DNA from: a virus | Direction: 5' to 3' (one strand) | DNA length: 40,360 bases | IMG/VR virus record: IMGVR_UViG_3300009183_000014 | Span: 1-40,360 of that record | Part shown: positions 1-40,360 of the stretch, piece after piece | Position numbering within the stretch: position 1 is the first letter of the stretch | Layout of the letters: every line of letters starts with the position of its first letter | Program-made: the position numbers and the translations under genes | The notes under the pieces: generated by a model | Told to the model about the DNA's origin: nothing | What the model saw: the letters and a program-made list of their open reading frames with translations, nothing else | The model's database searches: none

Positions 1-119
1 AAGATTCGTATCCAAGGCAACAACGCAGAGACGGTTGCCGCGTGGAACTTTGTGCTGCCTATCAACGCCGGAGATTACTTTGAGTTGATGTGGAGCACGG
101 ATGACACGCATTGCCAGAT
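1..119. repeat. Terminal direct repeat, left copy
   Basis: Bases 1-119 are identical to bases 40242-40360. The repeat lies inside one open reading frame that stays in frame across the joint. This is what a circular molecule looks like after de Bruijn graph assembly. A true phage terminal redundancy cannot be excluded from sequence alone. Confidence 0.95.
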
Positions 120-195
120 ATTTGCCTCGGCAGCAAGCTCACCGGTCCCCTCGATCCCTTCTGTGATTCTTACTGTTACCGACAACATTTCTTAA
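1..195 (+). CDS. C-terminal part of a jelly-roll-like fibre/needle protein (continues from the window end)
   Basis: This is the tail of the gene that begins at 39651. Codon phase at base 1 matches codon phase at 40242, so the joined gene encodes 261 residues and stops with TAA at 193-195. The fragment contains the end of a beta-rich domain (for example FVLPINAGDYFELMWSTDD), which resembles C1q/TNF-like jelly-roll domains found in many virion proteins. The next gene starts one base after the stop. See the entry at 39651-40360 for the N-terminal part. Function as a tail fibre or needle is inferred from its place directly after the gp10-like gene. Confidence 0.85.
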   Translation, partial: KIRIQGNNAETVAAWNFVLPINAGDYFELMWSTDDTHCQIFASAASSPVPSIPSVILTVTDNIS

Positions 196-196
196 T

Positions 197-532
197 ATGG
201 CAGTCACCGTCAAAAACATCATCCCGCCCAAGCAGGCCGAAGCCGCGCAGACTACGCAGTACACGGCAACGAACTGCAAGGCCATCATCGACAAATTCAC
301 GGTCACGAATACCAACACGGTGAACGTGACCTTTAGCGTGAATCTGGTGGCTTCCGGTGGATCTGCCGGTACGGCAAACTTGATTGTGAAGGCCCGTTCG
401 ATTGTGCCTGGGGAAACTTATCTTTGCCCTGAACTTGTGGGGCAGGTGCTTGAGTCCGGCGGCTTCATCTCGACGCTGGCCGGTACAGCCACTTCACTCA
501 CTATCACTGCATCTGGGAGGGAAGTAACGTAG
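197..532 (+). CDS. Small beta-rich virion protein, unknown function
   Basis: Encodes 111 residues. The sequence is rich in Thr, Val, Ala and Asn, with alternating hydrophobic positions typical of a small beta-sandwich, and it has no signal peptide, membrane segment or cysteine cluster. It starts one base after the fibre gene stops and ends one base before the next gene, so it belongs to the same late transcript. Its position between the fibre-like gene and the gp14-like gene suggests a minor structural or tail-tip component. I do not recognise a named family, and a structural role is inferred from context only. Confidence 0.7.
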   Translation: MAVTVKNIIPPKQAEAAQTTQYTATNCKAIIDKFTVTNTNTVNVTFSVNLVASGGSAGTANLIVKARSIVPGETYLCPELVGQVLESGGFISTLAGTATSLTITASGREVT

Positions 533-533
533 T

Positions 534-1001
534 ATGATCGCTGAAAGCGTCATCACATTTCAACGAGAACGCTTTACGGAACGACTCGAAGAAGAATTGC
601 TTCCGCTGGCACAGGAGCATAATCAAGAAATTGGTGGTGTAATTTCTGATGTAAGCGTTCGTGTTCCCAAGGAAATGTATGAGCATCTTGATGCAAATGA
701 TCTGCTCAGGATTTACACGGTTAGAGAAAACGGAGAGCTGAAGGGCTATAATATTTTTGCAGTCATACTGCATCCTGAATATGCTCATTTTACCGCTCAA
801 CATGACGCAATGTTTGTGCATCCGAGCGTAAGAAGTGGCTTTAATTCCATTCGCTTTTTGCGCTGGTGTGATGAGCAATTAAAGGAAGATGGTGTTCTTT
901 TTGTAACTCAGAATGTAACTGTCGAGAAAGACTATAGCGCAATTCTAAAAAGACTTGGCTACAAGCCTTCCGAAACCATTTACATGAAACGACTTAACTG
1001 A
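534..1001 (+). CDS. GNAT-fold protein at the position of P22 gp14 (DNA transfer/head assembly)
   Basis: Encodes 155 residues, close to the length I recall for P22 gp14, and sits in the same place: after the tail proteins and just before the gp7-like gene. Central residues show a GNAT-like pattern: a strand-rich core around residues 60-100, a V-H-P-S-V-R-S-G segment where acetyltransferases bind coenzyme A, then a helix and a terminal strand with R-L-G-Y-K-P. The P22 gp14 family (DUF2824, from memory) is described as GNAT-like. A GGGAGGGA stretch upstream could serve as Shine-Dalgarno. The gene is clearly more AT-rich than its neighbours, which suggests separate acquisition. Whether it has acetyltransferase activity is unknown. 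Confidence 0.7.
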   Translation: MIAESVITFQRERFTERLEEELLPLAQEHNQEIGGVISDVSVRVPKEMYEHLDANDLLRIYTVRENGELKGYNIFAVILHPEYAHFTAQHDAMFVHPSVRSGFNSIRFLRWCDEQLKEDGVLFVTQNVTVEKDYSAILKRLGYKPSETIYMKRLN

Positions 1002-1003
1002 AT

Positions 1004-1834
1004 ATGGCAATTGGAACAGCAGCAGCAATTTTAGGGGCCGGCGCAATTGCAGGTGGCGCTAGTCTTTTGGGAGCAAGCAAAACATCATCTGCTGCTAGCT
1101 CGGCGGCTAACACTCAGGCAGCAGCACAGGGGCAAGCTGTCGAAGAGCAACGCCGGCAGTTTGATGCCATCCAAGCTCTTTTGAAGCCTTATATCGAAGC
1201 TGGAAAGCCTGATTTAACACAGCCGTACATCCAAGCTGGACCCGGTGCTCTTCAAGGGATGCAGGGGCTTGCTGGACTTCGAGGCAATGCAGAGCAGCAA
1301 GCAGCAATTGAACAGATCAAACAGTCCGCCCAGTTTCAAGAACTCGCAAAGCAAGGCGAACAAGGCATTCTCCAGAACGCATCAGCAACCGGAGGACTTC
1401 GCGGCGGCAACGTGCAAGCGGCACTCTCGCAGTTCCGTCCTGCGCTCTTGAATCAGCTCATTGAGTCTCAGTATGGCAAGCTTGCAGGGCTTACAAGCCT
1501 TGGATCGACCTCTGCTCAGAATCTGCTTGGCGTTGGACAAGCCTCGGCGGCAGGCACAGCGGCAGCAGGACAGCAATCAGCACAGAACATCGGAAATCTG
1601 ATGGTGGGCCAAGGCGCCGCGCAGGCTGCTGGGCAGATTGGCGCAGCCAATGCCTACGCTCAAGGAGCAGGGGGTATTGCCAATGCCGCGCAAGGTGGAG
1701 TGCAAAACTACATGCTGATGCAGGCGATCAATAAGGGTGGAGGCGGTGGTTTGTTTGGAAGCACAACAAACTTCTCTAAGCCAGTAGGAGGTTTTGAGCA
1801 GACATTTGGAGTAGGAGCCTCTCCAGAAGATTAA
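1004..1834 (+). CDS. P22 gp7-like DNA ejection (transfer) protein
   Basis: Encodes 276 residues, rich in Ala, Gly and Gln. The N-terminus is a hydrophobic small-residue stretch (AAAILGAGAIAGGASLLGAS) like the N-terminus of gp7-type ejection proteins. The middle carries the family-typical pattern G-L-R-G-G-N-V followed by a helix and L-A-G-L-T-S-L-G near residues 160-170. The C-terminus has repeated Ala/Gly/Gln runs. In P22, gp7, gp20 and gp16 are packed in the virion and injected to carry DNA across the cell envelope. Here three matching genes follow one another in the same order. Family membership rests on composition, motif and synteny. Confidence 0.8.
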   Translation: MAIGTAAAILGAGAIAGGASLLGASKTSSAASSAANTQAAAQGQAVEEQRRQFDAIQALLKPYIEAGKPDLTQPYIQAGPGALQGMQGLAGLRGNAEQQAAIEQIKQSAQFQELAKQGEQGILQNASATGGLRGGNVQAALSQFRPALLNQLIESQYGKLAGLTSLGSTSAQNLLGVGQASAAGTAAAGQQSAQNIGNLMVGQGAAQAAGQIGAANAYAQGAGGIANAAQGGVQNYMLMQAINKGGGGGLFGSTTNFSKPVGGFEQTFGVGASPED

Positions 1835-1839
1835 TTTTT

Positions 1840-3333
1840 ATGGCCGGACAATACGACTACAGCATCAATATCCCACAGCCTCCGGCGCAGAACTTTCTCC
1901 AGAGTCTGTCTGGGATCATGCAGATCCGAAACATGCAGGATCAGGCGGAGCTTGCGAAGCAGCAGGCTGCCATTCAGCAGCAGCAAGCTACGTTTCAGCA
2001 GCAGATGCAGCCGCTGGAAATGGATAGAGCTAAGGCTGCAATTGACGCGGCTAGGGCCTCTGCTGGGCTTACTGGTGTTCAGGCTGACGCTGCAAGGGAG
2101 AATTTAACTGCTCTTAAAGAAAGAAACGCACTTGTTAAATCCTATCAGAACAAGGCGTTTGAAATGGCAAAAGATCCAACGTCTTGGACTCCTGATAGCC
2201 TCAAAAGCCTCCAAATGATGGCTGTTGCCGTTGACCCGCAGGGCGTTGATTCGATTTCCAAATTTTCGGAGAAAGTGCCTTCCGCAATTCCATTGTTATC
2301 AGATGCCGCAACCTACGTCTCTCTTGCTGCAAACTCTGGAAAGCCAGGGCTTATTGTTCCAAAGCTGGAGCAATATGTTTCCGCTGTACAAGAAAAAGTT
2401 GACGCAAATCCAAACGACAAGGTTGCAAAGATTCAACTTGAGTTTTTGAAAACAAATTTAGCCACAGCAATAATTGATCCGAATGCTGCTGGGCTTGAAG
2501 CGTTATCCTTTTTGGCAAGCGCAAACGACAAGGGATATGATAATGTTCTAAAAGGCATTAAGCAGCCTGTTGAAATAGCGGAAATTGAAGCTCGCACAAA
2601 ATCAACAAAACAAGAAAAGCAAGTTGACGAAGAAAAGCGTGCGTTAGATCTCGAAAAAGAAAGGCTTCAGATTCAAAAACTTCAGCAAGAAATAGACGCA
2701 GCGCGTGATGCTGATGTTAAAAAATTTGCATCTGAAAACAAAGAAGGATACAAAGCGCAAGAGCAGGCCAACAGTCAAGCATTGCAGGCACAAAAAGCAC
2801 GAGACATATTACAAACAATTGATTCTGTGAAAGATCAATTGCCTAAAAATATCGGTGAGTATCTTTTGCAAGATATAAAAGACAGAGTTCCGGCTTGGTC
2901 AAATGACATTTCCTTTTTAAGGACTCAATATAAATCGCTGATTGCTCCAGAAGCAAAAAAGAATCTTCCTCCAGGGGCAGCTTCAGATGCTGATATGAAA
3001 CTGGCTAGAGAGGGAATAATGAACGCAAGTGCTAATCCTAAACAGCTTAGGAAAGCAGTGGAAATAATTGTTAGAGAATCTGAAAATCAGGCAAAATATA
3101 CTGAGGCAAGATTAGCGTGGATGTCTAAAAACAAAGGCAGCGTTGGAAGTGCAGTAAGAGACTTAAATGTATTTGGGTCAAATGTTCCAAAGGGCACTTC
3201 ACTTAACGCTTGGTGGAGTAAGGTTGGAAAGAATCTCGATCCATACGCCATGCCATCTGAGACTTCTTCTGCAACTGGTGGATCACCATCTGATGTAATG
3301 GATGCTCTGAAAAGAGCTGGAATTGTACAATAA
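1840..3333 (+). CDS. P22 gp20-like DNA ejection protein
   Basis: Encodes 497 residues; P22 gp20 has about 470. The N-terminal third is strongly helical and Gln-rich (runs such as AAIQQQQATFQQQMQ), and a second coiled-coil stretch lies near residues 250-300 with many Lys, Glu and Gln. It ends with a region containing tryptophan and glycine (SLNAWWSKVGKN). No enzyme motif was seen. The start is an ATG preceded by AT-rich sequence with no Shine-Dalgarno. The stop overlaps the start of the next gene (TAATG). It is predicted to be an internal virion protein ejected with the DNA. The assignment depends mainly on order and composition. Confidence 0.72.
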   Translation: MAGQYDYSINIPQPPAQNFLQSLSGIMQIRNMQDQAELAKQQAAIQQQQATFQQQMQPLEMDRAKAAIDAARASAGLTGVQADAARENLTALKERNALVKSYQNKAFEMAKDPTSWTPDSLKSLQMMAVAVDPQGVDSISKFSEKVPSAIPLLSDAATYVSLAANSGKPGLIVPKLEQYVSAVQEKVDANPNDKVAKIQLEFLKTNLATAIIDPNAAGLEALSFLASANDKGYDNVLKGIKQPVEIAEIEARTKSTKQEKQVDEEKRALDLEKERLQIQKLQQEIDAARDADVKKFASENKEGYKAQEQANSQALQAQKARDILQTIDSVKDQLPKNIGEYLLQDIKDRVPAWSNDISFLRTQYKSLIAPEAKKNLPPGAASDADMKLAREGIMNASANPKQLRKAVEIIVRESENQAKYTEARLAWMSKNKGSVGSAVRDLNVFGSNVPKGTSLNAWWSKVGKNLDPYAMPSETSSATGGSPSDVMDALKRAGIVQ

Positions 3334-6300
3334 TGGCTACTCTTGAAGAACTTTACGAAGGAGTGCGCCGTCTTGATAAGATGGGCGATACAGAAGGAGT
3401 TCGCGTTTTAGGGCAAGAGATTTTGCGCATGCAATCTCAGCAGGCTCAACCTGCTGCTGCTGAATCTCCCGTTGAGCGTCCAAATTTGCTAGTGACGCCT
3501 ATCGAATACCAAGGCCGTCCTCCTGAGCAGGTAGGCGCTACTCTTGGCGACCTAGTGCCCCCTCCTGAACTGGCTGCTGATCTGTTGAAAGTAAAGTCAC
3601 CGCAGGGCGGAGCGCCAACCGAATCAAATGTTCAGGCTATTACTGAACAAATTCAAAAGACTGGGTCGATTCGCGATGTGCTCAACAAGGAAGTGGCTTC
3701 CGGTGCTCTTGATCCAAAGGCGACGCTGGATTCACAGCAGTACCCGGTGCTGGCTCCTATTTGGGAACAGTACAAGCAAGAGATGGAGCCTTCGATGCTG
3801 GGGGCGGCAACGCGGGGCGCAGTAAGCCAATTAGGTCCAACAGCCGGAGGATTAGTTGGTGGAGCGGCAGGGTCGATGCTTGGTGGAGTGGGGGCAATTG
3901 GAGGCGGAATTGCTGGCAGTGTTGCTGGTGGAGCACTCCAACAAGGAATCATGTCTGAATTTCAGACTCCTCAAGAGCAGCAGGCAGCACAAGCGCAAGC
4001 GGCTTTTGATGAGGCTCGCGCCAAAGGATCTCGAGCCATAGGTGAGGTGCTGCCAATGGCGGCTACATTAAGACCGGCCATTGGCACAATTCAGCGAGCA
4101 TTTGCTGGTGATGCTGGCGCAATCGCGCAGGTTGCTATTGGATCGGCTCTTGGGGCTGCCATTCCAGCAGCTTTTGGAGGAGGCACAGAACGCGCTGTTG
4201 TTGGCGCTGTTACTGGCGGAGCACTGCAACCTCGTCAGATGACTGGGGCATTAATGCAGCGTCCAATTCGCGCTGAAGCCAAGGCGCAGCAGGTTGCCGG
4301 TAATGTCATTAGACAGTACGCTACCGAGGCTGGGGGAATCCCAGAGGCTCTTGCTATGCGTGTGGAAGGTGCTCCAAGCAGGCTGACTGGTGGTAACGTC
4401 ACCCCGTTTACAACCGAGATTTCAGGCAATGAAGGATTGATTTCTCTTGGGAATGCGCTGGCAAACTTGAACTCTTCTCTGCGGCAGGTTCGAGCCGAAT
4501 CAAGAGGCGCAATATCAAAAAATATTGGGGCAGCACTGCAAGAACGCGGAGCTTCTTTTGAGCAGGCCGAGCAATTTTTTGCGCAGCAAAATCAAACTCT
4601 TTTGAATGACGCCCAGAAAGCCGCTGATGCTTTCATCCAAGCCGGAGATCAGCAGGCCGCAAAAATCATTTCTGACTCGCTCTCAAAATCACAAGCCGCC
4701 CGGACTGGAGCGGAAGCTGTTGTCAGCACGGCAGAAGGCATGCTGGAGCGCACGCAGCAGGCGCTTGAAGCTGCCAGGGCAAAGCTATCAGCGCGGGGTG
4801 GAGTAAAAAACCAAGCCAGCGTTACCGCCAAGACTGTTCTTAATGAAGAGCGCGATATTGAAAAAGCAGCCGTCAATAAGCTGTACGATGATGTAAAAGT
4901 TGCAGGTTTAAAGTCTACGGCACAAAACACATATCAAGCGGCACTTGAAGCCAAGGGAGCTAAAGGCGCTGGGCTGTGGGGGGATCTTCCTGATCCAATC
5001 CAAAGGATCATTACAACTTTAGAGCCACCCAAAAAAGGGGCAAAGCCAGAAGTCAGCGTCCAAGATTTAATGGCTGGCATCAGGACGCTGAATGGAAAAA
5101 TTAGGTCTTCTGTTGATCCCAATGAGCAGCGCATCCTTACAATGGTCAAGGACGGCATGGATGCTGACATTCAAGCTCTTGGAAAGGCGCATTCTGATCT
5201 TGCCGTGGCAAATGCCGCTTACAGTTCGTATGCTTCTCGATATAAGGACCGAGCGGCCAAGGGAGTGTTTAACAAGTTTGGCGGCACAGAAGACTCCAAG
5301 ACAATTGACGCTTTTCTTGGTGGATCAATCGAGTCAGTTCGACAGCTAAAAGACGCACTCAAGAACAGAGCCGAGGGCACGCAGGCTGTTCAGGACTGGA
5401 TTGTAAACGACCTTGCCAGCAGCGTTGGTGAAAGCGCAACACCGGCTAAGATTAACGCATGGCTATCCAAACGGAATGTCGAGGGCTGGCTCAAAGAGTT
5501 TCCTGAATCTATCCCAACAATCAATGCTTACTTGCAGGATGTCAGTAAGGCTACTGAGGCCGTAGGCGCCATTGGTGCGGCAGTTCGCACAGCCAAGCAG
5601 CAGCTTCAGGGCGTCAAGGTTGAGCCTATTGCAAGACAAGATGCCACAATTGTTCGCGAAGCTGCAAAACGGGCGGCATCAGCTCAGGTAAAGCAGGCTC
5701 AAGAAACTGTTGCAAGCAACGCAACAACTAAAGTAATTGGCAAAGAGCCAGTCACGGCAATTACTTCCGTGATGGAATCTGGAAACCCGGCTAAAGCCGC
5801 AAAAGAACTTAGTGACTTGGCTGCTACAGACAAGACCGGCAAAGCTACTGAGGGACTAAAAAATGCTGTGAGGCAGTACATGGATGAGCAGCGCGTGCGT
5901 TTTGGTGAAGTGGTATCTACACTGGAAGATCCAACGGCAACAGTGACACTTGATCAGCTTGCAACTTCTTACGCTGGACTCAACAAAATGCTGACAGCCG
6001 GAACACAAGAGCGTCAGGTGCTTGAACAAATTCTTGGAAAAAAGAGTCCAGAGTTGAACATGATGGATGTATACCGAGGACAGCTTGAAACAATGGAACG
6101 TTTTCGCAGGGCTTCCGCAGGGCAATCTGTCACCAGCTTAAACGCTGCTTTAAAAGAAGAGTTTAACGACAAGATGGCCAATAACGTCCTTGGTTTTTTG
6201 GGAAAAATTGCCTACAAAACCATGCCAGAAGGAATGCGACATGGGGCAACTGGAACAGCCATGCGATCGCTTAGTGAACTTACATCAAAGCTGTCTTGGT

Positions 6301-6476
6301 CTGGTGATCCATCAGGTAGAGCTAGGGCTATTATGGTCGAGGCCATGACGGATAAAAAACTAATGGCTCAACTTTTACGTCCTCTTGATAAAAATAACCT
6401 GCCAGAAGCCAAGGCTTTTGTTAAAACCTACCTTGTGCCACAGGTTCCAAACCAACCCAAACAGGAGTCCAAGTAA
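3333..6476 (+). CDS. Large P22 gp16-like DNA ejection protein
   Basis: Encodes 1047 residues, much longer than P22 gp16 (about 609). Most is predicted helix rich in Ala, Gln, Lys and Glu. Two glycine-zipper-like hydrophobic segments stand out, near residues 165-210 (with GGLVGGAAGSMLGG) and near 250-300 (with IAQVAIGSALGAAIPAAFGG). These could insert into a membrane during ejection. I see no lysozyme or transglycosylase catalytic motif. It is the third gene of the ejection block and is followed directly by the tailspike (TAATG overlap). Injection into the cell and a role in forming the DNA channel are inferred from the P22 analogue. Confidence 0.72.
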   Translation: MATLEELYEGVRRLDKMGDTEGVRVLGQEILRMQSQQAQPAAAESPVERPNLLVTPIEYQGRPPEQVGATLGDLVPPPELAADLLKVKSPQGGAPTESNVQAITEQIQKTGSIRDVLNKEVASGALDPKATLDSQQYPVLAPIWEQYKQEMEPSMLGAATRGAVSQLGPTAGGLVGGAAGSMLGGVGAIGGGIAGSVAGGALQQGIMSEFQTPQEQQAAQAQAAFDEARAKGSRAIGEVLPMAATLRPAIGTIQRAFAGDAGAIAQVAIGSALGAAIPAAFGGGTERAVVGAVTGGALQPRQMTGALMQRPIRAEAKAQQVAGNVIRQYATEAGGIPEALAMRVEGAPSRLTGGNVTPFTTEISGNEGLISLGNALANLNSSLRQVRAESRGAISKNIGAALQERGASFEQAEQFFAQQNQTLLNDAQKAADAFIQAGDQQAAKIISDSLSKSQAARTGAEAVVSTAEGMLERTQQALEAARAKLSARGGVKNQASVTAKTVLNEERDIEKAAVNKLYDDVKVAGLKSTAQNTYQAALEAKGAKGAGLWGDLPDPIQRIITTLEPPKKGAKPEVSVQDLMAGIRTLNGKIRSSVDPNEQRILTMVKDGMDADIQALGKAHSDLAVANAAYSSYASRYKDRAAKGVFNKFGGTEDSKTIDAFLGGSIESVRQLKDALKNRAEGTQAVQDWIVNDLASSVGESATPAKINAWLSKRNVEGWLKEFPESIPTINAYLQDVSKATEAVGAIGAAVRTAKQQLQGVKVEPIARQDATIVREAAKRAASAQVKQAQETVASNATTKVIGKEPVTAITSVMESGNPAKAAKELSDLAATDKTGKATEGLKNAVRQYMDEQRVRFGEVVSTLEDPTATVTLDQLATSYAGLNKMLTAGTQERQVLEQILGKKSPELNMMDVYRGQLETMERFRRASAGQSVTSLNAALKEEFNDKMANNVLGFLGKIAYKTMPEGMRHGATGTAMRSLSELTSKLSWSGDPSGRARAIMVEAMTDKKLMAQLLRPLDKNNLPEAKAFVKTYLVPQVPNQPKQESK

Positions 6477-8515
6477 TGTCCTCTTCCATCGTCTCACCTT
6501 TTCCCGTATTCAACGACCTTGACGGCACGCCGCTTGAGGCCGGCTACATCTACATCGGGACGGCCAATCTGAACCCAGAGGTGTCTCCTATCAGCGTGTT
6601 CTGGGATGCGGCGCGAACTGTGCCAGCGGCTCAGCCGATCCGCACCATCGGCGGCTACGCCAGCCGCAACGGCAGCCCTGGCAACCTGTACGTTAACTCC
6701 GATACCTACAGCATCACGGTTCGCAACCGGAATCAGGTCTTTGTGTTTGCGGCGTTCAACCAGTCTGATGCACCGACTGCAGTGTTTAACGTCGCGCAGC
6801 AGGTCATCACGGCCACAGCGCAGCAGGTCACGTTTACGCTGACGACCTTCACCTATCTGCCGGGGACGGACACTCTCGAAGTCTACCGCAACGGCCTGCA
6901 TCTCACGGTCAATGTGGACTACATTGAATCCAACAGCTCCACGGTGACGCTGACGACTCCGGCCGCCGCTGAGGATGAGTTCATGTTTCGTGGGGGAACG
7001 GTCATAACCGGCAACCAGACACCTGGGTCGAACGTCTCGTTCCTGCAAGCCGGCACAGGTGCAATCACGCGGAACATGCAAGACAAGGCTCGTGAGAGCG
7101 TGTCTGTGTTGGACTTTGGAGCGGTGGGGGACGGGGTGGCTGATGATACGGCGGCTATTCAGGCGGCAATAAACGCATCAACAGGCAAGCAGCTAGTGCT
7201 TCCAAGCGGAAATTACAAAATTAGCGGCACATTGGTAGTAATGGCCGGTATTTACATTGTGGGACAAGGCCAAGTTGAAATTGTTCAGTCAGTTGCAAAC
7301 ACTACTGCACTTAGAGTTGGAGATGGAACACTTGCAAATAGGCCGGGCGATATTCTGATTGAAAATCTGACATTCACTACAAGTGTCGCCTCAAACTGGA
7401 CGAGTGCTTATGTTATTGATCTGAATTGCTCTTATTTCGTTGAGCTAAAAGGACTGGATATTTACGGATTTACTGGAGCATCTCCTAGGTTTTTTGGAGG
7501 GATTAGGATATTTAAGTCGATGCGAGTCAAAGCAGAGAGGTGCTTTGTCCGTGGTTTGATATCTGGTGGAAATTGTGTTTACACGCTTGGAGAGACTGGA
7601 TCAGCCAATCATTGCTCAGACATTACGCTTGAAAGTTGTTACTTTGATTCGTTCTCTGGAAATGGTGTTTACTTTGATGACTACACACTTGGCACGTTTT
7701 TGTACAACCAAGTTATGGTGTCATCTACTGGCACATCGCTTATTACTTACGACATTGCCTCTCCAGAAAACTCAAATCATGTTGTGTATGGATTTAATGC
7801 AGAGGGGACAGGAACTGTTGATGGCATAGTAATTAACTCTGGCAGAACTATTCAGATTCAAAATGCGTGGTTCTCTGCTGGGGTTGGAAAAAATGCTATA
7901 AGCGTTGGAGTTGCTGGTATTGGAGTTCAGTTACAAGGAATTTGGACAACTGAAGGCAGATGGAACATCTCTGGAAAGGCAGTGCGGATTAGTGACTGCT
8001 ACATTGGAAGCCTGTCTGGAGATTCTGCATACGCACTTACAATCAATGGGACATCTGGAAATGCCGAAATTGTTGATGTCTGCAACACAACCATTGACCA
8101 GTTTACTTTGGGTGGAATCAATTTAGTAAATGCTCCAAATCGAGTTTCGATTGTTGGAGTTAGATTTCAGGATATAACTGGAATAAGCATAAGTGGCGCT
8201 GCATATGCTGGAGGACTTGGTCCTATCGTTGAGGGCGTGTCTAGTAATGCACAAAATCTTAGTGGATTTATCAAGCCAGCTACGTCTTCAATTTTGTTTG
8301 AATACGGCAGAGAAGTGTTTCAAGTAACAGGCGCAACTCCGATTCAAAATATCACTTTACAGCATCCCGGAAGACGCTTGTATCTACAGGCCGGAACTGG
8401 CGGCTTCTCGTTTACATCAGGAGGAAACATTCAGTACAACACAGCATCTGTTTCTGCATTTGACCTAGTGGAATTGGTTTGTGTTGGGGATGCTTGGTAC
8501 GAAATCGGAAAATAA
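6476..8515 (+). CDS. Tailspike with P22-type head-binding domain and pectate-lyase-like beta-helix
   Basis: Encodes 679 residues in three parts. Residues 1-110 match the P22 tailspike head-binding domain pattern (FPVFNDLDGTPLEAGYIYIG, then a QPI...GGYASRNGSPGNLY segment), the trimeric anchor that fixes the spike to the tail. Residues about 110-180 resemble the small connector domain seen in T7-type fibres (VEVYRNG-like, here LEVYRNGLHL). From about residue 205 a Pectate_lyase_3 start motif (SVLDFGAVGDGVADDTAAIQ) opens a right-handed beta-helix. It probably binds or cleaves surface polysaccharide. An AGGAG lies upstream of the start. DNA becomes visibly more AT-rich just after the pectate-lyase motif, which suggests the receptor-binding part was exchanged as a module. 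Confidence 0.88.
   Translation: MSSSIVSPFPVFNDLDGTPLEAGYIYIGTANLNPEVSPISVFWDAARTVPAAQPIRTIGGYASRNGSPGNLYVNSDTYSITVRNRNQVFVFAAFNQSDAPTAVFNVAQQVITATAQQVTFTLTTFTYLPGTDTLEVYRNGLHLTVNVDYIESNSSTVTLTTPAAAEDEFMFRGGTVITGNQTPGSNVSFLQAGTGAITRNMQDKARESVSVLDFGAVGDGVADDTAAIQAAINASTGKQLVLPSGNYKISGTLVVMAGIYIVGQGQVEIVQSVANTTALRVGDGTLANRPGDILIENLTFTTSVASNWTSAYVIDLNCSYFVELKGLDIYGFTGASPRFFGGIRIFKSMRVKAERCFVRGLISGGNCVYTLGETGSANHCSDITLESCYFDSFSGNGVYFDDYTLGTFLYNQVMVSSTGTSLITYDIASPENSNHVVYGFNAEGTGTVDGIVINSGRTIQIQNAWFSAGVGKNAISVGVAGIGVQLQGIWTTEGRWNISGKAVRISDCYIGSLSGDSAYALTINGTSGNAEIVDVCNTTIDQFTLGGINLVNAPNRVSIVGVRFQDITGISISGAAYAGGLGPIVEGVSSNAQNLSGFIKPATSSILFEYGREVFQVTGATPIQNITLQHPGRRLYLQAGTGGFSFTSGGNIQYNTASVSAFDLVELVCVGDAWYEIGK
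7121..7160. repeat. 40-bp direct repeat inside spike 1 (pectate-lyase start motif), copy 1
   Basis: Pairs with 8586-8625 at 37 of 40 positions. Both copies encode the same GAVGDGVADDTAAIQ motif. Nucleotide identity this high, with little identity beyond it, suggests recent copying or recombination rather than only protein-level constraint. Confidence 0.85.
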
Positions 8516-8519
8516 CACT

Positions 8520-10061
8520 ATGAGCAGCAAATCTTTTCAAAACGCATCAAAGCTAAACGGCATCGTCTCAGTGCTCCAGTTCGGGGCGGTGGGGGACGGG
8601 GTAGCTGATGATACTGCGGCGATTCAAACTTTTTTCAATTCATTCACAAATGGAGGAAGTGGATTTATTCCTGCTGGGACGTACAAGATAACGTCTCCTT
8701 TGACGCTGACAATCAACCCCGGAGGATTCTCGATTGAAGGAGCAGGTGCAAATGCAACCATCTTTGCTGCTGCTGCTACATTTTCTTCTACCAGTCCTGT
8801 GTTGAGCATTGTTACAGCAGGAACTCCTGCTGGTTTCAGTATCGGAAAACTCGCCGTTCAAAATGCAGGATCATCTGCATTGACTGGATTTAGGTTCGGA
8901 AACGAAAGCTCTTCTGCTGACGTAATTGTTGGCTATCAGTTTTCGGAAGTTTACGATTTGTACTGCACTGGATTTGCCACCTTGTTTGACATTGTACATG
9001 CAAGGCAATTGTCGTTCAGCAGGATTGCAGGCTGGAATCCGAGTTTTGCAACAGCAAACACTTGCTTGAAGATTCGCCAAAACGGAAAGTTTTGTGCTGA
9101 CTTAAGGTTTGAAGATTGCCAGTTTGTTTCTTCAAAAAACACCGGGAACTCGTGTGTTTCCATTTTGTCAAATGTTGGTCCTTACAGTCCGCTCAATGGG
9201 AATGGGTCGTGCGCTGGAATTAAATTCCGTTCCTGTGATTTTTATGCAGGAGAAAAGGCAATCAATCTTTACGCATCTAATTCAGCTTGGATTAGTGATG
9301 TCTGGTTTGTCGATGGTTGCCAGATTGACCAAGAGGTTGCAAATTGCATTTATGTGGAGTCTGATGGTGCATCTACGCTTATTGAAGATTTGCACATTTC
9401 AGGGATGTACTTTAATAAGGCAACATCTCCTCAAATAAATTTTGTCAGCACTAATCCAACAATGGGTGTTGGAGGTCAAATTAAAAGCGCGTTTATTGAA
9501 ACATGTGTATTTTTTCAAGGGCAATCAACTGGAGTTAGCGTAGATGGTCTTGCCTGCAGTGATTTCCACATTTTTGACAACACGTTTATTGACCAAAATG
9601 TGCCAGTTGGGCGTTGTATTCAAATAAATGACGCATCAAGCGTTAATGTCAGTTTCAATAGAAATAGAAGAGGCATTAACAATTGGTACGCGGCTTGGCT
9701 CATCACGTTTTCTGGAACAGCATCAAAGTTTGTTGCAATTGGGAATGATGCGGCTGGAGTTGTTTCTACTGCCGTAATTCAAGATCTTACTGGAGATGTT
9801 CAGAAGATCATTGAAAACAATATGGGACTTAATCCAATTGGAGACGCGGTGATGACTGTTGGCGCTTCTCCGTTTTCTTACAAAAACACAACTGGATGGA
9901 CAGAGCTTGTATATGTTCAAGGTGGCACTGTTTCACTGGTTCAGATCAATGGATTTACTGTTGCTTACACGGCAACCGGACAAGTCTACACTGTGCCAAC
10001 TGGTTCAACCATTGTGGTGACATACACTGTTGCCCCGGCAATGTACAAAAGGGGGGCCTAG
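8520..10061 (+). CDS. Second spike protein: beta-helix only, no head-binding domain
   Basis: Encodes 513 residues from the ATG four bases after the first spike stops; an in-frame start 39 bases upstream would overlap spike 1 and is less likely. It begins almost at once with a short peptide and the motif SVLQFGAVGDGVADDTAAIQ, then a long Ser/Thr/Gly/Asn-rich beta-helix. There is no anchor domain like that of spike 1. The last 80 residues form a separate C-terminal beta region. It may attach to spike 1 as part of a branched receptor-binding complex, or be a second enzyme. Pectate_lyase_3 membership is clear from the motif; its virion attachment is inferred. Confidence 0.82.
   Translation: MSSKSFQNASKLNGIVSVLQFGAVGDGVADDTAAIQTFFNSFTNGGSGFIPAGTYKITSPLTLTINPGGFSIEGAGANATIFAAAATFSSTSPVLSIVTAGTPAGFSIGKLAVQNAGSSALTGFRFGNESSSADVIVGYQFSEVYDLYCTGFATLFDIVHARQLSFSRIAGWNPSFATANTCLKIRQNGKFCADLRFEDCQFVSSKNTGNSCVSILSNVGPYSPLNGNGSCAGIKFRSCDFYAGEKAINLYASNSAWISDVWFVDGCQIDQEVANCIYVESDGASTLIEDLHISGMYFNKATSPQINFVSTNPTMGVGGQIKSAFIETCVFFQGQSTGVSVDGLACSDFHIFDNTFIDQNVPVGRCIQINDASSVNVSFNRNRRGINNWYAAWLITFSGTASKFVAIGNDAAGVVSTAVIQDLTGDVQKIIENNMGLNPIGDAVMTVGASPFSYKNTTGWTELVYVQGGTVSLVQINGFTVAYTATGQVYTVPTGSTIVVTYTVAPAMYKRGA
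8586..8625. repeat. 40-bp direct repeat inside spike 2, copy 2
   Basis: Matches 7121-7160 at 37 of 40 positions, 1465 bp downstream. It lies only 22 codons into the second spike, so recombination between the copies would precisely replace or delete the beta-helix of spike 1. Confidence 0.85.
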
Positions 10062-10062
10062 T

Positions 10063-10353
10063 ATGAACCACCTCGCCCACCCAGTCATCGCCCTCGTCCT
10101 GCAAGCCATCATCGGCCTTGCCAGCGGTGACTGGTGGGTGGGTGCCGCTGCTGGTTCGTTTTATTTCGTCGGCCGCGAGTACGCTCAGGCTGAGTATCGC
10201 AATATCGAGCAGAACTACAACGGCTATCGCCGGAACATGCCGTACTTCGGCGGACTCGAGTCGCGGGCGTGGACACTGAAGGGGTTGCTAGACTTCATTC
10301 TGCCTTCCATTGCTGTGGTTGCTGTAGCACTCTTGAAATCATGGATTGGCTAG
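10063..10353 (+). CDS. Small membrane protein of the lysis region
   Basis: Encodes 96 residues, taking the ATG one base after the stop of spike 2. Hydrophobic segments at about residues 5-20 and 76-92 flank a polar middle with aromatic and charged residues (GREYAQAEYRNIEQ and MPYFGG), so two membrane spans with a central loop are likely. Proteins with this pattern are common next to phage holins, but I know no proven function. It overlaps the holin gene by 13 bases, which suggests coupled translation. It could be a holin partner or antiholin. Confidence 0.7.
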   Translation: MNHLAHPVIALVLQAIIGLASGDWWVGAAAGSFYFVGREYAQAEYRNIEQNYNGYRRNMPYFGGLESRAWTLKGLLDFILPSIAVVAVALLKSWIG

Positions 10354-10817
10354 GCAAAATAATACCAACAATCGCTACCTGCCTCGGGGGGCCGCTCGGT
10401 GGAGTCGCCGTTGAGGCCGTGGGCTCCGCTCTTGGTTTAAGCGACAAGACAAAAGCTAGCGTAGAGAAGGCGCTAGCCAGCAACAGCCTAACGCCGGAGC
10501 AGATTGCCTCCTTGCAGGCCGCTGACACCGCGCTTAAGCAAAGGCTAGCAGAACTTGGCATAGAGGCCGAGAAGCTGGGGGTACAAGACCGAGCTGATGC
10601 CCGCGCCATGCAGGTTGCAACCAATTCGCGAGTGCCTGCAATTTTGGCCCTTACCTTGGTGGGAACTTTTTTGACAATCATCTGTTGCCTCCTTACGGGA
10701 GACATGAAGCTGTGGGACAATCAAACCCTCACCATGCTGCTGGGCCAGCTTACCGGGGCTGTGACTGCGGTGACTGCCTACTATTACGGGGCTAGCCATA
10801 AGGAGACGAAACCATGA
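10341..10817 (+). CDS. Holin, 3TM-holin-like family
   Basis: Encodes 158 residues. The N-terminus carries a hydrophobic Gly-rich stretch (residues 7-32), the middle is a polar helix (about 50-95) with a D-R-A-D-A-R-A-M segment, and two strong membrane segments follow at about 98-119 and 130-150. This arrangement fits the phage 3TM_holin group (PF11351, from memory). Holins form the inner-membrane lesion that releases the lysozyme encoded 1 kb downstream. The start overlaps the previous gene by 13 bases, and its stop overlaps the next start (ATGA). An alternative start 72 bases upstream would overlap much more and was not used. Confidence 0.78.
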   Translation: MDWLGKIIPTIATCLGGPLGGVAVEAVGSALGLSDKTKASVEKALASNSLTPEQIASLQAADTALKQRLAELGIEAEKLGVQDRADARAMQVATNSRVPAILALTLVGTFLTIICCLLTGDMKLWDNQTLTMLLGQLTGAVTAVTAYYYGASHKETKP

Positions 10818-11116
10818 ATCTAAAAGATGCCGGCATTGACGCAGGATTAGCAATTGCTGGCCTTTTTGGAGCGTTGCTAACGACCTCAGCGCGAGCCGAA
10901 AAACAAACAATTTGGCAGTCGGCTATTTCCATTCTTGGGGGGGCAGCATCTGCTAATTATTTAACGCCACTGGCTTTGCGGTGGATAAATGTGGAAAACG
11001 GATCTGAGTTTCAGTATGCCACCGCATTTTTAATTGGGGTATCTGGTCTTAGAGTTGTCGAGCGCATCGTTTCAAAATATGTGGACGCCCAACATCCTCC
11101 TCAACGCCGCCGCTAA
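10814..11116 (+). CDS. Small membrane protein, possible second holin
   Basis: Encodes 100 residues with three hydrophobic segments at about 8-24, 34-53 and 66-82 and a very basic C-terminus (QHPPQRRR). Three spans plus a positively charged tail is the usual layout of class I holins. AAGGAGAC lies a few bases before the start, so initiation should be efficient. It overlaps the holin before it by 4 bases and the membrane protein after it by 38 bases. It may be an alternative holin, an antiholin or a lysis regulator; sequence alone does not decide. Confidence 0.65.
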   Translation: MNLKDAGIDAGLAIAGLFGALLTTSARAEKQTIWQSAISILGGAASANYLTPLALRWINVENGSEFQYATAFLIGVSGLRVVERIVSKYVDAQHPPQRRR

Positions 11117-11411
11117 CATTTGCACAGCTAGCGCCGTTTATTTCTTGCTCTGGCGCATCTGGTTAGATAAAAGCCAAAAGATTCACGACAATCCAACGCT
11201 TTGCTTTATTCGCAAAGCTGGGCTATGCGTAACGATTTGTTCGGCAGTTGGCAATATTATCACGGCGCAAGATCCGCTTCCCAGTGAGACTCTTATGTCG
11301 TTTGCAGTGGCGGCTAATTTTGTATCGGTAGCACTGCTTTTTCAAATTCCAAAAAAATCAAGCAAACCAAAGCCGCAAAAGACAATGCAACGCAAAAGGC
11401 AAGCGACCTAA
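11079..11411 (+). CDS. Small membrane protein of the lysis region
   Basis: Encodes 110 residues from an ATG at 11079; an in-frame upstream start at 11034 is possible but overlaps the previous gene more. Hydrophobic segments lie at about 7-27, 42-60 and 71-89, followed by a highly basic tail ending in QRKRQAT. No lipobox or spanin-like coiled coil was found, so it is not an obvious spanin. The 38-base overlap with the upstream gene and location between holin and lysozyme suggest a lysis function. No family was recognised. Confidence 0.6.
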   Translation: MWTPNILLNAAANICTASAVYFLLWRIWLDKSQKIHDNPTLCFIRKAGLCVTICSAVGNIITAQDPLPSETLMSFAVAANFVSVALLFQIPKKSSKPKPQKTMQRKRQAT

Positions 11412-11437
11412 AGATCGCCCAATCCAGCAAAATTACA

Positions 11438-11794
11438 ATGAACGCAGTTCAACCCCTTCTTCAGTTTCAATCCCAGCTCAAATTGTGGCATTGGATGACC
11501 AAATCATTCGCCCAGCATGAGGCGTTTGGAGATGCTTACGAGGCTCTTAGTGAGCAGATTGACGAGTTTATTGAAGTCTTTTTTGGTCGTTATGGGCGCG
11601 AGGCTCTCAAGGATGTGAATCTTGGCTTAAAGGCTTCCGTGGAGGATTCTACCATTATCACGATCCTGACTGGCATGAGGAACTATCTGGCTGGCATGGA
11701 CAAGGATCTCAAGGGAGCCACCGATCTACTTGCTCTGCGCGACGACATGCTTGGAGAGGTAAACCATCTTGTCTACCGCTTAAGCCTTGTTTAA
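11438..11794 (+). CDS. Helical DUF5856-like protein
   Basis: Encodes 118 residues, almost entirely predicted helix. The N-terminal segment L-K-L-W-H-W-M-T-K-S-F-A-Q-H-E-A-F followed by acidic helices resembles the ferritin-like DUF5856 proteins that occur in many environmental phages and large viruses. His and Glu residues (W-H-W near residue 18, H near 27, E-x-x-D-E-F-I-E near 40-47) are spaced as in small four-helix bundles, but metal binding is not proven. The function is unknown. It sits between the membrane proteins and the lysozyme, and a weak terminator-like hairpin overlaps its stop codon. Confidence 0.65.
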   Translation: MNAVQPLLQFQSQLKLWHWMTKSFAQHEAFGDAYEALSEQIDEFIEVFFGRYGREALKDVNLGLKASVEDSTIITILTGMRNYLAGMDKDLKGATDLLALRDDMLGEVNHLVYRLSLV

Positions 11795-11808
11795 GGCGCT
11801 ATTTTTTT
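11784..11808 (+). terminator. Possible intrinsic terminator before the lysozyme gene
   Basis: A GCCTT stem with a GTTT loop pairs with AAGGC (11784-11797) and is followed after four bases by seven T residues (11802-11808). The stem is only five base pairs and contains the upstream stop codon, so it may be a weak attenuator. Confidence 0.4.
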
Positions 11809-11824
11809 CACAATAAAAAACAAC

Positions 11825-12409
11825 ATGAACCTAAACAACAAAGGCTTACAATTCATCATCGACCAAGAAACCGGAGGGGAGAACGAGTACAATCGTCACC
11901 CCGAATGGCCAGGCGAAGCATCTGGGATCACCATCGGAATCGGCTATGATCTGGGCTACAATGACCCTGCAAGTATCAGTCGCGACTGGAGCGAGCACTT
12001 TGATCGCATTGATCTGGCGAGATTTGTTGCGGTGTCCGGCCTGAAAGGTCAAGACGCACATGCCAAGTTGCCTTTTCTCAAGGACATAACCATTCAATGG
12101 AGCGCAGCACTTGATGTGTTCAAGGAGGTAACTGTCCCCAAGTTCTACTTGCATATGTTGCGCATCTATCCGCAGGCTGATGAACTTGAGCCAGAACAAA
12201 CCGCTGCGCTTCTGTCACTTGTGTTTAACCGTGGTAACTCACTTAACGGTGATCGCCGCAAGGAAATGGTTGAAATTAAAGAGGCGCTTGCAAAAGGTAA
12301 TCTCGACAAGGTGCCAGAATTATTTCGTGAAATGAAACGATTGTGGCCTAATACATTAGGACTTCGACTTCGCCGAGATCGAGAGGCGGAGTTGTTTGAA
12401 ACTGCATGA
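11825..12409 (+). CDS. Endolysin, lysozyme/muramidase-like
   Basis: Encodes 194 residues with no signal peptide, so export should need the holin. The N-terminus has the muramidase pattern: a likely catalytic glutamate in Q-E-T-G-G-E (E15), then S-G-I-T-I-G-I-G-Y-D-L-G-Y at about residues 33-45, which supplies the conserved Thr/Asp region of T4-lysozyme and pesticin-type enzymes. A second helix-rich half includes A-L-L-S-L-V-F-N-R-G, typical of the same fold. It would cleave the glycan backbone of peptidoglycan in the periplasm. The stop overlaps the next start (ATGA). Enzyme class is well supported; the exact subfamily is less so. Confidence 0.85.
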   Translation: MNLNNKGLQFIIDQETGGENEYNRHPEWPGEASGITIGIGYDLGYNDPASISRDWSEHFDRIDLARFVAVSGLKGQDAHAKLPFLKDITIQWSAALDVFKEVTVPKFYLHMLRIYPQADELEPEQTAALLSLVFNRGNSLNGDRRKEMVEIKEALAKGNLDKVPELFREMKRLWPNTLGLRLRRDREAELFETA

Positions 12410-13149
12410 ACATTACCCGCAAATGGCGGCGATGGATGGCTGTAGGATGCTCGCACGGGCATCTCGCGGACCAGGCTTTATTGCGTCAGGTACTGGCGTT
12501 TAAGGCGCGATTTCAGCCATCACTTACCATTCATTTAGGTGATGCGCTGGACTTAGCCTGCCTTAGGTCCGGAAGTCAGGGCACCTCGGACGAGGGGTGC
12601 GATCCTGAAGGTGATCTCAACGACGGGCTGGCGTTTCTGTCGCAGCTACAGCCGCAAGTTTACCTGCTCGGAAACCACGAGGCTCGACTGCGCCATCTCA
12701 TGAACTCGCCTAAGGCCATTGTTTCGGCGTTGGCGTGCAGGGTTTACCAACAGATTCAAGATCGAGCTAAAGAGCTAAAATGCAAAGTGATAGACTACAA
12801 TTTCCAACACGGGTGGTATCCATTTGGGGATGCCCTCGCCGGACATGGGTACATGATCAACGAGGCCGCCGTGCGCGATCACGCCGAGGCGATTTGCACG
12901 GGAACCCACAACAAAGTGATCATTGCTCACTTGCATCGAGTAACGCAGGCCGAGGGGCGCAATCGAGCGCATCCAACGGGCTACTGCGTAGGCTGGCTAG
13001 GTGACCCAAAATTAACGACTTACGCAGCAAACAGACGCGCAACGACCTCATGGTCACGAGGTTTTGCGTGGGGAGAATTTACCGATAACGAAACACAAGT
13101 ATGGCTAGCAAAAGAGACAAAATCACAAACATTTCGGCTCCCGCTGTAA
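12406..13149 (+). CDS. Calcineurin-like metallophosphoesterase
   Basis: Encodes 247 residues with metallophosphoesterase motifs in order: G-C-S-H-G-H (14-19) where D-x-H is usual, H-L-G-D (43-46), G-N-H-E (89-92), G-H-G (146-148) and A-H-L-H (174-177). All other metal-binding residues are present, but Cys15 replaces the usual first aspartate; I recall related phage proteins with the same change, so it is probably a family feature. Such enzymes cleave phosphodiesters or phosphomonoesters; the phage substrate (nucleic acid, cyclic nucleotide or cap-like) is unknown. It overlaps the lysozyme by 4 bases and the next gene by 49 bases. Confidence 0.85.
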   Translation: MNITRKWRRWMAVGCSHGHLADQALLRQVLAFKARFQPSLTIHLGDALDLACLRSGSQGTSDEGCDPEGDLNDGLAFLSQLQPQVYLLGNHEARLRHLMNSPKAIVSALACRVYQQIQDRAKELKCKVIDYNFQHGWYPFGDALAGHGYMINEAAVRDHAEAICTGTHNKVIIAHLHRVTQAEGRNRAHPTGYCVGWLGDPKLTTYAANRRATTSWSRGFAWGEFTDNETQVWLAKETKSQTFRLPL

Positions 13150-13367
13150 ACTGGCTTACCGCTCTGGCTGAGGAGCTTAACGTAAGTTTTCCGCCCGAGG
13201 GACAAGGATGGGCCACTATGGCGCAAATTGTAGAAGCAACCGGGCGAGATCATCAATGCGTTAGGCTTTTGCTAAAGCGCCGAAACGCGGAAATGCGTAA
13301 ATTTAAAGCAGTTAACGCAGGCGGCAGAGTGATTGTTTCGCCACATTATCGACTTACTGCCGAGTAA
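13101..13367 (+). CDS. Small putative DNA-binding (winged-helix-like) protein
   Basis: Encodes 88 residues. The segment W-A-T-M-A-Q-I-V-E-A-T-G-R-D-H-Q-C-V-R-L-L-L-K-R-R (about residues 37-61) looks like helix-turn-helix with a basic recognition helix, followed by a strand pair (G-G-R-V-I-V-S-P-H-Y-R). The start used overlaps the phosphoesterase gene by 49 bases; a shorter start at 13218 would lose most of the predicted domain. Role as transcriptional regulator is an inference. Confidence 0.6.
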   Translation: MASKRDKITNISAPAVNWLTALAEELNVSFPPEGQGWATMAQIVEATGRDHQCVRLLLKRRNAEMRKFKAVNAGGRVIVSPHYRLTAE

Positions 13368-13383
13368 AAAATAAGGCTTTTCA

Positions 13384-13394
13384 GTGCGTGCAAT
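13384..13394. promoter_or_regulatory. Candidate operator site 1 (GTGCGTGCAAT)
   Basis: This 11-mer lies 21 bases before the ATG at 13416 and is the exact reverse complement of 13871-13881, which lies 29 bases before the ATG at 13911. The two sites sit in the only two gaps of this regulatory block, each just ahead of a small probable nucleic-acid-binding protein gene. Confidence 0.4.
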
Positions 13395-13415
13395 CTAGGG
13401 TTAGGTGACCGCCCT

Positions 13416-13859
13416 ATGATCAAAATGAACGGCACTGAATTGCACTGGACACCGCGTAATTACACCAACGGGCCTATGTGTAAAACTTTAGACTATAAAA
13501 GCTTAGGTGACATTGTCTTACGGGCAATTGCTGACGGCAGGATCACGAGGCCAACAGGGACGCCTCAGTTTAACATTGTAAAACCTCCAAAGGTTCAAGA
13601 ATGCGCGGTCTGCGGGATTAATTTTGAACAGCCAGAAACTGGGAAACGCACTACCTGTGGCGTTGAGTGTAAAGGCGTGCTAATTCAACGCTTACAGTTG
13701 ACGCGCAAGCGGTTAACATTTGTTTGCGAGGAATGCTCGACGCCGTTTGATTCAGTGAAGAAAGATGCGCGGTTTTGTTCAACTCCGTGTAACAATAAGG
13801 CTGCAAAGCGCAAACAGAAAGCACGTAAACGCAGCGACTTAGCAGGGGTGCAAAAATAA
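13416..13859 (+). CDS. Zinc-binding protein with two Cys4 knuckles
   Basis: Encodes 147 residues. Two Cys4-type clusters are visible: C-A-V-C-G then C-G-V-E-C (about residues 64-87) and C-E-E-C then C-S-T-P-C (about 104-127), each spaced as in zinc ribbons that also occur next to HNH nucleases. No His-Asn-His nuclease core is present. The C-terminus is very basic (KRKQKARKR), which suggests nucleic acid binding. It stands alone with short gaps of 48 and 51 bases on each side. A role in transcription or DNA handling is inferred, not shown. Confidence 0.65.
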   Translation: MIKMNGTELHWTPRNYTNGPMCKTLDYKSLGDIVLRAIADGRITRPTGTPQFNIVKPPKVQECAVCGINFEQPETGKRTTCGVECKGVLIQRLQLTRKRLTFVCEECSTPFDSVKKDARFCSTPCNNKAAKRKQKARKRSDLAGVQK

Positions 13860-13870
13860 TTACGTTTTTT

Positions 13871-13881
13871 ATTGCACGCAC
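13871..13881. promoter_or_regulatory. Candidate operator site 2 (ATTGCACGCAC)
   Basis: Exact inverted copy of 13384-13394. It lies between the zinc-protein gene and the Cro-like gene and is preceded by a T-rich run. It contains the near-palindrome TGC-AC-GCA. It is a plausible binding site for one of the two adjacent HTH proteins. Confidence 0.4.
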
Positions 13882-13910
13882 AAATAGCGCAGGATAGACC
13901 TGTTCTCGCC

Positions 13911-14132
13911 ATGACAACAACACCGCAAATGGATGTTAGTGGAGTGGTGAGGAAGTTTGGAGGCCGAGCGATGCTGTACAGGAAACTGTGCCTCGCAAAG
14001 ATCCAAATCTCGCATCGCACCATCGACAACTGGATCTACCATGGGCTTATCCCCATGCAACGGTTCATACAACTAATAGCCCTAGCGAAAGTTGAGGGCA
14101 TAAAACTAAAACTGGAAGACTACATAAAATGA
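13911..14132 (+). CDS. Cro/YdaS-like helix-turn-helix protein
   Basis: Encodes 73 residues from the ATG at 13911. The order V-V-R-K-F-G-G-R-A-M-L-Y-R-K-L, then I-S-H-R-T-I-D-N-W-I-Y-H-G-L-I-P (about residues 9-47) matches Cro- and YdaS-type HTH proteins, in which the R-T-I-D-N-W helix reads DNA and G-x-I-P follows. A longer in-frame reading from 13872 would run through the candidate operator and is less likely. It starts the early block leading into the DNA metabolism genes and overlaps the next gene by 4 bases. No matching CI-type repressor or integrase was found, so it is probably a lytic regulator. Confidence 0.72.
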   Translation: MTTTPQMDVSGVVRKFGGRAMLYRKLCLAKIQISHRTIDNWIYHGLIPMQRFIQLIALAKVEGIKLKLEDYIK

Positions 14133-14533
14133 AAACCATAAGTGAAATAACAAAAGAAATAGACACAGCCAAATACTTGGTTGCGTATTACAAGGAAAAT
14201 CAACGTCAACTTGAAGCAGAGTTAATTGCAAGGGTGTCCGAGCAATTTACTGGAGAAATGACTGCCCGCAAAAAAACTCATGGCTCTATTTCCAAAGAGA
14301 TTGATGGCGTCAAGCTGTCATGGGAAGTAAAGCAGACCGTGTCTTGGGATCAAGAAAAGCTCCGTGCCATTAAAGAGGCACTGCCACTTGAAATGGGTGA
14401 GCGGCTTATTACGACCAAGCTGTCGGTATCGGAGGCCATGTTTAAGAACCAAACCGATGATGCGTTGATCGACGCGCTGATCGATGCCAGAATCACAATG
14501 CTATCCGAGCCATGTGTGAAGATCTCCAAATAG
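14129..14533 (+). CDS. Conserved-looking phage protein ahead of the Sak4-like gene, unknown function
   Basis: Encodes 134 residues. The N-terminal 40 residues form a helix, likely coiled coil (KEIDTAKYLVAYYKENQRQL), and the rest is mixed alpha/beta with K-L-S-W-E-V-K-Q-T-V-S-W-D. No enzyme motif was seen. Proteins of this size and pattern often precede phage RecA-like ATPases, which agrees with its position between the HTH gene and the Sak4-like gene. A role in recombination or as a partner protein is possible but unproven. Confidence 0.65.
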   Translation: MKTISEITKEIDTAKYLVAYYKENQRQLEAELIARVSEQFTGEMTARKKTHGSISKEIDGVKLSWEVKQTVSWDQEKLRAIKEALPLEMGERLITTKLSVSEAMFKNQTDDALIDALIDARITMLSEPCVKISK

Positions 14534-14586
14534 CTGCCCTAAGTGTTGCTCTTGGTTGGATGCTGTACCAAATTCTGAAAGACTAA
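14512..14586 (+). CDS. Possible 24-residue micro-protein with one membrane-like segment
   Basis: An ATG at 14512 opens a 24-codon frame that overlaps the end of the previous gene by 22 bases and ends three bases before the Sak4-like gene. It otherwise fills the gap exactly. The peptide has an acidic N-terminus and a hydrophobic stretch (IAALSVALGWMLYQIL). Very short, so it could be chance. Confidence 0.3.
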   Translation: MCEDLQIAALSVALGWMLYQILKD

Positions 14587-14588
14587 AA

Positions 14589-15455
14589 ATGTTAAAATTC
14601 ACAAAAGCTGATGACCGCTTGAAAGCGGCACGGAACAAAATAACAATGTGTATTTTTGGCCCTGCTGGGGCTGGAAAAACCACGCAAGCCCGGACACTTG
14701 ATCCGAAAAAGACTCTATTCTTGGATTTCGAGGCCGGCACACTGGCCCTTGGAAAGGACTGGGCCAAAGACAACGTGTTCGATGTCCGAGGAGTAGCAGG
14801 CACCGCGGGGTGCCATCCATGGGAGTTGGCGCGGGCTGCCGCGCTTTACATTGGTGGGCCGGACCCATCCGATACGAACGGTTCGTACAGTAAAGCCATG
14901 TACGATCAAGTCTGCGGCATGTTCGGTGATCCCAAGGAACTCGACCAGTACGACACGGTGTTCGTGGACTCGATTACCGTGGCGGCACGCGAGTGTTTCA
15001 AGTGGGCGCAAGTCCAGCCAGAGGCCATGAGTGAGCGCACTGGCAAGCCTGACATGCGTGGAGCTTATGGCCTGCTGGGCCGTGAGATGATGCGGTGGAT
15101 CACTCACCTACAGCATGCTACCAAAAGCATTGTGATGGTGGGCATTTTAAACCGTGATGAAGACGAGCTGAAGCGAGTCTTCTGGGAACCACAGATCGAA
15201 GGCTCTAAGACCGGCAGGGAACTGCCGGGAGTCTTCGACGAGGTGCTGACTCTGTCTAACCTCAAAGCTGAGGACGGAAGCCTGTATCGGGCTTTCGTCT
15301 GCCATGAACAGAATCCTTTTGGCTTTCCGGCCAAAGACCGCTCCGGTTGCCTCGACATGGTCGAGGAGCCTAACCTAGCCAAGATCATCGCGAAGATTCG
15401 CGCTGGCAAACGTATCGACAATCTCCAAACCACAATCCCAACTAAATCCGAATAA
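14589..15455 (+). CDS. Sak4-like RecA-fold ATPase (single-strand annealing/recombination)
   Basis: Encodes 288 residues from the ATG at 14589; an upstream in-frame start is 11 codons earlier. It has Walker A G-P-A-G-A-G-K-T-T (24-32), followed by L-F-L-D-F-E-A-G (43-50), typical of the phage nucleotide-binding AAA_24/Sak4 group, and Walker B D-T-V-F-V-D-S (122-128). Sak4 proteins are short RecA/Rad51-like ATPases that promote annealing of single-stranded DNA. The next gene is a DUF669 protein, the usual neighbour, often considered its single-strand-binding partner. Family call is strong; the recombination role is from the family. Confidence 0.85.
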   Translation: MLKFTKADDRLKAARNKITMCIFGPAGAGKTTQARTLDPKKTLFLDFEAGTLALGKDWAKDNVFDVRGVAGTAGCHPWELARAAALYIGGPDPSDTNGSYSKAMYDQVCGMFGDPKELDQYDTVFVDSITVAARECFKWAQVQPEAMSERTGKPDMRGAYGLLGREMMRWITHLQHATKSIVMVGILNRDEDELKRVFWEPQIEGSKTGRELPGVFDEVLTLSNLKAEDGSLYRAFVCHEQNPFGFPAKDRSGCLDMVEEPNLAKIIAKIRAGKRIDNLQTTIPTKSE

Positions 15456-15456
15456 T

Positions 15457-16050
15457 ATGTCATTCTTTTCACCTGAAACATCAAACACCGGCAGCAGCTC
15501 GATTGAACTGATTCCTGCCGGGACAATCGCCAAAGTCGTCATCATCGTCCGTGACATTAAGCACAGCCAGTCCACTGGGGCCAAATACTTGGATTTGGAG
15601 CTGGTAGTGGACGGCGGCAAGTACGACCGTCGCCGCATCTTCTCGGTCATTTGTGACCCGTGGGATTCCGCGACATCTCAGAAGGCCAAGGAGATGGCCG
15701 TTGGCGGCATCACGCGAATCATGGAGTCGATTGGCGTTTTCAACGCTGCTAACCCAGAGACTTACAACGCATTCAACAACGCCGGTATCCAAGATGTCGC
15801 CGAGGCCATGAACACGAAGTCTTTGCACATTGTGATTGGAATCCAGAAGGGCAAGGATGGCCGCGCTGACAAGAACGAGGTCAAAGAGTGGACTTCGCCA
15901 AATCCTAAGAGCAACGGATACAAGTCGTATCAGTTGGCGCAGTCTGGAGCCGAGTCTATTGGTGGAGCAGGGGCTTCAACAGCGGAGCCAACTATCAATA
16001 AGCCCGCATCGCCCGCACTAGGTACGGTAAAGCCGCCCTGGATGAAGTAG
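15457..16050 (+). CDS. DUF669-like probable single-stranded DNA-binding protein
   Basis: Encodes 197 residues. The opening pattern (I-E-L-I-P-A-G-T-I-A-K-V-V-I, then Y-L-D-L-E-L-V-V-D-G-G-K-Y-D-R-R-R-I-F) is typical of DUF669 proteins, which have an OB-like beta core and pair with Sak4-like ATPases. The C-terminal 45 residues are low-complexity (Ala, Ser, Gly, Pro) and end in P-P-W-M-K, like the flexible tail of single-strand-binding proteins although not acidic. The gene begins one base after the ATPase gene, with an AT-rich leader and no Shine-Dalgarno. Confidence 0.8.
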   Translation: MSFFSPETSNTGSSSIELIPAGTIAKVVIIVRDIKHSQSTGAKYLDLELVVDGGKYDRRRIFSVICDPWDSATSQKAKEMAVGGITRIMESIGVFNAANPETYNAFNNAGIQDVAEAMNTKSLHIVIGIQKGKDGRADKNEVKEWTSPNPKSNGYKSYQLAQSGAESIGGAGASTAEPTINKPASPALGTVKPPWMK

Positions 16051-16198
16051 GTTAATATCTTTTGAGTTGGTTCTTACAAAAAGAAACTAGCCAACCCAAA
16101 AGATTGCAGTTATCAATCTCCCCGTGCCATTCACGGGGCACACGCGACAGGCCATGCTATGCAGGGAGATCCTGCGGGAAGGTTAGTTATCATACCTT
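16051..16198 (+). ncRNA. Structured leader/candidate cis-regulatory RNA before the helicase gene
   Basis: This 148-base gene-free gap is full of inverted repeats. Helix 1 pairs 16057-16070 with 16091-16104 (13 of 14 pairs), and its loop holds a TTCTT/AAGAA hairpin. Helix 2 pairs CCCCGTG (16120-16126) with CACGGGG (16132-16138). Helix 3 pairs GCAGG (16161-16165) with CCTGC (16171-16175). ATCTCCC (16116-16122) can instead pair with GGGAGAT (16164-16170), which would break helices 2 and 3. This switch-like layout resembles a regulatory leader. A DNA role such as a replication or packaging site is also possible. Confidence 0.5.
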
Positions 16199-17857
16199 GT
16201 GAAACAGCCGTCGCGGTTTACTAAAAAAATGATTCTCAGACCACGACAAAAATTATTTGTAGAGAAATGCCATCAGGCACTTGATCAGTACGGCGCCGCT
16301 CTCGGAGTAGCGCCAACCGGAGCAGGCAAAACTGTTATGCTGTCCGCAGCCGCCTCACGGTACAAGCGGACGTTGATACTTCAGCACCGGGATGAGTTGG
16401 TTTCCCAGAATCGGAAGACGTTCTCGGCGGTAAACCCGCGCATGAGAAGTGACTTATTCACGGCAGATCGCAAGAACTGGGGAGTAAATGCAACATTTGG
16501 CATGGTTCAGACGCTTGTAAAAGAGCGAAATCTTGCAACAATGCCGAGTGATCTTGACCTGCTGGTAGTTGATGAAGCGCACCATGTGGCGGCGTCGTCG
16601 TATCTGCGCATCATTGAGGAGTTCCGCGACCGGAATCCCAGCGGGCACATCCTAGGGCTAACAGCTACGCCGCAGCGGTCCGATAGGAAGGCTCTCATTT
16701 CAGTCTTCCCAACGGTGGCGGACATCATTCAGCTTGGAGAATTGGTGCAAGGCGGATTTCTCGTGAAGCCCAGAGGGATCGTGATGGATCTGGGGCTAAA
16801 GGCGGAGCTGGATCGAATCCCCAAGATGAGCGACTTTGACATGGACGAGGTTGCCGAGGTCATGGACAAGAGTCCGCTGAACGACCGGATCGTCAAAGAG
16901 TGGAAGGCACAGGCCGGCAAACGCCAGACCGTAGTGTTTACCGCCACCGTGGCTCACGCTGAGCACTTGTGCGAAGCTTTTGTTGAGGGCGGCATCAAGG
17001 CTGTTGTAGTGCACGGCGAAATGGCTGGCGCGGATCGGGCCGCAACACTAAAGGCATTCGACGAAGGCCGGTATCAAGTGATACTGAACGTGGCCGTGCT
17101 AACCGAGGGCTGGGACTGTCAGCCGGTGTCCTGTGTAGTCCTCGTGAGGCCATGTTCAAGCAAAAGCGTTATGCTCCAGATGGTTGGGCGCGGCCTCCGT
17201 AAGCTGGACCCTGAGCGGTATGCCGGCCAGACCAAGAGCGACTGTCTAATCATGGACTTCGGCTACAGCCTGGTGACGCATGGCAATCTGGACACTGAAA
17301 TTCGGCTTAATCCAATTCAAAAAGAAGGAGAAGCTCCAACAAAAAAATGCCCGAATTGTAACGCTGAAATACCAATAAATGTCACAGTTTGTCCAATTTG
17401 TGACTTTGAATTTGAAGGCAAAGAGGAAAAACGTGGCGTTCTCGAGGAGTTCCGGATGACTGAGGTGGAGCTAATAGATGCCTCACCGTTTCAGTGGGAG
17501 TCTATGTTTGATGGCCTTGTACTGATAGCCAACGGGATGCAGGCATGGGCAGCGGTGATTTCTTTTGGCGGATGCTTCTGGGCCGTGGGGGCTGTCGAAG
17601 GGCAGCGTCTTCAGAAGCTCGACGTAAGTGATGACAAGATCCTAGCGATCTCGAGCGCCGACGATTTTCTCCGCAAAAATGGAGATACAAGCTTGTGCCG
17701 AAAGACCCGATCATGGCTGAATCTACCACCCACACAGAAGCAGATTCAGATGCTCGCGGGGGCTTCCATGTTCAACATGAACCGCTACCGTGCGTCCTGT
17801 CTGCTGACTTGGCAGTTTAACGAGAACAAGATACGAACCAAAATCACAAGAGAGTAA
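16199..17857 (+). CDS. SF2 (DEAD/DEAH-like) DNA helicase with zinc ribbon
   Basis: Encodes 552 residues from a GTG; ATG at 16229 (residue 11) is an alternative start. Motifs in order: Walker A P-T-G-A-G-K-T (39-45), Walker B D-E-A-H (125-128), motif III T-A-T (155-157), and motif VI Q-M-V-G-R-G-L-R (327-334). A Cys4 zinc ribbon follows (C384, C387, C398, C401), then a C-terminal domain of unknown type. It is close to restriction-type and UvsW-like helicases used in phage replication and recombination. The structured leader precedes it. ATP-dependent DNA unwinding or branch remodelling is the likely role; the exact substrate is unknown. Confidence 0.9.
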   Translation: MKQPSRFTKKMILRPRQKLFVEKCHQALDQYGAALGVAPTGAGKTVMLSAAASRYKRTLILQHRDELVSQNRKTFSAVNPRMRSDLFTADRKNWGVNATFGMVQTLVKERNLATMPSDLDLLVVDEAHHVAASSYLRIIEEFRDRNPSGHILGLTATPQRSDRKALISVFPTVADIIQLGELVQGGFLVKPRGIVMDLGLKAELDRIPKMSDFDMDEVAEVMDKSPLNDRIVKEWKAQAGKRQTVVFTATVAHAEHLCEAFVEGGIKAVVVHGEMAGADRAATLKAFDEGRYQVILNVAVLTEGWDCQPVSCVVLVRPCSSKSVMLQMVGRGLRKLDPERYAGQTKSDCLIMDFGYSLVTHGNLDTEIRLNPIQKEGEAPTKKCPNCNAEIPINVTVCPICDFEFEGKEEKRGVLEEFRMTEVELIDASPFQWESMFDGLVLIANGMQAWAAVISFGGCFWAVGAVEGQRLQKLDVSDDKILAISSADDFLRKNGDTSLCRKTRSWLNLPPTQKQIQMLAGASMFNMNRYRASCLLTWQFNENKIRTKITRE

Positions 17858-17860
17858 ACT

Positions 17861-18157
17861 ATGAACAACGAACAGATCAACGCGGCCATCGCTAAAGCGT
17901 GTGGGTGGACTGACATTATTGAGCACCCAGAGTTTGGGTTGATGGGAGTTAATCCGGAAACGCACGGGTGCCGGACTGGAATTGAGTACTACTGCAACGA
18001 CTTGAATGCGATGCACCAAGCGGAGGAAACTCTCCCGGATGGCGACTTGTGGACCATGAAGTACAATCTGCCGTTGCAGGGCGGGCTTGAGTTTAGGTCA
18101 ACGGCCCGCCAACGCGCAGAAGCGTTTCTGCGCACGCTGGGACTTTGGGAGGAATAA
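17861..18157 (+). CDS. Small protein resembling the phage ABA-sandwich family
   Basis: Encodes 98 residues. The pattern M-N-N-E-Q-I-N-A-A-I-A-K-A-C-G-W near the start, then Y-C-N-D-L-N-A-M-H-Q-A-E and a C-terminal A-R-Q-R-A-E-A-F-L-R-T-L-G-L-W is common in small phage proteins classed as ABA-sandwich (from memory). No catalytic motif was seen. It lies three bases after the helicase and three before the next gene, so it is cotranscribed with the replication genes. Function unknown. Confidence 0.7.
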   Translation: MNNEQINAAIAKACGWTDIIEHPEFGLMGVNPETHGCRTGIEYYCNDLNAMHQAEETLPDGDLWTMKYNLPLQGGLEFRSTARQRAEAFLRTLGLWEE

Positions 18158-18160
18158 ATT

Positions 18161-18619
18161 ATGAAATCCAAAACAGAAACACTGGCGTCTGCATTACGCA
18201 TACTGGCCAACGACATCCAATCGCCTGACGACGTTCCGGCAACGTGCCTGCGTGAGGCGGCTGACAGTTTGGAATGGCTGACACGAGAACGCGACACAGA
18301 ACAAAACCGCGCTGATAAGCATTACGAAAATTACTGCGAAATTCTAAAACGAATAGATCGAATTGCAAATCAACGTGACAAAGCTTGGGATGAGATAGAA
18401 AGGCTAAAGGCCGAACTGCACGACACGATTGAGTCGTACAAACTGAGCAACCTTCAGCCAAAGACAACTCGCCCTGAACCCTCGCGGCTGGAGATTGCTG
18501 CTTGGCTCAAAGCAGGTTGGTTTGCTAATCGTGATGCGGATTTTAACGCAGCAGATCACGGGTGGTGGGTTGAACAGGCAGACAAACTTATTGCAGCAGC
18601 AAGGGAGGAAATTAAATGA
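18161..18619 (+). CDS. Helical coiled-coil protein, unknown function
   Basis: Encodes 152 residues. Residues 1-45 resemble the small phage domain with A-L-R-I-L-A-N-D-I-Q and C-L-R-E-A-A-D-S-L-E. Residues about 45-100 form a charged coiled coil (Arg/Glu/Lys/Asp rich), and a last helical part contains W-L-K-A-G-W. GGAGG sits 9 bases before the ATG. The gene overlaps the next by 4 bases. A structural or partner role in the replication operon is only a guess. Confidence 0.65.
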   Translation: MKSKTETLASALRILANDIQSPDDVPATCLREAADSLEWLTRERDTEQNRADKHYENYCEILKRIDRIANQRDKAWDEIERLKAELHDTIESYKLSNLQPKTTRPEPSRLEIAAWLKAGWFANRDADFNAADHGWWVEQADKLIAAAREEIK

Positions 18620-18768
18620 ACGACGAACCAGAAGACCAAGACGACGAACCGCTGACTATCGAGCAGAAGTTGCGCATCGAGTTAGCGTGGCGAACCTTAG
18701 AACGGGATCGTGCACTGGCTGACGTTAGGGATTTACGCCGCAGAGTAAACGAACTTTCAAATGTTTAA
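18616..18768 (+). CDS. Small acidic/helical protein (50 residues)
   Basis: ATG at 18616 sits just after GGGAGGAA and overlaps the previous gene by 4 bases; its stop overlaps the nuclease start at 18761 by 8 bases. The peptide begins with an acidic stretch (MNDEPEDQDDEPL) and continues as a charged helix ending in R-R-V-N-E-L-S-N-V. Strong ribosome binding site and tight overlaps on both sides support a real gene. Function unknown. Confidence 0.65.
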   Translation: MNDEPEDQDDEPLTIEQKLRIELAWRTLERDRALADVRDLRRRVNELSNV

Positions 18769-19549
18769 GCCATCAAAGCAATACCACAACGAGGACATTG
18801 AGGCCGCTGTAAACAATGCACTTATCACAGCCAGATCGAAAGAAGATCGCCGCACTTATCTGGGGGCGTCCCGCTGGGGACATCATTGCGAACGTGCGCT
18901 CGGATATGAGTATCATGCTACCGAGCGGGATGACATGTCCAAGCCCCAGTTCGGCCCCGACCTGTACCGCGTATTCGACATGGGACACGACGGCGAGAGT
19001 CGCATGTCCCAGTATCTGCGAATGGCGGGGTTTGAGTTGCAGACAGAAAAGCCGGGCGGAGGTCAAATAGGCTTCTCCGTCTGCGACGGGAAGTTGGGAG
19101 GACACTGCGACGGTATTGTGCACAGTGGTCCCGGCATCACCAAGGTGCCGCTTGTCTGGGAGAACAAGGCTCTCAACAACAAGAGCTGGAACGACACTAA
19201 AGACAAGGGCGTTGCCAAAAGTAAACCACTGTATTACGTCCAGATGCAGACCTACATTGCATATCTTGGATTAGAAGGATATCTTTTCACCGCGATGAAC
19301 AGGGATACTGGTGAGGTATTTGCCGAGCTGGGAGAGCCAGACATGAGGACGGCACAAGAAGCCAGCGACCGCGCTTTGCGCGTAGTGGAAAGCCAGCACC
19401 CAGAACAGTTACCCCGCTGTTCAACCGAGGAAACCGATTGGCGCTGTCGGTTCTGTGACTTCAAGAAGCGGTGCTGGGGGAAGTTGGGGGCGCCCGCGCC
19501 AGAACTGGGCGGAATCAAATTCACACTGGGAGTTAAACAGAGGGCATAA
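18761..19549 (+). CDS. PD-(D/E)XK nuclease, Cas4/RecB-like with probable Fe-S cluster
   Basis: Encodes 262 residues. Nuclease motifs: G-H-D-G-E (75-79), G-G-H-C-D-G (113-118, metal ligand D117), W-E-N-K-A (133-137, E134 and K136) and the Q-M-Q-T-Y-I-A-Y helix (161-168). Cysteines C43, C229, C232 and C238 are spaced as in Cas4 and AddB-type iron-sulphur nucleases (one N-terminal Cys and a C-terminal C-R-F-C...C-W). It probably resects DNA ends for the Sak4-like system, but this is inferred from neighbours. It is followed directly by the primase-helicase gene (TAATG overlap). Confidence 0.85.
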   Translation: MFKPSKQYHNEDIEAAVNNALITARSKEDRRTYLGASRWGHHCERALGYEYHATERDDMSKPQFGPDLYRVFDMGHDGESRMSQYLRMAGFELQTEKPGGGQIGFSVCDGKLGGHCDGIVHSGPGITKVPLVWENKALNNKSWNDTKDKGVAKSKPLYYVQMQTYIAYLGLEGYLFTAMNRDTGEVFAELGEPDMRTAQEASDRALRVVESQHPEQLPRCSTEETDWRCRFCDFKKRCWGKLGAPAPELGGIKFTLGVKQRA

Positions 19550-21993
19550 TGATGACACAAAAAATAGAAAACTTGGCTTTCTTCGATGAGAGCCAGGTCA
19601 GGGAACACTTGTCTTTTATCTTCGGAAATTTAGACTTCCAGCCCGGAGCATACGTGTGTCTTCGAGGGATTGGGGAGAAGGGCACTTCTCAAGAAGGCAC
19701 GTTCAGGGAGGAGTTCTTTTTTGAGCCGGCAGTGGAACAGAACTGGATGAATGCAGCGGTGGAGCACTGCCGCCGGTGGGGTCAGCATGCCGTGGCCTCG
19801 TTTATTGTGCCGTGTGTACTCAAGGCGCCAAAGGCGACATCGACGAACGTGTCAATGTTCACGACGGTCGTGGCCGATTTTGATGCCGGAAACACTGATG
19901 AGCGGATTGCGTGGGTTGCGGAACACATTGGTGTGCCGGATCTGGTGGTGGAGTCCGGTGGCACAACCGAGGCCGGTACACCAAAGCGCCATGTTTGGTG
20001 GAAGATTGAGCCGACCGCTGACATCGAGGGCGTCATCAATCTCCGGCATGAGATAGCCGAGAAAGCGGGTGGTGACCTCATGTTAGGCCGAGGCGTGAAG
20101 TCTAATCCGTTTGGGCGGTCGCATCAGCCGGTGCGAATAGCAGGCACAGTACACGGCAAGGGCGGTACGGCGAAGCCGTGCAAGTTTGAATGGAGTGGAG
20201 AGAACAATGGGGACAGGTGTCATGTTGTATTTGCAGATGTAGTGAGGAATGTGGACTCGGCGCCGTGGGCAGTTGCGGCCTCGGTGTCCTTAGGGGACGG
20301 AAATAACGTGATTCGGGGACTCTTTGGGGAAGACACAACAAACGCAGGCGAGGACTTCGAGCCCGTGAATCTGACGCGGGACGTTCATGCCAATGGCGAA
20401 ACCGTGACCCGCTTCGGGGAGTTCAACCGAGTGGCCGGTCACTACATCCACTGTGTTCGGCGCGGAGACATGGATAAGGTGGAGGCTTTTGAGGCGTTGT
20501 CTGGTTGGGTTGTGGCTCATATGAAACCAGCGTGGCCAGAGGTCAGGATCCGGGCTGAGTGGGAGGCCTTGTGCCGTCAAGACGTGTCCTCAAAAGGTGC
20601 GTTTACAGAGAAAAAGTCGGGGACAGAGACTTTGCCGATAGGTGAGAATGGTCTGCTGGCGTGGAGCGCACACCGATGGATTACCGATCCAGTGCCGGTG
20701 CATGAGGAGCTGGTAGAGGGCTTGGTGCTGAAGGGTGAGCCGCATCTGTTTGTGGGTGAAGGTGGATCTGGGAAGACGTTCTTGGTTGCCGATCTGGCGC
20801 TGAAGGTGGCGGCATGGGAGAAAGGGCGGGACCATTACTGGTGCGGACAAAAGATTCGAGGTGGCGGCACTGCCGTTTTGATTCTGTGTGAGGACAGCCA
20901 GACTGAGATGCATATCCGCATCAAGCAGCTTGATCAAGGTGGGTTGATAGACCGCGCCGGTGACAGGCTGATTGTGCTGCCAATGACCAACATTGGGGGC
21001 GCCTTTCCGCTCACCGAGCGAGATTTTAAAACTGGTGGCACTGTGACCAGTGACAAGTGGAGGCGTATGTTGGATCTGATGAAGGCACTGCCGGAGCCGC
21101 CGGTGCTGGTTGCTATCGACACTCTTAACAGTGTATCTCACGGGGACGAGAACTCGAACGTGGTCATTGCCGAGATGATGCGAGAAGCACACAGGGTGTG
21201 TGGGGAGCTGGGGGCGGCTCTGCTCATCAACCACCATATCCGCAAGTCTAATGAGCCTTTAAGATCGCTCGAAGAATTACGCAGTGCGATCCGTGGGGCC
21301 AGCGCCATACCGTCGTACTTCCGAATCAACTTCGGGATGTTTCATGCCAGTGATTTTGAGCGGCGCATGAAGGCTATGGGTATGGTGCCGAAGCGGGGCG
21401 CCATGTGGAAGTTCGGGGTCGTAAAAGCGAATATCCATGGTCTGCTTCAGGGAGAAAGGACATTGCTAAGAAACGGCATTGGACTTCTCGAGGACATCAC
21501 GATCAATGATGCGTATGCCGCCGTGAATGTGAATGAGCGTGTGGCGTGGATGGTATATGCCATACAGCAGGCGGCATCGGCTTTGCATCCGTATGCCGTA
21601 GGGGGCAAGAATGCCGCAAACGGCCTGTATAAGCGCAGGAACGAGTTGCCGCAGATACTTCGGGGAGTGGGTTGGCGGGAGTTTGGGAATTTAGTAGAGG
21701 ACGCATTGGTGAAGGGATTGCTTGTGCCGTGTGCAGTACGAGGATCGAAATCGAAGACGTATTTGGATGTGCCAGGTGGGGTTTTGTCGCAGGACGAAGC
21801 CGGTGTGACCATCGCGTCTGGGTCGTATAATACCGCCCCAGAGTGGGACGATTACTACTTTGACGCGGACAGCGGAGAGGTCGTTTTAGTGGCCAAAAAC
21901 AACGCATGGAAAGCGCAATTTTCGCCCGTCCCCGAGCCCATGGGTGGAAAGAGTGGTTCGGTAGTCGAAATTGAGCCCGAGGACACGCTTTAG
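19549..21993 (+). CDS. Fused primase-like and RepA-type helicase protein
   Basis: Encodes 814 residues. Residues about 80-210 resemble a primase/polymerase-like fold: V-V-A-D-F-D-A-G (D110, D112), K-R-H-V-W-W (H148) and R-G-V-K-S-N-P-F-G-R-S-H-Q-P-V-R-I-A-G, matching phage and plasmid PrimPol patterns. Residues about 395-570 form an AAA_25/RepA helicase core with Walker A G-E-G-G-S-G-K-T (403-410), Walker B V-A-I-D-T-L-N (521-527) and N-H-H-I-R-K (561-566). A helical C-terminus follows. It would prime and unwind the origin for host polymerase. Repeats of GAGGACACG begin inside its last codons and continue downstream. Confidence 0.82.
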   Translation: MMTQKIENLAFFDESQVREHLSFIFGNLDFQPGAYVCLRGIGEKGTSQEGTFREEFFFEPAVEQNWMNAAVEHCRRWGQHAVASFIVPCVLKAPKATSTNVSMFTTVVADFDAGNTDERIAWVAEHIGVPDLVVESGGTTEAGTPKRHVWWKIEPTADIEGVINLRHEIAEKAGGDLMLGRGVKSNPFGRSHQPVRIAGTVHGKGGTAKPCKFEWSGENNGDRCHVVFADVVRNVDSAPWAVAASVSLGDGNNVIRGLFGEDTTNAGEDFEPVNLTRDVHANGETVTRFGEFNRVAGHYIHCVRRGDMDKVEAFEALSGWVVAHMKPAWPEVRIRAEWEALCRQDVSSKGAFTEKKSGTETLPIGENGLLAWSAHRWITDPVPVHEELVEGLVLKGEPHLFVGEGGSGKTFLVADLALKVAAWEKGRDHYWCGQKIRGGGTAVLILCEDSQTEMHIRIKQLDQGGLIDRAGDRLIVLPMTNIGGAFPLTERDFKTGGTVTSDKWRRMLDLMKALPEPPVLVAIDTLNSVSHGDENSNVVIAEMMREAHRVCGELGAALLINHHIRKSNEPLRSLEELRSAIRGASAIPSYFRINFGMFHASDFERRMKAMGMVPKRGAMWKFGVVKANIHGLLQGERTLLRNGIGLLEDITINDAYAAVNVNERVAWMVYAIQQAASALHPYAVGGKNAANGLYKRRNELPQILRGVGWREFGNLVEDALVKGLLVPCAVRGSKSKTYLDVPGGVLSQDEAGVTIASGSYNTAPEWDDYYFDADSGEVVLVAKNNAWKAQFSPVPEPMGGKSGSVVEIEPEDTL

Positions 21994-22275
21994 GACACGA
22001 GGACACGATGTGCCAACAGAGTAAACGGCGTGTGCGTGTCCTCTGAGGACACGTTCGAGGACACGCAAAAATACGTTGAAATCACGTCGTGTCCTCAAAC
22101 GTGTTTTTTGGGGGTGTTTGAGGACGGGGTTAAGTTATTGAAAATGCGAACTTTAAGTGATTTGAGGACACGGGGACTATATATAGGGAATAGGGATAAG
22201 TCCCCTAGTTCCCGTATCCTCATATATTCGGATACCCTTAACCGCTTACGCTAGGGTATCCGTATGAGGACCGTG
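21979..22275. other. Candidate replication origin: iteron array with inverted repeats
   Basis: Seven exact copies of GAGGACACG or its complement start at 21979, 21999, 22035 (reverse), 22045, 22057, 22088 (reverse) and 22164, with one-mismatch copies at 21991 and 22213 (reverse). 22035-22053 is a perfect palindrome with one central base. GTCCTCAAAC (22091-22100) pairs with GTTTGAGGAC (22116-22125). CGGATACCCT (22229-22238) pairs with AGGGTATCCG (22253-22262), flanked by CCTCATA/TATGAGG. AT-rich stretches lie at 22129-22163 and 22176-22190. There is no convincing gene from 21994 to 22350. The location just behind the primase-helicase gene fits an origin. Confidence 0.6.
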
Positions 22276-22350
22276 AACGCTTCGCTTCACCTTATATTTT
22301 GCGGCGGTGCTCAAAGTTTGCAAAAAAGTGCGTATACATAAAAACAGCGT

Positions 22351-22830
22351 ATGAGTGAAATGATCGTTAGAGTAGTCGTAGCCGGAGAGCCGCACAGTCA
22401 GCCGAGACCGAGGTTTGTGAGAGGCCGTGTAATCTCGAATATCAGCCCTGCGGTATCACGATGGCAGCGGGAGGTAGAAACGGCGTGTAGGGCGGCATTG
22501 TGTGCGATTGCGGGCAGGATAACGCAGGGCATGGCGCTGCGGGTGGATGTGACGTTCTTCTTCCCAACCAAGAAGTCTGACCGCTGGGGCAAGCCGCACA
22601 CGATGAAGCCGGATCGCGACAACTGCGATAAGCTCATCTTGGATGAGGCCACCAAGGCAGGTTTGTTTGGAGGGGATGACTGCCGCGTGTCCGCTGGCAT
22701 GATCCGAAAGTACTGGGTGAGCCCGCAGGGCCAAGGCGCGGTCATTGAGATCTACGAGGACACGTCCACCACGGACATCAATGGAGTCGAGCAGCGTGAG
22801 CTACCGTTTGAGAAGCCGGTTTGGCTTTAA
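22351..22830 (+). CDS. rusA: RusA-family Holliday junction resolvase
   Basis: Encodes 159 residues. The start V-V-V-A-G-E-P-H-S-Q-P-R-P-R matches RusA proteins, and the core motif K-P-D-R-D-N-C-D-K-L-I-L-D-E-A (86-100) carries the catalytic aspartates (D88, D90), with G-G-D-D-C-R-V (107-113) supplying another acidic site. RusA cuts four-way junctions made during recombination and replication, preparing DNA for packaging. No clear Shine-Dalgarno precedes the ATG, and the gene follows the candidate origin. One further GAGGACACG copy lies inside it at 22756. After it the coding strand reverses. Confidence 0.92.
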   Translation: MSEMIVRVVVAGEPHSQPRPRFVRGRVISNISPAVSRWQREVETACRAALCAIAGRITQGMALRVDVTFFFPTKKSDRWGKPHTMKPDRDNCDKLILDEATKAGLFGGDDCRVSAGMIRKYWVSPQGQGAVIEIYEDTSTTDINGVEQRELPFEKPVWL

Positions 22831-22892
22831 AACCACAAAGCCCCCGGCGCTCCGTTCATTGTGTGCATCATGGGGTTGGTGTTGGTTAAAGG

Positions 22893-23084
22893 CTACACTC
22901 GCTTGAAGTTAAGCCAAATATCGCAGTTGTTACAGAGGCAGACGCTGTGCTTGTTTTCTAGCTTGATAACAATCCACAGCCCAGTATCCACAAGTTCGGT
23001 GATCTTGTAGGTGCATCCGGTGGCTTTGTTCTTCCACTTGCTGCCGATAGGGTGCTCTTCATCGTAGGACTTTGAGGTGCTCAT
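22893..23084 (-). CDS. Small protein with a Cys pair, unknown function
   Basis: Minus-strand gene of 63 residues from the Met at 23084; a longer frame to 23153 would run into repetitive non-coding DNA. It reads M-S-T-S-K-S-Y-D-E-E-H-P-I-G-S-K-W at the start, has strands around I-T-E-L-V-D-T-G-L-W-I-V-I-K-L, and ends with C-L-C-N-N-C-D-I-W-L. The Cys-x-Cys-x-x-Cys group could bind metal. It lies beyond the terminator at 23531-23552, so it probably has its own promoter in the 23085-23520 gap. It is convergent with rusA, 62 bases away. Confidence 0.5.
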   Translation of the reverse strand: MSTSKSYDEEHPIGSKWKNKATGCTYKITELVDTGLWIVIKLENKHSVCLCNNCDIWLNFKRV

Positions 23085-23136
23085 TGGTTGTTTTTGGCTT
23101 ACTTGGTTGCGTTTTTGTTTGTTACTGCTTGGTTTT

Positions 23137-23202
23137 GGGTCCCCTTTTTCCAAGTAAATTCACTTTTGAGAAATGGTCTAGCCAATTTTGGTTTTAGGAA
23201 TT
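23137..23202. repeat. Imperfect 66-bp direct repeat, copy A
   Basis: Aligns with 23261-23327. Shared blocks in order are GGGTCCCCTTTTTC, AGTAAATT, ACTTTTGA, AAATGGT and ATTTTGGTTTT, with short substitutions between them. The copies are 124 bp apart in a gap with no convincing gene. Confidence 0.8.
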
Positions 23203-23260
23203 GGTTCAGGCTTGCCAAGGCTTCAGCGTTTTGTTCGTCTAGGCGCAAACTCAAGAATCT

Positions 23261-23327
23261 GGGTCCCCTTTTTCGGAGTAAATTGACTTTTGACAAATGG
23301 TTTCAGCGATTTTGGTTTTGGGGAATT
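23261..23327. repeat. Imperfect 66-bp direct repeat, copy B
   Basis: Second copy of the unit at 23137-23202, with the same block order and a one-base longer last segment. Differences cluster in short patches (CA/GG, C/G, G/C), which suggests an old duplication under partial constraint or two related protein or RNA sites. Confidence 0.8.
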
Positions 23328-23520
23328 AGCCTTCGGGAATGGGGCGTTTTTGGGGCGGTCTCTAGGGCGGTCTAGCCCGTTTTGTGGACATCACGCCTGC
23401 TTGGAAGTGGCGTTTGCTGGAATAGAAAGGCACCTTAAGGGTGGCTGTATATCGTGGGTAGATAGGCCATAGCGGATAAAGCATTGAGAGGCTTTTAAAG
23501 CGATTCTGGAAGCATTAGGG

Positions 23521-23552
23521 CAAAAAGAAAGGCGCCTCCTTTCGGAGGCGCC
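23521..23552 (-). terminator. Intrinsic terminator of the minus-strand operon
   Basis: GGCGCCTCC (23531-23539) and GGAGGCGCC (23544-23552) form a perfect nine-pair stem with loop TTTC. Read on the minus strand, the stem is followed by TTTCTTTTTG. It lies 30 bases past the stop of the last gene in the 25268-to-23582 series. Confidence 0.85.
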
Positions 23553-23581
23553 CTTGTTCGGCGAGTGCGTTTTATTTTGGT

Positions 23582-23725
23582 TTATTGGTCTAAATGATCA
23601 GATCTAATCAGGCGAAGCCTGTTTTTCTTCGCCCATTGTCGTGCTTCTTTAGCGGATTTGAACGAGTGGCAAGCGAGAGCCTGAATGATCCAGCTTTCAC
23701 CTTTCCGGTACAGCTTGGCGTTCAT
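23582..23725 (-). CDS. Small basic protein, unknown function
   Basis: 47 residues from the ATG at 23725, whose first base overlaps the stop of the upstream micro-gene (TAATG). A GAAGGG lies before it. The peptide has S-W-I-I-Q-A-L-A-C-H-S-F-K-S-A-K-E-A-R-Q-W-A-K-K: a short strand followed by a basic helix, as seen in small phage proteins. It is the last gene before the operon terminator. Function unknown. Confidence 0.55.
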   Translation of the reverse strand: MNAKLYRKGESWIIQALACHSFKSAKEARQWAKKNRLRLIRSDHLDQ

Positions 23726-23838
23726 TAGCGTTTTCCCTTCAGGTTGCGAAGCTCGGCGCGAAGTGTGCGCCAAAAGACGCAAGCGGTCGCAAAGATGGGC
23801 CCAAAGATGATGAGGAAAAAGATGATTAGGGTTTTCAT
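23725..23838 (-). CDS. 37-residue single-span membrane protein
   Basis: ATG at 23838 and TAA at 23727-23725, translationally coupled to the next gene. A strongly hydrophobic N-terminal half (TLIIFFLIIFGPIFATACV) is followed by a basic C-terminal half rich in Arg and Lys. This is the layout of a small inner-membrane protein with the positive tail in the cytoplasm. Such proteins in early phage operons can block superinfection or alter host membrane functions, but no specific family was recognised. Confidence 0.6.
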   Translation of the reverse strand: MKTLIIFFLIIFGPIFATACVFWRTLRAELRNLKGKR

Positions 23839-23840
23839 TT

Positions 23841-24068
23841 TTAGTTTTTGGATTGAAGACAGTAGGTTCTGCCGATATCATTAAATCCCTCTGCCGCAAT
23901 CTCTAGGCCGGTGTCGGGTAGATCGGAGATATGGTATTTCCTCCAGAGCGTAAGATGAATCGTAGGGGTGCTGTCCTCAGCGGAAAACTCACAAAGAACG
24001 GCGTTTTGGATAATTTGCGAATTAGGATCGAATGTTAGGAGCGATTCGAGGATGGATTGTAGTTTCAT
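23841..24068 (-). CDS. Small protein, unknown function
   Basis: 75 residues from the Met at 24068; an upstream in-frame Met at 24125 would add 19 residues of low-complexity sequence. The sequence is mixed alpha/beta (Q-S-I-L-E-S-L-L-T-F, then L-T-L-W-R-K-Y-H-I-S-D-L-P-D-T-G-L-E-I-A-A-E-G). No cysteine cluster or membrane span was seen. It is followed two bases later by the 37-residue membrane protein. Function unknown. Confidence 0.55.
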   Translation of the reverse strand: MKLQSILESLLTFDPNSQIIQNAVLCEFSAEDSTPTIHLTLWRKYHISDLPDTGLEIAAEGFNDIGRTYCLQSKN

Positions 24069-24188
24069 TTTATGTTTTTTGGTTGGGGGTGATTGGATTA
24101 GTGTAGTGTTTGTTATTTTTTTCATTTTTCTTTTTTTGTAAGTGTCAAAAAATGCTTTCCAGTTCATTTCATCTATAATTTGTTGAGT
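24069..24188. other. AT-rich spacer in the minus-strand operon
   Basis: 120 bp very rich in T on the plus strand (A on the minus strand), with no gene or clear hairpin. It may be the leader of the next minus-strand gene. Confidence 0.3.
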
Positions 24189-24638
24189 TTAGACGCTTTC
24201 CGTTTCCGACAGCGTCACTTCGATGTCATCGATCCAGTGCTCTGCTATTTCATGCCAATCTATGGCATTCTCTGCACCCGAGAGTAAGTCGGCCTGCAGA
24301 CCATGGCCTAAAGTATCTTCTAGTTCGCGATAGCAGTCTTTAAGCTGGCTAGCTAATTCTTCAACTGCCATCATTTTGTTATCTGCGCTAATTTTTTCAA
24401 CCGGACACTCATTCCACCACAACCCGACTAGCCAAGTCTCACGATTCTTCCACCCGTTGTATCTTGTGTCTTCTAAGCGTCTTGCGTTATCTTTCGCCGC
24501 TTGTTCACTCTCGGCAATATTCACAAGTCTCTGAAGCTCACTGAGTAAGATTGGTCGAATGCTTTCGGGGAGGTTGCAAGCTAGTGCAGTGTAAGATGCT
24601 TGGATTGCTTTGTTTATGTCAATTAATGGTATATACAT
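24189..24638 (-). CDS. Conserved phage protein with N-G-W-K-N-R-E-T-W motif
   Basis: 149 residues on the minus strand. Residues about 60-75 read Y-N-G-W-K-N-R-E-T-W-L-V-G-L-W, a motif I recognise from a widespread small phage protein family (DUF7249, from memory) of unknown function. The rest is helical with many acidic residues near the end (H-W-I-D-D-I-E-V-T-L-S-E-T-E). It may bind nucleic acid or protein, but no activity is known. It is the largest gene of the minus-strand block. Confidence 0.7.
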   Translation of the reverse strand: MYIPLIDINKAIQASYTALACNLPESIRPILLSELQRLVNIAESEQAAKDNARRLEDTRYNGWKNRETWLVGLWWNECPVEKISADNKMMAVEELASQLKDCYRELEDTLGHGLQADLLSGAENAIDWHEIAEHWIDDIEVTLSETESV

Positions 24639-24687
24639 GATGTTTGTTTTTGTGTTTGGAATATTATGTTTCTATTTTAGGGTTTAA

Positions 24688-24966
24688 TCACTTACTAACA
24701 AAGGCCTTAAGGTGTTGCATGGTCAAAGTTCCAGACATGATTCCAAACTGGTCGGAGTAAATGCGGCGTAGCCATTTGCGAGCTTCTGGACATGGCAAGC
24801 CACGCCCTTGATTCACAATTTCATTAAAGCTCGGGGCGGTTGTGATGGAATTCCCTTGTGAACGGTTAAAGGCAGTGAGGTTCTTTTGTGTGATGGTGAA
24901 GCTCACTACTGCGGGTGAGCCAGTGAGTTGTGCTTCGAGATTTGATTTAAGTAGTGTGATTTTCAT
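24688..24966 (-). CDS. Small protein, unknown function
   Basis: 92 residues from the Met at 24966; a longer frame to 25050 would overlap the upstream gene by 31 bases and has a low-complexity N-terminus. The sequence begins M-K-I-T-L-L-K-S-N-L-E-A-Q-L-T-G-S-P and includes G-R-G-L-P-C-P-E-A-R-K-W-L-R-R-I-Y-S-D-Q-F-G-I-M. Predicted mixed fold. No motif of known function was seen. Confidence 0.55.
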   Translation of the reverse strand: MKITLLKSNLEAQLTGSPAVVSFTITQKNLTAFNRSQGNSITTAPSFNEIVNQGRGLPCPEARKWLRRIYSDQFGIMSGTLTMQHLKAFVSK

Positions 24967-25019
24967 GTAGACTGTGTTTATGCTTATTTGTTTTTTGTAG
25001 TTTGCTGATTTTGTTTCGC

Positions 25020-25268
25020 TTAGGCTGAGCGAAAAAGTTTTTTGTACCAAGGCAAAGCGTTGAAAGCGCGGTCTGATTCTTGGTTGCGATTGATGCGTAA
25101 GGCGTTTGCTTCCTGACGGTTGACTCTTGCAATCGCTTCGGTAGCGGATTTGATAAGCATCGCTTTCATTGGATGTCCTTCAGACCAGCTAAGTGCTTTG
25201 TCCAAAATGTCTTGGTTATAGGCGCGCTCTTCGGCGAATGTCATATTGGAGAAGTTTTTTGTTTCCAT
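25020..25268 (-). CDS. Small helical protein heading the minus-strand operon
   Basis: 82 residues, mostly helix with charged residues (A-E-E-R-A-Y-N-Q-D-I-L-D-K-A, then N-R-N-Q-E-S-D-R-A-F) and ending W-Y-K-K-L-F-R-S-A. It is the first gene of the divergently transcribed minus-strand block, 146 bp from the late operon start. A promoter-like sequence ends about 10 bases before its ATG, so the transcript would be nearly leaderless. Function unknown. Confidence 0.6.
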   Translation of the reverse strand: METKNFSNMTFAEERAYNQDILDKALSWSEGHPMKAMLIKSATEAIARVNRQEANALRINRNQESDRAFNALPWYKKLFRSA

Positions 25269-25277
25269 GCGTTCTTA

Positions 25278-25305
25278 ATAGTAGGCAGAACTGCGCAGAA
25301 GTTAA
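25278..25305 (-). promoter_or_regulatory. Possible sigma70-like promoter for the minus-strand operon
   Basis: On the minus strand TTAACT (25305-25300), a 16-base spacer and TACTAT (25283-25278) resemble -35 and -10 boxes. The expected start of transcription lies only a few bases before the ATG at 25268. Confidence 0.35.
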
Positions 25306-25414
25306 GTAAAATCTTACGCTTTTTTCGCGTACAGGGTGGAGCGGGTTGGATACGTGGGATTTACGCATGAAAGTTTTTTGGTGAAGATCGCCTGAAATAG
25401 GAGAAGATAGTCGG

Positions 25415-25813
25415 ATGTTATCTGAGGCACTAAAGCAGAACATCTTTCAACCCGGTGAACGGCCTATCGGCAGAGCCAAGGGGACGCCCAATAAGATCAC
25501 GCTTAGCGTACGCGAAGCAGTCGAACGCGCCTTTGAAAAGCTTGGGGGAGCATCGTATCTCGAACACGTTGGGCGCACGGATCCACGAACCTTTTGTGCT
25601 CTCCTTTCAAAGCTTCTACCCACTAAGTTGGCCAACGCCGACGGCTCGCCGTTGCTAGCCGCCCTAACGGAGTTGACTGATGCGCAGCTCGAGGCTCGTA
25701 CTGCTAGGGCGCTGGCTGACGCGCAGCGGTCGGGGCTGATGGCGCCATCCGGTCCCATCATCGAAATGGAGGCGCAAAGTTCGACCGTTGATAATCAACC
25801 ACTTAACCCATAA
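25415..25813 (+). CDS. Probable small terminase subunit
   Basis: 132 residues. Starts after AGGAGA at good spacing. The N-terminal G-R-A-K-G-T-P-N-K-I-T-L-S-V-R-E-A-V-E-R-A-F (about residues 19-40) matches small proteins that precede large terminase genes in many phages (DUF5681-like, from memory), and a helical P-R-T-F-C-A-L-L-S-K-L-L-P segment follows. Position as the first late gene, upstream of the large terminase, supports a DNA-recognition role in packaging. It lacks an obvious classic HTH, so the assignment is moderate. Confidence 0.6.
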   Translation: MLSEALKQNIFQPGERPIGRAKGTPNKITLSVREAVERAFEKLGGASYLEHVGRTDPRTFCALLSKLLPTKLANADGSPLLAALTELTDAQLEARTARALADAQRSGLMAPSGPIIEMEAQSSTVDNQPLNP

Positions 25814-26074
25814 CCCAATACAACAAGAGTTATATGGAGTGGCCGAACCGGATGGCATACCACAACCTGTGGTGTTAACGCGAAGCGTTAACCACAACCT
25901 GTAGTGGTCGACCCCGATCACCCCTAAGCCGCGCCGCTATAGAAGTGGAAGTCGAGGTCCCTCCACAGTCGCGCTGGGGGTGCCCCACACCCCAAGAGCC
26001 CCCATCACCCCAAAGGGGTACCCTCTCCTTTTTTCTGGACGGACCTCCGCCGGGACGGGTAGACCTACTAGCAC
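25814..26074. other. Gene-free gap in the packaging operon
   Basis: 261 bp. Besides the repeat-hairpin at 25859-25908, it has a C-rich stretch with ACCCC-AAA-GGGGT (near 26003-26020) and later a T run, too far apart for a good terminator. The frame across 25945-26190 is Pro/Arg-rich and shows no coding character. Confidence 0.5.
25859..25908. promoter_or_regulatory. Hairpin flanked by direct repeats upstream of the large terminase
   Basis: GTTAACGC (25874-25881) and GCGTTAAC (25885-25892) form a perfect stem with loop GAA. On each side lies ACCACAACCTGT plus GTG (25859-25873 and 25891-25906), each itself an ACCAC...GTGGT hairpin. It sits in the 261-bp gene-free gap between the small terminase candidate and a 57-residue gene. 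Possible packaging recognition site, operator or RNA element. Confidence 0.5.
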
Positions 26075-26248
26075 ATGAACCCAGACCCGGCATCACCCCA
26101 AGACCCACCAGAAGAAGTCACCGATATGGCGTACCTGCTTGTGACGAGCGCCGTGCGGCGCGGCATGGAGTACGAGGAATTCACCTTTGAGGTAGAGGAC
26201 GGCCCTGACGACGGCGGGGAGTACAAGGTAGTAGTGATGAAAGTATGA
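26075..26248 (+). CDS. Small acidic protein preceding the large terminase
   Basis: 57 residues from the ATG at 26075, ending with TGA that overlaps the large terminase start (ATGA). It begins with a Pro/Asp/Glu-rich stretch, then M-A-Y-L-L-V-T-S-A-V-R-R-G-M and ends E-Y-K-V-V-V-M-K-V, a small alpha/beta pattern. The tight overlap supports translation. A packaging role is inferred from position only. Confidence 0.6.
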   Translation: MNPDPASPQDPPEEVTDMAYLLVTSAVRRGMEYEEFTFEVEDGPDDGGEYKVVVMKV

Positions 26249-27693
26249 CCGATCCACTCGACGGCATAGACCAGCGACTGGAGCTGACGCTCCTGCTTGA
26301 GGAGACGTTGCGACGGAAGCGCGAGCGCAAGATCGCGTCGTACTTCCCTGACGAGGGCCCTTTAAGGCGCGAGCTGTACCCCAAGCACATTGCGTACTTT
26401 GCGGCCGGGAGAGTGTACCGCGAGCGGCTGATGATGGCAGCGAACCGTATCGGCAAGACCGAGAGTATCGGCGGCTACGAGATGGTGCTGCACATGACCG
26501 GCAGGTATCCTGAGTGGTGGGATGGCCGACGGTTTGACACGGCGATTAGCGCATGGGCGGCTGGGGACACGGGGAAGACGACGCGCGACATTTTGCAGAT
26601 GAAGTTACTGGGACCACCCGGAGAGTTTGGGACGGGGCTGATCCCCAAGGCAGACTTGATTCGGACTACAGCCAAGGCCGGGGTGGCGGAAGCAATTGAG
26701 ACCTTGAGTGTGCGGCATGTTTCTGGCGGGGAGAGCAGGCTCACCTTTAAGTCCTACGACCAACGGCGGGAAGCGTTCCAAGGCTCCGAGCAGGATGTGA
26801 TTTGGCTGGATGAAGAGCCGCCGCTAGACGTGTACACGGAGTGTCTACTTCGTACGATGACCAACAACGGCATGACGATGCTGACGTTTACGCCACTGAT
26901 GGGGATGAGCGAGACGGTTATGTCGTTCATGCCGAATGGCGACATTCGGGAGCAAGCGGCTGGCAGCAAGTACGTGGGGATGGCTACGTGGGACGATGTG
27001 CCGCATCTAACCAAGCAGCAGAAGGACGAGTTGTGGGCGTCGATCCCACCGTTCCAGCGGGATGCTCGTTCCAAGGGCGTCCCCCAGCTTGGGGCAGGGG
27101 CGATCTATCCGGTGCCGGAGAGCGAGCTTATCTGTGAGGAGTTCAACATTCCTGAGCACTGGCGGCGGTGTTATGGGATGGACGTGGGGTGGAACCGGAC
27201 GGCGGTGGTGTGGGGGGCGACAAACCCGGATTCCAACGTGACCTACCTGTACTCGGAGTACTACCGTGGGCAAGCGGAGCCGATCATCCACTGTGAAGCG
27301 ATCAAAGCCCGTGGCGAGATGCCGGGGGTAATCGATCCAGCCAGTCGCGGTCGAGCGCAGACCGACGGCCAGCAACTTCTAGGGATGTACCGTCGGCACG
27401 GTTTGGACATTGTGCCAGCTCAAAACTCGGTGGAATCTGGGCTTTACACAGTGTGGCAGGCAATGTCGGCAGGAAAGCTGCGGGTATTCCCAAGCCTGAA
27501 GAATTGGTTGAATGAGTTTCGGCTTTATCGGCGAGATGAGAAGGGCCGTGTTGTGAAAGATAACGATCATTTGATGGACGCGACACGGTATTTGATGGTA
27601 AGTGGTTTAGGTAGGGCTGCAATACCCGGCAAGTATTCCGGCAAAAAAAGCAGTATGCTTACGATGCCGATTATCAATTTCTTTAAACGATGA
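26245..27693 (+). CDS. terL: Large terminase subunit
   Basis: 482 residues. ATPase motifs: Walker A-like A-A-N-R-I-G-K-T-E (65-73) and Walker B V-I-W-L-D-E-E (185-191). The C-terminal RNase H-like nuclease has G-M-D-V-G-W (D313), G-V-I-D-P-A-S-R-G (D364) and N-D-H-L-M-D-A-T-R-Y-L (D445). These are the signatures of a P22 gp2-type headful terminase, which pumps DNA into the prohead through the portal and cuts it. Length is normal for the family. The start overlaps the 57-residue gene, and the stop overlaps the portal start by 4 bases. Confidence 0.96.
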   Translation: MTDPLDGIDQRLELTLLLEETLRRKRERKIASYFPDEGPLRRELYPKHIAYFAAGRVYRERLMMAANRIGKTESIGGYEMVLHMTGRYPEWWDGRRFDTAISAWAAGDTGKTTRDILQMKLLGPPGEFGTGLIPKADLIRTTAKAGVAEAIETLSVRHVSGGESRLTFKSYDQRREAFQGSEQDVIWLDEEPPLDVYTECLLRTMTNNGMTMLTFTPLMGMSETVMSFMPNGDIREQAAGSKYVGMATWDDVPHLTKQQKDELWASIPPFQRDARSKGVPQLGAGAIYPVPESELICEEFNIPEHWRRCYGMDVGWNRTAVVWGATNPDSNVTYLYSEYYRGQAEPIIHCEAIKARGEMPGVIDPASRGRAQTDGQQLLGMYRRHGLDIVPAQNSVESGLYTVWQAMSAGKLRVFPSLKNWLNEFRLYRRDEKGRVVKDNDHLMDATRYLMVSGLGRAAIPGKYSGKKSSMLTMPIINFFKR

Positions 27694-29705
27694 AAGACGA
27701 CCTTTACGAAGTACACCAGCAAGCCCGAATTGAGTTTGATCAAGTTCAATCTGCTTTGTATCAGGAGCGGATGAACTGCATGCAGGACCGACGTTTTTGT
27801 TCTTTGAGCGGTGCGCAGTGGGAGGGCCCGCTTGGGAATCAGTTTGAAAACAAGCCGCGATTTGAGGTGAACAAGGTGCACATGGCTGTGCAGCGAATCA
27901 TCAACGAGTACCGCAACAACCGGATCGGGGTAAACTTTGTGTCTCGTGAGGGGGAGGAAGAAGACAAGCTGGCAGAGACGTGTGCCGGTTTGTACAGAGC
28001 GGATGAGCAGTCCTCCGGGGCGGAAGAAGCTTATGACAACGCCTTTGAAGAAGCTGTGATGGGCGGTTTTGGCGCGTGGAGGCTCCGCACCGAGTACTCC
28101 AACGACGAAGACCCCGATGATGACAGGCAGCACGTCTGTATTGAGCCGATCTTTGACGCGGACACTAGCGTGTACTTTGATTTGGGCGCAAAGCGCCAGG
28201 ACAAGGCAGACGCGAAGCGTTGCTTTGTGCTCACCAGCATGACGTACGCGGCTTACAAAGAAGAGTGGAACGACGACCCTTCTACGTGGCCTAAGACCAT
28301 CACGCGCAGCCAGTTTGATTGGTATACGCCGAGCGTTGTGTACGTTTGCGAGTACTACAAGATCGAAGAAGTCACAGAGCAAGTCCGTACTTACCGCAGC
28401 ATTGACGGCAAGGAAGAGAGCCTGCGGCCAGATGAGGTTGAGATGAAAGAAGAGGAGATGTTGGCGATTGGCTGGAAAGAAGTGCGTCGCAAGAAAGTGA
28501 AGACCAAGAAGGTTCACAAGTACATCATGTCGGGGGCCAAGATCCTTGAGGACTGCGGGTACATTGCTGGGAAGTGCATCCCAATCATCCCAGTGTACGG
28601 CAAGCGTTGGTTTGTGGACAATGTCGAGCGTTGCATGGGACATGTGCGGCTTGCTAAAGACGCACAGCGTCTTAAGAACATGCAGTTGTCCAAACTCGGT
28701 GAGATTGCGGCTCTTTCCGCGATGGAGAAGCCCATCCTCCTGCCTGAACAAGTCGCCGGTCATCAGCTCATGTGGGCTGAGGACAACCTCAAGAATTACC
28801 CGTACCTGTTGATTAATCCGATTACGGATGCCAACGGCAACCCCGCCCCCGGTGGGCCTGTGGCGTACACGAAGCCTCCGTCGATCCCGCCGTCCATGGC
28901 GGCCCTGCTCCAGATCACAGAGGCCGACATGCAGGAAATTCTCGGCTCCCCTCAGCAGGGAGACAAGATGGTGAGCCATCTGAGCGGTAAGACGGTTGAG
29001 TTAATCCAGCAACGGCTTGACATGCAGACCTTTGTGTACATGTCTAACATGAGTAAGGCCATCAAGCGGTGCGGGGAAGTGTGGCTTTCTATCGCACGCG
29101 ACATCTTTGTTGAGCAGGGCCGTAAGATGAAGTCAGTGACTGGCAGCGGCAAGATGCAGCCGGTGGAACTAATGAAACCGATTGTCAACGACGAGGGCGA
29201 GATCGAGTACGAGAACGATCTGTCTGATGCGGATTACGACGTGGAGGTTCTTGTGGGACCCTCTAGCCAAACCAAGCGACAGGCTACGGTACGGGCGCTC
29301 ACGGACATGATGACGCTCACCCAAGATCCTGAGATGACCCAGGTTCTGTCTTCGATGGCGATGCTGAACATGGAAGGCGAAGGTATCAGTGACGTGCGGG
29401 ACTACTTCCGGCACAAGCTACTGAAGATGGGTGTACTCAAGCCTACTGAAGCGGAAGCCCAGCAACTCGCTCAGGAAGCCCAGAACGCCCAGCCTGACCC
29501 GCAGGCGCAATACTTGCAGGCAGCCTCTGAGCAGGCCATTGCACAGGCCGCTAAGGCACAGGCTGACAGTATTCTGTCTGTGGCCAAGGCCGAGGAGACG
29601 CGGGCGAAGACGACCGAGACACTTTCAAAAGTCAGCATGGCAGATCAAGAACGGATCTTCGCGCTGGCTGACCGGCTTACCCAGCCGGCACCCCAGATGC
29701 AATAA
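27690..29705 (+). CDS. P22-type portal protein
   Basis: 671 residues; P22 gp1 has 725. Segments typical of the P22 portal family include N-K-V-H-M-A-V-Q-R-I-I-N-E-Y-R-N-N-R (about 63-80), D-N-A-F-E-E-A-V-M-G-G-F-G-A-W-R-L-R-T-E-Y and F-D-A-D-T-S-V-Y-F-D-L-G-A-K, and a later M-Q-E-I-L-G region. The C-terminus is a long Ala/Gln-rich helix (about residues 580-660), like the P22 barrel but shorter. It forms the dodecameric DNA gate at one head vertex. No Shine-Dalgarno; translation is coupled to the terminase by the ATGA overlap. Confidence 0.95.
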   Translation: MKDDLYEVHQQARIEFDQVQSALYQERMNCMQDRRFCSLSGAQWEGPLGNQFENKPRFEVNKVHMAVQRIINEYRNNRIGVNFVSREGEEEDKLAETCAGLYRADEQSSGAEEAYDNAFEEAVMGGFGAWRLRTEYSNDEDPDDDRQHVCIEPIFDADTSVYFDLGAKRQDKADAKRCFVLTSMTYAAYKEEWNDDPSTWPKTITRSQFDWYTPSVVYVCEYYKIEEVTEQVRTYRSIDGKEESLRPDEVEMKEEEMLAIGWKEVRRKKVKTKKVHKYIMSGAKILEDCGYIAGKCIPIIPVYGKRWFVDNVERCMGHVRLAKDAQRLKNMQLSKLGEIAALSAMEKPILLPEQVAGHQLMWAEDNLKNYPYLLINPITDANGNPAPGGPVAYTKPPSIPPSMAALLQITEADMQEILGSPQQGDKMVSHLSGKTVELIQQRLDMQTFVYMSNMSKAIKRCGEVWLSIARDIFVEQGRKMKSVTGSGKMQPVELMKPIVNDEGEIEYENDLSDADYDVEVLVGPSSQTKRQATVRALTDMMTLTQDPEMTQVLSSMAMLNMEGEGISDVRDYFRHKLLKMGVLKPTEAEAQQLAQEAQNAQPDPQAQYLQAASEQAIAQAAKAQADSILSVAKAEETRAKTTETLSKVSMADQERIFALADRLTQPAPQMQ

Positions 29706-29732
29706 GACTTGCATTTGGGACACGAATCCCAC

Positions 29733-30575
29733 ATGAATACAAACGAACCGGCAGAAGATACCATAGCAACAGCGGAAACTGAAGAACTCCTAAACCAGCC
29801 AGAGGCCGCGCAAGCGGAGCCTGAGCAGCAAACGGAGGAAGCAGCGGAAGAAGTTGTGATCAGTATCAAAGGAGAATCGCCACCTCCCGAAGAGGAAGAG
29901 AAGCAAGCACCCGAATGGGTGAAGAACTTGAGGAAAAGCTACCGAGAGTTACAACGCGAGAAGCGTGAACTCGAGGAAAAGCTCAAGATGGTAATGCCGG
30001 CAGCAGAGAATAATCCTGTTGTTCTCGGTAAAAAACCAACACTTGAAGCGTGCGATTACGATTCAGACAAGTTTGAGAACGAACTTGCTGGCTGGTTCGA
30101 GCGCAAGCGTCAAGCCGATGAGGCTGAAGCCAAGCAAAGATCCAAACAGCAAGCCGAGCAGGAGACTTGGCAGAAGAAGTTGGAAGGCTACAACCAGTCT
30201 AAGACTGGGTTGAAAGTATCTGATTTCCAAGATGCCGAGGAAGCTGTACTCGAAAGTCTGAGCGTAACACAGCAAGGCATTATTCTTCAAGGCGCCCAGA
30301 ATCCCGCCGTAATGGTCTATGCCCTAGGCAAAAACCCAAAGAAGGCCAAGGAACTGGCAGAGATCACTGACCCGGTTCAGTTCGCGTTCGCAGTAGCGAA
30401 ACTCGAAACTCAACTGAGTGTGACTCGCAAACAACTCCCGCCTCCCGAAAAACGAATTGTAAGCAATAGTGGATCCGGTTCTTCCAGCGTTCAGTTGGAA
30501 CGGTTGCGTGATGAAGCCGCACGTACCGGGGATTACACTAAAGTTATGGCCTTCAAAAAGCAGTTAAAATCTTAA
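29733..30575 (+). CDS. Scaffolding protein, P22 gp8-like
   Basis: 280 residues from the ATG at 29733; P22 gp8 has 303. The N-terminal part is very acidic (Glu/Pro-rich), followed by a charged coiled coil at about residues 65-95 (R-E-L-Q-R-E-K-R-E-L-E-E-K-L). The C-terminus is basic and helical (R-L-R-D-E-A-A-R-T-G-D-Y, then F-K-K-Q-L-K-S), as in scaffolds whose basic C-terminal helix hairpin binds the coat protein. It lies between portal and coat genes, the usual place. It would guide assembly of coat protein and leave the head before packaging. Confidence 0.85.
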   Translation: MNTNEPAEDTIATAETEELLNQPEAAQAEPEQQTEEAAEEVVISIKGESPPPEEEEKQAPEWVKNLRKSYRELQREKRELEEKLKMVMPAAENNPVVLGKKPTLEACDYDSDKFENELAGWFERKRQADEAEAKQRSKQQAEQETWQKKLEGYNQSKTGLKVSDFQDAEEAVLESLSVTQQGIILQGAQNPAVMVYALGKNPKKAKELAEITDPVQFAFAVAKLETQLSVTRKQLPPPEKRIVSNSGSGSSSVQLERLRDEAARTGDYTKVMAFKKQLKS

Positions 30576-30587
30576 TCTTAATAATAT

Positions 30588-31886
30588 ATGCCCGCACCCG
30601 CACCAGCCGGAATCAGCTATAACAGCTTTTCTAAGGAAGAGCGCGTAGCGTTTGAAAACCTCCTTGAGGGGTTCCAGGACGCACTTGTCATGTCCCGCAA
30701 CGTCTCGATCTACAATACGGATCAGACGATGATGGAGCGCACCAACAACACGATCTGGAGGCCACAGCCTTATATCAGCCGCTCTTTCGCGGGCACTGAT
30801 ATGACCTCGAACTTCTCGGATTACACGCAGCTTGCTGTTCCGTCTCAGATCGGTTTTAACCGTTCTGTGCCTTGGATCATGACGGCTACTGAACTTCGTG
30901 ACGCTCTCCAAGAGCAGCGCCTCGGCAATGCAGCCAAACAGAAGCTCGCTTCTGACATCAACGTGCAGACGTTGAACGTGGCTTCTTCCTTGGGCTCGCT
31001 TGTTGTCAAGCGTACCACGGCGGCTACCGGCTACGATGACGTTGCTCAGTGCGAGGCCATCTTTAACGAACAGGGTGTGCAGTTTGAAGACCGTTACTTG
31101 GCTCTCTCCACCCGTGATTACAACGGGATGGCAAGCAATCTGGCTTCCCGTCAGACGTTGGCCGGCAAAGCCTTGACTGGTTACGAAAAATCGCGCGTGG
31201 GTGAAGTTGCTAGCTTCGACACCTACAAGTTGGATTACGCCAACCGTATCGGTGCTGCTTCCGGTGGTGCCATTACGATTGATACTCGTGACTCGGCTGT
31301 TAACTACTGGGTGCCTAAAGCCGTTACGACCTCGCCTACTACAAGCGAGCGTCTTAACGTTGATAACCGCTTCCAGACCATTACTGTGTCTCAGACGACC
31401 TACGTGCAGCCCGGTGATGCGTTCACCATCGCTGCTGTTGAAGCTGTGCATCACATCACCAAGCAGAGCACGGGTCAGCTCAAGACCTTCCGCGTTGTTG
31501 CGGTGGTTGACGGCACGCACCTCCAGATCACTCCTCCGATCATCTCCAACCAAGTTGACGCTTCCGCTTCGGCTGAGTATCAGAACTGCGTTGTCAACAC
31601 GAAGGCGGCCAACAGCGCAATCGTTTGGCTCAACACAGCCGCTGGATTCATCAACTGTTTCTGGCAGAAAGATGCGATTGAGATCCTGCCCGGTCGCTAC
31701 GCAGTGCCTTCGGACGCTGGCGTCAATGTCATCCGCGCTTCTACCGACCAAGGCATCGAACTGGTCATGCAGAAGTTCTACGACATCAACACGATGAAGA
31801 TCAAGTATCGTCTCGATACCCTCTTCGGTGTTGTGAACAAGCAGCCTGAAATGAGCGGGATCATCCTGTTCGGTCAGTCTGCCTAA
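30588..31886 (+). CDS. Major capsid (coat) protein, P22 gp5 family
   Basis: 432 residues, essentially the length of P22 gp5 (430). Clear family matches: N-N-T-I-W-R-P near residue 53, L-A-S-D-I-N-V-Q-T-L-N-V-A, L-N-V-D-N-R-F-Q-T-I-T-V-S, and V-V-A-V-V-D-G-T-H-L-Q-I-T-P, the last being nearly the same in P22. It adopts the HK97 fold with the extra P22 insertion domain. The start is preceded by an A/T-only stretch (TTAATAATAT) and has no Shine-Dalgarno despite being the most abundant virion protein. A strong hairpin follows its stop. Confidence 0.95.
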   Translation: MPAPAPAGISYNSFSKEERVAFENLLEGFQDALVMSRNVSIYNTDQTMMERTNNTIWRPQPYISRSFAGTDMTSNFSDYTQLAVPSQIGFNRSVPWIMTATELRDALQEQRLGNAAKQKLASDINVQTLNVASSLGSLVVKRTTAATGYDDVAQCEAIFNEQGVQFEDRYLALSTRDYNGMASNLASRQTLAGKALTGYEKSRVGEVASFDTYKLDYANRIGAASGGAITIDTRDSAVNYWVPKAVTTSPTTSERLNVDNRFQTITVSQTTYVQPGDAFTIAAVEAVHHITKQSTGQLKTFRVVAVVDGTHLQITPPIISNQVDASASAEYQNCVVNTKAANSAIVWLNTAAGFINCFWQKDAIEILPGRYAVPSDAGVNVIRASTDQGIELVMQKFYDINTMKIKYRLDTLFGVVNKQPEMSGIILFGQSA

Positions 31887-31901
31887 ACTTAGGCTTCACT
31901 G

Positions 31902-31932
31902 GGGGAGAGCGGTTGACTCCGCTCTCCCCTTT
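31902..31932 (+). terminator. Hairpin terminator or attenuator after the coat gene
   Basis: GGGGAGAGCGG (31902-31912) pairs perfectly with CCGCTCTCCCC (31919-31929), loop TTGACT, followed by TTTGTG. The short T run means partial termination is likely. This would set coat protein expression above that of the downstream tail genes. Confidence 0.75.
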
Positions 31933-31947
31933 GTGTATTAAGTCCTT

Positions 31948-32097
31948 ATGCCACTAAAAAAGGGATACTCACCAAAGACGATTTCCAAAAACATCTCGAC
32001 AGAGATGCATGCCGGAAAGCCTCAGAAGCAAGCAATTGCAATTGCTCTAAGCACAGCACGCAAGGTCAAAGCTGAAGCTAAAAAGCCAAAGAAATGA
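31948..32097 (+). CDS. Small basic head-region protein (DUF6496-like)
   Basis: 49 residues. It reads M-P-L-K-K-G-Y-S-P-K-T-I-S-K-N-I at the start and G-K-P-Q-K-Q-A-I-A-I-A-L-S-T-A-R-K in the middle, a pattern I recognise from tiny proteins common in environmental phages (DUF6496, from memory). Very rich in Lys. Function unknown; possibly a head or DNA-binding component. TGA overlaps the next ATG by 4 bases. Confidence 0.75.
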   Translation: MPLKKGYSPKTISKNISTEMHAGKPQKQAIAIALSTARKVKAEAKKPKK

Positions 32098-32438
32098 GTG
32101 AATTTCCTTGTTTCGTTTACAAAGGCAAAGGCAAGCATCAAGGCAATGGCGGGACTTTTGATCTTTTGGTGGTTCAGAATGCTGAAGAGTTGTCCCAAAA
32201 ACTTTCGGAAGGCTGGTTTTTAAATCATGGAGAAGCCATTGAGGCATCAAAGTCAAAGTCATTTGCGGAAACACTCGTTTCCAAGCCCGTGGAGCCTGTT
32301 TCTGAGCCTGTGTTGGACGATTCTGCTCCTCCTACACGAAAAGAACTCGAAACCAAGGCTACTGAGCTTGGAATTAAGTTTGATGGTCGCTATTCTGACA
32401 AAAGACTTTCGCAACTAATTGAAGAAGCACTGAAATAA
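32094..32438 (+). CDS. Small head protein with C-terminal HeH/LEM-like helix pair
   Basis: 114 residues. The N-terminal 50 residues are mixed (F-V-Y-K-G-K-G-K-H-Q-G-N-G-G). After an acidic Pro/Ser/Val linker the C-terminus (T-R-K-E-L-E-T-K-A-T-E-L-G-I-K-F-D-G-R-Y-S-D-K-R-L-S-Q-L-I-E-E-A-L) matches the short helix-extended-helix motif seen at the ends of phage head proteins. It is cotranscribed between coat and gp4-like genes. Role in the capsid or head-to-tail junction is inferred. Confidence 0.65.
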   Translation: MSEFPCFVYKGKGKHQGNGGTFDLLVVQNAEELSQKLSEGWFLNHGEAIEASKSKSFAETLVSKPVEPVSEPVLDDSAPPTRKELETKATELGIKFDGRYSDKRLSQLIEEALK

Positions 32439-32439
32439 C

Positions 32440-32925
32440 ATGGGCTGGACCAAAAAACAGATTCTGGAGCAGGCTTTTGAGGAGATTGGGATTGCGTCGT
32501 ACATTTTCGACCTAACTCCTGATCAACTTATGAGTGCCGTGCGCCGTATGGATCTGATGGTCAGCTCTTGGTATGCCAAGAACATCAAGATTGGGTATCC
32601 GCTGCCTGTGACACCCAATAACAGCCACATGGAGGAGCAGATTGACACTCCCTTGCAGGCAAATGAGGCTCTTGTGCTCAATCTAGCGGTTCGGTTGGCG
32701 CCTTCTTACGGCAAAGTTGTTGCTCCTGAGACAAAAGCTTTAGCAAAACAGTTGTATGACCAGCTTCTCGTACAGGCCGCGATGCCGTTTGAGATGCAAT
32801 ACCCAAGAACGCTACCACTTGGTGCTGGATACAAGCGCACAGAGCGTGTATTTGTAGATATTCCCAACGAAAATCCGATCCAGTTGTTGCCAAACGACCA
32901 GGGTCAATTCAGAAACTCTCCTTAG
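32440..32925 (+). CDS. P22 gp4-like tail accessory (head-completion) protein
   Basis: 161 residues; P22 gp4 has 166. The start M-G-W-T-K-K-Q-I-L-E-Q-A-F-E-E-I-G-I-A and D-L-T-P-D-Q-L-M-S-A-V-R-R-M-D-L-M-V-S-S-W match the gp4 family. L-V-L-N-L-A-V-R-L-A-P-S-Y-G-K follows (about residues 81-95). gp4 binds below the portal, plugs the head after packaging and connects to gp10. The gene lies upstream of gp10 with fibre genes inserted between. Confidence 0.88.
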   Translation: MGWTKKQILEQAFEEIGIASYIFDLTPDQLMSAVRRMDLMVSSWYAKNIKIGYPLPVTPNNSHMEEQIDTPLQANEALVLNLAVRLAPSYGKVVAPETKALAKQLYDQLLVQAAMPFEMQYPRTLPLGAGYKRTERVFVDIPNENPIQLLPNDQGQFRNSP

Positions 32926-32926
32926 T

Positions 32927-33391
32927 ATGGCTATTGAACGCTTTTCACTGCTGGATCAGCTTACCGCATCGACTTACTTTGCGGTGAATGTCAACGCTCA
33001 AGATTACCGTACAAGTGTTGGGACTCTGGTGGATTACATCAATAATGCTAATCCTGAGTTTGGTGGCGGAACGGTAAATCCCTATAAAACGCTGCAGTAT
33101 TTTGCTCCATCATCCACCGGATGGTCTGTTCCGATTGAATCTGAAAGCAACAGCGTCTGGTTGATTATTACGCCTACAGCAGGCTTTGCCACCGGCACAA
33201 TCACGCTGCCTCCGGTGTTTAATGTGCTTGAAGGCCAAGAAGTGCTTGTAAATTGCACTCAATCGGTAGGAACATTGACAATCAACGGCAACGGCGGCAA
33301 TGTGATTGGGGCGCCTAGCTCGCTTGCTGCCAACGGATTTTTTACTCTTAAATTTGAACCGATTCTCAAGAACTGGTATCGGGTCGCCTAG
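32927..33391 (+). CDS. Beta-rich virion protein, unknown
   Basis: 154 residues. N-terminal 40 residues (S-L-L-D-Q-L-T-A-S-T-Y-F-A-V-N-V-N-A-Q-D-Y-R-T) look like a virion-attachment segment, followed by a beta domain ending G-F-F-T-L-K-F-E-P-I-L-K-N-W-Y-R-V-A. The ending is typical of small phage fibre tips and decoration proteins. It begins one base after the gp4-like gene. Structural role is inferred from position and composition. Confidence 0.65.
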   Translation: MAIERFSLLDQLTASTYFAVNVNAQDYRTSVGTLVDYINNANPEFGGGTVNPYKTLQYFAPSSTGWSVPIESESNSVWLIITPTAGFATGTITLPPVFNVLEGQEVLVNCTQSVGTLTINGNGGNVIGAPSSLAANGFFTLKFEPILKNWYRVA

Positions 33392-33402
33392 CAACTACGT
33401 TT

Positions 33403-33705
33403 ATGCAAATCCCTTTTCAACCAGCTTACAACGGCGGAGTCACAGTAGCGCCTGGAGCTTCCAGTGCATTTACTAATTTTGGCCCGAATACGTCCGAGTC
33501 TGTAGTGCTTACAAACCTTGGAACAACCACGGTGTATGTGCGTGTGGGATCTTCGGCTGATACAATAACAGCCAGCACCAAAGACTACCCTGTTGTGGCC
33601 GGTTCTCAGGTTTCTCTTGGGAAGACGCTCGACGACAACGTCGTGGCTTATATCTCTCCGGGTGGGACCGGATCTCTGCATATCATCTTGGGACGCGGAC
33701 TCTAA
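33403..33705 (+). CDS. Small beta-rich virion protein
   Basis: 100 residues of Thr/Val/Ser/Gly-rich sequence with alternating strands (E-S-V-V-L-T-N-L-G-T-T-T-V-Y-V-R-V-G, then D-Y-P-V-V-A-G-S-Q-V-S-L-G-K). Resembles small decoration or tail-tip proteins. It abuts the next tiny gene with no gap. Function unknown. Confidence 0.6.
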   Translation: MQIPFQPAYNGGVTVAPGASSAFTNFGPNTSESVVLTNLGTTTVYVRVGSSADTITASTKDYPVVAGSQVSLGKTLDDNVVAYISPGGTGSLHIILGRGL

Positions 33706-33855
33706 ATGATACGGTTCTATTCCAGACGCAGATCGAAGGTTCCAGCCACTGCGGGCGGCGTAACGCCTCCACCAGTGACGAACTCGTATCATCGTCCAGA
33801 TGGAATTGCATTTTACAACCGGCCCGACGGAACTTCATTTTACATCAGACCCTAA
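33706..33855 (+). CDS. 49-residue protein with tandem R-P-D-G-x-x-F-Y repeats
   Basis: ATG directly follows the previous TAA. A basic N-terminus (Y-S-R-R-R-S-K) and a Pro-rich linker lead into Y-H-R-P-D-G-I-A-F-Y then N-R-P-D-G-T-S-F-Y then I-R-P. Two clear copies and a partial third suggest a short repeated peptide that packs along another protein. Tight placement between virion genes supports a structural role. Confidence 0.6.
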   Translation: MIRFYSRRRSKVPATAGGVTPPPVTNSYHRPDGIAFYNRPDGTSFYIRP

Positions 33856-33861
33856 CGCGAT

Positions 33862-35574
33862 ATGGCTAATCTAACGGTATCAACGGATATTGATTCTTTC
33901 ATGCAGTCAGCTAATAAAGCGGCTGCAAGAACATCACTTGGGACGCCAGCATCTTCGACCACCATATCGGCAGGCACTGGCTTGACTGGTGGTGGTGATC
34001 TCAGTGCAAATCGAACACTGAGCGTTGATTTTTCAGTAGTTGCAAGTACCGCTTCGATTGCGGCAATTACTCCCGCTAGTATTGGGGCTGTTGCAACAAG
34101 CGACGTAATCTCCCTTGGCAAAGGAGGCACAGGAGCAACATCAGCGCCAGCCGCATTGACAGCATTAGGGGCGCAGCCAGCACTAACCACGGCAGCGCCT
34201 TTGGCGTTTTCACTTGGAGGAACTGGCGCAATTACTCAACAGGCGGCTTTGAACGCCATTGCAGGAGCGGTAACGGTCAATCAAGTCCTTAAAGGAAATG
34301 GCACTAATGTAACGCTTGCCGCGTTAACATCTGCTGATATTCCTACGCTTAACCAGAACACAACTGGAACAGCAGCAAATGTTACTGGAGTAGTGGCTAT
34401 TGCCAATGGCGGCACAAATGCTACAGCGCAGCAGGCTGCATTGAACAACATTTCCGGCACTCAGACAACAGGCTATCACTTTCGCTCTGATGGCACAAAT
34501 GTGACTCTTCAGCCGATGAGTGTAGCTGATGTCACGGCAGGAACGCTAGGGGTTGTTTATGGTGGAACAGGAGGAACTAATGGTGACGATGCAATAAATA
34601 ACCTTGGGTTTCCTGCTCAAATTCGACCAGTAGTTTCAAACGTAAATCTTGGAACTGGCACAACTGCAAGTTACGTTTATACAGCAACCACGGCAGTTCC
34701 ATCATTTGTTGCTCATTCGATTTTAACTGCTGGAGACAATATTCTTTGCAGTGGCGCAACTAATACGATGAATCTTGGGCCGTGGGTTGTTACAGCAACT
34801 GGCTATCAAGCCGTATTTGTTGGAACACTTGCAGCAAGCAGCACTGTTTTAACTATTAATTCTGTAACATCTGGAACAGTTGCAGTTGGACAAACTATTG
34901 TAATTCCAAATTCCACAAACACAATTACCATTGCATCATTTGGAACATTCACTGTGCTTGCCGGAACTGGAACAGTTAATTTATCTGCATCAATAACACA
35001 GACGCAAAGCAATGTAACTATGGCAAGTGGAACTGGAATTGCACCAGTTTATACGCGCCCAGCTTGGTTTAGAGGCACCTTATTGGCGTCCGCATATTAT
35101 TTTCAAACAACAAAAAGCAGCAGTGCAGCTAATGGACAAGGAAATGTCTATTCAATTTATCCAACCTCGCCCTCTGAATCTCTTCCATCTGTAACTGCAA
35201 ATGCTTCTGGAGGAACATCTTGGTCAAATGTTCTTATTGCACAGAGGGCTGCAAATGCGACCACTGGTTCCAACTCATTTTCTGGAAGGCAAACTCTTTG
35301 GGCTGGGTCTGCTGGCGGGAACATCCCGCTTTCTTTTTCGGCAGGCGCAATAGCAACAACGCCAGTAGCGCATTGCGTAGAATGGGATGGCACTTCGATG
35401 TACCTGACAACTAGTGCAGGTGCACGCACTACAAACGTGGCAAACACTGTTGTTCCGGCAACCGCAACTTCCGCTGGTGCTATTGGCCAGATTGCTGTGG
35501 ATAACGCGGGCAGTTGGCTATATGTGTGCACTGCTACAAATGTCTGGAAGCGAGTGCTTTTGACTACATTCTAA
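33862..35574 (+). CDS. Tail fibre-like protein
   Basis: 570 residues. The N-terminus (S-T-D-I-D-S-F-M-Q-S-A-N-K-A-A-A-R-T-S-L-G) is a common phage fibre start, followed by many Gly/Thr/Ala repeats (A-G-T-G-L-T-G-G-G-D-L-S, then G-G-T-G-A-T, then L-N-N-I-S-G-T-Q). The C-terminus has G-Q-I-A-V-D-N-A-G-S-W-L-Y-V-C-T-A-T-N-V-W-K-R-V-L-L, a motif typical of fibre tips. It probably forms a trimeric fibre. Middle DNA (about 34600-35100) is more AT-rich. No Shine-Dalgarno precedes the ATG. Confidence 0.8.
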   Translation: MANLTVSTDIDSFMQSANKAAARTSLGTPASSTTISAGTGLTGGGDLSANRTLSVDFSVVASTASIAAITPASIGAVATSDVISLGKGGTGATSAPAALTALGAQPALTTAAPLAFSLGGTGAITQQAALNAIAGAVTVNQVLKGNGTNVTLAALTSADIPTLNQNTTGTAANVTGVVAIANGGTNATAQQAALNNISGTQTTGYHFRSDGTNVTLQPMSVADVTAGTLGVVYGGTGGTNGDDAINNLGFPAQIRPVVSNVNLGTGTTASYVYTATTAVPSFVAHSILTAGDNILCSGATNTMNLGPWVVTATGYQAVFVGTLAASSTVLTINSVTSGTVAVGQTIVIPNSTNTITIASFGTFTVLAGTGTVNLSASITQTQSNVTMASGTGIAPVYTRPAWFRGTLLASAYYFQTTKSSSAANGQGNVYSIYPTSPSESLPSVTANASGGTSWSNVLIAQRAANATTGSNSFSGRQTLWAGSAGGNIPLSFSAGAIATTPVAHCVEWDGTSMYLTTSAGARTTNVANTVVPATATSAGAIGQIAVDNAGSWLYVCTATNVWKRVLLTTF

Positions 35575-35619
35575 TTTCCCTCAGAAAAGTAAACACCCAA
35601 ACTCAGTAAAAAGTAAAAT

Positions 35620-36756
35620 ATGGCCAATCAATTCCTGCTTAAATACAGCGCCACATCTGGCGTTGTCCCTACGTCCGCCGAGTTGCCCTTGCGGCAAATC
35701 GCGCTTAACACTGCTGATGGTAAGTTGTTCATCAAAAAGAATGATGGAACAATCCTTACCTTTGAGAGTGCTGGCGCGTTTGCTCGTGCGGTACACTCCC
35801 ACGTTATCTCTGACGTTACTGGTCTCCAAGACGCTCTTGATACGCTAACAAGCGCAGCCTCTGCGGCTCAGGCCGGAGCAGATGCTTCGCTTAAAAGCGC
35901 CTCAAACCTGAGTGATCTTGCCAATGTGTCTTCGGCTCGCAGCAACCTGTCTGTTGACAGCTCCGCTGAAGTTGACGGCAAAATCAGCACCTCCAAAAGC
36001 GCCTCTGACGCTTACACGGATGCCGCAATCGCTGCCCTGATCAATGGGAGTCCTGCAACGCTCGATACGCTGAAAGAAATTGCTGACGCTCTCGCCAATG
36101 GTGAGGACGTTGCTACCGCTTTAGCTTCCAGCATCGCTGGAGTTTCTTCCCGCGTTACCACGCTGGAAAACCAGAACCTCGACAGCCGCATCACGACTGC
36201 TCAGTCCGCTGCTGACGCAGCCCAGAGCACCGCTGATAGTGCTGTTACTGCCGCTGCTGCTGCTCAGGGCACTGCCGATCAGGCCGTACTTGACGCTGCT
36301 GCTGCTCAGTCTGCTGCCAATAACGCTCAGTCCACTGCGGACTCTGCTGTGTCTGCCGCTGCAACTGCACAGTCTGGTGCTGATGCGTCCGTCAAGAAGT
36401 CCGCTAACCTTAGCGACCTCGCTGATGCCGCAACATCCCGGACGAACCTTGGTGTAGATTCTTCTGCTGAAGTTGACTCCAAAGTCAGCTCCGCTGTTAG
36501 TTCTGCTCAGAGCACGCTTCAGGGCGAAATCGACGGTGTAGACGCTCGCGTTTCCACGCTTGAAGGACAGAATCTTGATTCTCGTCTTTCCAGCGCAGAA
36601 AGCTCGATTGCTGGCTTGGGCACGATGTCTGTACAGAATGCAGACAACGTAAACATCACGGGTGGCAGCATTGGCGCAGGTTCGGTTCCTACCGATTCGG
36701 GTGTGATTCTCACTGAGAACAGCACTTTGGACGGAGGCACGTTCTCGGGTTTTTAA
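35620..36756 (+). CDS. Tail fibre-like protein with internal repeats (zero-frame product)
   Basis: 378 residues. N-terminal domain (L-K-Y-S-A-T-S-G-V-V-P-T) then long Ala-rich coiled coil (about 190-250). A 41-residue unit occurs twice, at 83-123 and 250-290 (A-Q-x-G-A-D-A-S, then N-L-S-D-L-A, then V-D-S-S-A-E-V-D). L-E-x-Q-N-L-D-S-R also appears twice. It ends D-G-G-T-F-S-G-F at a TAA that follows a slippery sequence (GGGTTTT) and precedes a hairpin, so part of the product may continue 98 residues in the -1 frame. AT-rich start without Shine-Dalgarno. Confidence 0.8.
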   Translation: MANQFLLKYSATSGVVPTSAELPLRQIALNTADGKLFIKKNDGTILTFESAGAFARAVHSHVISDVTGLQDALDTLTSAASAAQAGADASLKSASNLSDLANVSSARSNLSVDSSAEVDGKISTSKSASDAYTDAAIAALINGSPATLDTLKEIADALANGEDVATALASSIAGVSSRVTTLENQNLDSRITTAQSAADAAQSTADSAVTAAAAAQGTADQAVLDAAAAQSAANNAQSTADSAVSAAATAQSGADASVKKSANLSDLADAATSRTNLGVDSSAEVDSKVSSAVSSAQSTLQGEIDGVDARVSTLEGQNLDSRLSSAESSIAGLGTMSVQNADNVNITGGSIGAGSVPTDSGVILTENSTLDGGTFSGF

Positions 36757-36776
36757 CCGGGGATACGAACCCCGTT
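36747..36776 (+). promoter_or_regulatory. Candidate -1 ribosomal frameshift site
   Basis: Heptamer G-GGT-TTT (36747-36753) fits the X-XXY-YYZ slippery rule in the zero frame and is followed at once by TAA. A stem CGGGG (36758-36762) with CCCCG (36770-36774), loop ATACGAA, starts four bases after the heptamer. The -1 frame is open from here to 37049. Confidence 0.6.
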
Positions 36777-37049
36777 AAATTCGTAAATCGCGACGATAAC
36801 CGGTTTGTCAATTTAGAAAACTGGGCTCCGAACGATGTGAGCGTCCACGCCAGTCGCCTGCCTAACAGCAGCGACGCGGTGATTCTCACGGCGGATTGCA
36901 CGGTGGATATGGATGTTTGGGTACAACCCGCGTCCATAGACATCGGGTCGTATTCGCTGACCTTAACTTCCATTGCAGGTGCTAATCTCACCTGCCCCGT
37001 GACTGGAACGGGAACCATCACGCTTAACGGCGTGCTGTTCAATCAGTAA
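36753..37049 (+). CDS. -1 frame extension of the tail fibre (98 residues)
   Basis: Open frame directly after the slippery site, reading L-T-G-D-T-N-P-V-K-F-V-N-R-D-D-N-R-F-V-N-L-E-N-W-A-P-N and ending in a beta-rich tip (I-T-L-N-G-V-L-F-N-Q). Protein-like sequence begins well upstream of the first possible start codon (GTG at 36837), so it is not a stand-alone gene. Joining by -1 frameshifting gives a 476-residue fibre. A simple mutation or assembly error that broke one gene is the alternative. A strong terminator follows the stop. Confidence 0.6.
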   Translation, partial: LTGDTNPVKFVNRDDNRFVNLENWAPNDVSVHASRLPNSSDAVILTADCTVDMDVWVQPASIDIGSYSLTLTSIAGANLTCPVTGTGTITLNGVLFNQ

Positions 37050-37057
37050 AACAACCT

Positions 37058-37101
37058 GGCGCTGGAGCCAAAGAAAACTCCAGCGCCCCACCCTTTTTTT
37101 T
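37058..37101 (+). terminator. Intrinsic terminator after the fibre extension
   Basis: GGCGCTGGAG (37058-37067) pairs perfectly with CTCCAGCGCC (37078-37087); five bases after the stem comes TTTTTTTT. It lies just past the -1 frame stop rather than the zero-frame stop, which supports 37049 as the functional end of the fibre gene. Confidence 0.75.
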
Positions 37102-37104
37102 CAA

Positions 37105-37740
37105 ATGAATCCTTCTGCTTCACTCACTGCTTCTTCTGTTATTTTCAACACGGGCTCCGAAAATTTTGGAGTCATCACCGCAGCAAATGTCACTTTCAAC
37201 GACGCGGCAAATAGTGGATCTGTGATCGGCGATGCCGTATTTAATGGCAGCGCAATCAATCGCGTCGCCGGTTTGGTTTCAGGCAACGCTATATTTGCAG
37301 CCACCGCAACAAACCTCGGCACGGTGCAGGGCACTGTCACTATTGACGATTCCGCGTATGCTGCATGGCTTACTGCTAATGCAGGCGTCACCCAGTACAC
37401 TGGCGCGGGCCCGCACAACGGCCAGTGGGCATATAACTCGACTGAGTACGCTTCTCAGGCTGACGCGCAGGCGGCATACGACGCGGCAAACGGAGGTGGC
37501 GGCGGCGGTGACACGCTTTGGACAGGTCAAGCCGGTGATGGATCTGGAACTCAATGCGATGTCTATACGGCTGAAAGCATTCTTGCCGTAGGAAGTCGCG
37601 TGACTGCATTTATTTACGCAGGAACGCTGTATACGTATGGAGTAAATTATTTTTCAGGTGGTGGGTTTATCAGCAACAGCGACAACAACATTTACACATG
37701 GGGCAGCAACGGGGTGATTAGTGGGGTTCAGAACCGTTAA
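37105..37740 (+). CDS. Fibre tip-like virion protein
   Basis: 211 residues. The first 90 residues form short repeats typical of a beta-helix (V-I-F-N-T-G-S-E-N-F-G-V-I, then V-T-F-N-D-A-A-N-S-G, then A-V-F-N-G-S-A-I-N). A Gly-rich hinge (six Gly near residue 131) then separates a C-terminal domain with aromatic residues (F-I-Y-A-G-T-L-Y-T-Y-G-V-N-Y-F). Stands between two terminators, so may be transcribed separately. Likely host recognition component; inferred. Confidence 0.65.
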   Translation: MNPSASLTASSVIFNTGSENFGVITAANVTFNDAANSGSVIGDAVFNGSAINRVAGLVSGNAIFAATATNLGTVQGTVTIDDSAYAAWLTANAGVTQYTGAGPHNGQWAYNSTEYASQADAQAAYDAANGGGGGGDTLWTGQAGDGSGTQCDVYTAESILAVGSRVTAFIYAGTLYTYGVNYFSGGGFISNSDNNIYTWGSNGVISGVQNR

Positions 37741-37761
37741 TTTAGACAGCACAACAACCCA

Positions 37762-37778
37762 GCCGTCTACCCGACGGC
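37762..37778 (+). terminator. Weak hairpin after the fibre tip gene
   Basis: GCCGTC pairs with GACGGC, loop TACCC. No T run follows closely, so this may only be an RNA-stabilising hairpin ahead of the stronger terminator at 37823. Confidence 0.35.
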
Positions 37779-37822
37779 GGAAGTTGTCACACTTTGAATT
37801 TATCTAAACAATAAACAATTTA

Positions 37823-37860
37823 AACCTCGCGGAGGTCCAATCCCTGTGCGAGGTTTTTTT
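37823..37860 (+). terminator. Intrinsic terminator before the small fibre gene
   Basis: AACCTCGC (37823-37830) pairs with GCGAGGTT (37848-37855) and is followed directly by a run of T to 37860. The next gene starts six bases later, so read-through or a nearby promoter must supply its mRNA. Confidence 0.8.
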
Positions 37861-37865
37861 GATTT

Positions 37866-38246
37866 ATGGCTACAATACTACTAAACAGTAAAGTGAACGA
37901 GGGCCAAGCCCCTAACCCATCTGATGTCAACGTGAGAGAACTATCAATTGATCCTTCTACGGGTTCGCTCTGGACCAAACTAAAAACCGGCATCATTCGA
38001 AAGGTGCTGGCAATGGCAGCGCCTCACGCTGACACTCACGCAACAGGCCAAGCTGACGCAATTACCCCGGCATCTATTGGGGCAGCCATTGCAGACCATC
38101 AGCACACTCCTCTTGATCTAATCGGGCTTGATTTTGCTGCCTCTACACACTCGCATCCAATTGGTCAAGTTACCGGCCTTTCGGCCCAGCTTGATGCATT
38201 GGCTCAAAGAATTTCGGCTCTTGAACAACAAGTTCATCCGCAATAA
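37866..38246 (+). CDS. Short fibre-like protein
   Basis: 126 residues. N-terminal domain (R-E-L-S-I-D-P-S-T-G-S-L-W-T-K-L) resembles fibre attachment domains. The middle has H-A-D-T-H-A-T-G-Q-A-D-A-I-T-P-A-S-I-G-A and D-H-Q-H-T-P, His-rich turns as in trimeric fibres that bind metal at their axis. The end is a short coiled coil (L-D-A-L-A-Q-R-I-S-A-L-E-Q-Q). The stop overlaps the gp10-like start (TAATG). Likely a tail-associated short fibre. Confidence 0.65.
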   Translation: MATILLNSKVNEGQAPNPSDVNVRELSIDPSTGSLWTKLKTGIIRKVLAMAAPHADTHATGQADAITPASIGAAIADHQHTPLDLIGLDFAASTHSHPIGQVTGLSAQLDALAQRISALEQQVHPQ

Positions 38247-39649
38247 TGCAGATCCCCATCCTTAACGGCATTTACACCAATGGAATCGGTGACTTCCGTG
38301 TGGAGTACCCGCGCAACATGGTGCCGATTATCCAAGAGCAAGGTATCTCTGATGGGTACTTCCGCCCTGGGGATGGGCTTGTAGCTCTCGGGGCGGGCCC
38401 CGGCATAGATCGAGGTGCGATTAGCTGGAACGGCCTGCTTTACCGCGTCATGGGCACCAAATTGGTGTCGATCTCGAGCACTAACGTCGTTACCGTCATT
38501 GGAGACGTAGGCGGCACGGGACAAGTCACGTTTGACTACTCGTTTGATTATCTGGCAGTGGCTTCCAGCGGAAAGTTGTTTCTGTACAAGCCAAGTGCCG
38601 GTCTTCAACAGGTTACTGATGTTGATCTTGGAACAGTGATTGATTTTGTGTGGGTAGACGGGTACTTTATGACCACTGACGGCACCTATTTGGTGGTGAC
38701 CGATCTTGATAATCCGTTTGCGGTAAACCCACTAAAATACGGTTCTTCTGAAGCAGACCCTGATCCAATCGTGGCTCTCATGAAGGTCAAGAACGAGGTC
38801 TACGCTCTTAACCGCAACACGATTGAGGTTTTCAATAACGTGGGTGGCAGTTTGTTTCCGTTTCAGCGCGTTGAAGGCGCCCAGATCCAGCGTGGAGTCG
38901 TGGGCACTAATTCCTGCTGTTTGTTCATGGATACCATCGCTTTCTTGGGCGGTGGCAGAAACGAATCCGTGGCAGTCTGGATGATTAATGGTGGAATAGC
39001 TGCAAAGGTTTCAAGCAGGGAAGTGGACCAGATTCTTGCTGAGTACACTGAAGAGCAGCTTTCTCAAGTGCATCTGGAGTCTCGTGTGGATAAAGATTTT
39101 CGGCACATGTACATCCACTTGCCGGATCAGACGCTTGCGTTTGACGGGGCAGGTTCAGCCAAGGCTGGCACCCCAGTCTGGTACACAATGACAACCAGTG
39201 TGGTGGGGAAAGCTCAGTACCGGGCACGCAACTTTATCTGGATTTACAACAAGTGGATTGTAGGAGACACAAAAAGTGTCAATTTTGGAAATGCCACCGA
39301 CACGCTTTCCTCTCATTGGGGCGAAGTTGTTGGTTGGGATTTTGAGACGATGATTCTGTACAATGAAAGCCATGGCTTGATTTTCCACGAGCTGGAGCTG
39401 GTTTCCGTGACTGGGAACGCCACTTTTGGCGCCGATCCCAGTATCTGGACATCGTACACCACCGACGGCGTAACTTGGAGCCAAGAACGTGTTTGCAAGG
39501 CCGGTAAGACAGGGCAGCGAGGCAAACGTCTGTCCTGGCTTCAGCAGGGACGTATGCGCCAGTGGAGATCTCAACGCTTTCGCGGAACCAGTGACGCGCA
39601 GCTTGCTGTGGCGCGACTTGAAGTTCGCGTAGAACCGCTTGCCGTTTAG
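38246..39649 (+). CDS. P22 gp10-like tail hub (DNA stabilisation) protein
   Basis: 467 residues; P22 gp10 has 472. Family features: S-D-G-Y-F-R-P-G-D-G (about residues 34-43) then R-G-A-I-S-W-N-G-L-L-Y-R-V-M-G-T-K-L (a matching Y-R-V-x-G-x-K-L lies in P22), F-V-W-V-D-G-Y-F and the N-T-I-E-V-F segment, and a beta-propeller-like repeat pattern. gp10 binds gp4 and holds the needle to close the head. The TAATG overlap with the short fibre suggests coupling. Confidence 0.88.
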   Translation: MQIPILNGIYTNGIGDFRVEYPRNMVPIIQEQGISDGYFRPGDGLVALGAGPGIDRGAISWNGLLYRVMGTKLVSISSTNVVTVIGDVGGTGQVTFDYSFDYLAVASSGKLFLYKPSAGLQQVTDVDLGTVIDFVWVDGYFMTTDGTYLVVTDLDNPFAVNPLKYGSSEADPDPIVALMKVKNEVYALNRNTIEVFNNVGGSLFPFQRVEGAQIQRGVVGTNSCCLFMDTIAFLGGGRNESVAVWMINGGIAAKVSSREVDQILAEYTEEQLSQVHLESRVDKDFRHMYIHLPDQTLAFDGAGSAKAGTPVWYTMTTSVVGKAQYRARNFIWIYNKWIVGDTKSVNFGNATDTLSSHWGEVVGWDFETMILYNESHGLIFHELELVSVTGNATFGADPSIWTSYTTDGVTWSQERVCKAGKTGQRGKRLSWLQQGRMRQWRSQRFRGTSDAQLAVARLEVRVEPLAV

Positions 39650-39650
39650 T

Positions 39651-40360
39651 ATGGATGGCCCAAACAGACTCCTGCGCTCTGAGCTTGCCAAGTTCCTGCC
39701 GTCGCAGCGAGCGATCCGAGCTTTTGAGCAGCTTTTTGATGTTGTTCCGTCTCAGGTCAACCAAAACACTACCTTGGTTGAAGAAGCCTCTATAAACGCA
39801 CAGAATGCCGATTCTAGGGCACAGCAAGCGGTGTCCGCTATAGCCAGACTAGCTGATGCAGTGGAATTGCTGGCTTTGGCGCCTCCAGATTCAAGTGTGG
39901 CTCAAAGTTTTGATATTGCTCCGCCAACAGTTCCGGTCGCTACTCAGCTTGATGTGACGCCTCCGGTTATCAACGAGGTTCGGCGCAAGCGGTACGGAGC
40001 ATTCCACAGCACGGTCACTCAGACGGCGGCAGTCATTAACACGGCGTATGGAATGACGCTGAACGCGACCGACATTTCGTTTGGTGTGTACACCGGAACA
40101 CCTACAAGCCGCATCTACATCGATACGGAAGGCTACTACAACTTTCAGTTCTCGGCACAGCTTGAAAAAAATACTGGTGGGGTTGGAGCTGTTTACATCT
40201 GGTGCCGTGTGAACGGAGTTGACATCCCTTACTCTGCTACTAAGATTCGTATCCAAGGCAACAACGCAGAGACGGTTGCCGCGTGGAACTTTGTGCTGCC
40301 TATCAACGCCGGAGATTACTTTGAGTTGATGTGGAGCACGGATGACACGCATTGCCAGAT
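39651..40360 (+). CDS. Fibre/needle-like protein with coiled coil and jelly-roll domain, N-terminal part
   Basis: N-terminal 236 codons of a 261-residue protein completed at 1-195 (bases 40242-40360 duplicate 1-119). Residues about 35-75 form a coiled coil (E-E-A-S-I-N-A-Q-N-A-D-S-R-A-Q-Q-A-V). Then a Pro-rich linker, and from about 110 a beta domain (Y-G-A-F-H-S-T-V-T-Q-T-A-A, then G-Y-Y-N-F-Q-F-S-A-Q-L) like C1q/TNF jelly rolls. P22 places its needle gp26 here, directly after gp10; the C-terminal knob in some needles has the same kind of fold. A needle or tip role is therefore inferred. Confidence 0.78.
   Translation, partial: MDGPNRLLRSELAKFLPSQRAIRAFEQLFDVVPSQVNQNTTLVEEASINAQNADSRAQQAVSAIARLADAVELLALAPPDSSVAQSFDIAPPTVPVATQLDVTPPVINEVRRKRYGAFHSTVTQTAAVINTAYGMTLNATDISFGVYTGTPTSRIYIDTEGYYNFQFSAQLEKNTGGVGAVYIWCRVNGVDIPYSATKIRIQGNNAETVAAWNFVLPINAGDYFELMWSTDDTHCQ
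40242..40360. repeat. Terminal direct repeat, right copy
   Basis: Identical to bases 1-119; see that entry. Removing this copy gives a circle of 40,241 bases. Confidence 0.95.

Follow-up and report, generated by a model that had tools for sequence, protein, structure and literature searches.

A conserved candidate −1 frameshift signal at the shaft–module joint of a phage tail fibre gene

The joint between the shaft and the terminal module of a phage tail fibre gene is on balance best explained, with considerable reserve, as a conserved −1 frameshift signal, the frames of the module being exchanged in the phage studied here such that the default product would be short and the slipped product long. 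The window, i.e. the whole stretch of DNA that was analysed, is a complete virus record of the IMG/VR type (40,360 bases) and encodes P22-type coat and stabilisation proteins. The proposed signal would comprise an SD-like GGNGG, the heptamer G_GGU_UUU, a short spacer and a hairpin, placed between the shaft and an exchangeable terminal module. For most relatives, in which the module lies in the zero frame, slipping ribosomes would meet UAA at once and release a tip-less fibre in a dnaX-type manner. In the window, a divergent module lies in the −1 frame behind a linker that is net 13 nt shorter and is accompanied by a smaller hairpin; normal decoding would give the tip-less fibre of 378 residues and a slip the fibre of 476 residues with its tip.

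The fibre ORF ends with TCG GGT TTT TAA at 36745–36756, and the features around this end are collected in Table 1. An in-frame slippery heptamer, a stem-loop four bases behind it, an open protein-like −1 frame ahead of any start codon and a strong terminator after the −1 stop had been named in a first-pass annotation made from the sequence alone, and all of them are borne out. The SD-like element, 9–10 nt 5′ of the heptamer, had been missed there. Because any Gly-Gly codon pair gives GGNGG, conservation of this motif alone is uninformative and does not count as independent evidence.

Table 1. Features at the 3′ end of the fibre gene (positions in the window).
Feature	Position	Strand	Basis
Tail fibre ORF, 378 aa, short form, zero frame, ending in ...GGTFSGF-stop	35620..36756	+	ORF; PHROG tail/tail fibre matches
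SD-like GGAGG, 9–10 nt 5′ of heptamer	36733..36737	+	Sequence; PMC4066793 spacing rule
Slippery heptamer G_GGT_TTT, in-frame X_XXY_YYZ	36747..36753	+	Sequence, heptamer scan
Zero-frame stop TAA, directly 3′ of heptamer	36754..36756	+	Sequence
5-bp GC hairpin CGGGG-AUACGAA-CCCCG, 4-nt spacer after heptamer	36758..36774	+	Folding
−1 frame extension, 98 aa, and stop TAA (37047–37049)	36753..37049	+	Homologous to relatives' in-frame terminal module
Intrinsic terminator, stem 37058–37087, T8 37094–37101	37058..37101	+	Folding

SD and hairpin rules for bacterial −1 frameshift sites were taken from Sharma 2014 (PMC4066793), the hairpin being expected to start 4–10 nt downstream, to be GC-closed and to reach at least 7.6 kcal/mol. 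With a predicted −7.4 kcal/mol alone and −8.4 kcal/mol with its flanks, the window hairpin falls just under or over this value depending on the flanking bases. It is the most stable 17-nt stretch among the next 197 nt and lies near chance in two tests against shuffled sequences (z −0.7 and −1.2). A scan of the 37 main ORFs of the window (11,471 codons) returned 43 in-frame X_XXY_YYZ heptamers, and only the one at the fibre end is accompanied by both an SD-like element at 6–17 nt and a hairpin at least as stable as −7 kcal/mol. Against the frameshift reading, G_GGU_UUU ranks outside the top class of E. coli motifs; R_RR.U_UU.Y motifs are singled out as shift-prone exceptions in that species (PMC4066793). 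The scan also revealed an in-frame CCCAAAC at 39659, close to the start of ORF 39639, with a predicted structure of −26 kcal/mol on its 3′ side and without an SD-like element. Elsewhere in the window, a stretch of about 2.6 kb (22830–25415), flanked by tightly packed plus-strand genes, has few plus-strand ORFs of at least 80 aa.

The −1 frame is open from 36717 to 37049, with a TGA at 36714–36716 upstream. In tblastn comparisons its product is 45–51% identical to the in-frame modules of relatives (E to 2e-21), all indels inside the module are multiples of 3, and Ks is saturated with Ka about 0.5. From these comparisons we conclude that the −1 frame is real coding sequence. Separate translation of the module was rejected, the first ATG, GTG or TTG of the frame being the GTG at 36837, which lies 28 codons inside the module; zero-frame readthrough and +1 shifting were likewise rejected, with stops within 10 codons in both cases. 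Behind the −1 stop, the terminator exhibits a 10-bp stem of −19.9 kcal/mol (z −4.7); a consensus scan places this stem on the minus strand. Pfam and PHROG searches with the window module gave no family at cut-off and an AlphaFold model (pLDDT 69) compared by Foldseek gave no usable structural match, so that neither an Ig-like nor another recognised surface domain was found by these three routes. Near relatives of this particular module were found neither in IMG/VR nor in GTDB genomes, nor by tblastn or blastn among GenBank phages, and the matches in L082 and L126 turned out to be chance matches in other genes.

The fibre shaft is common to about 40 IMG/VR contigs, with roughly 80–90% amino-acid identity over residues 1–371, and L290 is the only genome match for the fibre. 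Beyond residue 371 the terminal modules of the relatives differ. The majority, about 35 IMG/VR contigs, carry module A, which is homologous to the −1 product of the window. The modules of L013 and L023 are concanavalin A/LamG-like (Pfam, above cut-off), those of L002 and L015 weakly Ig-like or BACON-like (Pfam, below cut-off), and those of L007, L014 and L034 are without a Pfam match or outside the Pfam scan. Every complete terminal module, in about 40 relatives, is read in a single uninterrupted frame.

At the joint itself the heptamer-bearing relatives are nearly uniform. The codons TCG GGT TTT are identical in 23/23 distinct relatives, and the heptamer is kept in all module-A relatives as well as in L013 and L023. 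Where it occurs, GGGTTTT is followed by AATGGC and then by the hairpin GGGGGUGGUG-GAGGCAA-CACCACUCCC, of about −24 kcal/mol. With 10 bp and about −20 to −25 kcal/mol, the hairpins of the relatives are clearly stronger than 7.6 kcal/mol. A −1 slip in these relatives would lead to TAA immediately, and the resulting ...GGTFSGF would equal the zero-frame product of the window. Synonymous variation in the codons that span heptamer and hairpin amounts to 0.085 of expectation among the 23 distinct fibres, compared to 1.02 in the shaft, 0.94 in the 40 codons before and 1.08 in the module after it. At widths 8 and 13, no stretch of the gene has lower synonymous variation than the joint, an amino-acid-matched test counted 2 changes instead of the expected 13 (P about 2e-5), and the constraint holds after thinning to 15 sequences. 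Since the joint varies less than the linked shaft and module, the sequence itself is under constraint or repeatedly homogenised.

The hairpin follows the heptamer. Compared with synonymous recoding, it is stronger than expected in heptamer-bearing joints (z about −3.5 for module A, −2.7 for L023, −1.9 for L013/L024), whereas in the heptamer-less joints of L002, L007, L014, L015 and L034 it is no stronger than after recoding (z −1.2 to +2.0). Its arms covary: 99% of the cells are paired, the covariation score was reached by 0/500 shuffles, and at stem pairs 35–57 and 41–51 of alignment A4 both sides have changed between module types with pairing kept. The covariation rests on few events, as a common origin of the linker is probable for the module types with the heptamer.

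The first-pass annotation had postulated a −1 frameshift that lengthens the fibre, and had looked to the relatives for a conserved heptamer with split frames in its favour, or for one uninterrupted frame without the slippery site against it. The relatives provide strong comparative evidence for the signal, although slippage would shorten their fibres. They conserve the heptamer, but a module in the −1 frame occurs in 0 of about 40, so that the arrangement of the window is a single case. The opposing argument holds only by half, because the uninterrupted frame of the relatives comes together with the heptamer and a stronger hairpin.

Selection on the joint might also act on the DNA. In L088 (2894–2959), a strongly diverged, unrelated shaft end is linked through the same joint DNA to a module that is 90% identical; judged from this contig, the shaft–module joint is an exchange point. 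Since the joint is a recombination point as well, DNA-level selection is possible. According to such an explanation, which we regard as rather unlikely, the constrained joint is a preferred crossover point or an inverted repeat, and the heptamer and −1 stop are incidental. The exchange exactly at the joint in L088 and the occurrence of the same joint ahead of modules of different folds (two lectin-like ones and module A) would fit. However, the constraint begins at the heptamer codon TCG, ends with the hairpin and spares the shared upstream GGNGGNACN codons; moreover, the hairpin is confined to heptamer-bearing joints, and crossover use alone leaves stem pairing with changed bases unexplained. 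In the preferred reading, we infer that the element works by frameshifting.

For the window, a recent natural frame break is the main rival. Recombination or slippage in the G-rich linker may have shifted the module of this phage out of frame; the phage would then make tip-less fibres by default, the long form being lost or merely a product of residual slippage at the inherited heptamer. We consider this possible, if less than probable. The single frame of the relatives, taken alone, argues for a frame-breaking change in the Gly linker, and the only aligned gap that is not a multiple of 3, the 13 nt missing from the window, sits exactly there. The nearest relative, L018, is 92–96% identical on both flanks of a cassette (36754–37866) that is itself divergent, as after a module exchange, and the near-chance stability of the window hairpin agrees with such a break as well. 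On the other hand, the −1 frame runs across 98 codons without a stop or internal frameshift and has diverged under purifying selection, so that any break must be recent, and the out-of-frame landing would have to coincide with a conserved slippery signal and a hairpin at the right spacing. With a frameshift signal as the preferred explanation, the weaker hairpin of the window would have to be sufficient for useful slippage.

Exchange may reach beyond the fibre gene. The next gene (37105–37740, 211 aa) encodes a Gly-rich linker followed by a C-terminal domain that is 57% identical over 63 residues to the terminal module of the L014 fibre, a resemblance which suggests that terminal modules move between neighbouring tail genes.

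A one-base assembly or sequencing error, with the module in frame in the true genome, is a minor and very improbable alternative. The record is a metagenomic contig, the break adjoins a run of five T, and a second copy of this module was not found in IMG/VR. Five T are, however, a short run, and the linker differs from that of the relatives by 13 nt and substitutions, not by one base. Over more than 10 kb of well-aligned genes the comparison with the nearest relative contains no uncompensated frame-breaking indel. A search for the joint with six T gave one chance match only; among the matches listed for the five-T pattern, none encodes this fibre. The probabilities of the rivals overlap, since a recent frame break would not preclude a DNA role for the joint.

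Similar arrangements are known from other systems. In E. coli dnaX, a case named in both PMC4066793 and PMC5009743, an SD-like element, the heptamer A_AAA_AAG, a hairpin and a nearby −1 stop lead to a shortened product. The joint of the relatives shares the SD-like element, an in-frame heptamer, a hairpin a few nt 3′ and a quick −1 stop, whereas the heptamer is G_GGU_UUU, the gene is that of a phage fibre, and in the window the exchanged frames would let slippage lengthen the product. Lambda and other long-tailed phages employ a conserved −1 frameshift in G/GT, the tape-measure chaperone. A conserved −1 frameshift in a tail gene is likewise predicted here; in contrast, the window gene is a fibre, is not sited before a tape-measure gene and belongs to a phage with P22-type head genes. 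According to an idea reported for phage Ig-like domains, mobile domains end up in frame or out of frame after recombination, and frameshifting then sometimes permits their expression; frameshifted C-terminal extensions occur in virion proteins of T3/T7 (capsid), A2 and A118/A500/PSA (PMC5009743). Similar to these, an exchangeable terminal domain would be added to a virion protein by frameshifting, and the −1 domain of the window is homologous to modules fused in frame. The extensions concern capsid or major tail proteins and are often Ig-like, whereas the present case is a fibre whose module lacks a Pfam match, and in the relatives the signal persists even with the domain in frame. A partial search of the literature, covering titles and abstracts, returned no account of −1 frameshifting in receptor-binding fibres.

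Tentatively, the joint could be a slippery adaptor under selection that gives rise to tipped together with tip-less fibres in whichever frame a captured module lands, slippage giving the short form in the relatives and the long form in the window. The mixed fibres would presumably matter for adsorption. If this is true, translation would tune host recognition in these phages, which recombine freely, and a single gene would provide fibres both with and without a receptor tip. The recoding site would at the same time act as an adaptor by which out-of-frame module swaps stay partly expressed. Fibres would then join the few virion genes of phages in which recoding is conserved, with a testable inversion of frames.
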